From NCBI RefSeq assembly GCF_030534335.1, contig NZ_CP130565.1:2005501-2069500 (forward strand): a DNA stretch of 64,000 nt, given 5' to 3'. Below the pieces are notes generated by a model that made no database searches, had not been told where the DNA came from, and saw only the letters and a program-made list of their open reading frames with translations. This DNA comes from Marivirga harenae. GTDB taxonomy: Bacteria; Bacteroidota; Bacteroidia; Cytophagales; Cyclobacteriaceae. A program made the position numbers and the translations under genes. This document shows, in pieces, positions 1 through 64,000 of this stretch (its first letter is position 1; every line of letters starts with the position of its first letter).

Positions 1-107
1 TCGCATTTTATGCTGGATTTGAAACGCAACTTTTCCTGCTATCCTTATCAGTAATTGTTAGCTTTGTTATCCCAGGGCATCTGTTGCCGAAAAAGTTAAA
101 TGTATAA
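1..107 (+). CDS. C-terminal end of a membrane protein (partial)
   Basis: An open frame runs in from the left edge and stops with TAA at 105-107. Its 34 visible codons read as one hydrophobic helix (LFLLSLSVIVSFVIPGHLL) followed by a short basic tail (PKKLNV). This looks like the last transmembrane segment of an inner-membrane protein. The stop lies two bases before the ATG of the winged-helix regulator, so the two are probably cotranscribed and the regulator may control this protein. The family cannot be named from so little sequence. Confidence 0.6.
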   Translation, partial: AFYAGFETQLFLLSLSVIVSFVIPGHLLPKKLNV

Positions 108-109
108 GT

Positions 110-400
110 ATGTTTGAGCCATTAGATCCATTATTGCATTCTCAATTACGTTTGGCTGTTATGAGCCTTTTGATGAACGTTGAGGAAGCGGATTTTAACT
201 TTATAAAGGAGAAAACAAGTGCCACCTCTGGAAATTTAAGTGTACAGGTTAATAAATTGAAGGATGCAGGTTATATAAAAGTGGATAAAACATTTAAGGA
301 CAATTATCCACACACAAGTTGTAAGATTACAGAACAAGGGGTTGATGCATTTGAAACGTATTTGAACGCTCTGCGATCATATATTAAGCCAACAGATTGA
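110..400 (+). CDS. Small winged-helix transcriptional regulator (HTH_34/MarR-like)
   Basis: This 96-residue protein is essentially one winged-helix domain. The N-terminal part (MFEPLDPLLHSQLRLAVMSL) and the recognition region around residues 38-60 (SATSGNLSVQVNKLKDAGY) match the small single-domain regulators grouped as HTH_34, related to ArsR and MarR. The wing lies near residues 61-75. No effector domain or metal-binding cysteine pair is visible; the only Cys is in the wing. In Bacteroidota such proteins often sit directly downstream of a membrane protein of unknown function, as here, where it starts two bases after the preceding stop. The DNA target and signal are unknown. Confidence 0.85.
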   Translation: MFEPLDPLLHSQLRLAVMSLLMNVEEADFNFIKEKTSATSGNLSVQVNKLKDAGYIKVDKTFKDNYPHTSCKITEQGVDAFETYLNALRSYIKPTD

Positions 401-474
401 TCTTGAAAAGGATTTGAAGACTTTAATTAGTCTTTTTTTATCAAAATATAGTTTATAAAATAAAGTAGTTTATT

Positions 475-1185
475 ATGAGAAATTTAAGTGGAATTTTAGG
501 AATTGTTTTAGTGATGATTGTGAATGCACACATTACCAAAGCACAGGAAGTCGATAGTTTAATGTATAAAGCCTATCTAATGAATAGTGAGAGTTTATGG
601 GAGGCTGCTCTTGATCAGTACAATGAGGAATGGTCTATAGAGAAAGGCATTGCTTATTACGGAATTCTGAATAATACTATGGTCACCAAAAATGAAAAGA
701 AGTTTGATCAGTTTGTAGATCCAGCATTAGATTATCTAGAGGCCTTAGAAGAAAAGGGTATTTATAGGGCAGAGGCCATGGCGCTGCGCTCGTCAATTTA
801 TGGATTTATTATGGCCTACTCCCCTTGGAAAGGCATGTACTATGGTCCAAAAAGTTCAGGAGCTATTGAAAGTGCATTGAAGGCCAATGCTGATTCACCT
901 ATTGTTCATATGATTTCGGGATCTTCATTATTTTATACACCTGAAACCTTTGGTGGAGATAAGGAAGCCGCAATCGTATCATTTAAGAAGGCAGTGGAGC
1001 TGTTCGAAAAGCATAATTACAAAGGATGGCTGTATATTAATACACTTGCAAATTTAGGACAAGCTTACCAAGAGGTCGGCCAGCATAGCAAGGCTATTGC
1101 CACATATCAGAAGGCTTTGGCTGTAGAACCTGAGTTCAGATGGGTTTCTTCCCAGCTTTTACCTAAGGCTCAAGCGAGCAAATAG
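475..1185 (+). CDS. Exported TPR-repeat protein of unknown role
   Basis: The 236-residue protein has a signal peptide (hydrophobic residues about 5-18, cleavage near AKA-QEVDS), so it is probably periplasmic. Tetratricopeptide-like helices fill the C-terminal half, ending in a canonical TPR around residues 185-220 (LANLGQAYQEVGQHSKAIAT). A conserved-looking stretch near residues 155-170 (TPETFGGDKEAAIVSFKKAV) is typical of a TPR family found beside TonB-dependent receptors in Cytophagales and Flavobacteriia. It ends 42 bases before the receptor gene on the same strand, so the two are likely an operon. A role as periplasmic partner of that receptor is inference from position only. Confidence 0.8.
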   Translation: MRNLSGILGIVLVMIVNAHITKAQEVDSLMYKAYLMNSESLWEAALDQYNEEWSIEKGIAYYGILNNTMVTKNEKKFDQFVDPALDYLEALEEKGIYRAEAMALRSSIYGFIMAYSPWKGMYYGPKSSGAIESALKANADSPIVHMISGSSLFYTPETFGGDKEAAIVSFKKAVELFEKHNYKGWLYINTLANLGQAYQEVGQHSKAIATYQKALAVEPEFRWVSSQLLPKAQASK

Positions 1186-1227
1186 GTAAGGAACTATTCT
1201 ATTTGTATTATTTAAAGCTTATCCGTA

Positions 1228-3279
1228 ATGAAGAATTTGCTGTATTCAATTTGCTTATTTTTTTTCTTTTCAAGTGCTTCTGCACAAATTAGAATATCAG
1301 GTAAGATAGAAGCAGATGGTGAGTCACTTCCTGGAGCACATATTTGGAAAAAGACTAATTACACCATCAATGATGTAGCAGATATTAATGGTTTTTTCAA
1401 TCTGATAGGCCTCGAGGACGGGGATACTATAGTCTGTAGCTTTATTGGATATAAGGAAAAGTGGTTCGTTGTGAAAAAATCAGATGATAGCCTACTGATC
1501 AATATGGAGCAGTATTCTCAACAATTGCAAAGTGTTGAGGTAAGAGCCAGTGTATTAGGAGCGGAAAATTTCGCTTTTGAAAAACTTAATCCTATTGATA
1601 TATATATAAATCCAAATTCTAAAGCGGACGCTTTAGTAGCTATAAACACACAAATGTCGTCAACCATCAAAGACGAAAATGCAGCAGTTGCTTTTAGAGG
1701 TGCATCTCCGCAGCAAACTGGGTATTTTTTGAATGGTGTTCCTGTAAAGAATCCTGTGAAATATGCACAACTAACGAATACCGGGACCCTAAGTATTTTC
1801 AATACTGATTTTCTAAAAAGTGCTACCGTTTTTCCTGGAAACCCACCTGTGGAGTACGGACAAGCGACTTCAGGTACTGTAGTTTTGGAACTAGCTGATC
1901 GCTTTCCTGAATATTGGCAACATACAGCTAGTCTTTCAATGGCCAACCTTGGGTACTCTAGTCGAGGAGCAATTGGTGAGCAATCTTTTTTAGGTGTTTT
2001 TTGCAACTACCAATTTGATGAAGTTCTGAAAGGAGTGAATTCAGTGAATTTTAAAGACATTAATAGTTTTAACGCTGTAGAGGGAGGTGCTCTTTTCACT
2101 ACTCATCAACCTTGGGGATCGATCAAAATATACCAGTATGCAATAATTGATAACTATAATTTTAATTTCAAACATCCTAGCTATCAGGATGGATTTTTAC
2201 AATACGCTGAGAGGAGCTTAACCACTGTTCAATGGGTGCAGGATTTTGGTTCCTGGCAAAGCTCTTTGATAGCAGGAAATTCTATGAGCAAAAATGAATT
2301 CCAGTTTGGGAATATGGATTACCTTGTAAAAAATTCTGACCCTTACACGTCTGTAAACCTAACCTATTCTAAAAAAGGTGATGTGTTGAAAACGGGCTAT
2401 GCCTATTGGCGGCAGAATAGTGTATTTAGTGGAGATGTGCCCACTTTTGCTTATGCACTAGCACCAATTCATCCTATACTTACAATCAGTTCGAACAAAC
2501 AACTCGAAAGTCATGAGTATTACTTTTATGGAAGAAAAAAATGGGGGGATCATGCTTTTGGCAGTGGAATGCGAACTGCCTATATACCTAATAGTAGTGA
2601 GCAATTATGGAGCTATCAGTTTAACTACTTATGGGATATTAATAAACGGTTGAATTTGATAGGAGCTCATGGGAAGTATTATCAATCGAGAATAGATACG
2701 AATCCGCAAATATTAGAACAAGTTCAGTCCAGTATAGACTTAGATTTTAGCGATAAGCACTGGGCTATTCATCAAAGCTTTTTTCGAATTCATGGAGATA
2801 GTGCAGTTTCGGGGAGTGAGAGTCGATTGAGCTTTTTTGTAAAAAAGAAGTTTCAGTTGGATCAATCCGCCTCATTTTATCATCTAGATAGCTCTTGGGA
2901 TTGGTTTGCTCGCACGTTTTTGAAATATAATCCATTTCCTCAATGGACCTTTAATGCCTCATTTCAGATCTTTAAAGGAAACACCTACCGATTAGTAAAC
3001 AGTGCTGATTATTTTTCAGACCTTGAAGTATATGTACCACAAACGAGAACATCACCAATTTTCTTTGATCCGTATATGAATTTTACACTGGGAGTGAGCA
3101 GGTTATTCCAATTCTCTCAAAAATTTAACGGTCTTTTTTTTATTAATGTCGCTAACGTATTTGACTTCAAAAATGAAAATTCGATAAGCTATAATTATGA
3201 TTACAGCAATTATCAGTCTAACTACTTAACCAGAAGGAGTATTTATGCGGGGATAATATTCAATTTTGTGAATGATTAA
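1228..3279 (+). CDS. TonB-dependent outer-membrane receptor with carboxypeptidase-like N-terminal domain
   Basis: This 683-residue protein has a signal peptide ending near SASA-QIRIS, then a carboxypeptidase regulatory-like (CarboxypepD_reg) domain at about residues 20-95, a TonB plug at about 105-220 with the typical GxxPQQTGYFLNGVPV region, and a C-terminal beta-barrel rich in aromatic strands. It is short for the family, whose members usually run 750-1100 residues, and it ends FNFVND with a terminal aromatic as in barrels. The substrate is not evident; no SusD-like or DUF4249 partner follows, but the TPR protein upstream is a candidate partner. The outer-membrane location is well supported. 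Confidence 0.88.
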   Translation: MKNLLYSICLFFFFSSASAQIRISGKIEADGESLPGAHIWKKTNYTINDVADINGFFNLIGLEDGDTIVCSFIGYKEKWFVVKKSDDSLLINMEQYSQQLQSVEVRASVLGAENFAFEKLNPIDIYINPNSKADALVAINTQMSSTIKDENAAVAFRGASPQQTGYFLNGVPVKNPVKYAQLTNTGTLSIFNTDFLKSATVFPGNPPVEYGQATSGTVVLELADRFPEYWQHTASLSMANLGYSSRGAIGEQSFLGVFCNYQFDEVLKGVNSVNFKDINSFNAVEGGALFTTHQPWGSIKIYQYAIIDNYNFNFKHPSYQDGFLQYAERSLTTVQWVQDFGSWQSSLIAGNSMSKNEFQFGNMDYLVKNSDPYTSVNLTYSKKGDVLKTGYAYWRQNSVFSGDVPTFAYALAPIHPILTISSNKQLESHEYYFYGRKKWGDHAFGSGMRTAYIPNSSEQLWSYQFNYLWDINKRLNLIGAHGKYYQSRIDTNPQILEQVQSSIDLDFSDKHWAIHQSFFRIHGDSAVSGSESRLSFFVKKKFQLDQSASFYHLDSSWDWFARTFLKYNPFPQWTFNASFQIFKGNTYRLVNSADYFSDLEVYVPQTRTSPIFFDPYMNFTLGVSRLFQFSQKFNGLFFINVANVFDFKNENSISYNYDYSNYQSNYLTRRSIYAGIIFNFVND

Positions 3280-3362
3280 ACTGGAAGAATACGTGAGAAG
3301 TCAGCAAATAAAAAGATCAAAAATATTCATTTTATAAATGAAAAATTATTTAAATTAAACAT

Positions 3363-3641
3363 ATGGAAAATAGAGACGAAGAATTATGGAAATTAGCTGA
3401 GGCCAGAGTTGGTTTTAAACGTCATTTATCAACTTACCTTTCAGTAAATGTATTAGTGTGGTTGTTGTGGTATTTTACTGGCAGTTATGGTGCTAATTAT
3501 GGTGACTTTTTTCTTCCATGGCCTGCTTGGATGACTTTTGGTTGGGGAATAGGAATTACATTACATTTTCTTGGCGTGTATGTAAATAATTCATATTACT
3601 CTGTTGATCGGGAGTATGAAAAATTAAAAAATAAAAAATAG
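3363..3641 (+). CDS. 2TM domain protein
   Basis: This 92-residue protein matches the 2TM family common in Bacteroidota. An amphipathic N-terminus (ELWKLAEARVGFKRHLSTYL) is followed by two membrane helices at about residues 24-41 and 55-75, then a charged tail (DREYEKLKNKK). Family members are small inner-membrane proteins, sometimes fused to or beside histidine kinases of the LytS type. Here a histidine kinase gene follows 63 bases downstream, but it is of a different type (TPR plus HisKA). The function is unknown. Confidence 0.85.
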   Translation: MENRDEELWKLAEARVGFKRHLSTYLSVNVLVWLLWYFTGSYGANYGDFFLPWPAWMTFGWGIGITLHFLGVYVNNSYYSVDREYEKLKNKK

Positions 3642-3704
3642 TATAAATACCTATTGAATTTAATCACAATAGTTTAATTTGTAATTCTAATCTCTTGAGA
3701 TGTT

Positions 3705-5627
3705 GTGATTTTATTATTAAACCTACTCCTACTAAATTTTAATCTAATTTTTGAGCAAGAGGTCAAAAATTACCATGACTTCATTGAAAAAGGTGATTCA
3801 TGTTTTGCGGCCGAAAATTATCAGTGTGCAATTCAGTTTTATTCTAGCTTTGATGCTGATTCAGTAAAGTTTGATTCTGAGGAAGAAAGATTAAAGTATC
3901 ATTTAAGTTTTTCAGATGCATTATACATTACAGGGGAATATCCGGTCGCATTGAAGAATTTCGAGCTTTTGAAATCAATAGCTCTTGAAAACCAAGATCA
4001 GTTCTATCAAGGTAAGGCACAGATCGGGATTGCACACTCTCTATGGCGAATGACAGATAATGTAAGATCAATTGAAGAAATATTAGAAGGCATTCAGATT
4101 TTTGAAAAGCTACAGGATACATCACATTTAATTGCAGCATCTAATATTTTAGCTGGTATTTTTGTGAGTATTAAAAAATATGATGACGCTCGAGCCACGT
4201 ATGAGAAAATGTTAGAATATGCGATTCAATCAAATGATTCCATATACATTGCATCGAATTTTGAGTATTTGGGAATAGTAGATTGCTTTCAGGGTAAATA
4301 CAGGGATGCAATTACTAATTATGAAAAGTCATTAGCGATTAATGAAAAGGGAGATAATACATTCAGATTATCAATTACTCTTGGGAATCTTGCCGAACCT
4401 AAAATGGAACTCGGACAATATCAAGAAGCGTTACAACTCCTCTACAGGGCAGTGAAGATCCAGGAAAAACATCAATATAAATCTGTATTGATTTACACTT
4501 ATTATACTTTAGGTCAAATTCATACCCTTACGCAATCTTATGATAGTGGGCTGTATTATTATAATAAATCTTTGTTGATGATGGAGGAAACCTCAGAGAC
4601 GCGTGAAAAAGAAAAGGTCTATAAATTAACAGCTGAAAATTATGCGGCTCAGGGATCTTATAAGAAGGCATATAAATATCATCAATTACATAGTGCCGAA
4701 AAGGATTCATTGATTGTGTCAGAGAGAACACGTCAATTAGAAGAAATAAATGCACGCTATGAAGTGGAAAGGAAAAATAGGGAAAATGAGGACTTGATAT
4801 CTCAAAATACTAAGAAACAAAAAGAACTTACGGCTCAGAAAGACTTAATTCAATTACAGTACACTATCGGTATCTTGATCATTATTTTTCTTGTCATATC
4901 CTTGTTTTTGGCTATTCGATTATATAAGGCAAGTCAAACCCTTATCACTGCAAATAATAGTAAAGATAAATTATTTGGAATAATTGCTCATGATTTAAAA
5001 GGTCCAATTGGAAATATTGGAGCTATGATAAACCTACTGCAAATTGAAACTGACGAAAATAGAAAATCTAAGTATTTTAAGTATTTAACTCAGTCGATAC
5101 AAAATATTTCAGTGCTTACTAATCAGTTATTGTCATGGACCTTTAGTAAGAAAGGTGATTTTGTTTTTAATATTAAACAAATTGCAGTACGAACTATTTT
5201 TGAAAGAACAATTGAGGTTTTTGATTATCAATTAGCAGAGAAAGATATAAAAGTTGTAAATGAAATTGATGAAGATTTCGCTGTGCTGGCAGATGAAAAT
5301 GCTTTGTTGACCATATTTAGAAATCTAATTTCTAATGCAATTAAATTTACAAGGAAAGGCGGGGAGATTGATTTAGAAGCCAATAAGGCAGGTAATTTTA
5401 TTGAAATCAGAATTTCTGATAGTGGAGTAGGAATGAGTCAAACTGCAATTCAAAAAGTATTAGAAGGGAAACATGTAGTAAGTAGTACAGGAACTGCAAA
5501 TGAGCATGGAAGTGGACTAGGCTTTTCGATTGTAATTGAGTTTGTTAAAAAAATGAATGGTAAAATTGATATTCATAGTGACGGGAAGTCAGGTACTTCG
5601 GTTATTTTGAAATTAAGGAAGGCATAA
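3705..5627 (+). CDS. Orphan TPR sensor histidine kinase
   Basis: This 640-residue kinase starts at GTG: an in-frame TGA lies at 3696-3698, and the nearest ATG (3700) is out of frame and stops at once. It has a short N-terminal signal or anchor (residues 1-16), TPR repeats at about 25-330, a coiled coil at about 335-382, a membrane helix at about 386-406, a HisKA domain with phospho-acceptor His429 (IIAHDLKGPIGN), and an HATPase domain with N box (NLISNAIKF), G1 (DSGVGM) and G2 (GSGLGF). The TPRs are predicted to be periplasmic. No response regulator or LytTR gene is adjacent, so the partner must be elsewhere. Its stop lies one base from the stop of the convergent porin gene. Confidence 0.9.
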   Translation: MILLLNLLLLNFNLIFEQEVKNYHDFIEKGDSCFAAENYQCAIQFYSSFDADSVKFDSEEERLKYHLSFSDALYITGEYPVALKNFELLKSIALENQDQFYQGKAQIGIAHSLWRMTDNVRSIEEILEGIQIFEKLQDTSHLIAASNILAGIFVSIKKYDDARATYEKMLEYAIQSNDSIYIASNFEYLGIVDCFQGKYRDAITNYEKSLAINEKGDNTFRLSITLGNLAEPKMELGQYQEALQLLYRAVKIQEKHQYKSVLIYTYYTLGQIHTLTQSYDSGLYYYNKSLLMMEETSETREKEKVYKLTAENYAAQGSYKKAYKYHQLHSAEKDSLIVSERTRQLEEINARYEVERKNRENEDLISQNTKKQKELTAQKDLIQLQYTIGILIIIFLVISLFLAIRLYKASQTLITANNSKDKLFGIIAHDLKGPIGNIGAMINLLQIETDENRKSKYFKYLTQSIQNISVLTNQLLSWTFSKKGDFVFNIKQIAVRTIFERTIEVFDYQLAEKDIKVVNEIDEDFAVLADENALLTIFRNLISNAIKFTRKGGEIDLEANKAGNFIEIRISDSGVGMSQTAIQKVLEGKHVVSSTGTANEHGSGLGFSIVIEFVKKMNGKIDIHSDGKSGTSVILKLRKA

Positions 5628-5628
5628 G

Positions 5629-6975
5629 TCAAAATTGATAATTTACCATGAATTGAGTATGAAGAATTGACTCAAATAAAAAGGAATCTTCTTCAAAGCC
5701 GTCTGTAATAAAATAGGTATTCAGAAATCTCAACTTTAGTGCTTTCCAATTACCTTTGAAATGGGTTTGAATATCTAAACTTAATTGTGTCATTGAATTT
5801 TTAACCTTAGACTGCTCGAATAAACTATGCACAGCATAGAGTCCGAGATTCAGTGATTTCCAGTTATTAAAAGGCTGAACATCTAATTTTATCGCTCGAC
5901 TATTAACTTCCTCCAGACCAATAATCCTGTGTCGGCTAATAAATGTATAAAAAGGCTCTGCTCCCCATTCTGACGGAAATTTCATTGCGTAGTCAGATAT
6001 ATTAGTAGTCTGATTGTAGGACAATTGCCATTTATCCTCCATCCATTTGATCTGACCAGATATTTTGTGAGTTTTGTGATGCTTTTCTACATAGTGATTT
6101 TCATTAATGGCGGTTTGATAATAGTACTGAAGTCCAAGCTTGATTTTGCTTTCTTGATACTCTATTTGATTAAATGTTATAAAGCTAATGTTTTCAATGA
6201 GATATTGCCAGGAATGGAAACTGAGTTTTTCAGTTGGAATATAATGACCACCTGCAATGGCTATTCCCTTCGTATTTAAGTCGTGATGACTTGAATCTGG
6301 GTTTAGCAAGTGCTCATAAAGGTTTATACTTTCATTAATTTTAATCCATTCGGTAGTAGATCTGGGTGAAACTTTATTGAAGAAACCTCCATTGATCTCA
6401 AATCGGTGGCCTTCATTCCAGTCCAACCAGATTCCTTGAAATGCCGAAGGCTTCATCCTGGAATCTTGAGGGTTAACTAAGGGTGTATTCAAAAGCATCT
6501 TTCCTAGTTTAACATAAGAGTCTTTATAGCGATATTTGATGAAAAGCTCCTCCAGTCGATCCAAATCATGTTTGTTTTTTGGATCTTCTAAATCAAATAA
6601 TTGCCTTTCCCATCTTGGTGCATATGGGTTTTGATCTGAACCACTTAAATCAGTGGATAAAACATTGTAAGTATAGATTCCACCAATTCCCATTTGGAGT
6701 CCATGCCAATAGGCACTGTGGTAATAGATTCTTCCACCTAAACCAGAAGCACCACTGAAATTTTGGCTAGCTGGTCTGTAGGTTTGAATAGTATTGGAGC
6801 GAAATAAACCGCTTACATGTCCTTTCTTAAACCATTCATGAAAACTGTGGGCTTCATTGGGGTTGAATGAACCATGCTTGACAGAGTCTATGGATTCGAA
6901 TTGTTGATCGTGGTTTTGAGCTGTTATAGCATAAGGCAACAGCAATAAGAATATTATATATGAATATGTTTTCAT
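5629..6975 (-). CDS. OprD-like outer-membrane porin
   Basis: This 448-residue protein has a signal peptide ending near ITA-QNHDQ and a barrel-like pattern resembling the OprD porin family, including the early GLFRSNTIQTY strand and a constriction-loop region with a conserved-looking MLLNTPLVNPQDSRM segment near residue 160. OprD-type porins pass small organic acids or amino acids across the outer membrane. It lies 71 bases downstream of the persulfide dioxygenase gene on the same strand, but a hairpin and T tract separate the two, so it is probably transcribed on its own or by read-through. Its substrate is unknown. It is convergent with the histidine kinase. Confidence 0.75.
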   Translation of the reverse strand: MKTYSYIIFLLLLPYAITAQNHDQQFESIDSVKHGSFNPNEAHSFHEWFKKGHVSGLFRSNTIQTYRPASQNFSGASGLGGRIYYHSAYWHGLQMGIGGIYTYNVLSTDLSGSDQNPYAPRWERQLFDLEDPKNKHDLDRLEELFIKYRYKDSYVKLGKMLLNTPLVNPQDSRMKPSAFQGIWLDWNEGHRFEINGGFFNKVSPRSTTEWIKINESINLYEHLLNPDSSHHDLNTKGIAIAGGHYIPTEKLSFHSWQYLIENISFITFNQIEYQESKIKLGLQYYYQTAINENHYVEKHHKTHKISGQIKWMEDKWQLSYNQTTNISDYAMKFPSEWGAEPFYTFISRHRIIGLEEVNSRAIKLDVQPFNNWKSLNLGLYAVHSLFEQSKVKNSMTQLSLDIQTHFKGNWKALKLRFLNTYFITDGFEEDSFLFESILHTQFMVNYQF

Positions 6976-6986
6976 ATAAAAGAATT

Positions 6987-7020
6987 AAAAAAGAGGCTCG
7001 CATAAACTAAGAGAGCCTCC
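6987..7020 (-). terminator. Rho-independent terminator of the persulfide dioxygenase gene
   Basis: Read on the minus strand, a hairpin with arms GAGGCTC and GAGCCTC and a loop of about 13 bases is followed directly by a run of six T and an AT-rich stretch. It lies just after the stop of the dioxygenase gene and before the porin start. This is the usual form of an intrinsic terminator. Confidence 0.75.
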
Positions 7021-7046
7021 TTTTGCTAGTTAATTTAAAATTGAAT

Positions 7047-8462
7047 TTACTTCAAAGTAGTGGGACAAACATAATCTGTTTTAGGAATATCTGTTTCGCT
7101 AATAGCTTTAAAACCACCAGCAATATCTACTAAATTATGAACACCTCTTGATTTCATGATAGATGCAGCAATCACTGAACGATATCCACCTGCACAATGC
7201 ACATGATAAGTTTGATCTTTATCTAACTCATCGAAGTTATCATTGATATAATCTAAAGGAAAATTTTGTGCATCCTCCACGTGTTCAGATTGAAATTCAG
7301 ACGGTTTTCTAACATCTAGAACTGTCAAATCTGATGATTTTAATTCTGATGCAAATTCTGTAGCAGGAATAGATTTAACACTATCAGTATCTTTTCCTGC
7401 TGATCTCCAAGCATTTACTCCACCCTTTAGATATCCTAATGTATTATCGTACCCCACTCTTGATAGACGGGTCACTATTTCTTCTTCTCGACCTTCTTCT
7501 GCAATGAATACAATAGGTTGCTGCAAATCAGGGATTAAAGCACCAACCCAAGGGGCAAAACTTCCGTCAATACCAATGAAAATGGAATTGGGTATATGTT
7601 CTTTTACAAATTCATTTTGATGACGAGTATCCAACACTAAAGCACCTTCATGATTCGCCATTGCTTCAAATGTTTCAACATCCAATCCCACATTTCCTTT
7701 TTCTAAGATCTTATCCAAACCAGAAGTATCAGCTGCTTTGTTCATGGCCACGTTTTGAGCAAAGTACTGTGGTGGAGGTAATAATCCGTCAGTTACTTCG
7801 GCAATAAACTCCTGTTTAGTCATATCTGCTCTTAAGGCATAATTCGTTTGCTTTTGATTACCTAACAGATCCGTAGTCTCCTTACTCATGTTTTTACCAC
7901 AGGCAGAACCCGCTCCATGCGCAGGATATACAACTACGTCATCTGGCAATGTCATAATCTTATTTCTTAAGCTGTCGAACAGCATTCCTGCTAGGTCATC
8001 TTGAGTAATTTTACCCGCTTTTTGTGCTAAGTCCGGTCTTCCTACATCTCCTATAAACAAAGTATCACCACTGAAAATGGCTTTTTCTTTTCCTTCTTTG
8101 TCAATTAATAGGAAGGTAGAACTTTCTAATGTATGACCAGGAGTATGTAAAACCTTTATTTTTATGTCACCTATCTGGAAGAGCTCTCCATCTGTCGCCT
8201 CATGCATATCGAAGTCAGTTTTAGCTCCAGGACCATAAACAATTGTTGCCCCAGTTTTATTGGCTAAATCCACATGTCCTGAAACAAAATCAGCATGGAA
8301 GTGAGTTTCGAAAATATACTTAATTTTAGCGCCATCTTTATCTGCTTTTTCGATATAGGGAGCAGATTCCCTTAATGGATCAATTATAGCAGCCTCACCA
8401 TTGCTCTCAATATAATAGGCGCCCTGTGCCAAACATCCTGTATAAATTTGTTCTATTTTCAT
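7047..8462 (-). CDS. CstB-like persulfide dioxygenase with pseudo-rhodanese and rhodanese domains
   Basis: This 471-residue cytoplasmic protein has three parts. Residues 1 to about 240 form a metallo-beta-lactamase fold of the ETHE1 persulfide dioxygenase type, with His54, His56, Asp58 and His63 of the HxHxD...H signature, a later HTPGH and GDTLFIGDVGRPD. Residues of about 265-360 form a rhodanese-like domain whose active-site loop reads AEEGREEE with no cysteine. Residues of about 370-465 form a second rhodanese with an intact loop (HCAGGYRS). This is the order in Staphylococcus CstB, which oxidises persulfides and makes thiosulfate. The gene follows crp- and arsR-type regulators on the same strand, which suggests sulfide or persulfide control. 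Confidence 0.9.
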   Translation of the reverse strand: MKIEQIYTGCLAQGAYYIESNGEAAIIDPLRESAPYIEKADKDGAKIKYIFETHFHADFVSGHVDLANKTGATIVYGPGAKTDFDMHEATDGELFQIGDIKIKVLHTPGHTLESSTFLLIDKEGKEKAIFSGDTLFIGDVGRPDLAQKAGKITQDDLAGMLFDSLRNKIMTLPDDVVVYPAHGAGSACGKNMSKETTDLLGNQKQTNYALRADMTKQEFIAEVTDGLLPPPQYFAQNVAMNKAADTSGLDKILEKGNVGLDVETFEAMANHEGALVLDTRHQNEFVKEHIPNSIFIGIDGSFAPWVGALIPDLQQPIVFIAEEGREEEIVTRLSRVGYDNTLGYLKGGVNAWRSAGKDTDSVKSIPATEFASELKSSDLTVLDVRKPSEFQSEHVEDAQNFPLDYINDNFDELDKDQTYHVHCAGGYRSVIAASIMKSRGVHNLVDIAGGFKAISETDIPKTDYVCPTTLK

Positions 8463-8495
8463 AATTCTAAATTCTTTTCATTTTTTAACTTACCA

Positions 8496-8503
8496 CAAAT
8501 ATA
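8496..8503 (-). promoter_or_regulatory. Candidate -7 element (TATATTTG) of the persulfide dioxygenase gene
   Basis: On the minus strand the octamer TATATTTG matches the Bacteroidota -7 consensus TAnnTTTG exactly and lies about 34 bases before the ATG at 8462. No clear -33 TTTG is at the usual 19-20 base spacing, so an activator may be needed. The Crp-type regulator just upstream is an obvious candidate. Confidence 0.45.
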
Positions 8504-8583
8504 CGGCAGTGTCCAAAGGTGGATTGTAACATGAGTTACTGACTTATAATAACTGCTCTAATTTGCCATCCTGAAAACAAGTT

Positions 8584-9213
8584 TTAAAGTATTTCAATAT
8601 AATTTCTTCTTTGCTCAATCTTATCTTCCTTTTCCAACTTCTTTAATAGTCTAGAAACTACAACTCGGGAGGTGTTCAATTCATTTGCAATTTGCTGATG
8701 AGTTTTCTTAATTTCAAATGATCCGCTTGCAATTTTCTTATCTAAAAGATAATTGTAAAGTCTTTCATCTAATTTCATGAAAACCATACTGTCGATCGTC
8801 TGTAGTAATTCATCAAACCTTGTTTGGTAAGAATTGAAGACGAACCGTCTAAAGCTCCGATATTTTGTTATCCAATTGTCCAAATTGGAAACCGGCATCA
8901 TCCATAGTTCGGAATCTTCTTCGGCCACTACGTGGAATGAACTTCTTTTTCCTTCTAAGCAACAAGTGATGGACATGGCGCATGTTTCCCCTCCCTCTAA
9001 ATAGTATAAAAAGACTTCATTGCCATTGTCATCGTTTCGCATTACTCTTAGTAAACCCGACATCACTAAAGGCATTTCCTGTGCTTCATCATCTGGCGTG
9101 ATGACGGTTTGACCTGTCTTAGCTTTCTTCAATCGACCGGATTTTAAGATTTCATCCTTTAACTCTGGTTCGAATGGCGTTCTTTCTAATACTTCTTTTA
9201 TTTTATCATTCAT
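8584..9213 (-). CDS. Crp/Fnr-family transcriptional regulator
   Basis: This 209-residue protein has an N-terminal cyclic-nucleotide-binding-like beta roll (about 20-125) and a C-terminal Crp-type helix-turn-helix (about 150-205; HQQIANELNTSRVVVSRLL). The roll has a cysteine-rich strand at residues 78-85 (CAMSITCC), and the ligand pocket lacks the usual RxS cAMP phosphate cassette. Sensing of redox, sulfur or metal through Cys78, Cys84 and Cys85 is plausible but not shown. Its ATG abuts the TAA of the arsR-type gene upstream with no gap, so the two are cotranscribed, and the persulfide dioxygenase gene lies 121 bases downstream on the same strand. Confidence 0.88.
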   Translation of the reverse strand: MNDKIKEVLERTPFEPELKDEILKSGRLKKAKTGQTVITPDDEAQEMPLVMSGLLRVMRNDDNGNEVFLYYLEGGETCAMSITCCLEGKRSSFHVVAEEDSELWMMPVSNLDNWITKYRSFRRFVFNSYQTRFDELLQTIDSMVFMKLDERLYNYLLDKKIASGSFEIKKTHQQIANELNTSRVVVSRLLKKLEKEDKIEQRRNYIEIL

Positions 9214-9519
9214 TTATTTACAACAGTTTTCAATACAATTCATTAAATTCTCAATCTCTTTTTTGGCAGAAGAGTAGTAAATTTTTCTCCCTTCTCTTCT
9301 TGAACTCAAAACTCCAGCCTCTTTTAAAGCGGCCAAATGATGTGATAACAATGACTGTTCACAGTTCTCCAGCTCTTCACAAATTTCATTCACTGTCATT
9401 TCTCCTGTTTTTAATAGTAGCTGTACAATCCTCAATCTATTGTGATTGGCTACAGCTTTCAATATTTTAGCCATTTTGGCTAATTTTTCATCAGACTTTT
9501 GAACTTCCATGACTTTCAT
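9214..9519 (-). CDS. ArsR/SmtB-family repressor with C-terminal cysteines
   Basis: This 101-residue winged-helix protein has the ArsR pattern: HTH at about residues 41-68 (MTVNEICEEL ... LLSHHLAAL) and wing SSRREGRKIYY. Cysteines are at 47 and 53 beside or in the recognition helices and at 95, 99 and 100 in the last helix. A Cys near the start of the HTH plus one in the C-terminal helix is the arrangement used by persulfide sensors of the BigR/SqrR type; metal sensors also use cysteines here, so the ligand is open. The gene is divergent from copA, with an inverted repeat overlapping its own start codon, and abuts the Crp-type gene. Autoregulation is likely. Confidence 0.88.
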   Translation of the reverse strand: MKVMEVQKSDEKLAKMAKILKAVANHNRLRIVQLLLKTGEMTVNEICEELENCEQSLLSHHLAALKEAGVLSSRREGRKIYYSSAKKEIENLMNCIENCCK

Positions 9520-9535
9520 ATCGTAATATATGAAA
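9514..9535. promoter_or_regulatory. Inverted-repeat operator between arsR-type gene and copA
   Basis: The arms TTTCATAT and ATATGAAA are perfect 8-base inverted repeats separated by six bases. The repeat overlaps the start codon of the ArsR-type gene (ATG complement at 9517-9519) and lies 55 bases before the copA ATG. AT-rich imperfect dyads of this length are typical ArsR/SmtB operators. It could control both divergent genes. Confidence 0.6.
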
Positions 9536-9589
9536 AATTGTTTATGTATTTTTTTAAAGATTTTTAAGTTCGTTAAGAAAAAGATTTAA

Positions 9590-11815
9590 ATGACAGAAAA
9601 AGCTGAAGCCCAAATAATCAAAAAAACATTTCCAATAACTGGCATGAGCTGTGCGGCCTGTGCTTCCAGTGTGGGGTCTACACTTAAAAGTACTAAAGGT
9701 GTTCAAGATGCAGATGTGAATTTTGCAACTCATACAGCTTGGGCTACTTTCAATCCTGATGAAGTTTCATTGGCAGATTTAAAATCTGCACTGCAAGGAG
9801 TAGGCTATGATGCCATTATGGAGGAAGACAATGTAGCCGAAAAGCAGGAAGAAGCTCAAATAGCTCAATTTCTGGAAGTCAAAAGAAGCCTAATAGGATC
9901 CGCAATTCTCTCAATTCCGGTTTTTATTTTTGGTATGTTTTTCATGAGCTGGGAAATAGGCCAATATATTTCTTTACCATTATCAGCAGTAGTTCTTTTT
10001 TATTTTGGGGGTCATTTTTTCAAAGGTGCGTGGAAGCAAGCCCAACATGGCAAAGCTAATATGGATACTTTGGTGGCACTTAGTACTGGAATTGCATTTG
10101 CACTGAGTATTTTCAATACGTTTTATCCTGAATTTTGGCTTCAAAGGGGATTAGAGGCACATGTTTACTATGAAGCAGCTGTTGTCATCATTACTTTTAT
10201 TTCTTTAGGAAAATATTTAGAAGAAAAAGCAAAGACTAATACTTCTTCGGCTTTGAAGAAACTGATTGGGCTGCAGCCGAAAACACTTATTGTTTTGATT
10301 AATGGAAGTGAGGAGGAAATACCCATCGGATCTGTAAAAGTAGGCTATGAAATTTTGGTAAAGCCTGGTGATAAAATTCCTGTTGACGGTACAGTTGAGA
10401 GTGGTGATTCTTATGTGAATGAAAGCATGATTACAGGTGAACCGGTTCCTGCGCAAAAATTAGCTGGAGCAAAGGTTTTTGCGGGTACAATTAATCAAAA
10501 AGGAAGCTTTACTTTCAAAGCTGAGAAAGTTGGAGGAGATACTTTATTGGCTTCTATCATTGAAAGAGTAAAAGAAGCCCAAGGAAGTAAAGCCCCAGTT
10601 CAGAAATTGGTTGATAAAATTGCTGGTATTTTTGTACCTACTGTAATCGGAATAGCTATTCTAACCTTTGTTTTGTGGCAAATCTTTGGTGGAGAAAATT
10701 CCTTGACTCAAGGAATGCTATCTGCAATTACGGTGCTTGTAATTGCTTGTCCATGTGCGCTTGGCTTAGCAACTCCAACGGCTATTATGGTTGGTGTTGG
10801 AAAAGGAGCGGAAAATAATATGTTGATTCGAGATGCTGAGAGTTTGGAAAAAGCCTATCAGACAAATGCGATTATTTTGGATAAAACAGGAACGATTACA
10901 GAAGGCCAGCCTTCGGTGGTAAATGAAAAGTGGTTTTCTGAAGAAACTTCTTTGAAATCAATTTTATTTCATATTGAATCTAAAAGCGAGCACCCCTTGG
11001 CTGAGGCGGTTTTAAAACAATTAAAATCTGCTGAACTTTCAAAAATAAGTATTCAATCCTTTGAAAGTATTTCAGGTAGAGGCGTAAAAGCAAAATACGA
11101 TGATCAAAATTATTTTGTAGGAAATTTTGCATGGATGCAAGAGCAAAACTTAAAAACCAGCGATGAAGTTTTGATTACTGCTGATGAATGGGAATCGAAA
11201 GGTCAAACCGTCATTTATTTTGCTGATGAAAAGCAAATATTGGCCATTATAGGTATAGCCGATAAAATCAAAGAAAATGCAAAATTAAGTATTGAGCAAT
11301 TGCAAAATAGAGGCATGGAAGTTTATATGCTCACCGGGGATGCCGAAAAAACTGCACAAGCTGTAGCTAATGTTGTTGGAATAAAAAACGTAAAAGCCCA
11401 CTTAATGCCTTCCGATAAATCTGACTTTGTAAAGGAATTGCAGGCTAAGGGAAAAGTAGTAGCCATGGTGGGTGATGGTATAAATGATTCTGAAGCTCTA
11501 GCTCAAGCAGATGTGAGTATCGCCATGGGCAAAGGTTCGGATATAGCCATTGACGTGGCTAAAATGACTTTAATAGGTTCGGATTTAGAAAATTTACCTA
11601 AAGCATTTCATCTATCTCAATTAACAATAAGAGGGATCAAGCAAAATTTATTTTGGGCTTTCATCTACAATATTATTGGAATTCCACTGGCTGCTGGTTT
11701 GTTATATCCATTCACCGGTTTCTTATTAAATCCAATGATCGCAGGGGCGGCCATGGCATTCAGTTCGGTCTCTGTAGTGTTGAATAGTTTGAGATTGAAA
11801 GGTATGAAACTTTAA
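9590..11815 (+). CDS. copA: CopA-type copper-translocating P1B ATPase
   Basis: This 741-residue inner-membrane pump exports cytoplasmic Cu(I). It has one N-terminal HMA domain with GMSCAAC (Cys21, Cys24), eight predicted membrane helices, the actuator TGE motif (ITGEPVP), the metal-binding CPC in helix 6 (VIACPCALGLATPTA), the phosphorylation motif DKTGT, the SEHPL loop that positions ATP, and the hinge GDGIND. The C-terminal membrane pair contains YNIIGIPLAAG and the MAFSSVSVVLNS region characteristic of copper pumps (P1B-1). It is divergent from the ArsR-type gene with a shared 70-base spacer. A second, periplasmic copper/silver efflux block lies at 38-47 kb. Confidence 0.95.
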   Translation: MTEKAEAQIIKKTFPITGMSCAACASSVGSTLKSTKGVQDADVNFATHTAWATFNPDEVSLADLKSALQGVGYDAIMEEDNVAEKQEEAQIAQFLEVKRSLIGSAILSIPVFIFGMFFMSWEIGQYISLPLSAVVLFYFGGHFFKGAWKQAQHGKANMDTLVALSTGIAFALSIFNTFYPEFWLQRGLEAHVYYEAAVVIITFISLGKYLEEKAKTNTSSALKKLIGLQPKTLIVLINGSEEEIPIGSVKVGYEILVKPGDKIPVDGTVESGDSYVNESMITGEPVPAQKLAGAKVFAGTINQKGSFTFKAEKVGGDTLLASIIERVKEAQGSKAPVQKLVDKIAGIFVPTVIGIAILTFVLWQIFGGENSLTQGMLSAITVLVIACPCALGLATPTAIMVGVGKGAENNMLIRDAESLEKAYQTNAIILDKTGTITEGQPSVVNEKWFSEETSLKSILFHIESKSEHPLAEAVLKQLKSAELSKISIQSFESISGRGVKAKYDDQNYFVGNFAWMQEQNLKTSDEVLITADEWESKGQTVIYFADEKQILAIIGIADKIKENAKLSIEQLQNRGMEVYMLTGDAEKTAQAVANVVGIKNVKAHLMPSDKSDFVKELQAKGKVVAMVGDGINDSEALAQADVSIAMGKGSDIAIDVAKMTLIGSDLENLPKAFHLSQLTIRGIKQNLFWAFIYNIIGIPLAAGLLYPFTGFLLNPMIAGAAMAFSSVSVVLNSLRLKGMKL

Positions 11816-11882
11816 GTTGTGAGAGTGATCAAATTAAGTTCTGAATATCAGTAATTTAAATTGGAAATAATGCTTACAATCG

Positions 11883-11912
11883 TTGTTAAATTGAATATTA
11901 TCCCTATATTTA
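11883..11912 (+). promoter_or_regulatory. Bacteroidota-type promoter (TTG-N19-TATATTTA)
   Basis: TTG at 11883-11885 and TATATTTA at 11905-11912 are 19 bases apart, matching the -33/-7 arrangement of Bacteroidota promoters apart from the final base of the -7 element. The -7 lies 22 bases before the ATG at 11935. Confidence 0.5.
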
Positions 11913-11934
11913 CTTAACATCAATTATTTGAGCT

Positions 11935-13101
11935 ATGAGGGTCTTATCGATATTTTTAGGTGTTTTTTTTATTAGTTACCATTCAATAATAGCCCAAGAT
12001 CGAATAGTTTTCGATGACCGTGCAAACATAGTTAATTCTCAAGTTGAATATTTACTTTCTGAAAAGTTCAAGCAGAGTGATATATCGCTAAGCACTACAG
12101 TTGATATCAAAGAAAAATGCAATTATTATTTTGCTAAGATTTATAAAAATGGAAATCGAATAATCACAGAACTTTCAAATTGTGATGGTGAGCTTTTAGG
12201 ATCGAAGTCTAATGGTGAAAATTTAGCATCTAGTACAGATGAAGAAAAAGCAATTGTTATCTATTATGCGGTATTAGATATTATTGAAAACCCAACGCAG
12301 CCCTCTCAGGAGTTATCAGAAAGTAATGAGGCAGGTAATGAAAATATAAATTCTGAGCACGATTCAAGATACTTTTTTGCCCCAACATCTTTCGGATTGA
12401 AGGAAAGAGAACTATACTACAATTCGATTTATTTTCTTTTACATGATATTCAATATGGCCTCTCAGATAATTTGTCAATAGGAATGGGAACTACCTTGTT
12501 TGGTTTTCCAGTGTATTTCACTGCCAAACTTTCTATTCCCCTTCAAGAAAAACATAGCGTAGCAATAGGCGATATGATGATTTTAGGTACCTATGGCACT
12601 AATTTTTTCGGAAATCTTGCGTTTGTAACCTACAGCTATGGCGATAGTCACAATAATTTGACAATTGGGGCAGGATATCTCACTGTAAACAATAATGATT
12701 TTACAGAAGCTAGTAGTGATTCCTTTGTAGGTAATTTTTCCGGTATAGTTCGAGGTGGACCATTTTTCTACTTTCTTACTGAGAATTATATTTTTAATGT
12801 TAGTAGTAGAGAGTATGTCTACCGAGAAACTATGCTCCCAAATGGCGATTACAGCTATGAAGAAGGAGAATATGATTTAAAAAGAACTTTATGGTATGGA
12901 TTAACAGGGATTCGTTTTGTCAGGAAGAATAAGGAATTGGTAAGTTGGCAAATTGGTTTGACTCACGTTTTGGTTGCTCCTGGTGATATTCCTTCTCCGT
13001 ATGATTCGCCTTCTTGGGATCCATATGGTTATAGAAACGAAAGAACCAGAATGATAGCTTTTCCTACCTTGTCCTATACTCGAAAATTTAAATTAGAATA
13101 A
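11935..13101 (+). CDS. Exported protein of unknown function, probable outer-membrane barrel
   Basis: I do not recognise this 388-residue protein. It has a signal peptide (residues 1-20, ending near SIIA-QDRIV). A first domain (about 22-125) may be a small alpha/beta fold. An Asn/Glu-rich linker follows (about 122-142). The remainder, from about residue 145, alternates aromatic and polar residues with many Gly and Tyr (FGLKERELYYNSIYFLLHDI, GMGTTLFGFPVYFTAKLSI), as in outer-membrane beta-barrels, and ends in a strand (TLSYTRKFKLE). It has its own promoter-like sequence. It is convergent with the DUF2905 gene, with which it overlaps by nine bases. Confidence 0.7.
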   Translation: MRVLSIFLGVFFISYHSIIAQDRIVFDDRANIVNSQVEYLLSEKFKQSDISLSTTVDIKEKCNYYFAKIYKNGNRIITELSNCDGELLGSKSNGENLASSTDEEKAIVIYYAVLDIIENPTQPSQELSESNEAGNENINSEHDSRYFFAPTSFGLKERELYYNSIYFLLHDIQYGLSDNLSIGMGTTLFGFPVYFTAKLSIPLQEKHSVAIGDMMILGTYGTNFFGNLAFVTYSYGDSHNNLTIGAGYLTVNNNDFTEASSDSFVGNFSGIVRGGPFFYFLTENYIFNVSSREYVYRETMLPNGDYSYEEGEYDLKRTLWYGLTGIRFVRKNKELVSWQIGLTHVLVAPGDIPSPYDSPSWDPYGYRNERTRMIAFPTLSYTRKFKLE

Positions 13102-13317
13102 ATTTCTAAATAATCGGATTAAAAGAGAGACCACCAAACTGGCCAATAGCATGGTGGTTATAGGAAAGTAAAGGCTGAAATTTTCTCTTTCTATTCTTAT
13201 ATCACCAGGCAATTTTCCAATCCATTGAAGCTTGTCCTGAAAGAAATAAATCATAATTCCAGCTAAAATTATCAAAGCACCAATTATTATTAGATATTTC
13301 CCTAATGAGTTATTCAT
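13093..13317 (-). CDS. DUF2905 small membrane protein
   Basis: This 74-residue protein matches DUF2905: two membrane helices (about 6-25 and 50-68) flanking the conserved linker WIGKLPGDIRIERENFSLYFP. The family is widespread, small and of unknown function, usually in the inner membrane. Its start overlaps the end of the DUF4249 gene by eight bases, so it is probably translated from the same message. Its 3' end overlaps the end of the convergent barrel-like gene. Confidence 0.9.
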   Translation of the reverse strand: MNNSLGKYLIIIGALIILAGIMIYFFQDKLQWIGKLPGDIRIERENFSLYFPITTMLLASLVVSLLIRLFRNLF

Positions 13318-14251
13318 TGATTTCTACATCTCCAAGTTCTTCTATTGCTATTTCAACAACAGTAGAAGTGGCTAAAATTCCATAACCATTTTTAACATTA
13401 GTGAATATTTGGGTGGGTTCTGTAAATGGGTCAGGATATCGATTGTTTTCCACACTTTTTAAGTATAAGTATAAGGATTTACTGATTTTATGCATCTCTA
13501 CCTTGTATTGAAAAATAGCATTGTAATGGCCGTTGACATAAATATCTTTTCTTAAATCATGGGAATTAAACCTAACAGTATATTCTTGTCCGTTAAATAG
13601 CTCGTCTTTTAGAACTTGTATGCTTCCAGTTCCATCTAAATATAATTCTTCGGTTTGTAAATCAGTGGCTTCTACGTATTCATAATATTCATTGTAGGTC
13701 GTATCCTCCTCGGGTTGGTCGGTATTCCATTCAGTGCTGATCGCTTTTAACCGGAAAAGGTAAAAATCTTCTGTGGAAGCATTATCATTGATAGTGATGT
13801 TTACTTCAGATCGTTTTTCACCTCCAAATTGGCTGTTTCTTTCAATTGAGTTGAATTCAAATTCGTAATCTTCATCCGTGATTTTACTTGCAGATTTCTC
13901 CGTAGCTGAAATTTCCTCAAATCCTTCTACTCTTGCAATGATTTTATATTCTGTATCAGGCTTAATTTTAATGTTTTTGTTTTGATAATATCCTGATTGA
14001 AAATATTCTAAGTATGCGATTTCCTGATCGTTTTCAAAAATAATGACCTCTGCATTATCGATATGGTCAGTTCCTCTTTTATCAAATATAAAGGTGGAAC
14101 GATTGATTTCAACAAGTGGATGTCTATCAGTCTTTAGCCATGCATTCAATACCAACTTTGAATCGTTTTCATCAATCTTTAATTCAACTTCTTTTTCACA
14201 GGCAAGCAAAAGAGAAGCTGACAGGATAATTAGCTTAAGATTATTTTTCAT
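13310..14251 (-). CDS. DUF4249 lipoprotein, partner of TonB receptor
   Basis: This 313-residue protein has a lipoprotein signal with Cys18 (SLLLACEKE) and the DUF4249 pattern: an early strand KLVLNAWL near residue 35, a DNAEVIIFEN region, and beta-rich sequence throughout. DUF4249 proteins are outer-membrane lipoproteins that nearly always sit beside a TonB-dependent receptor, like a distant equivalent of SusD, though the ligand is not known. Its start overlaps the end of the receptor gene by 11 bases, which supports coupled translation and complex formation. Confidence 0.88.
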   Translation of the reverse strand: MKNNLKLIILSASLLLACEKEVELKIDENDSKLVLNAWLKTDRHPLVEINRSTFIFDKRGTDHIDNAEVIIFENDQEIAYLEYFQSGYYQNKNIKIKPDTEYKIIARVEGFEEISATEKSASKITDEDYEFEFNSIERNSQFGGEKRSEVNITINDNASTEDFYLFRLKAISTEWNTDQPEEDTTYNEYYEYVEATDLQTEELYLDGTGSIQVLKDELFNGQEYTVRFNSHDLRKDIYVNGHYNAIFQYKVEMHKISKSLYLYLKSVENNRYPDPFTEPTQIFTNVKNGYGILATSTVVEIAIEELGDVEINE

Positions 14252-16613
14252 TTGGTCTGAATTTAAAGTTGTAAGTAAAGGATGGTATTAATTGAAACAA
14301 GCTGATTTGGCTAAAAGATGTTTCCCCTATGCTGTTGTTGGATGTGGTGATGTAGAAGGGATTTTGCCTATTGTAAAGGTTATAAACGCTTATAGTCCAG
14401 CTTGAGCTTCCCCAGTCCTTTTCTTTGTGTCGTGTTATCCCGACATCCGCCCTGTGATATGCCGGCATTCTGTAAGCATTACGGTCACTATATTGATAAA
14501 CATCGGAATATCCGTAATAACCCTCATTTTCTGATCTTGGATTCTCAGAAAGCTCTGATATTTTTGCTATTGGTAATGTTATTGAATTACCTGTTCCATA
14601 TACCCATGTACCACTAATTTCCCATTTTTCGTTGAGCCTATAATTTGTGACTACACTTATATCGTGTCGCCTATCATATTTATAAGGGAATACTCGTCCA
14701 AAATTCAATTCATCAAATTGGCGATTATTGTAAGATAGAGTATAGCCGATCCAACCATTGAACTTACCTTCTTTTTTCCTAAATAAGAATTCAGCACCGT
14801 AACTCCAGCCGTCTCCAACTGCTACTTTATCTTCCCAGCTTTCTTCCAAATTCAGAAAGTTGGAACCCTCTTTATATTCAATCAGGTTGTTCATGTTTTT
14901 ATAGTAGCCTTCAATTGACAAGTCATATTTCCCATCAGCAATTAAAGAGGACATTCCAATGGCAGTTTGCTGTGCAAATTGTGGTTTGATTTTATCTGTA
15001 ACGGGCACCCATAAATCTGTCGGTAATCCAATTCCCGAATTGGTCAACAAATGAAGAAACTGAGCCATTTCAGCATAAGAAGCTTTAAATGATAATTTAT
15101 TGCTCACTAAATATCTTGCACTAATTCTGGGTTGGAAAGACGGGTAAAATTCTTCCCTTACTCGAAATGCTGAAGCATGTAGACCCGCATTTACTTTTAG
15201 CTTTTCAAAGGGTTCAAATTCATCTTCTATATAAACTGAAAACTCATTACCGTAAATTGGTTTCGTATCGGGTTGGTCAAAGTCTGCCTCAAAGTCTGCT
15301 TCAAAATTGAAAGCCTCGGGCTGGAAAATATGGTAAATGTAATTGGCACCAAATTTCAAGGAATGCCCGTTATTTAGATAATAATCAAAATCTAATTTTA
15401 AACCGTAATCCTGAATCCCTGAATTATATGATGCATAAAAATTTTCCTCAGTTTCATCATCAGCTGTGGCATAGCGTGAATAGCTTTCATTAAATAAGCT
15501 GAAGTTATATTGACTGTAGGTGGCAGTTGTATTTAAAAACAATTGATTTGAAAATAGATGGTTCCATCGGCCAGCAGTCGTGAAATTACCCCATTGAATT
15601 CCTGCTTCATCTTTATACTCATTGATGGAACCGCCATCATCATATTCGTATTCATCTCTGGCGTAGAATTTATCTTTGCCTGTATATGCACTAAGGTAAA
15701 TACGGTCTTTGTCAGAGAATTTATAATTGGCCTTGGCATTAAAATCATGAAAGAAATATCCTAAATCTGCACCATCGGCATTTGCTCTTATTAAGGGTCT
15801 TGCTAAAATATCAATATAGGTTCTTCTACCAGAAAGGATAATTGAACCTTTATCTTTCTTGATGGGGCCTTCAACTGATAATCTAGATGAGATTAAGCCG
15901 ATTCCACCTTCTGCTTGCCAGTTTTTCATATTGCCATCTTTCATATTGATGTCGATTACCGATGAAAGCCTACCTCCGTACCTTGCAGGAAACCCACCTT
16001 TTATCACTTCTACATTACTGATCGCATCAGCATTGAAAACAGAAAAAAATCCAAATAAATGAGAGGCATTATAAACGGGAACGCCATCGAGCAGAATCAA
16101 GTTTTGGTCAGGTCCACCACCTCGAACATAAATGCCACTGCTTCCTTCCGAACCACTTTGAACACCAGGCATAAGCTGTATAGTTTTGAGAACATCTACC
16201 TCTCCTAATAATGCCGGAATGGCTTTAATGTCTTGAGCACTAATTTTCATACTGCTCATCTTAGTGAGTTCTAAATCTGGTCGGGTACCTTTGACCACCA
16301 CCTCAGACAATTCATCAGAGAGTTCCAATTCAAAATTGATATTGGTATCCCCTTCTAATTTTATAGATTTTCTGATGGTTTGGTAGCCTACATAAGAAAC
16401 TTCCAAAGTGGCAGTATCTCCACCTATGTTTAAGCTATAGAAGCCGTAAGTATTGCTGGCAGTTCCTTGTTTAGTGGCAGGTTGCCAAATATTGGCACCA
16501 ATTAAATTTTCACCGGTTCGCGCATCTTTTATATAGCCGCTTATTCTGATTTGCGCAAGGGTAAGTTGACTAAAAACAAATAAAGTTATTAGCAATAGTA
16601 ATTGTTTCATCAA
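14241..16613 (-). CDS. TonB-dependent receptor with carboxypeptidase-like N-terminal domain
   Basis: This 790-residue outer-membrane receptor has a signal peptide ending near TLA-QIRIS, a CarboxypepD_reg domain at about 22-105 (GYIKDARTGENLIGANIW), a TonB plug at about 115-225 with the conserved VRGGGPDQNLILLDGVPVYN stretch, and a 22-strand type barrel ending FTYNFKFRPNEK. The length is typical for this class. It is the first gene of the run receptor - DUF4249 - DUF2905. A TAnnTTTG-type -7 element lies 35 bases before the ATG. The substrate is not evident from sequence; there is no adjacent sugar- or siderophore-handling enzyme. Confidence 0.93.
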   Translation of the reverse strand: MMKQLLLLITLFVFSQLTLAQIRISGYIKDARTGENLIGANIWQPATKQGTASNTYGFYSLNIGGDTATLEVSYVGYQTIRKSIKLEGDTNINFELELSDELSEVVVKGTRPDLELTKMSSMKISAQDIKAIPALLGEVDVLKTIQLMPGVQSGSEGSSGIYVRGGGPDQNLILLDGVPVYNASHLFGFFSVFNADAISNVEVIKGGFPARYGGRLSSVIDINMKDGNMKNWQAEGGIGLISSRLSVEGPIKKDKGSIILSGRRTYIDILARPLIRANADGADLGYFFHDFNAKANYKFSDKDRIYLSAYTGKDKFYARDEYEYDDGGSINEYKDEAGIQWGNFTTAGRWNHLFSNQLFLNTTATYSQYNFSLFNESYSRYATADDETEENFYASYNSGIQDYGLKLDFDYYLNNGHSLKFGANYIYHIFQPEAFNFEADFEADFDQPDTKPIYGNEFSVYIEDEFEPFEKLKVNAGLHASAFRVREEFYPSFQPRISARYLVSNKLSFKASYAEMAQFLHLLTNSGIGLPTDLWVPVTDKIKPQFAQQTAIGMSSLIADGKYDLSIEGYYKNMNNLIEYKEGSNFLNLEESWEDKVAVGDGWSYGAEFLFRKKEGKFNGWIGYTLSYNNRQFDELNFGRVFPYKYDRRHDISVVTNYRLNEKWEISGTWVYGTGNSITLPIAKISELSENPRSENEGYYGYSDVYQYSDRNAYRMPAYHRADVGITRHKEKDWGSSSWTISVYNLYNRQNPFYITTSNNSIGETSFSQISLFQLIPSFTYNFKFRPNEK

Positions 16614-16647
16614 ATTTGGATTGGGTTGATAGTTCTATTTTTGGATA

Positions 16648-16655
16648 CAAACGTA
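16648..16655 (-). promoter_or_regulatory. Candidate -7 element (TACGTTTG) of the TonB receptor operon
   Basis: Read on the minus strand the octamer TACGTTTG matches TAnnTTTG exactly and is about 35 bases before the receptor ATG, the same distance as the -7 of the persulfide dioxygenase gene. A -33 TTG at normal spacing is not clear. Confidence 0.45.
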
Positions 16656-16770
16656 AGTCAAAGGATGGTATTATGAAAATAAATAATATAATTTTCCAGC
16701 ATCTTATAAAATGTGTGTTTTTAAAAGTAAATTTGATTTTAACTCTGATTAAGATAAACTCTATTCATTA

Positions 16771-17394
16771 GTGAATAAACTCAATTTTAAGAAACATCCA
16801 CGCAAAGACCATTTTAATTTTTTTAATGCATTTGACGAACCATTTTATGGTGTAAACATTAATTTGGAATGCACGGATGCTTATAGTTACTGCAAAAGGG
16901 ATGGGATATCATTTTACCATTATTATTTGCATAAGATACTAACGGCAGTAAATGCAATCCCCGAAATGCGCTATAGGCTAATTGAACAAGAAGTATATGA
17001 TGTGGAGACGGTTCATGCTTCTGCCACCGTTTTGAGAGATGATAAAACTTTTGGGTATTCCAGGATGATTTTTGATGAAGATTTGAAGGTCTTTTCACTT
17101 AATGTTAAAGCCGAAATTGATAGAATAAAAGCTGAGTCTGGTTTAGATGTGATGAAAGGAATGGTGGATGTTATTCATTTTACGGCTATTCCTTGGATCA
17201 AATTTACTTCCATTTCGCATGCCCGTCATTTTGCTGTAGAAGATAGCATGCCTAAAATTTCAACTGGAAAAATTTATAAGGAACATAGCAAAATATTTAT
17301 GCCGTTTTCAGTCCACGTCAACCATGCATTGGTGGATGGCTATCATTTAGGGTGTTTTATTGAAAAATTGGAAAGTTTATTTAATCGAACGTGA
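16771..17394 (+). CDS. Chloramphenicol acetyltransferase-like O-acetyltransferase
   Basis: This 207-residue protein has the CAT fold: an N-terminal FNFFNAFDEPFYGVNINLEC segment as in CAT trimers and the C-terminal catalytic motif, here VNHALVDGYH in place of the usual HHAxxDGxH. The catalytic His and the structural Asp of HxxxDG are kept, while the first His of the pair is Asn. It starts at GTG. Family members in Bacteroidota chromosomes are often not drug-resistance genes and the natural acceptor is unknown, so resistance should not be assumed. It stands alone between a divergent receptor operon and the first lipoprotein gene. Confidence 0.87.
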   Translation: MNKLNFKKHPRKDHFNFFNAFDEPFYGVNINLECTDAYSYCKRDGISFYHYYLHKILTAVNAIPEMRYRLIEQEVYDVETVHASATVLRDDKTFGYSRMIFDEDLKVFSLNVKAEIDRIKAESGLDVMKGMVDVIHFTAIPWIKFTSISHARHFAVEDSMPKISTGKIYKEHSKIFMPFSVHVNHALVDGYHLGCFIEKLESLFNRT

Positions 17395-17413
17395 TTTTTC
17401 ATATAATAAACTG

Positions 17414-17421
17414 TATTTTTG
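17414..17421 (+). promoter_or_regulatory. -7 element (TATTTTTG) of the first paralogous lipoprotein gene
   Basis: TATTTTTG matches TAnnTTTG exactly and ends 22 bases before the ATG at 17444. The preceding bases AAACTG are the same as those before the -7 of the second paralogue, so the promoter seems to have been duplicated with the gene. Confidence 0.5.
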
Positions 17422-17443
17422 TTATATAGAAATTATTTAGAAT

Positions 17444-17977
17444 ATGATAAAGTTCAAAAGATTTTTCACCTTTTCACTAGCAATTATAGGGTTGTCTAGT
17501 TTAACTGCGATTTCCTGCGAAGATACTGATGATTTATTAAATGTTGATGTGCCCACTGATATAAAGCGTTCATTTGATATTACGACCACTGAGGCAAAAG
17601 ACACCTCATTTACAGAAACTGTAAATCCAAGTGGAGAGGAAATTGATGAATATAAGGACAGGATAATAAATATTTCTGCTAATAAATTAATTATTGATGT
17701 TACGGATAATGGCTCAGAAGGGAATATTGGATCTGGAGAGATTATCTTAATTTCTGAATATGGCGATTTCTCGTTTTTGACGATAGATGACATTAATGAT
17801 CTAGATGGAACACAAATTGATTTGAATGCTGATATACAAGATGCAATTGCGAGAAGCTTGGAAGCTTTTGAACCTTTTGACATTCAATTAGAATTGACAT
17901 CCGATGGAGCTATTAGTTATACTGTTGGAATTACAATAGAAGGGGTAATGACTGTTTCTGCAGTATCATCAAATTAA
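17444..17977 (+). CDS. Lipoprotein of unknown function, paralogue 1
   Basis: I do not recognise the family of this 177-residue protein. It has a lipoprotein-type signal with Cys25 (SLTAISCEDTDD), then an acidic N-terminus with VDVPTDIKRSFDI, and a beta-rich C-terminal domain (GAISYTVGITIEGVMTV). Acidic residues just after the Cys are common in surface-exposed Bacteroidota lipoproteins. It resembles the next gene in signal peptide, Cys position, the VDVPTD motif, length and the C-terminal YTVxxTxE strand, so the two arose by duplication. Both have their own promoter-like sequences. Confidence 0.75.
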   Translation: MIKFKRFFTFSLAIIGLSSLTAISCEDTDDLLNVDVPTDIKRSFDITTTEAKDTSFTETVNPSGEEIDEYKDRIINISANKLIIDVTDNGSEGNIGSGEIILISEYGDFSFLTIDDINDLDGTQIDLNADIQDAIARSLEAFEPFDIQLELTSDGAISYTVGITIEGVMTVSAVSSN

Positions 17978-18119
17978 CAGTGTCAAGAAATAGTATGTCT
18001 CTTAGCTTTTTTTTATTTAATAGGTTTTTTACTTTTTTATTCTATAAACCTTATAATATAAAAATAACCGAAGCTTGTACAAGATTCAATGCTACTGTCT
18101 AACCAATCATGGAATTAAA

Positions 18120-18308
18120 TTAAATTGATTTTTTAAATTGCTCAATCAAGAGCTTTTCTTCTTTTATGGACTTGGGTTTATGCATATTCATACTATTATA
18201 TCCGTCCATTTTAGCAGCCTTTTCAGTATCTGATTGGCTCAAGTCAACCTTTTCTCCTAGTTTTGAGTGGTGTTTATCGAAAAAATAGAATATTTGATTG
18301 GGGTTAAT
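18120..18308 (-). pseudogene. Possible gene remnant in the spacer between the two lipoprotein genes
   Basis: On the minus strand 62 sense codons run from just after a TGA (complement at 18309-18311) to a TAA (complement at 18120-18122). The translation has natural composition, for example SKLGEKVDLSQSDTEKAAKM followed by DGYNSMNMHKPKSIKEEKLL. No start codon lies near its beginning. I read it as a possible C-terminal fragment of a decayed gene. The family is not recognised, and chance is not excluded. The rest of the 17978-18362 spacer holds only AT-rich sequence and a weak hairpin. Confidence 0.3.
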
Positions 18309-18330
18309 TCAATTATCTAATATTAAACTG

Positions 18331-18338
18331 TACTTTTG
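18331..18338 (+). promoter_or_regulatory. -7 element (TACTTTTG) of the second paralogous lipoprotein gene
   Basis: TACTTTTG matches TAnnTTTG exactly, 24 bases before the ATG at 18363, preceded by AAACTG as in the first paralogue. Confidence 0.5.
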
Positions 18339-18362
18339 AACTTTTAAATAAAACTAAAAAAG

Positions 18363-18911
18363 ATGAAAAATATTAAAAAAGTATTGTTGTATGCATTTAC
18401 CTTTGTAGGGATGTTTAGCCTCATGGCTATTTCTTGTGAAGATTTATCAGAGGAAGTTACTGTAGATGTTCCAACTGATTTAACAAAAACTTTTCGAGTA
18501 TCAAGTACAGAAACTGGTACTTTTGAAATTATAGAACAAGTTGATTTGGCATCTGATGAGATTGCTGAAAGACGTGAGCAGATGAAGGATTTCACAGTTG
18601 AGTCTTTTAACTTTGCAGTAGTTGATAACTTAGAAGGAGGCAGTGGTATTCCTACTAATGTAGAGCTTTTGTTCTATGCAGGGGAGAATAGAGTAGGAAC
18701 TGGAACGGGGGTTCTTAGTGGTTCAACATTTGAAGAACAATTAAACAGCCTTAGTGCTGAGTATGTTACTGCTTTGAAACAAGCAGTTGAGCAATATGTA
18801 CTTGATGATGGTACCTTGCTAGAAATTACTCTTGAAGGATATGCAGAGGTTCCAATGGATTATACCGTTACTTTTACTATGGAAGCCACTATTGAAGCTG
18901 GCGTTCAATAA
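18363..18911 (+). CDS. Lipoprotein of unknown function, paralogue 2
   Basis: This 182-residue protein has a lipoprotein-type signal with Cys25 (SLMAISCEDLSEE), a VDVPTDLTKTFRV segment, a region around residues 55-100 with alternating charged and hydrophobic residues, and a C-terminal strand MDYTVTFTMEATIEAG. It is a diverged copy of the preceding lipoprotein: both have Cys25, AISCED, VDVPTD, a central helix with Ile-Glu-Glu spacing and the same terminal strand. No enzyme motif is seen. A surface or periplasmic structural role is only a guess. A clear terminator follows. Confidence 0.75.
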   Translation: MKNIKKVLLYAFTFVGMFSLMAISCEDLSEEVTVDVPTDLTKTFRVSSTETGTFEIIEQVDLASDEIAERREQMKDFTVESFNFAVVDNLEGGSGIPTNVELLFYAGENRVGTGTGVLSGSTFEEQLNSLSAEYVTALKQAVEQYVLDDGTLLEITLEGYAEVPMDYTVTFTMEATIEAGVQ

Positions 18912-18931
18912 AAATTTGTAAATTATTGTTT

Positions 18932-18964
18932 AAAACCTGTTTTCAAGCTGAGAGCAGGTTTTTT
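18932..18964 (+). terminator. Rho-independent terminator after the second lipoprotein gene
   Basis: Arms AAAACCTG and CAGGTTTT pair around a 15-base loop and run into a T tract at the end. It lies 21 bases past the stop codon and just before the convergent methyltransferase gene, so it may stop transcription from both sides. Confidence 0.75.
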
Positions 18965-18968
18965 ATGC

Positions 18969-19709
18969 CTACTGATTTCTAAAAACATTATCACAAATTA
19001 TAGCAGTAGCCATTGCGGCATTCAATGATTCAGCTTTTCCAATTCTTGGAATGGTGATCTTATCTGCAATAAATGAAATAAGTTCTGAATCAATTCCGTG
19101 TGATTCATTCCCAATTATCAGAAGTCCATTTGTGTCAAAATTAACTTGATGTACATTTTTTCCTTCCAATAAAGCACCATAAATCTTTCTACTACTATTT
19201 TCAGCTAAGAATTCTTTCAAATCTCTTCGATACAAATAAGTCCTGAAAATGGAACCCATGGAAGCGCTAATCACTTTTGGGTTGTAAAATTCCGCTGTGG
19301 TTGCGGAGCAAATAATGTTTTTGATGCCGTACCAATCTGCTAATCTGATAATAGTGCCTAAATTTCCTGGGTCTCTTATGTCATCTAATACTAAATCAAA
19401 GCCCTTGGATTTGTATGTTGGAGGCATTTGATCATGTGCCACCACTAGTGCATCAGTATTGCTTTGAAATGTTCCTAAACCTCTTAATTCTTTTTCTTTT
19501 ATAATAATTGGTTCGACCTTTGCATTATTGAGTTCTAGTTGAAACTTTTTCAAAAAAGCTTCTGTAACAATTAAATCTTTTATTTTACAGGAAGAATTTA
19601 ATAATTCAAGGGTATTTTTGGCTCCTTCAACTATAAATAGCCCTTCTTTCTGCCGGAATTTCTTTAATTGAAGAGATTTGATGAACTTTGTATGAGTCTT
19701 AGTAAGCAT
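18969..19709 (-). CDS. TrmH/SpoU-family RNA 2'-O-methyltransferase
   Basis: This 246-residue protein has an N-terminal L30e-like substrate-binding domain (about 1-90) and a SPOUT knot. The three SpoU motifs are visible: DDIRDPGNLGTIIRLADWYG (motif 1, near 115-135), GNESHGI (motif 2, near 198-204) and IPRIGKAESLNAAMATAI (motif 3, near 218-235). The enzyme methylates ribose 2'-OH in rRNA or tRNA, and the exact target cannot be assigned. Only 20 bases separate its start from that of the divergent tamL gene. In many Bacteroidota this methyltransferase gene borders tamL. Confidence 0.9.
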   Translation of the reverse strand: MLTKTHTKFIKSLQLKKFRQKEGLFIVEGAKNTLELLNSSCKIKDLIVTEAFLKKFQLELNNAKVEPIIIKEKELRGLGTFQSNTDALVVAHDQMPPTYKSKGFDLVLDDIRDPGNLGTIIRLADWYGIKNIICSATTAEFYNPKVISASMGSIFRTYLYRRDLKEFLAENSSRKIYGALLEGKNVHQVNFDTNGLLIIGNESHGIDSELISFIADKITIPRIGKAESLNAAMATAIICDNVFRNQ

Positions 19710-19729
19710 TTATTTCGATAGCACTGAAA

Positions 19730-22156
19730 TTGAATATAAAATTAATAAAATCCTTTCTGCTGAGCAGTATCATTTTTTTCACTTCTTGTGTGGGCACAAG
19801 CTATTTGAAAAATGATGAGAAACTTCTCTTTAAACAGAAAATTAAAGGTAATGAAAATATTTCTTCCGATCGACTGGAAAATTTATACAATCAGAAAGCA
19901 AACAGTCGAATTCTATTATTGCCTATTTCACCTTATGTAGCCTTATACGAAACTGGACTGCAGTATTATGACCCCGAAGAAATCCAAGTAGAAAAAGAAG
20001 TTGTGCTAGAGGAATTGCAGGGGAAGATCACCGAAGCGCGAGAAGCTGAGAAATTCAATAAAGCCACTCGATTAGAAAGAAAATTAAATAAAAAGAACGA
20101 TAAGTTTTCAACGCTTTTAGAAGATGGTAATCTTTTTATGAGGTGGGGAGAGCCTTTGGCAATTTTTGATTCTTCGGCTACTAAGCAAACGAAAAATCAA
20201 ATTCAACTTTTCTTGGAATCTAAAGGCTTTTTTGATGCAGAAGTTGGCTATGAAGTGAAATATAAGGGAATAAAAAATAAGAGAGCAAATGTAACTTATA
20301 ATATAGCTGAAAGAGAATCCTATATTATAGATACTATTATTTATAATACCGGAGGTAATAAAGTAATGATGAGTGTTTTGGTAGGTGGGAAAAGAAATAG
20401 TTTGATAAAAGCTGGTGACATTTACGACCAAAGTAAATTGACCGCGGAAAGGGAGAGAATAGAAAACATTATGAAAAATAATGGATATTATACTTTTTCT
20501 AGACAATTTGTGGAGTACAACGTTTATCGCGACCCAGACACCACTAATTTAGCATTAGAAATAATCATTAATAAACCTCAAGATGCTAAAAATCATAAGC
20601 GATACAAATTAGATAAAGTCAATTTCACTACTGACGTAAACACGCAAGTAGGTGGAGCTAATAGGACTGAAGAAAAGGTCAATTCTATCAATTATTTTTA
20701 CTATGATTATTCTTATCGAAAGAAGATTCTTGATCAGAGAGTCTTCATTAGGCCAAATGAATTTTATAGCCTAGAAAAGACACTTAATACGCAGCGCCAA
20801 TTAGCCAATTTAGATATGTTCCGCTTTGTGAATATTAAGTACGATACAGCGGGAGGCGACTTTGTAGCTAACATATTTACAAGTCCTTTAGATAAATTTC
20901 AGTTGAGCAATGAAATTGGAGTCAATGTTAACGTGACCTTTGGATTGCCTGGGCCTTTTTATAATGTTTCCTTAAAGAACAGAAACCCTTTTAAAGGAGC
21001 AGAAGTTATGGAGCTATCAGGGAGATTAGGGTTTGAAGGAGTAGCCAATATTTCAGATCAGACCGATGTGACTACTGCCACTGAAGCTAGGGCAAATTTG
21101 TCATTTACATTTCCTCATTTTTTATTTCCTCTTGGGACTCAGCTCAAGTCTAGATTTGCTTTATTGAATCCTAAGACCAAAACTGGTTTAGGTTTCAATT
21201 TCACAGATAGACCAGAGTATGTAAGAAGCAATTTAAATGGATCATTTGGTTATTCTTGGCAAAATAAAATGCGATGGATTTTTGATTTGACTGTATCTGA
21301 TATAAATCTTATAGAGTCAGATTTACAAGAGGAATTTATTAGGGCTTTAGAAGAGCAAACTACTTTTGGCAGACAGCTAAGTAGGTCGTTTTTGCCTTCA
21401 TTTGTTTCAAGCAGCTCAATTACTATTTCCAAAAATTTCAATAACTATGGCCAAGCCCAAAGTAGAGCTAGTTTTATTAAATTCTTTGGTGAAACCGGGG
21501 GTAATTTATTGAATATTAATGCTATCGGAGAGCAAGTTAATCAATCATCATTGGAGTATTTCCAGTTTATTAAAGCTTCCTTAGATTATAGGACCTATAT
21601 ACCTTATGGAAAGAAAAGTACGTTTGCCTACCGCTTTAATGTGGGTTTTGCGAAACCCTATGGAGAGTTTTCACAAGATGTTTTACCTTATGAGAAATAT
21701 TATTTTGCTGGGGGTAGTAACAGTATTCGGGCTTGGGCACCTAGGAGGTTGGGGCCGGGAAGTTTTGTTGATACAGATGATGAAGGGAATTTTTTATATA
21801 ACATCGAGCGACCAGGAGAAATAATTTTCGAAACCAGTGTAGAAGTAAGAAGAAACTTGATCAACTTTTTGGATGGTGCTTTCTTTATTGATGCAGGAAA
21901 TGTATGGTCTTTTTCAGATAATGATGAGCCTGGTAGTGATTTTCAATGGGATAGGTTTTATAACGAAATAGCAATTGGAACAGGAGTAGGATTACGAGTC
22001 GATTTTTCGTTCCTAATATTACGATTTGATTTTGCTTTCAAATTGTACGATCCTGCAAGAGATTCGGGAGACAGGTGGACCATAAGCGAATGGAACTTGG
22101 GGACAAGGTCAAATTACGGGCCAGCACTCAACATTGGAATTGGTTACCCCTTTTGA
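19730..22156 (+). CDS. tamL: TamL, lipidated BamA/TamA-like outer-membrane assembly protein
   Basis: This 808-residue protein has a lipoprotein signal with Cys20 (IIFFTSCVGTSYL), POTRA-like domains through about residue 400, and a C-terminal Omp85 barrel with the RGxx-type lid region (FAGGSNSIRAWAPRRLGPGS) and a final strand GPALNIGIGYPF. Lipidated TamA homologues in Bacteroidota are called TamL and work with TamB in outer-membrane assembly or lipid transport. The start must be TTG: no in-frame ATG lies near the signal peptide. No tamB follows here, although it often does in related genomes. The gene overlaps the convergent coiled-coil gene by 13 bases. Confidence 0.9.
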   Translation: MNIKLIKSFLLSSIIFFTSCVGTSYLKNDEKLLFKQKIKGNENISSDRLENLYNQKANSRILLLPISPYVALYETGLQYYDPEEIQVEKEVVLEELQGKITEAREAEKFNKATRLERKLNKKNDKFSTLLEDGNLFMRWGEPLAIFDSSATKQTKNQIQLFLESKGFFDAEVGYEVKYKGIKNKRANVTYNIAERESYIIDTIIYNTGGNKVMMSVLVGGKRNSLIKAGDIYDQSKLTAERERIENIMKNNGYYTFSRQFVEYNVYRDPDTTNLALEIIINKPQDAKNHKRYKLDKVNFTTDVNTQVGGANRTEEKVNSINYFYYDYSYRKKILDQRVFIRPNEFYSLEKTLNTQRQLANLDMFRFVNIKYDTAGGDFVANIFTSPLDKFQLSNEIGVNVNVTFGLPGPFYNVSLKNRNPFKGAEVMELSGRLGFEGVANISDQTDVTTATEARANLSFTFPHFLFPLGTQLKSRFALLNPKTKTGLGFNFTDRPEYVRSNLNGSFGYSWQNKMRWIFDLTVSDINLIESDLQEEFIRALEEQTTFGRQLSRSFLPSFVSSSSITISKNFNNYGQAQSRASFIKFFGETGGNLLNINAIGEQVNQSSLEYFQFIKASLDYRTYIPYGKKSTFAYRFNVGFAKPYGEFSQDVLPYEKYYFAGGSNSIRAWAPRRLGPGSFVDTDDEGNFLYNIERPGEIIFETSVEVRRNLINFLDGAFFIDAGNVWSFSDNDEPGSDFQWDRFYNEIAIGTGVGLRVDFSFLILRFDFAFKLYDPARDSGDRWTISEWNLGTRSNYGPALNIGIGYPF

Positions 22157-22422
22157 TTGTTCTTTTTCCGAAAGATGTTTTTAATATCTTCGAAAGATTC
22201 TTCAAAGCTATTCGCTAAGTCTTTAAAGACCTCTTTATTGTCTTCTGTAAATCGATCAAAATCCTTTTCAAGTGATTCCTTATTTCTTTTCAGTTCTTGC
22301 AATCGCTCTTTTAATTCCAGTTTATCTGAAATATTACTTTGGCTAATCTCTGAAAACAGACTATCAATTTTTTTTCCCGCTTTGCTGAAAAATTCTTCAG
22401 CCTTACCTTTTTTGTATTCCAT
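22144..22422 (-). CDS. Small coiled-coil protein of unknown function
   Basis: This 92-residue, highly charged protein has no signal peptide or membrane segment. Heptad-like helices run through most of its length (DKLELKERLQELKRNKESLE, DLANSFEESFEDIKNIF). I favour this frame over the opposite-strand frame because its composition is that of a soluble helical protein. It is convergent with tamL and overlaps the tamL end by 13 bases. No function can be assigned. Cytoplasmic scaffolding or stress proteins of this size occur in Bacteroidota. Confidence 0.65.
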   Translation of the reverse strand: MEYKKGKAEEFFSKAGKKIDSLFSEISQSNISDKLELKERLQELKRNKESLEKDFDRFTEDNKEVFKDLANSFEESFEDIKNIFRKKNNQKG

Positions 22423-22514
22423 AGTACTTGATTTTCAAATCGTACTTAAAGTTAATAAATTATATGATTGAATTTGAAAATCATATTTACTAAAATCTTA
22501 AAAGGGAGATAATT

Positions 22515-22997
22515 TCACTTGCTTTCTTTACTGTTTTTTTGCTCTTTTAAAAACCATTCAGGTGTTCTTTTTTTATACCATTGCATAATGCCAAAGCTGA
22601 GAAAAAAACCTGATCCAGCACCTTCCATTATGATAATAAATGAAATAAGAAAGGCATTAAGGTAATTGCCGAATGGCTCAACTTCTTTTATTTCCTGCAA
22701 AAATTCGGGGTTTGATAGTAAGTATATGAAAATGAAAATAGCAAATGCCAATGATGAACTGACAGCTGTCAACATACCAGTGCCAATCCCTTTAAAATAG
22801 TCGAAGTTCTCGTTCTTTTTTTTAATTGATTTGATGGAGAAGAAAACCCCAGCTCCCATGATGATGATGTTTAAAGCGCGAAGCTCTAAATTATGTTCTA
22901 ACCCAATAGCATTCATAATCAAAAAATAAGCTGTAAGTCCAATGAAAACCAGTATCCCACCTAAAAGTCCGTTGTATTCAATTGAATCTTTTCTCAT
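22515..22997 (-). CDS. DUF4199 membrane protein
   Basis: This 160-residue protein has four hydrophobic helices at about 10-28, 38-53, 70-92 and 110-135, and matches the DUF4199 pattern: NGLLGGILVFIGLTAYFLIM near the N-terminus and a YFKGIGTGMLTAV stretch near residue 70. DUF4199 proteins are four-helix inner-membrane proteins of unknown function limited largely to Bacteroidota. It is divergent from the small lipoprotein-cmk-ispH run. Confidence 0.85.
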   Translation of the reverse strand: MRKDSIEYNGLLGGILVFIGLTAYFLIMNAIGLEHNLELRALNIIIMGAGVFFSIKSIKKKNENFDYFKGIGTGMLTAVSSSLAFAIFIFIYLLSNPEFLQEIKEVEPFGNYLNAFLISFIIIMEGAGSGFFLSFGIMQWYKKRTPEWFLKEQKNSKESK

Positions 22998-23097
22998 AGT
23001 TTTATATTTTTTTGTTTATATACAACACGTGATATTTTCAATTGTTGTTATTATTTATATTTCATCTAATATTCCATTAAATTCCTTCCGTATCTTG

Positions 23098-23105
23098 TAT
23101 ATTTG
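23098..23105 (+). promoter_or_regulatory. -7 element (TATATTTG) of the small lipoprotein-cmk-ispH run
   Basis: TATATTTG matches TAnnTTTG exactly and lies 27 bases before the ATG at 23133. The -33 region is not clear. Confidence 0.5.
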
Positions 23106-23132
23106 CGTTAGGAATTTCAATGAAACGAATAG

Positions 23133-23270
23133 ATGCTTAGAAAAGCGATAGTATTAAAGATCTTCACTTTATTGATAATTGGTTTACTTTTGTCTGCCTG
23201 TGCCAACAATGGAGGACGTAAATCAATGCCTAAAAAGAAACCATTGCCTTGTCCAGTAAAAGATTGTTAA
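23133..23270 (+). CDS. Very small lipoprotein (45 residues)
   Basis: An ATG at 23133 opens a 45-codon frame ending with TAA at 23268-23270. The product has a basic N-terminus (MLRKAIVLK), a hydrophobic core, a lipobox LLSAC with Cys23, and a mature part of 23 residues ending KKKPLPCPVKDC. The mature peptide is basic and carries two further cysteines, and the KPLPCPVKDC-like tail is one I associate with short lipoproteins in this phylum. It precedes cmk by one base, so it is cotranscribed. Its function is unknown. Confidence 0.7.
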   Translation: MLRKAIVLKIFTLLIIGLLLSACANNGGRKSMPKKKPLPCPVKDC

Positions 23271-23271
23271 A

Positions 23272-23961
23272 ATGCGCAAAATAGTAATAGCCATAGATGG
23301 ATTTTCAGCTTGCGGGAAAAGCAGTACTGCCAAGGAAGTGGCAAGTCAGCTAGGGTATAGTTACATTGACTCAGGTGCTATGTACAGAGCAGTGACTTTG
23401 TATTTTCATCAGAACTACGTGAACATTGATAATTCAAAGGAAATAGTAAAAGCGATTGAAGAAATCAAGATTTCATTTCAATTTAATGAACGAAGAGCTT
23501 CTAGTGAAACTTATTTGAATGGGTTAAACGTTGAGGAGGAGATAAGGAAAATGTATATCTCAAATAAAGTTAGCGAGGTGAGTGCCATACCTGAAGTAAG
23601 AAGAAATATGGTCAGCCAGCAGCGAAAATTGGGGAAGAAAAAAGGAGTAGTGATGGATGGCAGAGATATTGGTTCCAATGTTTTTCCAGATGCGGAATTA
23701 AAAATCTTTATGAAAGCTGACTTGGCCGTTAGGGCTGAAAGAAGGCAAAAAGAATTATTGGAAAAAGATCAGTTAATTCCTATCCCAGAAATAGAAGAAA
23801 ACTTATTGGCACGAGATAAAATGGATTCGGAAAGAAAGGAAAATCCATTGATAGTTCCTGAGGATGCTTATATTTTAGATTCAAGCGAAATTACTTTGCC
23901 GGAGCAAGTAGAATATGTCTTGCAATTGGCGACAGAAAAAATGATTAAATATGATGGGTAA
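23272..23961 (+). CDS. cmk: Cytidylate kinase
   Basis: This 229-residue cytoplasmic enzyme phosphorylates CMP and dCMP with ATP. The P-loop is IDGFSACGKSSTAKEVA (about 6-22), and the nucleotide-monophosphate region has YIDSGAMYRAVTLY (about 31-44) and the MDGRDIGSNVFPDA stretch (about 126-139), followed by the RAERRQKEL lid region. The length is normal. It starts one base after the small lipoprotein stop and overlaps ispH by 11 bases, a common cmk-ispH arrangement in Bacteroidota. Confidence 0.96.
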   Translation: MRKIVIAIDGFSACGKSSTAKEVASQLGYSYIDSGAMYRAVTLYFHQNYVNIDNSKEIVKAIEEIKISFQFNERRASSETYLNGLNVEEEIRKMYISNKVSEVSAIPEVRRNMVSQQRKLGKKKGVVMDGRDIGSNVFPDAELKIFMKADLAVRAERRQKELLEKDQLIPIPEIEENLLARDKMDSERKENPLIVPEDAYILDSSEITLPEQVEYVLQLATEKMIKYDG

Positions 23962-24868
23962 TTTAAAAGTAACCATAGATCACGATTCCGGATATTGTTT
24001 TGGTGTAGAGTATGCCATACGTATGGCAGAAGATGCAATGGAAGAGGCCGGAAAATTATATTGCTTGGGTGATATAGTCCATAATGATATGGAAGTCAAA
24101 AGGCTATATGAAAAAGGGCTAAGAGTCATCAATTACGAAGATTTAAAGGATTTGCAAGACTGTAAGGTTTTAATTAGGGCACATGGCGAGCCTCCGGAAA
24201 CCTACAGGATTGCAATGGAGAACAATATTGAACTTATTGATGCCAGTTGCCCTGTAGTACTAAAATTACAGAACAGAGTAAAAAATGCACACGATAAAAT
24301 GTGTTCAGACAACGGACAGATTGTTATTTATGGTAAAAAAGGTCATGCGGAAGTGACTGGTTTGGATGGGCAAACCAATGGAAATGCTATCATAGTAATG
24401 GATGACTCAGATTTGGAGAAAATAGATTTTAGTAGGCCTGTAACACTGTTTAGCCAAACTACTAAAAGTACCAAGGGCTTTTATGATATCAAAAAGAAAA
24501 TTGAAGATAGACTTAAAATACAACAGGCTGCAGAGGAAGGACAAGCCGCCACTCTGAATGCTAATGATAGTATTTGCAGGCAGGTTTCTAACAGAGAACC
24601 AAAATTGTTAGAGTTTTCAAAACAGCATGATGTAATACTGTTCGTAAGTGGTAAAAAGAGCTCCAACGGTAAGGCTTTATATCAGGTTTGTAAATCTCAA
24701 AATTCAAATAGTTACTTTATTGAAAGCGAAGAGGAGTTGAATCTAAGTTGGTTTGAAGGTATAGAGAGGGTAGGGATTTGCGGAGCAACTTCTACACCAA
24801 TGTGGCTAATGGAAAAAGTAAAAAATTTTGTGGAAAATATTGAACACGAAAGCCTTGTAAGCTGTTAA
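23951..24868 (+). CDS. ispH: 4-hydroxy-3-methylbut-2-enyl diphosphate reductase
   Basis: This 305-residue iron-sulfur enzyme catalyses the last step of the MEP isoprenoid pathway, giving IPP and DMAPP. The three cluster cysteines are present: Cys16 in GYCFGVEYA, Cys100 in DASCPVV and Cys209 in NDSICRQVSNRE. A further CGATSTPMWL near residue 277 corresponds to the C-terminal substrate-binding loop. The start is ATG-ATG inside the cmk end. Its presence indicates isoprenoid synthesis by the MEP route, used for menaquinone and undecaprenyl phosphate. Confidence 0.96.
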   Translation: MMGNLKVTIDHDSGYCFGVEYAIRMAEDAMEEAGKLYCLGDIVHNDMEVKRLYEKGLRVINYEDLKDLQDCKVLIRAHGEPPETYRIAMENNIELIDASCPVVLKLQNRVKNAHDKMCSDNGQIVIYGKKGHAEVTGLDGQTNGNAIIVMDDSDLEKIDFSRPVTLFSQTTKSTKGFYDIKKKIEDRLKIQQAAEEGQAATLNANDSICRQVSNREPKLLEFSKQHDVILFVSGKKSSNGKALYQVCKSQNSNSYFIESEEELNLSWFEGIERVGICGATSTPMWLMEKVKNFVENIEHESLVSC

Positions 24869-24942
24869 GCAGAAAGTTTCAGTTTGATTAAATTAAGTGG
24901 AGTATTATTATATTAAAAGATTTTTTTTAGAAAAATAATTCT

Positions 24943-24950
24943 TAATTTTG
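24943..24950 (+). promoter_or_regulatory. Candidate -7 element (TAATTTTG) of the nqr operon
   Basis: TAATTTTG matches TAnnTTTG exactly and is 38 bases before the chosen nqrA ATG at 24989. A T-rich stretch at 24921-24928 occupies the -33 region without a clear TTTG. Confidence 0.45.
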
Positions 24951-24988
24951 CCTCAATTTCAAATAAGGGTTCATTGTTAAACAAAGAC

Positions 24989-26353
24989 ATGTCTCATACC
25001 ATTAAACTTAAAAAAGGTTTTGATATAAACTTGGCTGGTAAAGCTGAGAACAAAGTATCAAATGCACCTAAACCAGAAACATTCGCAATTAAACCAACTG
25101 ATTTCCCGGCAATCACAAGGCCCAAGTTATTAGTAGAAGAAGGTGACTCTGTTAAAGCGGGTACTCCTCTTATCTATGATAAAATGGCTCCTGATGTATT
25201 GTACTGCTCTCCCGTTAGTGGAGAAGTAGCCGAAATTAAGAGAGGGGAAAAGCGAAAGTTATTAGAATTAAGGATTTTAGCTGATAAGGAAAATGATTTT
25301 GAAGATTTTGGAAAGCATTCGAAATCGGATATTAAATCATTGGAGGTTGAAAAAGCTAAGGAGTTAATGCTTAAAAGCGGGGTTTGGCCTAATATTATTC
25401 AAAGACCATATGGTATAGTGGCAAATCCTGAAGATGCACCAAAAGCAATTTTTATATCAGCTTTTGATACTCATCCACTAGCACCAGATTATAACTTTAT
25501 ATACAAAGACGAAGAAGAATCTTTTGCTGCAGGTTTAGAAATCATCAAAAAATTTACTGAAGGTAAGGTTCATATTAACATTTCTGAGGATAAAGAAATG
25601 CTAAAAATGTTCAGCCAAGCTGAAGGTGTTCAAATTAATAAATTTTCTGGTAAACATCCATCTGGTAATGTAGGGGTACAGATTCACCATATCGATCCAA
25701 TAAGCAAAGGAGATATTGCATGGACAGTAAAGCCATATGGAGTAATCCAAATAGGAAAACTGTTCTTAAATGGAAAGTATGATGCTTCTAAGAAAGTGGC
25801 ATTGACAGGGTCAGAGGTTAAGGATCCTCAGTATTATCAAACCTACGTTGGTGCTTCAATTAAAAATATTATAAAAGATAATATTTCTGGAGATCATGTG
25901 AGATATATTTCAGGAAATCCGTTGACTGGGGAACGAATTGATGCCGAAGGTTATTTAGGGTACTATGATGAGCAGATCACTGTTGTGCCTGAAGGAGATT
26001 TTGAAGAATTATTGGGATGGATTAAACCAACCACTTCGAAATTAAGTTTTCACAGGGCGATTGGCTTATTGTCTTTCTTGAACAAAAAGAAAGAGTATGT
26101 ATTAAATACCAATACAAACGGTGAAGAAAGAGCTTTCGTAATGACAGGAGAATTTGAAAAAGTTTTACCTATGGATATTCTGCCTAATTATTTGTTTAAA
26201 GCTATAATGGCAGAAGATTTTGACGAAATGGAGGCATTAGGGATCTTCGAATTGATAGAAGAAGACGTTGCCTTATGTGAATTCATTGATGTTTCCAAAC
26301 ATGAGCTTCAAGCCATTTTGAGAAAAGGAATCAATTTAATGATAAATGGATAA
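24989..26353 (+). CDS. nqrA: Na+-translocating NADH:quinone reductase subunit A
   Basis: NqrA is the large peripheral subunit of the sodium-pumping NADH dehydrogenase. From ATG 24989 the product is 454 residues and begins MSHTIKLKKGFDINLAGKAE, the usual NqrA start; the frame is open to a TTG at 24974, which I reject because it would add five atypical residues. The N-terminal Rnf-C/biotinyl-lipoyl-like domain (DSVKAGTPLIYDKMAPDVLY) and later quinone-site regions are present. It heads nqrABCDE, all on the same strand with short gaps. Confidence 0.94.
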   Translation: MSHTIKLKKGFDINLAGKAENKVSNAPKPETFAIKPTDFPAITRPKLLVEEGDSVKAGTPLIYDKMAPDVLYCSPVSGEVAEIKRGEKRKLLELRILADKENDFEDFGKHSKSDIKSLEVEKAKELMLKSGVWPNIIQRPYGIVANPEDAPKAIFISAFDTHPLAPDYNFIYKDEEESFAAGLEIIKKFTEGKVHINISEDKEMLKMFSQAEGVQINKFSGKHPSGNVGVQIHHIDPISKGDIAWTVKPYGVIQIGKLFLNGKYDASKKVALTGSEVKDPQYYQTYVGASIKNIIKDNISGDHVRYISGNPLTGERIDAEGYLGYYDEQITVVPEGDFEELLGWIKPTTSKLSFHRAIGLLSFLNKKKEYVLNTNTNGEERAFVMTGEFEKVLPMDILPNYLFKAIMAEDFDEMEALGIFELIEEDVALCEFIDVSKHELQAILRKGINLMING

Positions 26354-26406
26354 AAGGTAATTAATCCACAGGGTTAATATCAGTAAAAATAATCATACTA
26401 TAAAAT

Positions 26407-27600
26407 ATGAATCCAATACAAAAATTCTTCGATAAAATTGAACCTCTTTTTGAGAAAGGGGGGAAATACGAGAAGTACTATACGTTGTACGAAGGGCACC
26501 GTACAATTCTTTTCAGACCTAAATTAGTTACAGGACAGAAAGGGGTGCAAGTACGAGATGCTAACGATTTGAAGAGAACCATGATTACGGTGGTGATTGC
26601 TATGATTCCTTGTTTACTATTTGGAATCTGGAATATCGGTCATCAGCATTTTTTAGCACTAGGCGAAACGGCCACTTTTATCCAAAAAATAGGAATTGGA
26701 GCTATTCAGGTTATTCCAATCGTAATTGTTTCTTATGCAGTAGGACTTGGGACGGAATTTGCAATTTGTGTAATACGAAACCACCCTGTAAATGAAGGCT
26801 ACCTCGTTACAGGTATGTTAATTGCACTTATTATGCCACCTAGTATTCCACTTTGGCAAGTTGCATTAGCTACTGTTTTTGCTGTAATCATTGCAAAAGA
26901 AGTTTTTGGCGGAACAGGTATGAATGTGTTAAACGTTGCTTTAACAGCGAGAGCATTCTTATATTTTGCTTACCCGACTGACATTTCTGGAGAGGTTTGG
27001 ACCTACTTAGGTGATGCCGCTCCAATTGATGGATATTCTGGAGCAACTGCTTTAGCTGTTGCTTATGATACTGCTTTAAATGGCACCGGTACAGTAGTTA
27101 GTTCTTTTTCTAGCTATTGGGCGGAAGGAATGTACACCTTTAAAAATATGTTTTTGGGGGCAATACCAGGGTCAATTGGTGAGACTTCTACTCTTATGGT
27201 CTTAATTGGTGCATTGATCTTGATCGCAACCGGAGTTGGTAGTTGGAAAATTATTTTCAGCGTCTTCGCAGGTGCTTGGTTGATGGGATTAGGCTTTAAC
27301 GCGATCGGATATAATGCTTTTATGGATATGCCAGCGCATTATCATTTGGTAATTGGTGGTTTGGCATTTGGAGCCGTGTTTATGGCTACAGATCCTGTTT
27401 CAGCTGCTCATACGGAAACAGGGAAATGGATATACGGATTCTTGATTGGAATCTTAACAGTGATAATCAGGGTTGTAAATCCAGCTTATCCAGAAGGAAT
27501 TATGCTTGCCATTCTTTTAATGAATGTGTTTGCTCCGTTAATTGATCATTATGTTGTTGAATCTAATAAAAAGAGGAGGTTAAAACGTGCGACAGTCTAA
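26407..27600 (+). CDS. nqrB: Na+-translocating NADH:quinone reductase subunit B
   Basis: This 397-residue integral membrane subunit binds riboflavin and a covalent FMN and forms part of the Na+ path. About ten membrane helices are visible. The FMN-attachment motif SGAT (DGYSGATALA) is at about residues 211-214, with Thr214 as the predicted phosphoester site. The last codons overlap the start of nqrC by 14 bases, indicating translational coupling. Confidence 0.95.
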   Translation: MNPIQKFFDKIEPLFEKGGKYEKYYTLYEGHRTILFRPKLVTGQKGVQVRDANDLKRTMITVVIAMIPCLLFGIWNIGHQHFLALGETATFIQKIGIGAIQVIPIVIVSYAVGLGTEFAICVIRNHPVNEGYLVTGMLIALIMPPSIPLWQVALATVFAVIIAKEVFGGTGMNVLNVALTARAFLYFAYPTDISGEVWTYLGDAAPIDGYSGATALAVAYDTALNGTGTVVSSFSSYWAEGMYTFKNMFLGAIPGSIGETSTLMVLIGALILIATGVGSWKIIFSVFAGAWLMGLGFNAIGYNAFMDMPAHYHLVIGGLAFGAVFMATDPVSAAHTETGKWIYGFLIGILTVIIRVVNPAYPEGIMLAILLMNVFAPLIDHYVVESNKKRRLKRATV

Positions 27601-28333
27601 TTATTATGTAATATTATTCTCCGTCATACTTACAGTAGTATTAGGCGGATTGTTGGCAGCCACTTCAGTTGGCTTGGGCCCAATTCAGCAAAAGTCAATC
27701 GAATTGGACACTAAAAAGCAAATTTTAGGTGCAGTTCTGGAAGTGACTTCAGAAATGGATGTAATTGAGACTTACGGTAAAGTGATTAAATCGGAAGTGA
27801 CGGACTACGAAGGTAATGTGGTTACTGAAGATGAAGAAGGGAAAAAAATGATTGCTGAAAACGTAAGTGTTGAAAAGCAATACAAAAAAGCTCCGGAAGA
27901 AAGACTTTACCCTGTATTTAAATATTACGGTAAAGATGGTGGGGAAGAAATTGAATCTTATATCCTTCCAGTTTATGGTAGTGGCCTTTGGGATAATATT
28001 TGGGGGTACATTGCTCTAGATACTGAAGGTAAAGTGATAAAAGGTGCTGTTTTTGCACATGCAGGTGAAACTCCAGGACTAGGTGCAAGAATTACTGAGG
28101 ATGCCGTACAAGCTAGATTTGAAGGGAAAGAATTATACAACGACCAAGGAGAGTTAGTGTCTGTTAAAATGTTGAAAGGAGAAAGTAATCCTGAAAGCAA
28201 ATTAGATGAGCATCATGTTGATGGGATGTCTGGTGCGACAATAACAGGTAATGGTTTAAATGATATGTTAGAGAATTATTTCAAGCATTACCAGTCTTAT
28301 TTTAACAAAAAAGGTGCTACTGCCACTTTATAA
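27587..28333 (+). CDS. nqrC: Na+-translocating NADH:quinone reductase subunit C
   Basis: This 248-residue subunit has one N-terminal membrane anchor (about 6-28) and a periplasmic FMN-binding domain with the covalent-FMN motif SGAT (VDGMSGATITG), Thr218 being the predicted attachment site. The start is GTG inside the nqrB end. Because two subunits need FMN transfer, an ApbE flavin transferase must be encoded elsewhere in the genome; none is seen here. Confidence 0.95.
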   Translation: MRQSNYYVILFSVILTVVLGGLLAATSVGLGPIQQKSIELDTKKQILGAVLEVTSEMDVIETYGKVIKSEVTDYEGNVVTEDEEGKKMIAENVSVEKQYKKAPEERLYPVFKYYGKDGGEEIESYILPVYGSGLWDNIWGYIALDTEGKVIKGAVFAHAGETPGLGARITEDAVQARFEGKELYNDQGELVSVKMLKGESNPESKLDEHHVDGMSGATITGNGLNDMLENYFKHYQSYFNKKGATATL

Positions 28334-28351
28334 TTTAAAGATATTAAAGTT

Positions 28352-29038
28352 ATGAGTACAGAAACTGTAGATAAACCAGTAAAACAGGAGTCAGAAGCGT
28401 TACTTTCCAAAAGAAGAAAGAAGATTGTAACCGACCCGTTAAATGATGATAATCCGATTACCATTCAGGTTTTAGGGATTTGTTCTGCTCTTGCGGTAAC
28501 TACCCAGATGAAACCAACTATGGTGATGTCAATAGCGGTAATTTTCGTTATCGTTTTTTCAAACTTGATCATCTCTTTATTAAGAAAGTTAATACCAAAC
28601 CGTGTTAGAATTATTGTTCAGTTAGCTGTAATTGCAACTTTAGTAACATTGGTAAATGAAGTATTGCAGGCATTTGCTTACGATATGTACAAAGAGCTAA
28701 GTGTATTCGTGGGATTGATTATTACTAACTGTATTATTATGGGTCGTTTGGAGGCCTTTGCTCTAGGTAATAAGCCTTACGATTCAATTCTTGATGGATT
28801 GGGGAGTGGCTTAGGTTATGCATGGATCATTTTAGCTGTTGCCTTTTTTAGAGAACTGTTTGGATCTGGTGCAATATTTGGATTTGAGGTTTTTGAGGCA
28901 ATCGGTTTCTCAAAAGATGGCTGGGTAGGTATGGACTATCAAGCTAATGGTATAATGGTAACTCCTGTAGGGGCCTTCTTTATACTAGGTCTCATTATTT
29001 GGGTTCAAAGAAATAAAACAGGATACGTAGAAAATTAA
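28352..29038 (+). CDS. nqrD: Na+-translocating NADH:quinone reductase subunit D
   Basis: NqrD is one of two homologous membrane subunits (with NqrE) that form the core around an intramembrane iron centre. The 228-residue product has six predicted helices, and the conserved GLIITNCIIMGRLEAFA stretch carries the cysteine expected to ligate iron. A second Cys lies in LGICSALAVT. The N-terminus (residues 1-30) is a longer charged extension than in enterobacterial NqrD. Confidence 0.95.
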   Translation: MSTETVDKPVKQESEALLSKRRKKIVTDPLNDDNPITIQVLGICSALAVTTQMKPTMVMSIAVIFVIVFSNLIISLLRKLIPNRVRIIVQLAVIATLVTLVNEVLQAFAYDMYKELSVFVGLIITNCIIMGRLEAFALGNKPYDSILDGLGSGLGYAWIILAVAFFRELFGSGAIFGFEVFEAIGFSKDGWVGMDYQANGIMVTPVGAFFILGLIIWVQRNKTGYVEN

Positions 29039-29057
29039 TCGCTAAAAATTTTAGACA

Positions 29058-29669
29058 ATGGATTTAATTAATTTAGGAATAAAATCAATTTTTATAGAGA
29101 ACATGGTATTTGCCTACTTTTTGGGTATGTGTTCTTTTTTGGCGGTTTCTAAGAAGGTAAGTACTGCTTTCGGATTAGGATTAGCTGTTGTTTTCGTATT
29201 GACAATTACAGTTCCAACAAACTGGTTGTTGAGCGAATTCATATTGAATGAAGGGGCATTAACTTGGTTAAGTAAAGATCTGGCAACAGTTGACTTAAGC
29301 TTTCTAAGCTTTATCATGTACATTGCCGTTATTGCTTCAATGGTTCAATTGGTAGAAATGGTTATTGAAAAAACTTCTCCTGCCTTATACGGCTCATTAG
29401 GTATTTTCCTTCCTCTTATTGCAGTGAACTGTGCTATTCTTGGCTCTTCATTATTTATGGACCAGAGAGAATATGGCTTAGCAGAATCAGCGGTTTACGG
29501 ATTTTCATCAGGAATTGGATGGTTTTTAGCTATTATAGCATTAGCAGCAATTAGAGAGAGACTGAAGTACTCTAATGTACCTGATGGCTTGAAAGGATTA
29601 GGTATAACAATGCTGATTACAGGACTGATGGGTATTGCATTTATGTCCTTCATGGGGATTTCAATATAA
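29058..29669 (+). CDS. nqrE: Na+-translocating NADH:quinone reductase subunit E
   Basis: This 203-residue six-helix membrane subunit is homologous to NqrD. The iron-ligand regions [12 protein letters not shown] and [15 protein letters not shown] each contain the expected cysteine. It is the last gene of the cluster: a strong terminator follows within 25 bases and the next gene is unrelated. The NADH-oxidising FAD and [2Fe-2S] subunit NqrF, usually encoded right after nqrE, is not in this window. Confidence 0.95.
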
Positions 29670-29692
29670 ATTGAATACTTTTAATATAATTT

Positions 29693-29723
29693 AAGCCTTG
29701 ATGGACTTCATCAAGGCTTTTTT
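29693..29723 (+). terminator. Strong Rho-independent terminator after nqrE
   Basis: A perfect 11-base stem (AAGCCTTGATG and CATCAAGGCTT) with a five-base loop is followed by a T run. It is the best terminator in the window and closes the nqr operon after nqrE. Confidence 0.92.
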
Positions 29724-29749
29724 CGTTATAGTACTGATTCAATAATTAA

Positions 29750-30322
29750 ATGATTATGCGACAAAAGATTATTACTAAAATTGCTGCTTATTTTTTTAGA
29801 GGCTTACTTTTTGTAGCTCCAATAGCTTTTACGATTTTAGTTATTCAAGCCGTTTTTACATGGCTTGATGGTTTGCTTCCAGTAAATATACCTGGTCTTG
29901 GTATTCTAATTTTAGCCTCTGCAATAATTGGGGTTGGTTACTTAGGTTCTACCTATTTCATGAAGCCCTTCTTTGAGTTGTTTGAACAGTTTATCACCAA
30001 AGTACCTCTGCTAAGTTTGATTTACAACTCTATAAAAGATTTAATTGGTGCTTTCGTAGGCGATAAAAAGAAATTTAATCAACCCGTGATGGTGCAGTTT
30101 GACGAGGCTGGAAAAATATTTAAGCCTGGCTTCATTACTCAAAGTGAATTAGAAAAGGTAAAGATGCAGGGTTTCTGCTCTGTGTATATGCCACATTCAT
30201 ATAACTTTTCAGGGAATATTTTAGTAGTTAAAAATGAATTAGTTCATGAATGGAATGTCAATAGTACCAATGCAATGAAATTTATTGTTTCCGGTGGTGT
30301 TAGTGGTATTGACGATATGTAA
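29750..30322 (+). CDS. DUF502 family membrane protein
   Basis: This 190-residue protein matches DUF502: two membrane helices at about 13-35 and 45-68, the conserved FITKVPLLSLIYNSIKDL segment near residue 85, and a soluble C-terminal part with VYMPHSYNFSGNI. DUF502 proteins are widespread inner-membrane proteins of unknown function. It starts 27 bases after the nqr terminator and so is transcribed on its own. Confidence 0.9.
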   Translation: MIMRQKIITKIAAYFFRGLLFVAPIAFTILVIQAVFTWLDGLLPVNIPGLGILILASAIIGVGYLGSTYFMKPFFELFEQFITKVPLLSLIYNSIKDLIGAFVGDKKKFNQPVMVQFDEAGKIFKPGFITQSELEKVKMQGFCSVYMPHSYNFSGNILVVKNELVHEWNVNSTNAMKFIVSGGVSGIDDM

Positions 30323-30669
30323 GAAATGTAGAGAAAAGGTAAAAAAATATTTTCTTTGAATTTAAATAATAGTATTTTAGCTTTAATAAATGTAAATTAT
30401 ATTATAATGAAGCTATTTATTTATTGATGTATTTTTTACTCATGATGTAGGGTATTATATTTGAAACACATGAAAAATGTATCATGATTAGGGGAGAAGT
30501 TGTGAACGTAAAAGCAAAATATAAATCATTCTTAAATTCTAGTTCAACTGGTGACATTGTTTCTGCAGTAGTAATTTCTATTGAATGCATCATCGCTTCA
30601 ACAGTGATAATTATGAATATTATAAACTAACTTCTTTTAATTTAAACCTACATCCCGTAAATTTCCTTT
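30323..30669. other. Spacer of 347 bases between DUF502 gene and addA-like gene
   Basis: The stretch is very AT-rich. It holds one small candidate frame (described separately at 30484-30630) and no clear hairpin terminator or strong promoter match. Confidence 0.5.
30484..30630 (+). CDS. Possible small membrane protein (48 residues)
   Basis: An ATG at 30484 opens a 48-codon frame ending TAA at 30628-30630. The product has a basic first half (MIRGEVVNVKAKYKS) and a single hydrophobic helix in the second half (DIVSAVVISIECIIASTVII). This is the shape of a one-helix small membrane protein. There is no homology I recognise and no strong promoter, so it could be chance in AT-rich DNA. Confidence 0.3.
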   Translation: MIRGEVVNVKAKYKSFLNSSSTGDIVSAVVISIECIIASTVIIMNIIN

Positions 30670-33600
30670 ATGCACAAAGGAAATCTTTTCACAGTATATA
30701 AATCCTCAGCAGGTAGTGGTAAAACCTTTACGCTAACGAGAGAATACCTCAAGTTAGCTTTTAAAAATCCTGATCAGTTTAAAAGAATTTTAGCTGTAAC
30801 TTTTACCAATAAGGCCACTCAGGAGATGAAGGAACGGATTATTCATAATTTGTTTGAATTTTCTGAGAATAGTGAAGGAGTGATGGCCAATCAGCTGAAA
30901 GACTTATTGGAGTTTTCAGATAGTGAATTGAGGACTCGGTCAAGACAATTATTAATTTCAATTCTACATAATTACAGCAGGTTTTCGGTCCAGACCATTG
31001 ACCGGTTTTTTCAAAACGTTATGCGTTCATTTGCTCGCGAATTAAGCATCCAAGGCGATGGAGAACTTATGCTGAATACAGATGAAGTAAGGCAGTCCGT
31101 TTTGGATTTGTTGATGGAGGATATTAGTGATCCCAAACATGTAGCGCTCAAAAGTTGGGTGATTGATTTCTCGATCAATAAGCTTGAAGAGAAAGGTAGG
31201 TGGGATGTTAGAAGAGATATTCTTGCCTTTACTGAGGAGCTGATGAAGGATGATTTCAAGCTGATAGAAAGAGCTTTGAATGAAGAAATTTATGATTATC
31301 GAAGGCTGAAAATTTTCAAGGACAAATTGAACAAGATAATTGCGCAGTTTGAAAAGACTTTGGATGGAATCAGTAAAAAAGCCTTTCAGTTAATAGAGTC
31401 AAATGGGCTAGAAATCGCAGATTTTAGTTATGGAAATTCAGGAGCTATTAATTTTTTTAATAAAATTAGCGAAGAGACCAAAAATTATGATTTAGCTGAT
31501 TTGGTAAAAGGAAGAGTAAAAACAGCGATAGAGTCGGAAGGTGAATCCTTAGCCTCAAAATCCTCCAAAAAGAAAGATTTGATTTTTAAAACGGCTTCAG
31601 ATGGCTTGATGAATTCTTTCCAAGAGGCAATTGATTTCATAAAAAGGAATATAGGAGAATACCGTTCCGCTGAAAATATTCTTAAAAACATTTATTTATT
31701 AGGAATTACTCAGCATTTCAATCAACGAATGCAGGAATACAAAAAAGAGGAGGGTATTCAGTTCCTCTCTGATACCACTCAATTTCTAAATGAAATCATT
31801 GGTACCGATCCAACCGAAAGTCCGTTCGTTTATGAGAAAATGGGGAGTTTTTATGACCATTTCTTGATCGATGAGTTTCAGGATACATCTACTTTGCAAT
31901 GGCAGAATTTTAAACCCTTAATTGAAAATTCACTAGCTGAAGGAAATGAAAATTTGGTGGTGGGAGATGTGAAGCAATCCATTTACCGCTGGAGAGGTGG
32001 TGATTGGAGATTGTTGTTAAAAGGATTGAGAGAGGACATTTCCCCTGCTTTTTATCAAGAAGAGGCATTGAGTCATAATTTCCGGAGCAAACCGAATATC
32101 ATTGATTTTAATAATGATTTATTTACTGCTATGCCTGATTTGGTGAAGTTGAACGCGGTGAATAAAAACTCCAATGCTTTTACGAAAGAGGTTGAACGTC
32201 TTTTACAAGACATTCCTGATGCCTACAACGAAGTAGTGCAACAGAAGAAAAAAGACTATCCGTACAAGGGCTTTGTAGAGCTTCAGTTTTTTGAAGAAGA
32301 AGAAACGGAGGATGGAGAAAAATTGAGCTGGCAGACCAAGGCATTGGAAAAGTTTGTTCAAGATTTGGAGCGATTGCAGGATGCGGGTGTGAAATTACAG
32401 GATGTCGGAATATTGGTAAGGAAAAAGAAAGAGGGCATCGAAATTCAGGATTTTCTGGAGCATTATAAAAGCGAAAATCCTGATAAGGTACAGTATTATC
32501 AATATAATATAATCTCCGATGAAACTTTGCTATTGTCAAGCGCTCATATTGTCAATTTCTTGCTGAACTGCTTTCAGTATTTGTATACAGAAGATAAAAT
32601 TGCCCTTTCTCAAATTAAATTTTATTATCAGAAAATAATTCACAATGACGAATCACGCATTCACGATATTGTGAGAGTGAATAGTACGGATGAATTTTTA
32701 CCTGCCGAATTTTTAACTTCTCAAAAAGATTTGATGAGTTTGAGTTTGTTGGAAATGAGTGAGCAGTTAATTCAACTGTTCCAGCTAAAGGAAATTAAAA
32801 AGGAAAAGGCCTATTTATCTGCCTTTCAGGATGTTTTATTGGACTTCGGAAATAAAGGTGGTATTCCTGATTTTATGGAGTGGTGGGAAGATAACAATCA
32901 ATCTTATGCAATTAAATTGCAATCAGATGTGCATTCAGCACGATTGATGACCATCCATAAGTCAAAAGGATTGGAGTTTAAAATATGTATGATTCCCCTT
33001 TTGGAGTGGACCTTAAGTCCTAATCATTTGATGGCACCTACGCTTTGGGTGAACACAGAGGGAGGCCACTTTGCGGAAATCCCATACCTACCTATTAAGC
33101 ATTCTTCCTCTTTAAAGGATTCTGATTTTGCTCGTTCTTATTGGGAAGAAGAAGTGCGGAGTTATCTGGATAATTTAAACTTAATGTACGTGGCCATGAC
33201 AAGAGCTGGAGATGCACTCTTTATTAATTCTCATGCTAAGGCAAATTCAGGCTACATATCTAAATTGCTTTTGCAATTTGCTGAAAAGCAAGATAAGTGG
33301 GAAGACGCCAATTTGAAATTGACTATAGGAAGTGAAGTAGATTTGGCATTTTTGGCTAAAAAGAAAAAAGATACGCAGGAATCTTTTACTGTTAGTTCGG
33401 TAAACCTGACTTATTATGAAAGCCATAATTGGCACGATAAACTGAAAATTAAACATTCTTCTACTCTGATAGCTGAGGATGCAGGTTTATCCAAAACAGA
33501 TTTAGGAATTTATGTACATGATATATTTTCTAAATTAAATGATTTGAAAGAGCTTCCCGAAATTTTGAAAAAGGTTAAGACAGAAAAGATGTTGAATAAG

Positions 33601-33915
33601 GAGGATTTTGATTCTATCCAAAAATTGGTGAAGGATAATCTTGAGAAAGACAGTATTTTATTACCTTGGTTTGAAACAGATTGGCAGGTGAAAACTGAGG
33701 TCCCTGTACTTTTGACAGATGGTTCTTTAATCCGATTGGACCGGGTTTTAATAAAGGAAAATGAAGCCAAGATCTTAGATTTTAAAACGGGTTTAAAATC
33801 AGAGCAGGATCATAAGCAAGTAAGCTTTTACAGAAATACTTTAAGGAAAATGGGTTACGAGAAAGTCACAGCCCACATCGCCTACCTTAATCCTTTGGAA
33901 ATTATCGAGGTTTAG
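30670..33915 (+). CDS. AddA/RecB-like UvrD-family helicase-nuclease
   Basis: This 1081-residue protein is a superfamily 1A helicase with a C-terminal PD-(D/E)XK nuclease. Walker A is SSAGSGKTFTL (AGSGKT at 14-19), motif Ia/Ic follows (AVTFTNKATQEMKERI), motif II is LIDEFQDTS (399-407), motif III VGDVKQSIYRWRGGD, motif V MTIHKSKGLEFK and motif VI YVAMTRAGDALF. The nuclease core has ILDFKTG with Asp1037 and Lys1039. With the AddB-like gene 564 bases downstream it should form a double-strand-break resection complex feeding RecA. The arrangement addA then addB is the reverse of the Bacillus order. Confidence 0.92.
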   Translation: MHKGNLFTVYKSSAGSGKTFTLTREYLKLAFKNPDQFKRILAVTFTNKATQEMKERIIHNLFEFSENSEGVMANQLKDLLEFSDSELRTRSRQLLISILHNYSRFSVQTIDRFFQNVMRSFARELSIQGDGELMLNTDEVRQSVLDLLMEDISDPKHVALKSWVIDFSINKLEEKGRWDVRRDILAFTEELMKDDFKLIERALNEEIYDYRRLKIFKDKLNKIIAQFEKTLDGISKKAFQLIESNGLEIADFSYGNSGAINFFNKISEETKNYDLADLVKGRVKTAIESEGESLASKSSKKKDLIFKTASDGLMNSFQEAIDFIKRNIGEYRSAENILKNIYLLGITQHFNQRMQEYKKEEGIQFLSDTTQFLNEIIGTDPTESPFVYEKMGSFYDHFLIDEFQDTSTLQWQNFKPLIENSLAEGNENLVVGDVKQSIYRWRGGDWRLLLKGLREDISPAFYQEEALSHNFRSKPNIIDFNNDLFTAMPDLVKLNAVNKNSNAFTKEVERLLQDIPDAYNEVVQQKKKDYPYKGFVELQFFEEEETEDGEKLSWQTKALEKFVQDLERLQDAGVKLQDVGILVRKKKEGIEIQDFLEHYKSENPDKVQYYQYNIISDETLLLSSAHIVNFLLNCFQYLYTEDKIALSQIKFYYQKIIHNDESRIHDIVRVNSTDEFLPAEFLTSQKDLMSLSLLEMSEQLIQLFQLKEIKKEKAYLSAFQDVLLDFGNKGGIPDFMEWWEDNNQSYAIKLQSDVHSARLMTIHKSKGLEFKICMIPLLEWTLSPNHLMAPTLWVNTEGGHFAEIPYLPIKHSSSLKDSDFARSYWEEEVRSYLDNLNLMYVAMTRAGDALFINSHAKANSGYISKLLLQFAEKQDKWEDANLKLTIGSEVDLAFLAKKKKDTQESFTVSSVNLTYYESHNWHDKLKIKHSSTLIAEDAGLSKTDLGIYVHDIFSKLNDLKELPEILKKVKTEKMLNKEDFDSIQKLVKDNLEKDSILLPWFETDWQVKTEVPVLLTDGSLIRLDRVLIKENEAKILDFKTGLKSEQDHKQVSFYRNTLRKMGYEKVTAHIAYLNPLEIIEV

Positions 33916-34479
33916 TTTTATATTTTAGATCTTGAAGTTTTGATTTCATAGGTACTAAAAAAAAGACTAGTGATATGTGTTCTGTGTGGGCAAGTAGAAG
34001 TACAAAACAGCGGGCCAACGGATGGATTTGGGATGTCCGCCAGCTGGCGGATTGTCTTGAATTTTTGCCAGCCAGAGGCTGACCAGCCTCTAGCTGATTT
34101 CTTTTTGTTCAAGTGCTGGCAGTGTATTGAACTGAACTTCAATGAAGATAACAAATTTCTGCTGTGTTAACGGAAGTGAGCGAGGGCTAAACAGCCTTTG
34201 GCTGTTCTTTTGTTTTCTTTTGATTCTTTTGTGGTTAAATTTCCAGCTTTAGCTGGTTTATAGTCTTGTTATATAGTAGCAAAAAGAAAGTAAAGTAAAT
34301 TTGAAATGCTAATGAATAATTAATTTGAAAACTGGAATCATGGTAAATCTTAGCACTAAGATTTTATTTCCCAAGATTATTCCGAGTTTCCGAATCAAAA
34401 AAGAAAGAGCCCTTAAGATTTGTGAAAGTAAAGATTGATTTCTTTCATTAACATCTAAAAAGATTCTCATTATAAAACT
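33916..34479. other. Palindrome-rich spacer between addA-like and addB-like genes
   Basis: This 564-base stretch has no convincing gene, although short frames are open. It contains a run of hairpins: CCGCCAGCTGGCGG at 34037-34050, CAGCCAGAGGCTG at 34069-34081 facing CAGCCTCTAGCTG at 34084-34096, ACAGCCTTTGGCTGT at 34191-34205 and CCAGCTTTAGCTGG at 34243-34256. The segment CTTTTGTGGTTAAA at 34226-34239 recurs in the arginine cluster at 51630-51643. The GCCAGAGGC-type core resembles the REP copies flanking the transposase gene at 59.6-60.5 kb. Confidence 0.7.
34037..34096. repeat. REP-like palindrome cluster
   Basis: Three palindromic elements lie within 60 bases: a perfect 14-base palindrome at 34037-34050, and two facing elements with GCCAGAGGC- and GCCTCTAGC-type cores at 34069-34081 and 34084-34096. 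The pair forms an inverted repeat, as in BIME units. The core resembles that of the REP copies beside the RAYT gene at 59741-60271. Confidence 0.6.
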
Positions 34480-37305
34480 ATGCAAAACACATTTTTAGAA
34501 GAACTAGCCCAATCATTATTTCACAAACTAGGAAAAAACATTTCTAACTATACCGTTATTTTTCCTAATAGAAGGGCTGGTTTATTTTTTAATCGTGCAC
34601 TACGAAAACTCATAGATCAACCCATTTGGGCACCTGAGGCCATGGCCATCGAAGATTTTGTTCGGCAAAAAAGTGATTTCGCAGTACCAGATCAATTGAG
34701 CTTAGTATTCTCATTGCATAAGGTATTCCAAAAGCATGCACCTTTTAAAGAAGATTTTGAGCAGTTTTATTTTTGGGGCGATATGCTGGTGAAAGATTTC
34801 AATGATGTCGATCACTACATGGCAGATGCCCGTCCTTTATTTGCAAATTTACTAGAATGGAAAAAGCTGGCGGATACTGATTTCTTAACCGAAGAGCAAC
34901 TTCAATTAATTCAGAAATTTTGGAAGAGTTTTGAAGCCAAACCCAAAGATGCACAAGAAAAATTTGCCCGAAATTGGAATATTCTTTATCCGGTTTATAA
35001 GGATTTTAGGGATAAGCTAAAAGAAGAAAAGAAGGCTTACAATGGTATGCTATACAGAGATTATGCTGATAGGCTCAAGTCTGGACACACAAAAATTTCA
35101 GGGCAACTGATTTTTGCGGGCTTCAATGCCTTGACCAAAACAGAGGAAATTATAATCTCTGAAGCGGTAAAAGAAGGAGCAGATGTTTTTTGGGATATGG
35201 ACGCCTATTATGCTTCTCCTGAAAACATTATGCAAGAAGCTGGAAATTTCTTTAGAGAATATGCCAATCATTCGGTTTTGGGGAAGACTTTTCCTACTTA
35301 TATGCCCAATAGAATCATTGAGGAAACACCCGATATTAAAATAACTGAAGTAAAAGGAAATATTGCGCAAGCAAAATTTTTAGGACAGCTGCTTTCTGAA
35401 CAAAATATAGAACAGCCTGAAAAAACTGCTATCATTTTGGGAGATGAAAGCTTGCTTTTTCCGGTTTTATATGCGCTGCCCGAATCTATTGAAAAAGTAA
35501 ATGTTACCATGGGGTATCCTCTAAGATTTGCTTCTATTTATCAATTAATGAGTATTTGTCTTCATCTTCAAAAAAATAGAAGACAGGAAATCAATAAGCT
35601 CAGCTTTAATCATCGTGATGTATTGAAAGTTTTAAAACACCCTTTTGTGGGAAACTTGTTAGGGGAAGGAGTGAAAGCCAAAATTCAACAGATTGAACGG
35701 GATAATATCATAAGGCTAGAATTGAAGGATTTATATTCGGAGAAGGAAACGACAAATCCCCTCTTGGATATTTTATTTAAAGATGGTTCAGTTAATTATT
35801 TTCTTTATCTAAAAACCATTTTGCAATACGTTCACAGCGAGCAAATTGAATCTACAGAACAGGAGTTTATGGCTGAAATTTTTAAGCAAATCAATCAGCT
35901 TGAACAAATTGTGAGAGAATTTAAACTGGAATTGGACATTAATTCCTTTATCCGGTTATTTAATCGAATTATACAATCCATCCGAGTGCCGTTTTCTGGT
36001 GAGCCTTTAGAAGGTATCCAAATCATGGGAGTGCTAGAATCCAGAAATCTAGATTTTGAACATATCTATTTCTTAAGCATAAGTGAAGATAATTTCCCTG
36101 GTGGTTCGAACAATCAATCCTTTATTCCTTATAACATTCGAAAGGCTTACGGATTACCCACTTTAGAGCAACGTGATTCCATTTATGCTTATTTATTTAA
36201 TAGGCTAATGCAGCGAAGTCAGCAAATGCATTTGATTTACAATAGTGATAATAGTGGGGGAAAAGGTGGAGAGCCAAGTCGGTATCTTCTGCAATTGCAA
36301 TACGAACTGGGGATTCAATCGCAAAAGGTGAAATTGCAAAGCTTAAATCAAGATCCGCAAGCAGCTGCTCCAGTACCAATTACTATAGAGAAGAGTGAGG
36401 ATATACGAAAGATATTGAAGCTATACAGTTCAGAGAGGTTTCTATCTGCTTCTGCCTTAAAAATTTACCTGGACTGTAGATTACAATTCTATTTTCGGTA
36501 CATAGCGGGTCTCAAAGAAAGAGATGAGGTTAGTGAAGATTTGGATGCGGCAGATTTCGGGAATATCCTTCACCATGTAATGGAAAAATTGTATGGAGAG
36601 GTGATCGGAGAAGTTTTAGATCCGAATAAGATTTACCTCCTGAAGAAAAATATAGATAAATTCATTAGGGAGGAGTTTGCTGAACTTTATGGTAAGAAAA
36701 GTGAGGAGTCAGATTTTGAGTTTGAAGGCAGAAATATCATCATAAGAGATGTGGTAAAACGAATGGTGGTTCAAATTTTAAATTATGACGCAAAAATTGC
36801 TCCTTTTACTGTTAAGAAAGTGGAAGGAGAATATGAATATGCTGTTCCATTGGAGAATGGTGATAAAATTCGCCTGAAAGGCTCAATAGATCGCTTGGAT
36901 GAGAAAGAGAATAGCATCCGGGTTATCGATTATAAGTCCGGTGGTGATGAAGTAAAGTTTCCAGATATAGAAAGTTTATTTGATAGAGATCATGATAAAA
37001 GGAATGGGGCGGCTATGCAGACACTTATATATTCTTACCTTTTTATAAAAAATGAAGAATACGATGGCGTTAAAAATGTGATGCCGGGCCTTTATAATGG
37101 AAAAGGCTTATTCAAGTCGGATTTCTCCGAGAAATTAAAGTTAGCAAACAAAGAATTAAATAATGCGGAAGTATTAATGGAGGGTTTCGAACAAGGCTTA
37201 AAGAAAATTTTAGATGAGATTTTTATTAGCGACCAAGCGTTTAATCAAACTGAGAAATTGGAAAAATGCACCTATTGTCCTTATAAAACAATATGTAATC
37301 GCTAA
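34480..37305 (+). CDS. AddB-like PD-(D/E)XK nuclease with Fe-S staple
   Basis: This 941-residue protein has a degenerate helicase-like N-terminal two-thirds (PNRRAGLFFNRALRKL near residue 30) without a Walker A motif, and a C-terminal PD-(D/E)XK nuclease (DYKSGGDEVKFP, near residue 825). Four cysteines fit the AddB iron-sulfur staple: Cys666 (YLDCRLQFYFRY), then Cys930, Cys933 and Cys939 in CTYCPYKTIC, that is C...C-x2-C-x5-C. It is thus the AddB-type partner of the helicase-nuclease upstream. It is shorter than Bacillus AddB (about 1160 residues), as is usual in Bacteroidota. Confidence 0.9.
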   Translation: MQNTFLEELAQSLFHKLGKNISNYTVIFPNRRAGLFFNRALRKLIDQPIWAPEAMAIEDFVRQKSDFAVPDQLSLVFSLHKVFQKHAPFKEDFEQFYFWGDMLVKDFNDVDHYMADARPLFANLLEWKKLADTDFLTEEQLQLIQKFWKSFEAKPKDAQEKFARNWNILYPVYKDFRDKLKEEKKAYNGMLYRDYADRLKSGHTKISGQLIFAGFNALTKTEEIIISEAVKEGADVFWDMDAYYASPENIMQEAGNFFREYANHSVLGKTFPTYMPNRIIEETPDIKITEVKGNIAQAKFLGQLLSEQNIEQPEKTAIILGDESLLFPVLYALPESIEKVNVTMGYPLRFASIYQLMSICLHLQKNRRQEINKLSFNHRDVLKVLKHPFVGNLLGEGVKAKIQQIERDNIIRLELKDLYSEKETTNPLLDILFKDGSVNYFLYLKTILQYVHSEQIESTEQEFMAEIFKQINQLEQIVREFKLELDINSFIRLFNRIIQSIRVPFSGEPLEGIQIMGVLESRNLDFEHIYFLSISEDNFPGGSNNQSFIPYNIRKAYGLPTLEQRDSIYAYLFNRLMQRSQQMHLIYNSDNSGGKGGEPSRYLLQLQYELGIQSQKVKLQSLNQDPQAAAPVPITIEKSEDIRKILKLYSSERFLSASALKIYLDCRLQFYFRYIAGLKERDEVSEDLDAADFGNILHHVMEKLYGEVIGEVLDPNKIYLLKKNIDKFIREEFAELYGKKSEESDFEFEGRNIIIRDVVKRMVVQILNYDAKIAPFTVKKVEGEYEYAVPLENGDKIRLKGSIDRLDEKENSIRVIDYKSGGDEVKFPDIESLFDRDHDKRNGAAMQTLIYSYLFIKNEEYDGVKNVMPGLYNGKGLFKSDFSEKLKLANKELNNAEVLMEGFEQGLKKILDEIFISDQAFNQTEKLEKCTYCPYKTICNR

Positions 37306-37314
37306 AAAGAAAAA

Positions 37315-37336
37315 CAGCAGGCCTTTCAACCTGCTG
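37315..37336. terminator. Hairpin after the addB-like gene
   Basis: CAGCAGG and CCTGCTG form a 7-base stem with an 8-base loop 10 bases after the stop. The A-rich stretch lies on the 5' side (T-rich on the minus strand), so its orientation as a terminator for the plus-strand gene is imperfect. Confidence 0.45.
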
Positions 37337-37438
37337 CCAAACCTAATTGAACATGAAAACTAAATTGTTATCTAAAATAACTTGATTGAATAACCATTTA
37401 AGTTTGAAATAGTTTGAAGTAGATACAAAAAATATAAT

Positions 37439-37879
37439 ATGCCATTAAAAGAACAACAGAAAGCACCGAATTTTGAATTAGCATCTACCGCAGGAGATAT
37501 CTTCAAATTATCTGAGCAAAAAGGAGAGCCACTGATTTTATTTTTTTATCCCAAGAATTTCACAAAAGTTTGTACAGCGGAGGTTTGTGAATTTAGAGAT
37601 GCTTTTTCAGAGTTTAGAGATTTGAATGTGAAAGTCATTGGAATAAGTCAAGATTCTATTGCATCTCATCATAAATTTAAAAAGGAAAATAAATTGCCTT
37701 TTGAATTACTAAGCGATCCCAAGGGTAAAGTAGCCAAATTATATAAAGCAACGATTCCCGTAATAGGCATGAATAGAAGAATTACCTATTTATTGGATAA
37801 AGATATGATAATTAAGGCTGTTTATGAAAATATGTTTACAGCGGATCAGCATGTGAAACAAATGATTGAAAAAATGTAG
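37439..37879 (+). CDS. Bcp-type peroxiredoxin
   Basis: This 146-residue thioredoxin-fold peroxidase reduces hydroperoxides using thioredoxin. The active-site region FFYPKNFTKVCTAEVCEFRD has peroxidatic Cys45 and Cys50 five residues later, the Bcp/PrxQ arrangement. The loop reads NFTKVCTAEVC instead of the more usual TPGCTxExC, a small deviation next to the peroxidatic Cys. The gene stands alone on the plus strand between the addB-like gene and the copper-efflux block. Confidence 0.9.
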   Translation: MPLKEQQKAPNFELASTAGDIFKLSEQKGEPLILFFYPKNFTKVCTAEVCEFRDAFSEFRDLNVKVIGISQDSIASHHKFKKENKLPFELLSDPKGKVAKLYKATIPVIGMNRRITYLLDKDMIIKAVYENMFTADQHVKQMIEKM

Positions 37880-37932
37880 TTTATTGTTTTTCAGTAGATT
37901 ATATTTTTTTAATTACGGGAAAACCTTTTAAA

Positions 37933-37955
37933 TTTACGAACGTAAACTAAATTTG
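37933..37955 (+). promoter_or_regulatory. Palindrome and -7 element at the head of the copper-efflux block
   Basis: TTTACG-AA-CGTAAA at 37933-37946 is a near-perfect dyad, directly followed by TAAATTTG at 37948-37955, an exact TAnnTTTG. The last G of this octamer is the first base of the GTG start of the next gene, so either the start or the -7 assignment may be wrong. Confidence 0.4.
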
Positions 37956-38386
37956 TGTTTAAGCAAAAGTCCATATTAGCTATTCTACTTTCAGTGTTGA
38001 TACTCAGTACCAGCCTTGGTGCTGTAATGTATAAACACTATTGTGGCGGTGCATTGCAAGAAGTAGCTTTTGCTGAACAGGATAAACATTGTACCCATCA
38101 TGCAGAGGATAATCAAATGCCTCCTTGCCATAAGCATGAATCAGAAAAGGAAGATTGCTGCAAGACGGAAACTCAAAAAATTGCTGTTGATGACGTTCAG
38201 CAACAGAAAGATAGCAATTCCATATTGAAAACAGGTTCTTCATTTGTTTCTGTAATCTATGTTTTGGTCAATTATTTATTTTCAAGTCCATTAGAATCTC
38301 AGGCACATTCGTCAATTCTGATATTTGATAGTCCACCGCTCTACAAAGCACCCCTTCAAGTACTTTACCAAAGCTTTTTGATTTAA
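37955..38386 (+). CDS. HYC_CC_PP family protein
   Basis: This 143-residue protein has an N-terminal signal or anchor (LAILLSVLILSTSLGAVMY), then the diagnostic HYC (KHYCGG, near residues 27-30), a His/Cys-rich middle (DKHCTHHAEDNQMPPCHKHE, then EDCCK) and a C-terminal hydrophobic stretch ending in a PP-containing tail (DSPPLYKAPLQ). HYC_CC_PP proteins are small Bacteroidota membrane or periplasmic proteins found next to copper and other metal efflux genes, and the His/Cys pattern suggests metal binding. Only GTG fits as a start with a full signal. It precedes the CusA gene by 80 bases. Confidence 0.85.
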   Translation: MFKQKSILAILLSVLILSTSLGAVMYKHYCGGALQEVAFAEQDKHCTHHAEDNQMPPCHKHESEKEDCCKTETQKIAVDDVQQQKDSNSILKTGSSFVSVIYVLVNYLFSSPLESQAHSSILIFDSPPLYKAPLQVLYQSFLI

Positions 38387-38466
38387 TAAAACCATTGTTT
38401 TAAACCACTCATTGAGGAAGATATTTCCATCAATGAATTTTCTATGTTTAAATCAATGGATTTTTT

Positions 38467-41400
38467 ATGTTAAATCGAATCATCAAATTTTTCTTATATA
38501 ATAGGTTAGTAACCTTTTTATTCTTGGCGCTGTTGATAGCGTGGGGTGTTGCTGTAGCTCCTTTTGGATGGAACGTCAATTTCCTACCATCTGACCCTGT
38601 ACCGGTCGATGCTATTCCTAACTATGGTGAAAATCAGCAAATAGTATTTACAGAATGGAAAGGTCGTTCCCCTCAGGATATTGAAGATCAGATATCATAT
38701 CCCTTAACGACCTATCTCTTAGGAGTTCCAGGAGTAAAAACAATTAGGAGTTCTTCTATTTTCGGATTTTCCAGTATTTATATCATTTTTGATGAAGACA
38801 AAGAATTTTACTGGACTCGTTCTCGAATTCTAGAAAAGCTAAATTCAATACCAAGTGGATTATTGCCAGAATCAGTGCAGCCAGCCTTGGGTCCAGATGC
38901 TACTTCTTTGGGCCAAGTTTATTGGTATACACTAGAAGGTAGAGATGATGAAGGAAATCCTACTGGTGGATGGGATTTGCATGAAATCCGTTCGGTTCAG
39001 GACTTTTATGTGAAATATGGATTGAACGCAGCGGAAGATGTTTCAGAAGTGGCTTCTATAGGAGGTTTTGTGAAGGAATATCAAATTGATGTAGACCCTG
39101 ATGCACTTAAAGTTTATGACATTTCGCTGATGAGGGTGATGAGCGCAGTAAGAAACTCGAATAGAGATGCAGGAGCTAAAACCATTGAAATTAATCAAGC
39201 AGAGTACTTAGTGAGAGGTTTAGGCTACATTGAAAACATCGAAGATATTGAACTGGCGGTAGTAGCAGTGAATAACAATTCCCCTGTTCGAATCAAAGAT
39301 ATCGCTAGAGTTTCTCTTGGACCGGCTACTCGTAGAGGAGTTTTGGATAAGGATGGTGCCGAAGTAGTAGGAGGTGTAGTAGTAGCCCGATATGGAGCGA
39401 ACCCACTACAAGTAATTAATAATGTAAAGGACAAAATCAGAGAGATTTCCCCTGGTCTGCCGTCCAAGACGCTAGCAGATGGCAGGAAAAGTCAATTGAC
39501 AATAGTTCCTTTCTATGATAGATCTAACCTGATTTATGAAACTTTAGGAACCCTAGAAGATGCATTGTCATTACAAATCTTGATATCCATTTTGGTGATT
39601 ACTGTTATGGTGTATCGTTTGCGTGCCTCGCTTTTAATTTCTTCCTTGCTGCCCATTGCTGTATTAATAGTTTTCATAGCCATGCGTTATTTTGGAGTGG
39701 TGGCTAATATTGTGGCCTTATCAGGTATAGCTATTGCGATAGGAACCATGGTCGATTTGGGTATTATTCTTACTGAAAACGTTATCAAGCATCTGGATGA
39801 TGCTCCAAATGATCAAAAACTCATCACTACAATTTATAATGGGGCGGCTGAAGTTTCTGGCGCTATTCTCACTGCAGTTTCTACCACTATTGTGAGTTTT
39901 ATTCCGGTCTTCACATTACAGGCTGCAGAGGGTAAATTGTTTAGTCCTTTAGCTTTCACTAAGACATTTGCTTTGATAGCAGCGCTACTAGTAAGCTTGT
40001 TGATATTGCCAGCATTAGCACATGTGTTTTTCGGTTTCAAAATTAAAAATGCTTGGTTGAAGAAATTATCAAATCCTGTTCTGATCTTTTTAGGATTAAC
40101 AGCTTTGGTACTGGGCCATACGTGGGCTGGGGTTGTGGTACTGCTTTTCGGACTATTAGGTTTAGCAAAGCAAGTCATAGAGAAGAAAGAAGTTAAACTG
40201 ACGAATTTTATTCAGTGGTCGTTGAAGCATTCTGATTTGATTATTGCTCTTTTCGCAGTTTTGTGGTTGTTGGCTGATTACTGGCTACCCCTTGGACCTG
40301 CTAAATCTATCCTCACTAATTTCATTTTTGTAGCTGTTATCGTGGGAATTATTTTAACGCTGTTTATTCTTATTGAAGCGTATTATGAAAGAATCTTAAG
40401 CGTTTGTCTTGACAATAAGAAGGTCTTTTTATCGATACCAAGCTTTTTTATTCTTTTAGGAATTGTAATTTGGTTAGGCTTTAATACTGTTTTCGGCTTC
40501 CTAGCCACAGGATTTGAGAAAGTAGGTGTAAAATTAGATAAAACTAGAGGCTGGACATTCTTGTCCTCAACCTTCCCAGGGATTGGTGAAGAATTTATGC
40601 CAACATTAGATGAGGGGAGCTTTTTGCTAATGCCAACTTCCATGCCTCATTCAGGTGTTGAATATAATAGGAAAGTATTAGGTCAGCTAGATATGATGTT
40701 GACCAATATTCCAGAAGTAGAGCTGACTGTTGGCAAGTTAGGTCGAGTAGAATCTGCATTGGATCCTGCCCCGGTTTCCATGTTTGAGAATGTCATCAAT
40801 TACAAACCTGAATACATTTTAAATCAGAAAGGGAAGAGGCAACGATTCAAAATGAATGCAAATGATGACTTTTATATCAAGTCTGACAACGGATTATCGC
40901 AGCTTGATTCAAATGAGAGAAAAATATTTTTTGATCCTAAGAGCAGAAAATTTGTAGATCAAGAGGCAAATGAATTTGAAAAGGAATTGCAAGATGAAAT
41001 TTCACTTTCAATTGATGGAGAATTTGAAAATTATTTGATCACAGATTCTGACGGACAATATTTTAGGAATTGGAGAGAGAAGATCAAAAGTCCTGATGAT
41101 ATCTGGAATGAAATTGAGAAAGTAACCAATATTCCTGGCGTTACTTCAGCACCAAAACTACAGCCAATAGAAACACGGCTAGTAATGTTACAAACTGGAA
41201 TGAGGGCTCCTATGGGAATTAAGGTTTTCGGACCCGACCTGAAAACTATAGAATCCTTTTCATTGCAATTAGAGAATATCCTTAAAGAAGTGCCTTCTGT
41301 TAAATCCGAAGCAGTTTTTGCCGATAGAATAGTGGGGAAGCCTTATATGTTACTCAATATCGACAGAGAAGAAATTGCTCGCTACGGCTTGAGTATTGAG

Positions 41401-42381
41401 GCTGTGCAGCAATTTATTGAAACAGCAATTGGGGGAATGACTATCACGAACACTGTGGAGGGCAGAGAGCGTTTTCCTGTGAGGGTGAGATATCCGAGGG
41501 AATTAAGAGAGAATCCTGAAGAACTTTCGCGAATGCTCATTTCTACGCCAACCGGAGCTCAAATTCCCTTGGGACAGATTTTGGATATAGAATATGAAAG
41601 AGGGCCACAAGCCATTAAAAGTGAGAATACTTTTTTAGTGGGCTATGTGTTATTTGATAAAAAGGATGGCTTTGCTGAGGTAACAGCCGTGGAAGATTCT
41701 AAAAAGCTGATTCAGCAAAAAATTGATGAAGGTGAATTAGTGGTTCCGAAAGGAGTCAATTATCGATTCTCTGGTAGTTATGAAAATCAGGTCCGTGCAG
41801 AAAAGCGACTAAGTTTTATTGTTCCGATAGTACTTTTAGTCATATTCCTGATTCTGTATTTTCAGTTTAAGTCTGTGCTTACAAGCTTAATGGTATTTAC
41901 GGGTATTGCTTTGGCTTTTAGTGGAGGCTTTATCATGCTGTGGTTTTATGGGCAAGATTGGTTTTTCAATTTTGAATGGTTTGACATTAATTTCAGATCA
42001 TTATTTCAAATCAGCACCATAAACTTGAGTGTTGCAGTTTGGGTTGGCTTTATTGCGCTTTTTGGAATCGCTACCGATGATGGTGTAGTTATGGCGACTT
42101 ACCTCGACCAAAGTTTCAATAAAAATAAGACTGATAATATCAAAGGAATTAGGAGTGCAGTGATTGAAGCAGGTAAAAAGCGGATTAAACCGGCAGTCAT
42201 GACTTCAACCACAACGATAATCGCTTTGCTCCCCATTCTAACCTCAACTGGCAAAGGTTCTGATATCATGGTGCCGATGGCAATTCCTGCTTTTGGTGGA
42301 ATGTTAATGGCATCTTTAACATACTTTTTGATTCCTGTGCTTTATGCATTAAAGGAGGAAAGTAAAATAAAAAAATCCTAA
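38467..42381 (+). CDS. cusA: CusA/CzcA-family heavy-metal RND efflux pump
   Basis: This 1304-residue inner-membrane proton-driven pump of the HME-RND class has two halves, each with a large periplasmic loop. The start MLNRIIKFFLYNRLVTFLF and EWKGRSPQDIEDQISYPLTT are characteristic. Transmembrane helix 4 has the charged relay GTMVDLGIILTENVIKH typical of CusA. It is longer than E. coli CusA (1047 residues): extra hydrophobic sequence after helix 6 (about residues 530-640) and an acidic insertion of about 90 residues in the second periplasmic loop (about 785-890) account for this. Copper or silver is the likely substrate from context. Confidence 0.93.
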   Translation: MLNRIIKFFLYNRLVTFLFLALLIAWGVAVAPFGWNVNFLPSDPVPVDAIPNYGENQQIVFTEWKGRSPQDIEDQISYPLTTYLLGVPGVKTIRSSSIFGFSSIYIIFDEDKEFYWTRSRILEKLNSIPSGLLPESVQPALGPDATSLGQVYWYTLEGRDDEGNPTGGWDLHEIRSVQDFYVKYGLNAAEDVSEVASIGGFVKEYQIDVDPDALKVYDISLMRVMSAVRNSNRDAGAKTIEINQAEYLVRGLGYIENIEDIELAVVAVNNNSPVRIKDIARVSLGPATRRGVLDKDGAEVVGGVVVARYGANPLQVINNVKDKIREISPGLPSKTLADGRKSQLTIVPFYDRSNLIYETLGTLEDALSLQILISILVITVMVYRLRASLLISSLLPIAVLIVFIAMRYFGVVANIVALSGIAIAIGTMVDLGIILTENVIKHLDDAPNDQKLITTIYNGAAEVSGAILTAVSTTIVSFIPVFTLQAAEGKLFSPLAFTKTFALIAALLVSLLILPALAHVFFGFKIKNAWLKKLSNPVLIFLGLTALVLGHTWAGVVVLLFGLLGLAKQVIEKKEVKLTNFIQWSLKHSDLIIALFAVLWLLADYWLPLGPAKSILTNFIFVAVIVGIILTLFILIEAYYERILSVCLDNKKVFLSIPSFFILLGIVIWLGFNTVFGFLATGFEKVGVKLDKTRGWTFLSSTFPGIGEEFMPTLDEGSFLLMPTSMPHSGVEYNRKVLGQLDMMLTNIPEVELTVGKLGRVESALDPAPVSMFENVINYKPEYILNQKGKRQRFKMNANDDFYIKSDNGLSQLDSNERKIFFDPKSRKFVDQEANEFEKELQDEISLSIDGEFENYLITDSDGQYFRNWREKIKSPDDIWNEIEKVTNIPGVTSAPKLQPIETRLVMLQTGMRAPMGIKVFGPDLKTIESFSLQLENILKEVPSVKSEAVFADRIVGKPYMLLNIDREEIARYGLSIEAVQQFIETAIGGMTITNTVEGRERFPVRVRYPRELRENPEELSRMLISTPTGAQIPLGQILDIEYERGPQAIKSENTFLVGYVLFDKKDGFAEVTAVEDSKKLIQQKIDEGELVVPKGVNYRFSGSYENQVRAEKRLSFIVPIVLLVIFLILYFQFKSVLTSLMVFTGIALAFSGGFIMLWFYGQDWFFNFEWFDINFRSLFQISTINLSVAVWVGFIALFGIATDDGVVMATYLDQSFNKNKTDNIKGIRSAVIEAGKKRIKPAVMTSTTTIIALLPILTSTGKGSDIMVPMAIPAFGGMLMASLTYFLIPVLYALKEESKIKKS

Positions 42382-42407
42382 AAGAAAGAACTTTAAAGTA
42401 AGCAAAA

Positions 42408-43672
42408 ATGAGACATCTATATATTTTAAAATATTTCAAGTTATTTTTGTCGATTTGTTTCTTGGCGTTGCTATCGTTTTCCACAAATGGGCAGGATAGC
42501 ACGAATAGGCTAGATTCTTTTTTTAAAATCGCAGTAGAAAACAATCCTAAATTACAGGCTGAATATAAAGCTTACGAAGCGGCACTGCAGAAGCTCCCTC
42601 AAGCATCTTCTCTGCCAGACCCTAACTTATCCATCGGCTATTTTGTATCTCCTGTGGAGACCCGGGTGGGCCGCAGCTGGCACGCTTTAGCTTAACGCAA
42701 ATGTTTCCCTGGTTTGGAACTCTTAAAGCGCAGAAAAATGTGGTGGCTTTAGAAGCTGAAGCCAGATTTCAATCTTTTTTGGATACAAGGAATAAGTTGT
42801 ATTGGGAGGTAGCTGCTAAATACTATCCGATTTACGAATTACAAAAGCTAAAGCAAATCGAGCATGAGAACATTGAGATTTTGAAATCTTATAAATCACT
42901 AGCCGAGGGGAAATTTAGCAGTTCAAATGCCAGTATGGTAGATGTTCTAAGAGTGGATATCATGATAGATGATGCCAAAACTAATCTTGAAATCTTAAAA
43001 CAAAAAGAGAAGTCTTTGGCAACAGCCCTTCAAAATGTGCTTAATGCTGAGGTTGTGATTAAAATTCCAGATACTTTGAATGCAATAGATTTTCAGCCTT
43101 CAATGGTAAAAGATTCGCTTTTTGATCAGCATCCACTGATGCAGTCTTTAGAATATAAGTTACAATCTGCCAAGGCCAATGAGAAGTTAGCATCAAAGCA
43201 AGGCTTGCCAAAAGTTGGTCTTGGGTTGGATTATGTGATAGTAGGGGAAAGGCAAGACATGGGTTTGGCTGATAATGGTAAAGATGTATTCATGCCTATG
43301 GTTAGTGTGAGTTTACCAATTTTTAGAAAGAAATATAATGCCCAAAAGAAAGAAGCACAACTCCTGCAGGAGAGCTATTCCTTACTAAAGCAAAACGTCA
43401 AAAATCAGTTGGATACGGAATATGAATCTACTGTTTTTGAAATAGAGGAACAGCTGGAACTCTTGAACTTATATGAAAGGCAAATCAAAAAGACAGAAAG
43501 CACATTGGAAATTATTTGGAAGACCTATGCCAATTCAGGGGCTGATTTTGAGGAGGTTTTACGAATTCAGCAACAGTTTTTAAAATACCGAAGGTTGAAA
43601 GCAAATGCTGAATCTGAATTCAACATAAGCATGCAGAAATATGAATACCTAATTTCAAATTCAACTAATTAA
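42408..43672 (+). pseudogene. CusC/TolC-family outer-membrane efflux gene broken by a one-base frameshift
   Basis: The gene is split into a 95-codon frame (42408-42695) and a second frame that is open from 42671 to the stop at 43672. In frame 1 the protein reads GYFVSPVETRVG and then turns into RSWHALA-stop. In the other frame the expected continuation PQLARFSLTQMFPWFGTLKA starts at 42671. Restoring one base in the GGGCC run at 42668-42672 gives a 421-residue protein of normal TolC length, with a signal peptide, alpha-helical barrel repeats and C-terminal helices. It is flanked by cusA and cusB. It may be a real inactivation, a sequencing error or rare frameshift expression. Confidence 0.88.
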
Positions 43673-43700
43673 AGGATTCCACCACCAGAAAATATCAATC

Positions 43701-45413
43701 ATGAAAAACACTAAAACAATTATATTAGTCATCCTAATCAGTGTTGTTGCTGGAGGTATACTTGGCTACTTCATCAGCACATCAAGTCATCAGCACATCA
43801 ATACATCGGATAATCAGCAGATCGAAGAATCGGTTCCTGAAGTCTGGACTTGCTCAATGCACCCCTCGGTCAGACAAAACGAACCAGGAGACTGTCCAAT
43901 TTGTGGGATGGACCTTATTCCTTTAGATGAATCTAACAGTGATGTACTGAGCCCAGATGCTGTGAGTATGTCAGCTACTGCTATGCAATTGGCGCAGGTG
44001 AGCACCGCTAAGGTCCAGCGCAAATCAATTGAAAAGGATATTCGAGTGACAGGAAAAATCCAGGCGAATGAAAAGCAAAATTATTCGCTTTCCGCACATT
44101 TTCCGGGCAGAATAGAAAATTTGAGATTGAATTACACAGGTGAATATGTCAGAAAAGGGCAAGTTATTGCTACCCTATATTCTCCGGATCTATTGACGGC
44201 TCAAGAGGAATTGCTTCAAGCCTATAATGATAGGGAAATGCAGCCAAGCTTATTTGAAGCTGCCATAGAGAAACTGAAAAATTGGAAGTTAAATGATGCG
44301 CAGATTGAGAAGATTATTGATTTAGGTAGGCCCAGAGAGCAATTTGAAATTATGGCTGATTTTTCAGGTTATGTAACTGAAAAGAAAGTGAAGGAAGGGG
44401 ACTATGTGCAGAAGGGGCAATCACTTTTTCAGTTGAATAATTTCTCCAAAGTTTGGGTAGTCTTTGATGTATATGAGCAAGATATCCCTTTTGTTGAACT
44501 TGGAAGCAAAGTGGATTTCAAAATTGCTTCTTTTCCCAATGAAGAATTTTCGGGAAAGATCGACTTTATTAATCCAACATTGAGTGCTCAAAGTAGAGTA
44601 GCGGAGGCAAGAGCTGATATTCAAAATACTGATGGAAAATTGAAACCTGAGATGCTCGTTTCAGGCCAAATAAATTATGAGAATCAAGCTAGATCTGTTG
44701 TGGTTATACCTAAGTCGGCAGTAATGTGGACTGGCAAAAAATCTGTGGTTTATGTGCAAGAGCACACGGAAAAGGGAATAAGCTTTGTAATGAGGGGAAT
44801 CGACTTAGGATTGCCTTTGAATGATGAATATGTAATTGAAAGTGGATTAGCAGAAGGAGAAGAGATCGCTGTTCAGGGAGCGTTTAGTATTGATGCAGCT
44901 GCTCAACTTGCAGGTAAGCCAAGTATGATGAGTGCTGAAAGGCAGGATGATTTTGCTGTTGAGATCTCAGATGAGGCACAAGCCGAATTACGAAGACTAT
45001 ACCCTTCCTATTTTCAATTAAAAGAAGCGTTGACTAAAGATGATTTTCAGTCTGCTTTAGCTCGAGCTAAGGAATTGAAATCAGTTTATCAAAAAATTGA
45101 TATGCAGGCATTTCAGGATGATGTTCATGACAAATGGATGGGCTATCATGCTAAGATGGAAAAAGTGCTGGAGCATATTCATCATCATGATGATATTGAA
45201 AGCTTACGGAAGAATTTTATTGCACTTTCCGACTGGATGATTGAAATGACGGAGACCTTTAGTCCCACTAGGGAGAAGCTATATTTACAACATTGCCCCA
45301 TGGCTGACAATGACCAGGGCGCAGATTGGCTTAGTATGGAAGAAGAGATTGTGAATCCTTATTTCGGATCTAGCATGCTAACATGTGGTGAGGTTGAAAA
45401 GGTGATAAATTAA
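43701..45413 (+). CDS. cusB: CusB-type periplasmic adaptor with metal-binding and DUF3347 domains
   Basis: This 570-residue membrane-fusion protein has an N-terminal anchor (about 7-26), a heavy-metal-binding domain WTCSMHPSVRQ ... GDCPICGMDLIP with Cys51, His54, Cys65 and Cys68, an adaptor core of lipoyl, hairpin and beta-barrel domains (about 100-405), and a C-terminal DUF3347 domain (about 420-570). The last contains HCPMADNDQGADWLSMEEE and NPYFGSSMLTCG, which recur almost unchanged in the free DUF3347 lipoprotein at 46929. It joins the RND pump to the outer-membrane channel and may pass Cu(I) or Ag(I) to it. Confidence 0.93.
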   Translation: MKNTKTIILVILISVVAGGILGYFISTSSHQHINTSDNQQIEESVPEVWTCSMHPSVRQNEPGDCPICGMDLIPLDESNSDVLSPDAVSMSATAMQLAQVSTAKVQRKSIEKDIRVTGKIQANEKQNYSLSAHFPGRIENLRLNYTGEYVRKGQVIATLYSPDLLTAQEELLQAYNDREMQPSLFEAAIEKLKNWKLNDAQIEKIIDLGRPREQFEIMADFSGYVTEKKVKEGDYVQKGQSLFQLNNFSKVWVVFDVYEQDIPFVELGSKVDFKIASFPNEEFSGKIDFINPTLSAQSRVAEARADIQNTDGKLKPEMLVSGQINYENQARSVVVIPKSAVMWTGKKSVVYVQEHTEKGISFVMRGIDLGLPLNDEYVIESGLAEGEEIAVQGAFSIDAAAQLAGKPSMMSAERQDDFAVEISDEAQAELRRLYPSYFQLKEALTKDDFQSALARAKELKSVYQKIDMQAFQDDVHDKWMGYHAKMEKVLEHIHHHDDIESLRKNFIALSDWMIEMTETFSPTREKLYLQHCPMADNDQGADWLSMEEEIVNPYFGSSMLTCGEVEKVIN

Positions 45414-45497
45414 GTTGTTTTTCAAGACTTTTGGTATTGAAACGATTTCTATGCTTTTTTTCAAAAAGATAAATTTTATGAACTAAAATTAATTTTT

Positions 45498-46721
45498 ATG
45501 AATGATTTTTTAATAAAGTGGGGTGAAGCTGCTAACACCTCAATTGGCTTTTTTTGGATGGCACTGTGGGCATTTATTCTAGGATATGCCTTGAGTAGTA
45601 TGATCCAGGTATTTGTGACCGAAGAGAGAATGCAGAAAACGATGGGAGGAAGCGGAGCTAAATCGGTTTTTCTGGGAACCTTTTTTGGGTTTATTAGTAG
45701 TTCCTGCAGTTTTTCAGCTTTGGCATCTGCTAAATCTCTTTTTAAGAAGGGAGCCAGTTTTATATCATCTTTAGCTTTCATGTTGTCTTCTACCAATTTG
45801 GTGATAGAACTGGGTATTGTCATCTCTATTTTTCTGGGTTGGCAATTTGTAGTGGGAGAGTATGTAGGAGGTGTAATTTTAATATTATTTAGTTGGCTAT
45901 TAGTCCGGCTTATTAACCCTTCTAAATTAATTAAGAAGGCTAAAGATAATTTAGGTTCTGCAGAGGAAGGGGATGTTGAAAAAGTAAGCTTTAAAGACAA
46001 GATTAAATCACAGAAAGAGTGGGCGAAAGTTGGGAAGCAATATTTCATGGAATGGAAAATGGTATGGAAAGATGTTACCATCGGCTTTACCATTGCAGGA
46101 ATAGTGGCAGCTTTTGTGCCCGACAGCTTTTTTGAAACTTTATTTATTAATACCGGAAATGGCGAAGAATCATTTTCCTTTTTTACACTTCTAGAGCACG
46201 TTGTGATTGGCCCTGTAGCAGCATTTTTAACTTTTATTGGATCTATGGGGAATATTCCTTTAGCCGCATTGTTGTTTGGTAAGGGAGTGAGTTTTGCAGG
46301 AGTAATGGCTTTTATCTTTAGTGATTTGGTAGTCTTTCCAGTTTTAAGAATTAATGCTAAATACTACGGATGGCGGATGAGTTTTTTTATACTCTTCCTT
46401 TTATTTGCTTCATTAATAGTTGCTTCTTTAGGTCTTCACTATGGATTTGACCTTTTAAATATGTTGCCTGATCCTGCCTCAATTTCTATAATGGAGCAAT
46501 CATTTTTTAAAGTGGATTATACACTTTTTATGAATGTTGCATTCTTCATCATTTCAGGTGTTTTAATCTACTTCGGTTTTGTGAAGGGTAAAGATATTAT
46601 GCATCACAAAGAAATGGCCCCTAAGAGTCCGCTATTAGAAAAGACTTTGAAATACATGTCTTTTGTAGCCTACCTTTGGTTGCTTATAGGTGTTGGTATT
46701 CAGTATTTATATATTAGTTAG
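45498..46721 (+). CDS. Permease of the ArsP_1/DUF318 family
   Basis: This 407-residue membrane protein has at least eight helices in two halves and the GTFFGFISSSCSFSALASA stretch (near residues 52-71) whose cysteine-containing first-half signature marks the permease family PF03773. A second half near residues 190-290 repeats this pattern (GPVAAFLTFIGSMGNIPLAA). ArsP members export organoarsenicals; other members are linked to metal or unknown substrates. Lying between CusB and a DUF3347 lipoprotein, it is probably part of the metal-resistance block, but the substrate is not certain. Confidence 0.88.
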   Translation: MNDFLIKWGEAANTSIGFFWMALWAFILGYALSSMIQVFVTEERMQKTMGGSGAKSVFLGTFFGFISSSCSFSALASAKSLFKKGASFISSLAFMLSSTNLVIELGIVISIFLGWQFVVGEYVGGVILILFSWLLVRLINPSKLIKKAKDNLGSAEEGDVEKVSFKDKIKSQKEWAKVGKQYFMEWKMVWKDVTIGFTIAGIVAAFVPDSFFETLFINTGNGEESFSFFTLLEHVVIGPVAAFLTFIGSMGNIPLAALLFGKGVSFAGVMAFIFSDLVVFPVLRINAKYYGWRMSFFILFLLFASLIVASLGLHYGFDLLNMLPDPASISIMEQSFFKVDYTLFMNVAFFIISGVLIYFGFVKGKDIMHHKEMAPKSPLLEKTLKYMSFVAYLWLLIGVGIQYLYIS

Positions 46722-46897
46722 AGATTTTAAGATTCTAAATTGAGTAAGTATCATAAGTGCTATGTTAAAAAAGTGCCCCGTTTTATCGGTGTCCTAAATG
46801 GGATTCATTTTTCGGTTGCTTGAAGGAGCTCGAAATTTTTGTTATCATCACAAGGACTAAGCGATCTGAAATAACAATAAATTCAATTAATTAACTT

Positions 46898-46905
46898 TAC
46901 ATTTG
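46898..46905 (+). promoter_or_regulatory. -7 element (TACATTTG) of the DUF3347 lipoprotein gene
   Basis: TACATTTG matches TAnnTTTG exactly and lies 23 bases before the ATG at 46929. The 207-base spacer before this gene otherwise has no gene. Confidence 0.5.
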
Positions 46906-46928
46906 CAACAAGAGTAAATTTTATAAAA

Positions 46929-47456
46929 ATGAAAAAAGGAATAGTAAGTTTATTGGCACTAGCTGTGCTAACATTTGCATGCAGCCAAGAAAAAAAGTCA
47001 GAAGAAAAAGTAGCTGAAGAAACTCCACAGGAGGAGAAAGTAATGCAGGCGTCTACTTCGGAAGTTAGTTCAGAGCAGTTGAAGAGCATTTTGTCTTCGT
47101 ATTTTAATGTGAAAGACGCTTTGGTGAATACAGATGCAAAGGAAGCAAAATCTGCTTTAGCCAAGTTGTTGGAGAGTGTTGGCTCAGAATTTGAGCAAAT
47201 CAAGTCATTAACAAAAGAAATGCATGACCAAGAAGATGTTGAGGAAATCCGTTCTGGTTTTGATGATTTAAGTCAAGAGGTTTATGCATTAGTTAAAGAT
47301 AATGCAGAAAGTAAAGATCAAAAAGTGTATAAGCAATTTTGCCCGATGGCATTTAATAATGAAGGCGCATTTTGGTTAAGTGATAAAGAAGAAATCCGTA
47401 ATCCATATTTTGGTGATAAAATGCTGAAGTGTGGTAAGGTTCAAGAAGAGCTATAA
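46929..47456 (+). CDS. DUF3347 lipoprotein, related to the CusB C-terminus
   Basis: This 175-residue protein has a lipoprotein signal with Cys18 (LAVLTFACSQEKK), an acidic Glu-rich linker (about 20-50), and a DUF3347 domain of helices (about 53-130) ending with FCPMAFNNEGAFWLSDKEEI and NPYFGDKMLKCG. The two cysteines and the CPMA methionine match the C-terminal domain of the CusB gene in the same block. DUF3347 is known in periplasmic copper-related proteins. A role as a free copper or silver carrier that feeds CusB is plausible but inferred. It has its own promoter-like element. Confidence 0.88.
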   Translation: MKKGIVSLLALAVLTFACSQEKKSEEKVAEETPQEEKVMQASTSEVSSEQLKSILSSYFNVKDALVNTDAKEAKSALAKLLESVGSEFEQIKSLTKEMHDQEDVEEIRSGFDDLSQEVYALVKDNAESKDQKVYKQFCPMAFNNEGAFWLSDKEEIRNPYFGDKMLKCGKVQEEL

Positions 47457-47847
47457 AATTATGTGGTTAAACCTGTCAGGTTTCTTAAATTCTAATAAAG
47501 AAGAGGGCTAAAATTTTCCAACTCAGTTTGAAAGTTAAAACCTGACAGGTTTGGTTTTAAGTATAAGCAAATGAATTGATGGATAGATTAGCGGATGTTT
47601 TCAATTAAACAGTAAGATAGTAAAAGCTTTTCAAATAGAATTTTATGATAAGCGGATCAATTTTATCAATTAAGTTTATTGATTTTAGCTTTATTTAAGG
47701 GGTTTTTAAGATGGAGTATTTTTCAAATTTTAAACAATAGTCGCAGATGTGACATTTGTTACTGAAATAGAAATGTGTGTAGCAACAATTTTTTCTATCT
47801 TTACGTTTTCAAAGACAGAATAAGAAATTAATTAAATAGAAAATAAG
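47457..47847. other. Spacer of 391 bases before trxA
   Basis: No gene is seen. The stretch contains a pair of AAACCTGnCAGGTTT palindromes (described separately) and, near its right end, TATCTTTA at 47796-47803, a possible -7 for trxA 44 bases before its ATG. Confidence 0.6.
47469..47552. repeat. Pair of 15-base AAACCTGnCAGGTTT palindromes
   Basis: AAACCTGTCAGGTTT at 47469-47483 and AAACCTGACAGGTTT at 47538-47552 have 7-base arms around one central base. They differ only in that base, so each is the reverse complement of the other. Palindromes of this sequence are, to my knowledge, scattered between genes in several Bacteroidota genomes. They are 54 bases apart. Confidence 0.7.
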
Positions 47848-48171
47848 ATGGCAAGTACTGTAGAAATAACTGACAGCAATTTTGAAGAAATATTAAAATC
47901 AGACCAACCAGTATTGGTTGACTTCTGGGCAGAGTGGTGTGGACCTTGTAAAATGATCGGCCCATTGGTCGAAGAATTAGCCGGAGACTATGATGGAAAA
48001 GCGGTAATTGGAAAAGTCAACGTTGACGAAAATCCTAATGTGTCTGCTAAGTTCGGAATCAGGAGCATTCCTACTTTGTTGGTTTTCAAAGGAGGAGAAG
48101 TTGTGGATAAGCAAATTGGTGCAGTTCCAAAACAGGTTTTAGCTGACAAAATTAATGCTCAAATGGCTTAA
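47848..48171 (+). CDS. trxA: Thioredoxin
   Basis: This 107-residue protein has the thioredoxin fold with active site WCGPCK (Cys31 and Cys34), the buried Asp of DFWAEW, and the cis-Pro of RSIPTLLVF near residue 75. It reduces cytoplasmic disulfides and supplies electrons to peroxiredoxins such as the one at 37439. It stands alone with a terminator downstream. Confidence 0.96.
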   Translation: MASTVEITDSNFEEILKSDQPVLVDFWAEWCGPCKMIGPLVEELAGDYDGKAVIGKVNVDENPNVSAKFGIRSIPTLLVFKGGEVVDKQIGAVPKQVLADKINAQMA

Positions 48172-48192
48172 TAAGCTAAATTAAAATATCAT

Positions 48193-48230
48193 AAAATGGC
48201 TACTTTTTAATTAAGGTAGCCATTTTTTTT
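48193..48230 (+). terminator. Rho-independent terminator of trxA
   Basis: AAAATGGCTAC and GTAGCCATTTT form an 11-base stem with a loop of 12 bases, followed by a T run. The A-rich 5' side also makes it usable from the minus strand, where the arginine cluster ends nearby. Confidence 0.85.
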
Positions 48231-48287
48231 AGAGTTCTTTTAAAAGTATTCACTTCCAATCCAGCTTCAAACTGTTTTTTGTGCGCC

Positions 48288-48307
48288 ATTCCTGCGCAGT
48301 CAGGAAT
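48288..48307. repeat. ATTCCTG...CAGGAAT hairpin repeat
   Basis: ATTCCTG and CAGGAAT form a 7-base stem with the loop CGCAGT. Sequences of this type (cattcctgcg...caggaatct) are, to my knowledge, common dispersed repeats in bacterial intergenic DNA. It lies between trxA and argH and is the reason I do not accept the open frame at 48200-48406 as a gene. Confidence 0.6.
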
Positions 48308-48374
48308 CTTGTGTACTTGAATCTCAGTTTCAATTCTATTCTTTAAAATTACGGTGTTCGTTCTCAACATTTTT

Positions 48375-49706
48375 TTACCCCAGCAATCTTCCTTTACTAA
48401 GCTCAATCATACTAAAATTAAAACGTTTGATTTTAGATTGCATCTTTTCATTAATCTCTTCCAAACATAAATTCCCGATACTCCCTTCATGAATATGGTC
48501 TAGTTGAGCTGCGGCCTTAAAATCTCCTTTATCTATATCCAAGCCCACTTTTTTATAAGCATCTCTAAAGGATATACCGCTTTTTACCAATCTGTTTACT
48601 TCTTCCACACTAAATAGGTATTGATATTTTTTATCTTCCAAAATATTTTGCTCCAGTTTAATTTCTTTTAACATAAAGTGTGTGATATTTAAGCAATCCA
48701 AAGTGGTTTCGATACCAGGAAAAATGTATTCCTTCAATAATTGCTTATCGCGATGGTAGCCTGTAGTTAAATTGGTATCATTCAATATAATGGCATTTGG
48801 GATGGCATGCAGTTGATTACTTTTTGCACGCACGAGTTCCATAACATCAGGATTTTTTTTATGTGGCATTATGCTACTACCAGTTGTGAATTCATCTGGG
48901 AAGCTAACAAAAGCGAAATGCTGATTCATAAAAAGACAAATGTCTGATGCCATTCTGTTAAGCGTACCTCCAACAGCACTCAATGCAAATGCTAGAGTTT
49001 TTTCGGTTTTCCCTCTACTGCTTTGAGCATTAATTACATTGTGGTGCATGTCTGAAAAGCCCAGTATTTCAGTGGTGAAGGTTCTATCTAGTGGGAAGGA
49101 TGAACCATAACCGGCAGCCGAACCTAAGGGGTTTTTATCTATAATTTGAAAGGCGGCAAACAGGATATCCATGTCCTCCGCCAAAGACTCAGCAAAACTA
49201 CTGAACCATAAGCCAAACGAAGAGGGCATAGCCAGCTGAGTATGAGTATAGCCGGGCATCAAGTCCTGTTTATGTTTTTCAGCAAGGTGCAGCAAAAGAT
49301 CAAATAATTGCTTGCTGGACTCTACTATTTCTTTGACTTTATCCCGATAAAACAATTTTAAATCCACAAGTACTTGATCATTTCTTGATCGTCCACTATG
49401 GATTTTCTTCCCTATATCTCCTAATCTTTCCGTTAACAAAAACTCGATTTGGCTGTGGATATCCTCAACACCTTCCTGAATTTGGAATTTACCTCCTTGA
49501 ATTTCTTGATAGATATTTTTTAATTCTTTCGATAGAGCCTCGAACTCGTTGTCAGATATTAGCTGAATTTTCGCTAACATAGTTATATGTGCTATGGAGC
49601 CCAATACATCATATGGAGCTAATAGAAGATCAAATTCAGTATCTTTCCCAATGGTGAACTGTTCTATTTCTTTTAAGGAGTCCGTGTTTTTTTGCCAGAT
49701 CTTCAT
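48375..49706 (-). CDS. argH: Argininosuccinate lyase
   Basis: This 443-residue enzyme splits argininosuccinate into arginine and fumarate. The family signature GSSIMPHKKNPDVMELVRAK is near residue 280, and the earlier HSGRSRNDQVLVDLKL and PGYTHTQLAMPSSFG segments carry active-site residues. It is the last gene of the minus-strand arginine cluster. Its ATG overlaps the argE stop (ATGA), indicating coupled translation. The C-terminus is normal, and the cluster is closed by the hairpin region before trxA. Confidence 0.94.
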   Translation of the reverse strand: MKIWQKNTDSLKEIEQFTIGKDTEFDLLLAPYDVLGSIAHITMLAKIQLISDNEFEALSKELKNIYQEIQGGKFQIQEGVEDIHSQIEFLLTERLGDIGKKIHSGRSRNDQVLVDLKLFYRDKVKEIVESSKQLFDLLLHLAEKHKQDLMPGYTHTQLAMPSSFGLWFSSFAESLAEDMDILFAAFQIIDKNPLGSAAGYGSSFPLDRTFTTEILGFSDMHHNVINAQSSRGKTEKTLAFALSAVGGTLNRMASDICLFMNQHFAFVSFPDEFTTGSSIMPHKKNPDVMELVRAKSNQLHAIPNAIILNDTNLTTGYHRDKQLLKEYIFPGIETTLDCLNITHFMLKEIKLEQNILEDKKYQYLFSVEEVNRLVKSGISFRDAYKKVGLDIDKGDFKAAAQLDHIHEGSIGNLCLEEINEKMQSKIKRFNFSMIELSKGRLLG

Positions 49707-50791
49707 TTTGTGGTATTTTGATGGTTCATGTATCTTTCCAGCAATTGAATGTAAATTTCAATGCCTTCTTCAATTTCTTTTATTTCAATAAATTCATCTG
49801 CAGTATGAGAGCGTTCCGATTTCCCCGGACCGATTTTTACGGAGTCAAATGGAATAAGTGCCTGATCAGATAAAGTTGGGCTTCCGAATCTTTCCAATCC
49901 TAATACTATCGCTACTTCCATTATTTTGTGCTTTTCAGGAAGAAAAGAGCTTTGTAATCTGAATGATCTAGCTTTTAATTCGCTTTGTAATTGGCTTTGT
50001 AATTCTTCAAAGGCTTCCTCTAAAGTATAAGCATCCGTAATCCTAACATCCAAAGTGAATTCACAAACATCAGGCACGACATTGTGCTGCTGTCCTGCTT
50101 TTATCAATGTGGCGCTTACTTTATTCTCGCCTAAATATTTTGATGATTTTTTAAATTTAAAATCCCTGACTTTCAGAATGTCTTCCATAGCTTTATAGAT
50201 GGCATTTTCTCCTTCGTCTCTGGCAGCATGTCCGGCTTTTCCCTTTGCAACGGCATCTATTACCAATAAGCCTTTCTCTGCTACTGCCAGTTTCATTTCT
50301 GTCGGTTCGCCTACTATGGCCACTTCGCATATCGGAATTTGTTCAAGCGCTCTGCTGATTCCATTTTGTCCACTTATTTCTTCTTCTGCGGAAGCGATAA
50401 AAATGAGGTTGTAGGGAATATCTTTAGGATAAAAAAATAGAAAAGTGACAATTAAACTTACCAATGAAGCTCCGGCATCATTACTTCCTAACCCATAAAG
50501 TTTTCCACCTTCCTCTATTGCCTCAAATGGATTTTTGGTATAGCTTACATTTGGTTTTACTGTATCATGATGAGAATTAAGCAAAATGGAAGGCTTTTGC
50601 TCATTAAAATGAAAATTATAGGCGATTAGGTTATTGCCTATCCGCTTAAAACTCACTGATTCACTGTTCAGGAAATGCCCTATTGCATCAGCAGTTTTAT
50701 CCTCTTCTTTGCTGAAAGAGTCAATTGTTATCAATTCTTTTAATAATTGAATGGCTTTAGCTTTCAAGTCTATGAGTTGAGTATTTTCCAT
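49703..50791 (-). CDS. argE: M20-family acyl-ornithine or acyl-citrulline deacylase
   Basis: This M20 zinc peptidase-like enzyme removes the acyl group late in arginine synthesis; with an acyl-ornithine carbamoyltransferase upstream, the substrate is probably N-acyl-citrulline. Metal-binding regions are HHDTVKPN (near residue 77), GSNDAGASLVS, SAEEEISGQNG and, at the end, RSHTADEFIEI. I place the start at the ATG at 50789-50791, which overlaps the argB stop as TAATG; an upstream TTG at 50800 is also in frame. This gives 362 residues. The stop overlaps the argH start. Confidence 0.88.
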   Translation of the reverse strand: MENTQLIDLKAKAIQLLKELITIDSFSKEEDKTADAIGHFLNSESVSFKRIGNNLIAYNFHFNEQKPSILLNSHHDTVKPNVSYTKNPFEAIEEGGKLYGLGSNDAGASLVSLIVTFLFFYPKDIPYNLIFIASAEEEISGQNGISRALEQIPICEVAIVGEPTEMKLAVAEKGLLVIDAVAKGKAGHAARDEGENAIYKAMEDILKVRDFKFKKSSKYLGENKVSATLIKAGQQHNVVPDVCEFTLDVRITDAYTLEEAFEELQSQLQSELKARSFRLQSSFLPEKHKIMEVAIVLGLERFGSPTLSDQALIPFDSVKIGPGKSERSHTADEFIEIKEIEEGIEIYIQLLERYMNHQNTTK

Positions 50792-51591
50792 TATGCACAA
50801 ATAAAGGTTCCTGTTTTTTGATCGGCTATTGCTTTATCGATATCATCTGCCGACCCAATTCTTATTTTTGATACTCCAGATTTTAAAGCTTGAAATGCAT
50901 TCTCTAATTTTGGTTTCATGCCGTCATAAATCAAGGATTTAGACAAAAGTTCTGCATAAGATTTAGGGTTTAGTTGTGGAATAATTGATTTCTCATCGTC
51001 AACATCCAACAAAACTCCTTTTTTATCAAAGCATAGCCATAAATTCACTTCAAACTGCGTTTGCAAGGCACAGGCAATTTCCATGGCAATTGTGTCGCCA
51101 TTGGTATTCAGTAATTGCCCTTTTCCGTTATGCGTAATCGGGCAAATGACAGGAGTTAATTTTTGCGTTAATAGGCTTTCAAGGAAGTCCTTATTTACTT
51201 TTTGAATATCTCCTGCAAAGCCATAATCAATCGTTTTTACTGCTCTTTTTTCTGCCTTAAGCAAATTTGCATCCGCACCACTCAAGCCAATTGCATTCAC
51301 TTTTAATGCTTGAAGTTTGGCTACTATCTTTTTATTGATCAATCCGCCATAAACCATGGTGATTAAATTGAGCGTCTCTTCATCAGTTATTCTTCTGCCT
51401 TCATGAAAATGAGGCGATATCCCCATTTTTTCACCTATTTGATTTGCCAAAATTCCACCGCCATGAACCAAGATTTTCTGTCCTGGTATTTTGGAAAAGG
51501 ATGTGATAAACTGAGCTAAAGCTTCTTCATTATCAATGGTTTTTCCTCCTATTTTAATGATATTCACGACTTCTTTATTCTTCATTTTCAT
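50791..51591 (-). CDS. argB: N-acylglutamate kinase
   Basis: This 266-residue amino-acid kinase phosphorylates N-acetylglutamate (or its succinyl analogue). The N-terminal IIKIGGKTI, the LVHGGG loop (near residue 40) and the INTNGDT-like LLNTNGDTIAMEIA segment (near residue 160) fit ArgB. ATG at 51591 (MKMKNK) or 51585 could be the start. It lies 237 bases from the carbamoyltransferase gene, a gap that contains two hairpins, so it might have its own expression. Its end overlaps the argE start. Confidence 0.9.
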   Translation of the reverse strand: MKMKNKEVVNIIKIGGKTIDNEEALAQFITSFSKIPGQKILVHGGGILANQIGEKMGISPHFHEGRRITDEETLNLITMVYGGLINKKIVAKLQALKVNAIGLSGADANLLKAEKRAVKTIDYGFAGDIQKVNKDFLESLLTQKLTPVICPITHNGKGQLLNTNGDTIAMEIACALQTQFEVNLWLCFDKKGVLLDVDDEKSIIPQLNPKSYAELLSKSLIYDGMKPKLENAFQALKSGVSKIRIGSADDIDKAIADQKTGTFICA

Positions 51592-51828
51592 TTAATTTGC
51601 AGGTTATTTTCCTTTGTGTTCTATTGTATCTTTTGTGGTTAAAAAAGAATATTTGTTAATTTTTACCAACCTTTGCTAATTCCCACCACAATAGAAACAA
51701 AACCTGTCTGCCGCAGGCAGGGAAAACAAAAAGTTTTTCGCCTTAGCGAAAAATTCCTTAATGAAATTTCCTTGATATAATAGCATTAGTCTGTCACCAG
51801 CTGTGTAGGTTACATACACTTAGAATTT
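51592..51828. repeat. Spacer with hairpins and a dispersed repeat between argB and the carbamoyltransferase gene
   Basis: The spacer has CCTGTCTGCCGCAGGCAGG at 51703-51721 (core CTGCCGCAGGCAG at 51708-51720) and TTTTTCGCCTTAGCGAAAAA at 51734-51753, a strong 8-base-arm hairpin. CTTTTGTGGTTAAA at 51630-51643 matches the copy at 34226-34239 exactly, with similar flanks. The second hairpin could attenuate transcription of argB on the minus strand, where it is followed by T-rich sequence only weakly. Confidence 0.6.
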
Positions 51829-52791
51829 TTAATTAGCATTTCCGGCTTTGATTTGAGAAATAATTTCAAAAAGCACAGCCTGAGCTGCGTAAATTCTATT
51901 TTCAGCTTGTAAAGGCACTAGACTTTTATTGCCATCCAAAAGTTCATCGGCCAATTCCAGATTTCTTCTTACCGGCAGGCAATGCATAATTTTGGCACTT
52001 TCTTTTAGATGATGACTTTTTAAAAGCCAATCGCCTTCTACTTTCGGTAAATTTCCATAATCATGGTAACTGCTCCAGTTTTTGACGTACACAAAATCCG
52101 CATCTGCTACAGCTTTTTCTTGATCATATTCAATTTTTGCTCCATTTGTGAAATGCTCATCCAATTCATACCCCTTAGGTTGAGTGATGGTCAGGTCATG
52201 ATTCATCCCTAGCGCCCATTCTGCAAAAGAATTGGGAACTGCATGAGGTAGTGCCTTTACATGTGGTGCCCAGCTTAAAACTATTTTTGGTTTTGAATGC
52301 TGTTTCCAAGTTTCTTCAATGCTCATCATATCAGCTAAAGATTGGAGCGGGTGGCGACTTGAGCTTTCCAAACTCACTACCGGGATTTGGCTATATTTGA
52401 TAAATTGATGGATAACCTTATCCGCTATATCCTGTTTTTTATCTGTTAAAATGGGGAAGGCACGAATAGCCAAGATATCAAAATAGTTACCTAATACTGA
52501 TGCCGCTTCTTTGATGTGCTCTGCTTTGTTTTCATTCATGATGACGCCTTCTTCAAATTCCAGTGCCCAGCCTTCTTTGTCGATATTGAAAACAATAGCC
52601 TCCATACCGAGATTTTTGGCGGCAATTTGTGTGCTCACACGGGTTCTCAAACTTGGGTTTAGAAAAATTAGTCCTATTCTAAGGTCTTTGCCCAATTCTT
52701 TTTGCAAAAAAGGCTTTTCCTTAAATTGAAGGGCTGATTGAATTAATTTTTCAGCAGTGGATTGAGTTTCAAATTTTATAAAATTTTGCAT
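51829..52791 (-). CDS. N-acyl-L-ornithine carbamoyltransferase (acetyl- or succinyl-)
   Basis: This 320-residue enzyme belongs to the aspartate/ornithine carbamoyltransferase family: SLRTR at 47-51 binds carbamoyl phosphate, then RHPLQSLAD and HCLPVRR. It aligns with the Bacteroides succinylornithine enzyme (SOTCase) over the whole length, for example GVIMNENKAEHIKEAASVLG against its GVIMDGDKPEHLLEA. That enzyme has Pro90, and acetylornithine enzymes have Glu at this position; here residue 90 is Ala, so the acyl preference is open. It is 10 bases from argC, and the two share an operon. Confidence 0.9.
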   Translation of the reverse strand: MQNFIKFETQSTAEKLIQSALQFKEKPFLQKELGKDLRIGLIFLNPSLRTRVSTQIAAKNLGMEAIVFNIDKEGWALEFEEGVIMNENKAEHIKEAASVLGNYFDILAIRAFPILTDKKQDIADKVIHQFIKYSQIPVVSLESSSRHPLQSLADMMSIEETWKQHSKPKIVLSWAPHVKALPHAVPNSFAEWALGMNHDLTITQPKGYELDEHFTNGAKIEYDQEKAVADADFVYVKNWSSYHDYGNLPKVEGDWLLKSHHLKESAKIMHCLPVRRNLELADELLDGNKSLVPLQAENRIYAAQAVLFEIISQIKAGNAN

Positions 52792-52801
52792 TTCTGTTGA
52801 T

Positions 52802-53767
52802 TTAATAAGCTGTGGCTTTTAGTTGTAATCCTAAGGCTTGCTCCCAGCCTAAATGTAGATTCATGTTTTGTACTGCTTGTCCTGCAGCTCCTTTCAGAAG
52901 ATTGTCGATGATGGAAGTAATAATCAACTGACCTGATTTTACTTCAAGATGCAATAGACATTTGTTGGTATTGACCACTTGTTTCAAATCAATTAAGTCA
53001 TCAGATATATGAACAAAGCTTGAGGATTTGTAATATTTTATAAATTTCTTTTTTGCTTCTTCAAGATTTCCTTTAAAAGGAAAATAGGCAGTTATTAAAA
53101 TCCCTCTTGAGAAATTCCCTCTATAGGGTACAAACAGGATGTCTTCCTTGAAATTTGAATCCAATTGAGTGAAAGTCTGCTTGACTTCATGCAAATGCTG
53201 ATGTTCGAATAACTTATAAGAAGATACATTCTGATTTCTCCTGCTAAAATGAGTAGTTTCTGATGGAATTGTGCCTGCTCCAGTGCTTCCCGTAATACCA
53301 CTTACATGAATGCTTTGCTGCACCCAAGATTTGGCAATAGCAGGTGCCAAAGCCATTTGAATTGCTGTGGCAAAGCAACCCGGATTGGCAATGCGCTTTG
53401 ATGATTTGATTTTATCCTGAAATACTTCGCTGAGTCCATAGACAAAACCTTCCGTTTCATTTCGGAAATCTGTACTTAGGTCAATGATTAAAACATCATC
53501 CGCTACTTTATTTTGCTTCAAGAATTTTTCTGATTTCCCATGGGGCATCGCCAAAAAAATCACCTGAGCACTTTCTTTCAAGCAATTGCTAAAGGTCAAC
53601 TCAGTTTCTCCAAGTAAGTCGGTATGCACTTTGCTTACTTTCATTCCATTTTGGCTATTGCTCAAAACAAAATCCAGTTCTACTTTCGGATGATGTAACA
53701 ATAATCTTATCAATTCACCTCCAGCATAGCCTGCAGCACCCACTATTCCTGCTTTTAACTTATCCAT
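52802..53767 (-). CDS. argC: N-acyl-gamma-glutamyl-phosphate reductase
   Basis: This 321-residue NADPH-dependent enzyme follows ArgB in the pathway. It has the Rossmann start IVGAAGYAGGELIRLL, the active-site Cys131 in ANPGCFATA, and the catalytic-domain region SGITGSTGAGTIPSETTHFS. The length is typical for the Bacteroidota form. Its start overlaps the argG end by eight bases. Downstream, the carbamoyltransferase follows directly, with no argD aminotransferase between them. Confidence 0.94.
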   Translation of the reverse strand: MDKLKAGIVGAAGYAGGELIRLLLHHPKVELDFVLSNSQNGMKVSKVHTDLLGETELTFSNCLKESAQVIFLAMPHGKSEKFLKQNKVADDVLIIDLSTDFRNETEGFVYGLSEVFQDKIKSSKRIANPGCFATAIQMALAPAIAKSWVQQSIHVSGITGSTGAGTIPSETTHFSRRNQNVSSYKLFEHQHLHEVKQTFTQLDSNFKEDILFVPYRGNFSRGILITAYFPFKGNLEEAKKKFIKYYKSSSFVHISDDLIDLKQVVNTNKCLLHLEVKSGQLIITSIIDNLLKGAAGQAVQNMNLHLGWEQALGLQLKATAY

Positions 53768-54953
53768 GAGTTTTGTTTATTTGGTGATAAATTGCGGTTT
53801 GATTCCCTAATATTTTGGTGAACCCTTTTGCATCTTCAGCTGTCCACGCCAAATTCATTTCTCCATAACTGCCGAATTTACTAGACATCAAATCATGTGG
53901 TGATTCAATTCCTATCAAGCTGAAATGCTCAGGTTTCAATTTCGCATAGACCTTTCCACTTACCGTTTGCTGACTGTCCAAGAACATCGCTTCAATATTT
54001 CGCATTACCGGATCCAGATAATGTCCCTCATGCAAATGGTTTCCATAAAATTCAGATAATTGATTTTTCCAGAAGATCTGCCATTTAGTTAGCGTGTGTT
54101 TCTCCAATAGATGATGTGCTTTTATAACGATTATCGCAGCAGCGGCTTCAAAACCGACTCTGCCTTTAATCCCAATAATGGTATCGCCCACGTGCACATC
54201 CCGACCAATCCCAAAAGGGCTGGCAATTTTTTCCAAAGTTTGAATGGCTTCGGTTGGATGGGCAAATTCTTGATCATTTAAGCCGATTAACTCTCCATTT
54301 TTGAAAGTAAGCGATATCTCCTCCGCTTCTGTTTTACTGATGGGAGTTGGGAATGCCTCATCAGGTAAATATTGATTTGAAGTCAAAGTCTCAGCACCGC
54401 CTACTGAAGTTCCCCATATCCCTTTATTGATGGAGTATTTTGACTTTTTAAAATCCATTTCAACACCTTGCGCTTTTAGGAACTCAATTTCTTCTTCTCT
54501 GCTCAATTTTAAATCTCTAATTGGAGTAATGATTTCGATTTCAGGCATAAGAATTTGAAAAATCATATCAAATCGAACTTGGTCATTACCAGCGCCAGTG
54601 CTTCCATGCGCGATGGCATCTGCCCCGATTGCTTTTGCATAAAGTGCTAGGGCTTGAGCTTGTACTATTCTTTCTGTGCTGACCGATAGAGGATAAGTCT
54701 GATTTTTTAAGATATTACCAAATACCAGAAATTTAATGACCTTCTGATAAAATTCTTCCAATCGATTGATTACTGTAAAGGAAGCGATGCCTAATTTATT
54801 GGATTTAGCACCCACTGCTTTTAATTCTTCAGGAGAAAATCCTCCGGTGTTGACTAAAACGGCATGGACTTCATAGCCTAATTCTTTTGATAAGTATAAG
54901 CCGCAGAAGGTGGTATCCAAACCTCCGCTATAGGCTAAAACAACTTTTTTCAT
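53760..54953 (-). CDS. argG: Argininosuccinate synthase
   Basis: This 397-residue enzyme condenses citrulline and aspartate with ATP. The PP-loop AYSGGLDTTFCG is at residues 7-18, and HGSTGAGNDQVRFDM (near residue 115) and the SINKGIWGTSVGG stretch (near residue 175) are characteristic of ArgG. It has a 200-base leader before it (54954-55153) that contains hairpins, and overlaps argC at its end. In this arrangement the cluster runs argG, argC, carbamoyltransferase, argB, argE, argH. Confidence 0.94.
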   Translation of the reverse strand: MKKVVLAYSGGLDTTFCGLYLSKELGYEVHAVLVNTGGFSPEELKAVGAKSNKLGIASFTVINRLEEFYQKVIKFLVFGNILKNQTYPLSVSTERIVQAQALALYAKAIGADAIAHGSTGAGNDQVRFDMIFQILMPEIEIITPIRDLKLSREEEIEFLKAQGVEMDFKKSKYSINKGIWGTSVGGAETLTSNQYLPDEAFPTPISKTEAEEISLTFKNGELIGLNDQEFAHPTEAIQTLEKIASPFGIGRDVHVGDTIIGIKGRVGFEAAAAIIVIKAHHLLEKHTLTKWQIFWKNQLSEFYGNHLHEGHYLDPVMRNIEAMFLDSQQTVSGKVYAKLKPEHFSLIGIESPHDLMSSKFGSYGEMNLAWTAEDAKGFTKILGNQTAIYHQINKTHG

Positions 54954-55041
54954 AATCTATATTTTTATTTTTTTAATTCAATTCTATGTATTCATATTTA
55001 TTAAACCGGTTTTCAATAATGCAACCAACTATTATTCGCCC

Positions 55042-55138
55042 AGCCCTGTATCTCACAGGGCTTTTAGTTCAGAGTTTGTGAAGACACAAACTCGAACGAC
55101 ATGGGAGAAACGACCAGTAAGGTGACCTCACAGGGCTT
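55042..55138. repeat. Hairpin pair and direct repeat upstream of argG
   Basis: AGCCCTGT and ACAGGGCT form an 8-base stem with a 5-base loop at 55042-55062. GAGTTTGTG and CACAAACTC form a 9-base stem at 55072-55093. CTCACAGGGCTT occurs at 55052-55063 and again at 55127-55138, 75 bases apart. The set lies between the GNAT gene and argG. It may be a dispersed intergenic repeat or an RNA leader of argG; the sequence cannot tell these apart. Confidence 0.55.
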
Positions 55139-55153
55139 AAGCTCAATAGATGA

Positions 55154-55825
55154 TTAAAATAAATTTACCAATTGAGATGAATGCTTTTTGAGTTTTAGCA
55201 TCACATGCTTTTTGATCCTGGTCCAGCGCTCAAATAGCTTGATGTTTTTGGTGAAATTCTTCCTTAGCGCCTTGCCTTTGCTTTCAGGCTTGGGAGTGTA
55301 TAACATGGCGGTGCAAATGCAATTCTGCTTGTATTTAGACTGCAGAATATCATAATTCACACAGCTTTGACAGCCTTTCCAGAACTCCTCATCTTTTGTT
55401 AAGTCTGAGTAGCTCACGGGGATATAGCCCAAAGAAGAGTTGATTTTCATTACTGCACTCCCTGTAGTCAAGCCGAAAATTTTCGCATTGGGATATTTCT
55501 TTCTGCTTAACTGAAATATTTCAGATTTAATGGCTTTAGCCAAACCTGTCATTCTAAACTCAGGAGCTACAATTAAGCCCGAATTGACAACATATTTCTC
55601 ATGATCCCATGATTCGATATAGCAAAAGCCTGCCCATACCTTATCTAGGGTCAAAGCAATTACTGCTTTGCCTTCCAGCATCTTTTTTTCTATATATTCA
55701 ACTGATCTACGGGCAATACCAGTCCCTCTTTTGGCAGCGGATGTTGCCATTTCTTCTATAATGTTGGAAGCATAAACTTGATCTGCTTCCGTAGCAACTC
55801 TAATATGAAATTTGGATTTTTCCAT
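55154..55825 (-). CDS. GNAT-family acetyltransferase, possible acylglutamate synthase
   Basis: This 223-residue GNAT protein has the acetyl-CoA region VAPEFRMTGLAKAIKSEIF (near residues 86-104) and the C-terminal core strand. Residues 152-171 contain CxxC and CxC (Cys152, Cys155, Cys169, Cys171), absent in ordinary GNAT enzymes, and a basic tail follows. In Bacteroidota a GNAT gene at the head of the arg cluster is thought to make N-acyl-glutamate (ArgA-like). Its place here, 200 bases upstream of argG and in the same orientation, fits that, but the substrate is inferred. Confidence 0.8.
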   Translation of the reverse strand: MEKSKFHIRVATEADQVYASNIIEEMATSAAKRGTGIARRSVEYIEKKMLEGKAVIALTLDKVWAGFCYIESWDHEKYVVNSGLIVAPEFRMTGLAKAIKSEIFQLSRKKYPNAKIFGLTTGSAVMKINSSLGYIPVSYSDLTKDEEFWKGCQSCVNYDILQSKYKQNCICTAMLYTPKPESKGKALRKNFTKNIKLFERWTRIKKHVMLKLKKHSSQLVNLF

Positions 55826-56370
55826 TGAATGAAAAATTGAATTGCCTCACCTCTATTTTTTCAAAATGGTAAATAGGATTCAGCGTTACTAAATGAAATT
55901 GAATAATTATAAAATATGAGTTTTTGGATTCCCGCATAGGGTATCCTAGAATAGAAAAGGGCTATGCCCTAAAGAAAAACCTGCGAACCTGGCGGTTACG
56001 CAATACATTCACAGCATCAAAAGCAATTGTTGCTAATGAAGTAAAATTTTGCGCTATGGTGTTATTCTTTTTCAAATTGAACGACAAAGGTTTGTAATAA
56101 TTTCTGATAATACAATGGAAAATCCTATAAATTTTTTAAATCACAGCTTTTTACTAAGAATGTCATAAATAGAAATACGTCTTTTTTATTAAGTACTCTG
56201 AGTGCGTAATAAAACTTTCAAAAAATATAATATAGCTCAAAATTTAGGCAATAGTTGGAAAAGAATTTAATCGACCACTTCCGAGGAACTCGGAAAAGTG
56301 GGAGGGAGGAAAGTTTAGCGAGCCAGCGTTGGAATTGAGGCTAGAAGCATTAAACTATCTTGATTTTTTG

Positions 56371-56396
56371 TTTCTTTTTGATTAAGCAAAAAGAAA
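56371..56396. repeat. TTTCTTTTTG...CAAAAAGAAA hairpin repeat
   Basis: The two arms are perfect 10-base complements with a six-base loop (ATTAAG). A related pair, TTTTCTTTTG and CAAAAAGAAAG, is found at about 34214-34290, but there the arms are separated by other sequence. Hairpins of this composition are, to my knowledge, frequent between genes in Cytophagales. Confidence 0.55.
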
Positions 56397-56490
56397 GGTA
56401 GAGAAATGAAAGTAATGAAGCAGGCCTACAGATAAATTTTTATTGATAAATTCAATTACATCCTATCTTTTATATCTGCCAACACTTAGC

Positions 56491-56498
56491 TATTTTTG
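56491..56498 (+). promoter_or_regulatory. -7 element (TATTTTTG) immediately before purC
   Basis: TATTTTTG matches TAnnTTTG exactly and ends five bases before the purC ATG at 56504. If it is the true -7, transcription would begin about at the ATG and the mRNA would have no leader. Confidence 0.4.
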
Positions 56499-56503
56499 CC
56501 CTA

Positions 56504-57439
56504 ATGGAAGCAATTAGAGAAACCAATTTTCAGCTGCCTAATCAGCAAAATTTTTATAGAGGGAAAGTAAGGGATGTTTATACAACTCCTGATCAATTAG
56601 TAATGGTGGCTACAGATCGCCTTTCTGCTTTTGATGTGGTGATGCCTCGGGCTATCCCTTTTAAAGGACAGGTACTAAATCAAATTGCCGCAAAAGCGCT
56701 AAAAGATACAGAAGACATCGTTCCGAATTGGCTTTTGTCAAATCCTGATCCAAATGTGAGTGTGGGATTTAATTGTGAAACCTATCCAGTGGAAATGGTG
56801 ATCAGAGGTTATTTGGCCGGCCATGCCTGGCGGGAATATAGAGATGGGAAACGCAGTGTTTGCGGAGTTTCATTACCAGAAGGTTTGAAGGAAAATGATA
56901 AATTGCCTCAGCCTATCATTACGCCTACTACCAAAGCCCACGAAGGACATGACGAAGACATTTCTCGAGAAGAAATCTTAAAGCAGGGATTAGTGTCCCA
57001 AGAAGAATACGAAAAACTAGAATCTTACACTCAGAAATTATTTAAAAGAGGATCTGAAATTGCGGCAAAAAACGGACTGATTTTGGTGGATACAAAATAC
57101 GAATTCGGTAAAGTGGGCGATAAAATCTTTTTGATAGATGAAATCCATACGCCAGATTCTTCCCGCTTCTTTTATTCTGATGTTTACTTAGAAAATCAAG
57201 CTAAGGGATTGAAGCAAAAGCAATTGTCAAAAGAGTTTGTAAGGGAGTGGCTGATTGAAAATGGTTTTCAAGGTAAAGAGGGCCAACAGATTCCTGAAAT
57301 GACAGATGAAAAGATAAAGGAAATATCTAATCGATACATTGAGTTATTCGAAAAAGTTACGGGTGAGAAATTCCAACCCCGTGACTACAATAACGTATTA
57401 GAAACGATTGAACAAAATATCCTAGAAAAGATTAAATAA
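56504..57439 (+). CDS. purC: Phosphoribosylaminoimidazole-succinocarboxamide synthase
   Basis: This 311-residue enzyme joins aspartate to CAIR in purine synthesis. The N-terminal GKVRDVY (near residue 21), [19 protein letters not shown], the [14 protein letters not shown] stretch (near 108) and the LVDTKYEFG region are SAICAR synthase signatures. The length, about 310, is that of the longer form found in Bacteroidota and yeast rather than the 237-residue E. coli form. It stands alone. Confidence 0.95.
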
Positions 57440-57490
57440 GAAGTTACCTTTATGTAAGTTCATTACCTAAAAGTTTTAAATAAGATAAAC

Positions 57491-57874
57491 ATGAAATATT
57501 CAATTGATAAAGAAGAGAAGTATTCATTAATCAAAATTAAGGAAGAAAAATTTGATTCTTCAGTGGCATCAGGTTTCAAATCTGATTTGGTTACCATGCA
57601 GGCAGAAGGAGTACAGAATATGGTGATTGACATGTCAGAAGTGAAATATGTAGATTCATCAGGATTGAGTGCTTTATTGGTAGGAAACAGGGTGATTGGA
57701 GAAAATGGTGGAGCTTTCATCATTGCAGCTCCCACTGAGCACACAGAGAAATTGATTAAAATCTCTCAATTAGATAAAGTATTTGATATTTTACCAACCG
57801 TTCACGAGGCAGTGGAATCTGTTTTCATGCACGAATTGGAAAAAGGGTTAGGTGAAGAAGACGATAGCGAGTAA
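57491..57874 (+). CDS. STAS-domain protein (anti-sigma factor antagonist type)
   Basis: This 127-residue protein is a single STAS domain. The conserved loop VIDMSEVKYVDSSGLSALL places the likely phosphorylated Ser in DSSGL near residue 56. SpoIIAA-like proteins bind anti-sigma factors or kinases, but no serine kinase of that type is next to it. It is followed by rnz six bases downstream and so probably cotranscribed; the STAS-rnz pair recurs in Bacteroidota. Its partner is unknown. Confidence 0.9.
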   Translation: MKYSIDKEEKYSLIKIKEEKFDSSVASGFKSDLVTMQAEGVQNMVIDMSEVKYVDSSGLSALLVGNRVIGENGGAFIIAAPTEHTEKLIKISQLDKVFDILPTVHEAVESVFMHELEKGLGEEDDSE

Positions 57875-57880
57875 AATTCC

Positions 57881-58795
57881 TTGTCTTTTGAAGTTCACAT
57901 ATTAGGCTCCAATTCGGCAGCCCCAGCTCATGGAAGGCATCATACTTCGCAGGTCTTGCGGATTCAAGACATGCAAATCATGATTGATTGCGGAGAGTCT
58001 GCACAAATTCAAATGAAAAAATATGGCTTAAGAAAAAATCGCTTAAGCCATATTTTTATTAGTCATTTGCACGGGGATCATTTCTTAGGTCTTATGGGAC
58101 TGCTATCCACCATGCATTTGAATGGAAGAAAAACTGATTTATATCTGTATGGGCCTCTTGGCTTATCTGAAATTATTCAGCTTCATTTAAAGTATGCGAA
58201 TACGCATTTAAGTTACCTTATTCATTTCCAGGAACTAAGGGGAGATCAATCAGAATTGATCTTAGATCACCCCAAATTAACAGTTCGAACCATTCCACTC
58301 AATCACAGAATTCCATGCACTGGGTTTTTAATTAAAGAACAACCTAAACCAAAAAGGCTGAAGAAAGAAAAAGTAGGAGAATTGAGCGTGCGTGATATTA
58401 ACATCCTAAAGAAGGGAAAGGATGTAGTGAATGAAGCCGGGGAAGTGAAATTTAAAAATTCGGATTACACCTTACCAGCAAAGCGATCGAGGAGTTATGC
58501 TTATTGCTCTGATACTAAATACAATGAAGACATCATTCCTTTAGTGAAGGAAGTGGATTTACTTTATCATGAAGGAACATTTCTACATGAGAACTTGGAA
58601 AGGGCTGAAGCGACCTATCATACAACTGCGAAGCAAGCAGGTATTTTTGCTCAAAAATCAAAAGTGGGTCAATTGTTGATTGGTCATTTTTCAAATCGCT
58701 ATAAAGAGTTAGATCCCTTACTGGAAGAAGCTCAAAAGGAATTTGCTAATACTGCCTTGGCACAAGAAGGCCAAGTTTTTACTATAGAAGAATAA
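57881..58795 (+). CDS. rnz: Ribonuclease Z
   Basis: This 304-residue metallo-beta-lactamase fold nuclease processes tRNA 3' ends. The start is TTG (MSFEVHILGSNSAAP), which fits the usual N-terminus; no ATG is near. The HxHxDH motif is SHLHGDHFLG near residue 62, later ligands are in IPLNHR (near residue 142), YCSDTKYNED and IGHFSNRY. The length is normal for the short form. It is followed after one base by the transporter gene. Confidence 0.94.
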   Translation: MSFEVHILGSNSAAPAHGRHHTSQVLRIQDMQIMIDCGESAQIQMKKYGLRKNRLSHIFISHLHGDHFLGLMGLLSTMHLNGRKTDLYLYGPLGLSEIIQLHLKYANTHLSYLIHFQELRGDQSELILDHPKLTVRTIPLNHRIPCTGFLIKEQPKPKRLKKEKVGELSVRDINILKKGKDVVNEAGEVKFKNSDYTLPAKRSRSYAYCSDTKYNEDIIPLVKEVDLLYHEGTFLHENLERAEATYHTTAKQAGIFAQKSKVGQLLIGHFSNRYKELDPLLEEAQKEFANTALAQEGQVFTIEE

Positions 58796-58796
58796 A

Positions 58797-59600
58797 ATGG
58801 ATGCGGTAAAGTCAAACGGGTCGCTCAATAGAAAAAAAAGAAATCTCTTTATTGTATTAAGCGGGATATTCCTAACCAATGCTCTGTTAGCTGAGATTCT
58901 AGGGGTGAAGATTTTTTCGGCTGAAGCCACTTTGGGTTTTCCACCCGCTCAGATCAAACTGTTTGGAGACTTTGTATTAGATTTTAATCTTACTGCAGGC
59001 GTAATCATTTGGCCTATTGTGTTTGTCACCACTGATATTATTAATGAATATTTCGGGAAAAAGGGCGTTCGCAGAATTAGCTTTTTGACTGCATTGTTTA
59101 TTCTCTATTCTTTTTTTGTGATTTATGGTGTTACAAAATTAGCTCCCGCTGATTTCTGGTTAAACGTTAATTCACCTGATCCACAAGGCAATGAATTCAA
59201 TATCAATTATGCGTATGGAGTAATTTTTCAGCAGGGTTTAGGGATTATTTTGGGCTCCTTAACTGCTTTCTTGATCGGACAGTTTTTGGATGTGTTGGTT
59301 TTTCAGCACCTAAGAAAATTTACCGGAAGTGGAAAAATTTGGCTCAGGGCAACAGGCTCTACTTTAGTCAGCCAGTTAGTAGATAGCTTTGTGGTGCTTT
59401 GGATTGCCTTCTTTGTTTTTGGGAATTGGAGCATGGAGCAAGTGCTTTCTGTTGGAGTCATTAATTATATATATAAAGGTGCACTGGCTATTTTACTCAC
59501 GCCACTTCTTTACATAGCTCATTTCTTTATAGATCGGTATTTAGGAAAGGAAAATTCGGAGAGGATTACTGAAGAGGCTGCTGGGGAGGGGTTTTTCTAG
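58797..59600 (+). CDS. Queuosine precursor transporter (YhhQ/VUT family)
   Basis: This 267-residue membrane protein has six or more helices and matches the YhhQ (DUF165) family: WPIVFVTTDIINEYFGKKG near residue 67 and TLVSQLVDSFVVLWIAFF near residue 190 are typical. E. coli YhhQ takes up queuine precursors preQ0 and preQ1 for tRNA modification. It follows rnz directly, a link between tRNA genes that is common in this phylum. The stop at 59600 lies directly beside the left REP copy. Confidence 0.92.
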   Translation: MDAVKSNGSLNRKKRNLFIVLSGIFLTNALLAEILGVKIFSAEATLGFPPAQIKLFGDFVLDFNLTAGVIIWPIVFVTTDIINEYFGKKGVRRISFLTALFILYSFFVIYGVTKLAPADFWLNVNSPDPQGNEFNINYAYGVIFQQGLGIILGSLTAFLIGQFLDVLVFQHLRKFTGSGKIWLRATGSTLVSQLVDSFVVLWIAFFVFGNWSMEQVLSVGVINYIYKGALAILLTPLLYIAHFFIDRYLGKENSERITEEAAGEGFF

Positions 59601-59710
59601 CTCGCCAGAGGCGGTAGTAATTTTCACTAGCCGCAGGCTAGCGGAAGATATAGATTGGGCTATCGCTAGCCTCTGGCTAGTGATGCTTACTTTTGCCTCC
59701 GGCAAGGATT
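59601..59710. repeat. REP/BIME copy on the left of the RAYT gene
   Basis: The copy contains palindromes CTAGCCGCAGGCTAG at 59627-59641 and CTAGCCTCTGGCTAG at 59666-59680, which face each other as an inverted pair (extended arms ACTAGCC and GGCTAGT). The outer GCCAGAGGC at 59604-59612 and GCCTCCGGC at 59695-59703 also can pair. It starts immediately after the transporter stop codon. Confidence 0.85.
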
Positions 59711-59740
59711 AGGAAGCTAAGTCATCCGGTACTGTATTCT

Positions 59741-60271
59741 TTAGCTTTCTAAGATCGTTAATGGACTATCGAAACATGCGCTACTGTATTTATAATATTG
59801 AGGTTCAGTCACAATGCCAGCCCTTACAGGATTTTCATGTATGTAGTTTGTTTTTTGATCCAAGATTTTACTGTCAGAAATTAGTGTTGGTTGATTATTA
59901 GTTTTCCAAAGTCTATATTCTCTAAATTGATTACTTAATGTTGCGAAATGCTTAAATAAGTTTAGAAGCCAGTAGCTTCTGCTTTCTTTGGGGTTATTAT
60001 TAATTTCTCTTATAAATTCTTTTGCAGTAAAGCTTTTAAACCTTCCTATTAACTCGTTTAAATCCTTATCAATTCTTCTGCATACCAAATGTATATGGTT
60101 GCTCATGATCACGTAAGAGAATATCTCTAGATTTTCATTTTTCTGACAATAGTAAAGATTTTCTACAATAATTCTTTTGTAATCTTCTCTATCAAATAAA
60201 TTTATCCAGCCCACCAAAGTTAATGTGATGAAATAGGTATCATTGGAAGTAGTTTTTCTGAATTGACTCAT
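59741..60271 (-). CDS. REP-associated tyrosine transposase (RAYT)
   Basis: This 176-residue Y1-type transposase-like protein has the HUH motif SNHIHLV (His59 and His61) and the C-terminal YIHENPVRAGIV (near residues 138-150) that marks the RAYT group within the IS200/IS605 superfamily. These proteins handle single-stranded REP DNA and are usually single-copy and host-maintained, not mobile like IS200. The gene is intact. Two REP copies in the same orientation flank it within 130 bases on each side. Confidence 0.92.
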   Translation of the reverse strand: MSQFRKTTSNDTYFITLTLVGWINLFDREDYKRIIVENLYYCQKNENLEIFSYVIMSNHIHLVCRRIDKDLNELIGRFKSFTAKEFIREINNNPKESRSYWLLNLFKHFATLSNQFREYRLWKTNNQPTLISDSKILDQKTNYIHENPVRAGIVTEPQYYKYSSACFDSPLTILES

Positions 60272-60361
60272 TGAAATAAGGTCTTGGTTTAAAGAATGAT
60301 GCTAAATTAAACACATGCTAGAAAAAGATAAAAAAAGCTTGTATTTATTTCGGCTATAAAC

Positions 60362-60469
60362 CTCGCCAGAGGCTGGAGTATTATCCACTAGCCGGAGGCT
60401 AGCGGAAGCGATTGTATCCAATCGCTAGTCTCTGGCTAGTAATGATTACTGTTACCTTTGATGAGGATT
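60362..60469. repeat. REP/BIME copy on the right of the RAYT gene
   Basis: The copy has palindromes CTAGCCGGAGGCTAG at 60388-60402 and CTAGTCTCTGGCTAG at 60425-60439 as an inverted pair, with the same order and spacing as the left copy and start CTCGCCAGAGGC. It differs by scattered bases, most outside the palindromes, as expected if stem formation is conserved. Confidence 0.85.
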
Positions 60470-60509
60470 CCACATCTTAGATCAATTCCATTATATTTAA
60501 GGAAAAAAC

Positions 60510-61886
60510 ATGAAGCCAATCCACATAGTGTTCCTATCACTACTAAGTATCATTTTAATTGCATCTTGTACTTCTAATAAGCAAATATCAGTTGATTTGA
60601 TACTGATGAATGCTTCCATTGTGGATGTACAAAACGATAAAATCATTGAAAATCAATATGTCACTATCAAAGGGGATTCGATATTTTCCGTGGGATCGAT
60701 GCTAGAGAAAGCTAATTATAATTTTAAAGAATCTATTGATATAAGTGGACAATATTTAATGCCTGGTTTATGGGATAATCATGTGCATTTTAGGGGAGGA
60801 GAGGATTTAATAGATGAAAATAAGGAGCTTTTGAGCTTATTTTCAAAGTTTGGAATTACTACTGTGAGAGATGCTGGTGGAGATATTACACCTTCCGTAC
60901 TTCAGTGGAGAGCCCAAATTAAGGAGAAAGAGTTGATTGGCCCTTACATTTTTACTTCTGGGCCAAAGTTAGATGGCCCAAAACCAGCTTGGGAAGGTTC
61001 TATCATAATTGAAAATCATACAGATATTCAAAATGCCTTAGATTCTTTAGAATCAATTGGAGTAGATTATGTAAAAATTTATGATGGAAGTTTATCAAAG
61101 GAAAATTTTTATGCCATTATTGAAGCAACAGAAAAAAGAAGCATGAAAGTAATCGGGCACATGCCGATGTCTGCTGATTTCCAAAAGGCAGTTTCTTTGG
61201 GTATGGATGGAAGCGAGCATATGTATTACATCATGAAAGCGTGTTCTCCTAAAGCCGATAGCCTGACCCAATTGGGATTGGGTTATGGTATGATGGAAAC
61301 CATTACAGATACCTATGATGAGCAAATGGCATATGAGTTATTTGCTGAATTGGCTCAAAAGCAAGTCTATATCACGCCTACCTTATACATCGGGAAAGTC
61401 CTTTCTAATTTAGCAGATGAAAATCACAGCACTGATACATTATTAAGTGAAATAGGAGTGGGCATACAAAAAACCTATGAAGGAAGAATAAAGTCTGCAA
61501 AAAGAGCTAAATCATCGGGTAGTCAAATGAGAGAAAAAGTCTCATCTTTGGCCAAGAATATGATTAGCCCAATGTTTGATGCTGGAGTCCCTATTTTAGC
61601 TGGCTCAGACTGTGGGCCATTTAATTCTTTCGTCTATCCTGGAGAAGCGCTTTGGGGGGAATTGTTTAGCTTGGTAGACGCTGGACTCACCCCGGCTGAG
61701 GCTTTGCAAACTTCCCTGATCCATGGACCGGCTTTTATGGATTTGCAAAAGGAATATGGAAGTGTAGAAAAGGGGAAAGTAGCGGATTTACTCATCTTAG
61801 ATAAAAATCCTTTAGAAGATCTTCAAAATATGAGGAGTTTAGATAGGGTAATCTTAAAAGGAGATTTTACTGATAAAGGGAATTAA
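60510..61886 (+). CDS. Amidohydrolase-family lipoprotein
   Basis: This 458-residue protein has a lipoprotein signal with Cys20 (IILIASCTSNKQ) and an imidazolonepropionase-like amidohydrolase barrel. Metal-site regions are DNHVHFRGG (near residue 91), the Lys-containing VDYVKIYDGS, VIGHMPMSA, GSEHMYYIM and AGSDCGPFNS (near residue 370). Family members hydrolyse cyclic amides or dipeptides, and secreted forms occur in Bacteroidota. TATATTTA at 60492-60499 is a possible -7. It is isolated between the RAYT unit and polA. Confidence 0.88.
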   Translation: MKPIHIVFLSLLSIILIASCTSNKQISVDLILMNASIVDVQNDKIIENQYVTIKGDSIFSVGSMLEKANYNFKESIDISGQYLMPGLWDNHVHFRGGEDLIDENKELLSLFSKFGITTVRDAGGDITPSVLQWRAQIKEKELIGPYIFTSGPKLDGPKPAWEGSIIIENHTDIQNALDSLESIGVDYVKIYDGSLSKENFYAIIEATEKRSMKVIGHMPMSADFQKAVSLGMDGSEHMYYIMKACSPKADSLTQLGLGYGMMETITDTYDEQMAYELFAELAQKQVYITPTLYIGKVLSNLADENHSTDTLLSEIGVGIQKTYEGRIKSAKRAKSSGSQMREKVSSLAKNMISPMFDAGVPILAGSDCGPFNSFVYPGEALWGELFSLVDAGLTPAEALQTSLIHGPAFMDLQKEYGSVEKGKVADLLILDKNPLEDLQNMRSLDRVILKGDFTDKGN

Positions 61887-61979
61887 TTATAACTTTAAAG
61901 GAATTGTTTGTTTGTCATTCCTTTTCGGTCAACAATTTTCTAACTTTAAAATCTGTTTTAACTCCGAAATTATTATCAA

Positions 61980-64000
61980 ATGAGCAATACACCTGAATCA
62001 GATAAAAAGTTATTTCTTCTAGATGCAATGGCACTTATTTATCGTGCTCACTTTGCCTTTAGTAAAACGCCAAGAATAAATTCCAAGGGGATGAATACTG
62101 GTGCGGCTCTAGGATTCACCAATAGCTTACTAGAGATTCTAAAAAAAGAAAAGCCTACGCATATAGGTGTAGCATTTGATACCTCCGCTCCAACATTTAG
62201 ACATGAGGAATTTCCCGCTTACAAAGCGCAAAGAGAAGAACAGCCAGAAGATATTCGGGTAGCTATTCCCTATGTGAAAAAAATTGTAGAGGCTTTTAAT
62301 ATCCCTGTTTTAATTCTTGATGGCTATGAAGCTGATGACATCATTGGTACCATTGCAAAGCAAGCTGGTGAGGACGGATTCAAAGTGTATATGATGACGC
62401 CTGATAAGGATTATGCGCAAATGGTAACTGAAAATGTCTTTCTGTATAAGCCTGCATTTATGGGTAATGGAGTGGATGTTTTGGGAATTGAGGAAGTTAA
62501 AAAGAAATTTGATATTGATAGAGTTGAGCAAGTAATTGATATTTTAGGATTACAAGGTGATGCGGTAGATAACATCCCTGGAATCCCAGGAGTTGGGGCT
62601 AAAACAGCAGTCAAATTTCTTAAACAGTATGGTTCAGTGGAAGGTCTTTTGGAACACACAGATGAATTAAAAGGGAAAATGAAAGAAAAGGTGGAAGCTA
62701 ATAAAGAACAAGCTTTGCTTTCTAAAAAATTAGCCACGATCAAAATAGATGTTCCACTAGAATATGAACCTGCAAAATTAGCGCTAGAGGAACCTAATGA
62801 AGAGACTTTAAAGGAATTGTTTGAAGAGCTTGAATTTAGGACCTTAATGAAACGGGTTTTGGGAGAGGAACCAGCAACAGCTGCAAAATCTTCCACTAAA
62901 GTGGATCCCGCTCAAATGTCTATGTTCACGGATACCCCGGAGGAGGCTGCTCAGAAAGATGAGGAACCAGAAGAAAGAAGGACGATAACTAATACGGTTC
63001 ATCACTATCATTTGATTGATACCCCCGAGTTAAGAGAAGACTTAATCACCTATCTATCAATACAGGATGAGTTTTGTTTTGACACAGAAACAACAGATTT
63101 GGAACCGACTGATGCAGAATTGGTTGGGCTTGCTTTCTCGTACGTAGCTGGAGAAGCGTATTATGTCCCTTTTCCTGCTGATCAAAAAGAAGCTCAAAAA
63201 ATAGCGGATGAGTTTAAGGAAGTACTTGAAAATGAAGGCATCATTAAAATTGGGCAAAATTTAAAATATGACATTCAAGTAATGCGTAATTACGGGATTA
63301 GAGTGAAGGGAAAGATGTTCGACACCATGTTGGCGCATTATCTTTTGGATCCTGAAACTCGTCACAATATGGATGTGATGGCGGAGAATTATTTGAATTA
63401 CAGTCCTGTTTCCATAACTGAATTGATTGGCAAAAAAGGAGTAAAGCAAGGGAATATGCGAGATGTGCCTATTACCGATGTTGTGGAATATGCTGGCGAA
63501 GATGCCGATATAACTTTGCAGTTGAAGCACATATTAGAAAAAGAGATAAAAGAAAATAATCTAGAAAATCTCTTACATGAGGTGGAAGAGCCGCTTTCTT
63601 ACGTACTCGCGGAGATGGAATATGAAGGGGTGAAAATTGATAAAGAGGCGCTGGCTAAAATGTCAAAAGAGTTGGAAACGGCAGCCTTGGAAGCCCAAGA
63701 AAAAATATTTGAATTAGCAGGACAAGAATTTAATATAGCTTCACCAAAGCAATTAGGGGAGATCCTTTTCGATAAAATGAAATTGGTAGACAAACCCAAG
63801 AAAACCAAAACAGGTCAATATGCGACTGGAGAAGAAATATTATCAAAATTGGCCAATGAACATGAAATTGCTGATAAGATTTTGGAATTTAGGGAATATC
63901 AGAAATTGAAATCTACATATGTGGATGCATTACCGAAATTGATCAGCAAAAAAGATGGCAGGGTACATACAGATTATCGTCAGGCTGTTGCTGCTACTGG
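61980..64000 (+). CDS. polA: DNA polymerase I (C-terminal part beyond the window)
   Basis: From the ATG at 61980 the frame runs off the right edge after 673 codons. Residues 1-280 form the 5'-3' exonuclease (LLDAMALIYRAHFAF, GYEADDIIGT, helix-hairpin-helix IPGVGAKTAVKFL). A Glu/Asp-rich linker follows at about 305-340. The 3'-5' proofreading domain is intact in its motifs: FDTETT with Asp368 and Glu370, GQNLKYDIQ, and YAGEDADI. The last residues (KDGRVHTDYRQAVAATG) enter the polymerase domain, whose catalytic aspartates lie outside the window. Confidence 0.95.
   Translation, partial: MSNTPESDKKLFLLDAMALIYRAHFAFSKTPRINSKGMNTGAALGFTNSLLEILKKEKPTHIGVAFDTSAPTFRHEEFPAYKAQREEQPEDIRVAIPYVKKIVEAFNIPVLILDGYEADDIIGTIAKQAGEDGFKVYMMTPDKDYAQMVTENVFLYKPAFMGNGVDVLGIEEVKKKFDIDRVEQVIDILGLQGDAVDNIPGIPGVGAKTAVKFLKQYGSVEGLLEHTDELKGKMKEKVEANKEQALLSKKLATIKIDVPLEYEPAKLALEEPNEETLKELFEELEFRTLMKRVLGEEPATAAKSSTKVDPAQMSMFTDTPEEAAQKDEEPEERRTITNTVHHYHLIDTPELREDLITYLSIQDEFCFDTETTDLEPTDAELVGLAFSYVAGEAYYVPFPADQKEAQKIADEFKEVLENEGIIKIGQNLKYDIQVMRNYGIRVKGKMFDTMLAHYLLDPETRHNMDVMAENYLNYSPVSITELIGKKGVKQGNMRDVPITDVVEYAGEDADITLQLKHILEKEIKENNLENLLHEVEEPLSYVLAEMEYEGVKIDKEALAKMSKELETAALEAQEKIFELAGQEFNIASPKQLGEILFDKMKLVDKPKKTKTGQYATGEEILSKLANEHEIADKILEFREYQKLKSTYVDALPKLISKKDGRVHTDYRQAVAAT

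Follow-up and report, generated by a model that had tools for sequence, protein, structure and literature searches.

The RAYT transposases of the Bacteroidota type form subclass 2.6 of a published survey (PMC6006769), equal to group 5 of Bertels, and occur for the most part in Bacteroidetes. In the available text of that survey, their key motifs are given as NH[LIV]H, WQ and YIH[QN]NP and their median length as 179 aa; their hairpins are called "atypical", were recognised by manual inspection and lack GT[AG]G. The recognition rule of this branch is left open there, as far as the available text goes. Among the matches listed in our search of freely readable full texts, this survey is the only earlier account of Bacteroidota REP anatomy. 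Canonical REPs are treated in the accessible part of PMC8266576: those of E. coli need GTAG together with a mismatch bulge, and in Marinomonas the GTAG lies 2 nt from the hairpin and the guide letters choose the dinucleotide to be cut. E. coli genomes without a RAYT keep REPIN populations, according to the accessible part of PMC8049555. Dispersal of the cognate REPs in the host is usual, not required, in the RAYT literature available.

The window analysed here is a stretch of 64,000 nucleotides from the genome of Marivirga harenae. It contains a RAYT gene placed between two BIMEs, each composed of two REP units in inverted order. As read from the letters of one strand, the REP unit has the order 5'-hairpin B, few nucleotides, RTAR, 2 nt, hairpin A-3'. 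Features of the locus are given below in window positions; the strand of a REP unit is that of its putative guide.

58797-59600, plus strand: queuosine precursor transporter, flanking gene, present in 10 of 10 genus genomes searched
59601-59710: left BIME, two inverted REP units with hairpins A inside and hairpins B outside
59602-59646, guide strand plus: REP unit with hairpin B at 59604-59612, GTAA at 59617-59620, 2 nt, and hairpin A at 59623-59645
59625-59633, equivalent to 60386-60394 in the right copy: interval in which the single BIME of a related genome (G006) switches from left- to right-copy sequence
59661-59705, guide strand minus: REP unit with hairpin B at 59695-59703, GTAA at 59687-59690, 2 nt, and hairpin A
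59741-60271, minus strand: RAYT (TnpA-REP) gene, 176 aa, without internal stop
59843-59845, minus strand: putative catalytic Tyr143 of the RAYT, in the motif YIHENP
within 60089-60097, minus strand: codons of His59 and His61, HUH motif NHIH of the RAYT
60362-60469: right BIME, direct copy of the left BIME, with the outer hairpin B of its right unit decayed
60363-60407, guide strand plus: REP unit with GTAT at the guide place (60378-60381)
60420-60464, guide strand minus: REP unit with GTAA at 60446-60449 and degenerate hairpin B (60454-60462)
60510-61886, plus strand: amidohydrolase, flanking gene

The gene had been called a RAYT in the first-pass annotation, and rightly so. Its protein reaches 96.9 bits with the NCBIfam model REP_Tyr_transpos NF047646 (cut-off 80) and 26.8 bits with Pfam Y1_Tnp (cut-off 23), and stays below the cut-off of the IS200 transposase model (20.9 bits, cut-off 55). 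When 65 of the 85 dereplicated RAYT proteins were aligned, W22, H59, H61, W122, Y143, N147 and P148 were invariant; Y143 is the putative catalytic tyrosine, judged from its place within the published YIHxNP motif. A single-sequence search of solved structures found no match at E 0.001; the profile of the RAYT alignment gave E. coli TnpA-REP, 4er8, as its best match (E 1.6e-8). The same structure, a RAYT bound to a REP hairpin, is the closest in fold (E 2e-7, TM 0.62/0.66) to an AlphaFold2 model of the protein (pLDDT 93.2, pTM 0.89). The nearest named relatives, among the matches listed, belong to Arcicella, Dyadobacter, Fulvivirga and a MAG labelled Chitinophaga, and the more distant of the listed matches to Campylobacterota. 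Taken together, the family model, the HUH motif, the single tyrosine and the flanking inverted REP pairs identify the gene as a RAYT.

A repeat of about 110 bases on both sides of the gene had also been reported, and the two copies (59601-59710 and 60362-60469) align as described. In direct orientation they are 87% identical over the first 47 nt and 80% over the last 49 nt, and blastn of the left BIME against the genome recovers the right one at E 1.2e-17. The left BIME begins directly after the stop codon of the queuosine precursor transporter. On either strand, each BIME folds with better energy than any of its 200 shuffled versions (z -4.5 to -5.8). If a perfect stem of 6 bp or more, a 3-nt loop and a GC content of 60% or more are required, the 64-kb window contains three hairpins (59627-59641, 59666-59680 and 60388-60402), all of them in the BIMEs; the fourth palindrome, 60425-60439, carries one T·G pair. 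These four had been taken for two inverted pairs of REP palindromes. Their places hold, and they make up only half of each unit: the outer hairpin B (GCC-nnn-GGC, for example 59604-59612 and 59695-59703) and the conserved spacer had been missed. The guide place of the four units reads GTAA, GTAA, GTAA and GTAT, and canonical GT[AG]G, 0-2 nt 5' of the hairpin, is absent from all of them. A covariance model described below scores the units of the left BIME, both in its training set, at 40.6 bits (59602-59646) and 44.3 bits (59661-59705), in both cases on the complement; those of the right BIME, outside the training set, reach 36.8 bits (60363-60407) and 20.5 bits (60420-60464).

A further copy had been suspected at 34069-34096. 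With 8.5 bits and E 3.8 against the unit model it is ruled out as a REP copy and represents a different palindrome. Several short palindromes of another kind lie in this part of the window (34000-34260), and the one at 34066-34096 recurs in the same-genus genome G009 (L108, 1743-1773) with 94% identity over 31 nt. No known RNA family matched 58000-62000 at threshold, the sole listed match having E 0.99, far below its gathering score, and no plasmid copies of 59601-60469 were found at E 1e-5.

Within the unit, hairpin B is of the GCC-RGA-GGC type and hairpin A is a 10-bp stem whose 7th pair, counted from the loop, is a conserved A·C mismatch. The spacing of RTAR was assessed without any model at 112 RAYT loci: hairpins near the genes, defined by 10 positions of which the inner 4 and no fewer than 8 in all are paired and by a loop of 3-4, were scanned on either strand for an RTAR upstream. 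A gap of precisely 2 nt between RTAR and the 10-bp foot was seen 63 times, spread over 35 loci; at gaps 0, 1, 3, 4 and 5 RTAR was found 14, 2, 27, 7 and 11 times, and at gaps 6 to 10 it was found 17, 9, 13, 13 and 11 times. The 63 tetranucleotides at gap 2 comprise 37 ATAG, 12 GTAG, 9 ATAA and 5 GTAA. Stem mismatches of the hairpins are A·C in 46 of 75 cases and fall at the 7th pair in 40 of 75. Hairpin B, counted for gaps 0, 2, 3, 5, 6, 8, 9 and 10, stands upstream of 45 of the 63 gap-2 RTARs; it is common also at gap 0 (7/14) and gap 3 (15/25), and the values at gaps 5, 6, 8, 9 and 10 are 4/11, 2/17, 1/12, 2/12 and 1/10.

Units collected by pairing only, without filters on their letters, agree in part. 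On the complement of the RTAR strand, CTAT is present in 26 of 110 spacers, against 5.5 in shuffled spacers (maximum 12). For YTAY the figures are 42 of 110 and, after shuffling, 21.0 (maximum 32); more than half of the spacers are thus without it. Triloops of hairpin A follow T..Y in 53 of 75 cases, with 13 of 75 in the reverse class, and those of hairpin B are split 90/119 against 11/119 in the reverse class; some units point the other way. The invariance of the loops and of "ta" in the alignment of 31 training units is no evidence, because the units had been filtered for T-first (or C-first) loops and for a spacer with "ta"; covariation in this alignment is strong and partly built in, because units were picked by pairing. 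An opposite reading of the strand, with T-first loops, CTAT 3' of hairpin A and a G·T wobble, was replaced by its complement, which is the same DNA. The complement is preferred because RTAR then lies 5' of the hairpin and the stem has a true A·C mismatch, like canonical REPs. From its position and conservation, RTAR would be the guide, and this architecture of two hairpins with RTAR as the guide seems to be a novel form of REP.

Such units concentrate at RAYT genes across the order. A finder that knows pairing only was applied to 85 RAYT loci, which are non-independent, several sharing a genus or genome. It asked for a hairpin A with 7 or more pairs, one mismatch being tolerated, followed after 7-15 nt by a hairpin B with 4 or more. 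It returned 118 two-hairpin units within 500 bp of the genes, in 46 of the 85 loci, compared with 5 units in 5 of 85 control stretches lying 1000-1500 bp away and 6.1 units on average in dinucleotide shuffles (10 sets). With stricter stems the numbers were 62 near RAYT, 1 in the control and 0.6 in shuffles. The covariance model, built from 31 RAYT-flanking units of many species, was run on 90 of the 112 RAYT loci and detected 116 units in 42 of them, many of these loci having trained the model; 30 loci were two-sided and 114 of the 116 units lay within 600 bp. About half of the RAYT loci have no such unit (39/85 by the finder, 48/90 by the covariance model).

The sequence of hairpin A tracks the distance between RAYTs. 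For the 34 of 42 unit-bearing loci whose protein is in the 65-protein alignment, the Mantel r is 0.34 (p 4e-4); it is again 0.34 (p 0.018) among 17 RAYTs less than 60% identical, and 0.51 for the inner five pairs of hairpin A. This correlation is expected if each RAYT keeps its own REP; shared descent could give part of it. At orthologous places in the genus, both arms of the stem change. Hairpin A reads CTAGTC/GGCTAG in G006 (L113) and CCAGCG/CGCTGG in G007 (L124), two pairs being changed on both sides, and CTAGCC/GGCTAG in G009 (L137) and CTAGCG/CGCTAG in G008 (L130), with one pair changed on both sides. L108 and L124 have a long flank match that does not cover the units.

Within the single 4.37-Mb contig of its own genome, the family hardly occurs outside the RAYT locus. 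Apart from the two BIMEs, blastn yields a single 46-nt fragment, at 1797464; the covariance model contributes a further two weak matches with E 0.009 and 0.02, and the one at E 0.02 lies some 5 kb away from one of the other RAYTs. The first-pass annotation had led one to expect a large cognate family in this genome; beyond the four flanking units, the fragment and the two weak matches there is almost nothing, and a dispersed family here is ruled out. Its picture was thus right in kind, incomplete in anatomy and wrong on abundance in this genome. Six other full-length RAYTs are present (G000:C1, L013-L018), 35-41% identical to the one in the window. L014, L015 and L016 are flanked by other two-hairpin palindromes; three of the genome's seven RAYTs, L013, L017 and L018, have by eye flanking repeats of other design, the loose finder giving a doubtful match at L013 and another at L018. 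The flanking palindromes of all six are unlike those of the window; a TTCGACATT/AATGTCGAA palindrome family is common to L014 and L016.

Some relatives show the reverse distribution. At E 0.01, blastn over 10 genus genomes gave 27 matches in G009, 20 in G005, 9 in G007, 8 in G008, 4 in G006, 3 in the own genome and 1 (weak) in G001, and none in G002, G003 and G004; merged within 500 bp, they occupy 17 places in G009 and 14 in G005. By blastn and model, the family is dispersed in four same-genus species without this gene, so it is not limited to genomes with the RAYT, and long stretches of the copies show 70-91% identity. Across the nine other genus genomes, G005 has the best full-length RAYT match, at 41% identity. 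For G009 the search gives at best a 24-residue piece (E 0.02), and the sole Y1_Tnp match of this genome is an 82.6-bit protein, taken for an IS200-type transposase. Short RAYT-like C-terminal matches were seen at G009:C2:510076 (24 residues) and G005:C1:726724 (41 residues), and are possibly RAYT remnants. An array in G005 (L225, G005:C1:2802900-2804900) packs four BIMEs with repeated spacers into about 0.9 kb; no RAYT is seen there by eye. A MITE of about 390 bp with ends CAATGTCGTTAAGTTAAG carries a BIME of this family at L116 and L122 (G009), L109 (G005) and L120 (G007), with both ends in L116, L122 and L120 and one in L109. Some same-genus copies moved inside this MITE, not by the RAYT.

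Among 341 genomes of the order, 92 have units at E 0.001; about 18 candidates were scored per genome, and unit counts per genome are therefore at least values. Units are carried by 24 of the 26 genomes with a RAYT at 1e-44 or better and by 68 of the 315 others. As 17 of these 26 supplied training units, the untrained ones are to be viewed separately: 7 of 9 have units, G140 and G164 being without. Two observations had been named in advance as speaking against a cognate family, palindromes occurring only here and palindromes equally common in relatives without the gene. Taken literally, the first is what the own genome shows, and the second is surpassed, with more copies where the gene is missing. 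The link between RAYT and REP is nevertheless kept, because units cluster at related RAYTs across the order and are present in a much larger share of the genomes that have a close RAYT.

Genomes with at least 6 units and no RAYT at 1e-38 number 31. When 20 of them were searched at 1e-8, 13 had a more distant RAYT-like match and 7 had none. A Y1_Tnp search of these 7 detected Y1 proteins in four genomes and, in G096, a broken fragment of 22 bits; it found nothing in G338 and G320, which are nearly complete genomes with large populations of two-hairpin REP units; all nine places fetched from G338 have two facing units, one of the 18 units being weak (23 bits). A RAYT in G338 or G320 could be missed, because the RAYT of the window itself scores only 26.8 bits on Y1_Tnp. 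In G261 (L209, G261:C1:625086-625310), a diverged Y1 gene is flanked by two units of 44.1 and 41.8 bits and is a cognate RAYT that the RAYT query missed at 1e-8.

One relative preserves the site in another state. Beside the queuosine precursor transporter, G006 has one chimeric BIME and no RAYT. As far as window position 59624 it carries the left-copy letter at 8 sites specific to that copy and, from 59634 on, it agrees with the right copy at informative sites with one exception; some of the informative sites are in unique flanks outside the repeat, and a few match neither copy. The switch falls in or next to the 5' arm of hairpin A. This is the state of the window minus "RAYT + one BIME", the footprint of a loss or a gain, and the same product is predicted by recombination between the BIMEs (deletion) and by insertion of a RAYT-BIME circle. 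We lean towards deletion by recombination between the BIMEs, because the REPs dispersed in the genus suggest an older RAYT. Four other close species (L070, L071, L073 and L074) have no blastn match to window 59599-60482, and so no BIME.

We consider it probable that the locus is a REPtron, that is, a domesticated Y1 HUH transposase (RAYT) with its cognate two-hairpin REP family. In such a system, when the locus is single-stranded, a RAYT dimer would bind the folded hairpin A, reading its stem mismatch. RTAR as the guide would pick a nearby dinucleotide, and Tyr143 would cut and join the chosen dinucleotide, by which BIMEs could be moved or recombined. The data themselves establish the protein family, its fold, the anatomy, conservation and distribution of the units and the single-BIME footprint; from these we infer binding, cutting, the guide role and the active strand. 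With one gene, two BIMEs and almost no offspring, the system of the own genome is near rest.

Three other explanations of the locus were weighed. The palindromes could be bidirectional terminators, or mRNA 3'-end hairpins of converging genes, and the RAYT incidental. The left BIME lies right after the transporter stop codon, and it contains terminator-like matches at 59661 and 59602, with 4 such matches in the 1.5-kb stretch against 1.0 in shuffles. Their T-runs are weak, however, units at RAYT flanks are far above control and copies are dispersed in same-genus genomes, and the fixed RTAR spacing and fixed A·C mismatch are no features of terminators; we hold this explanation to be very unlikely, a secondary terminator role of the BIMEs being possible. 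Alternatively, the gene might be an autonomous IS200/IS605-like element with the BIMEs as its two ends, in line with the Y1 HUH fold, the hairpins on both sides and the precise absence of "RAYT + one BIME" in G006. Against this, the gene has no second copy in the genome, its full-length paralogs there being just 35-41% identical, and the best full-length match in nine other genus genomes reaches 41%. Moreover, both of its ends are the same palindromic double repeat in direct order, not distinct left and right ends, and the IS200 model gives 20.9 bits against 55. This makes it the most improbable of the readings.

A third possibility is that the REPs owe their spread not to the RAYT but to a different agent, either a MITE with GTTAAGTTAAG at its ends or homologous recombination. 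Five of 22 same-genus REP loci (L116, L122, L109, L120 and L128) share 270-400 bp around the BIME, with both GTTAAGTTAAG ends in three of the five, one in L109 and none in L128; the insertion at L120 has an empty site in G008 (L130, near 2271), and G338 and G320 have large REP populations and an empty Y1 search. Yet a common stretch of this kind is missing from the other 17 of the 22 loci, unless they occupy the same orthologous site; the MITE end finds no match in the window, and units concentrate at RAYT genes. The diverged gene of G261 also demonstrates that a RAYT which seems to be absent may have been overlooked. Spread by such an agent alone is in our view quite unlikely. A wider conjecture is that the "atypical" Bacteroidota REPs include one coherent two-hairpin, RTAR-guided class whose populations stay intact in the RAYT-free genomes G338, G320 and G009 through an agent that is not their own RAYT; the hairpins might benefit the host, or another system might mobilise them in trans. 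We regard this as rather unlikely, its estimate having been lowered because G261 shows that some "RAYT-free" genomes may hide a RAYT.

For the REPtron reading, the rule RTAR-N2-hairpin, together with the conserved mismatch, makes Bacteroidota REPs searchable by model; it also ties them to the mechanism of E. coli and Marinomonas and gives cheap predictions of cleavage. The genus offers a natural series around loss of the RAYT: a gene with almost no offspring, a single-BIME scar, and offspring without the gene.

Compared with the systems described in the accessible parts of the papers cited, the locus shares some traits with each and differs from each. The RAYT is close to the Bacteroidota branch (group 5 of Bertels, subclass 2.6 of Quentin). 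Like members of subclass 2.6 (PMC6006769), it is of similar size (176 aa), has NHIH and is flanked by hairpins without GT[AG]G at the foot; unlike them, it has WK and YIHENP, one residue off each motif, WQ being the consensus in the majority of the 65 aligned RAYT proteins. In contrast to the account of that subclass in the available text, the hairpins of the window fall into units of two, with 2 nt between RTAR and the foot. With canonical REPs (PMC8266576, in its accessible part) it has in common a tetranucleotide 5' of the hairpin, at 2 nt as in Marinomonas, and a stem mismatch as in E. coli. The guide differs, being RTAR, mostly GTAA, and not GTAG, an extra hairpin B lies 5' of it, and the copy number is a handful where theirs is hundreds. 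As with E. coli REPINs (PMC8049555, accessible part), REP copies persist in genomes free of the gene, but the species with the gene is here poorer in copies than its relatives without it. The TIRtrons, or TIRYT, as available in PMC3733652, are likewise RAYT-like genes flanked by non-GTAG repeats, whereas the flanks in the window are direct BIME copies with REP-like geometry and not terminal inverted repeats.
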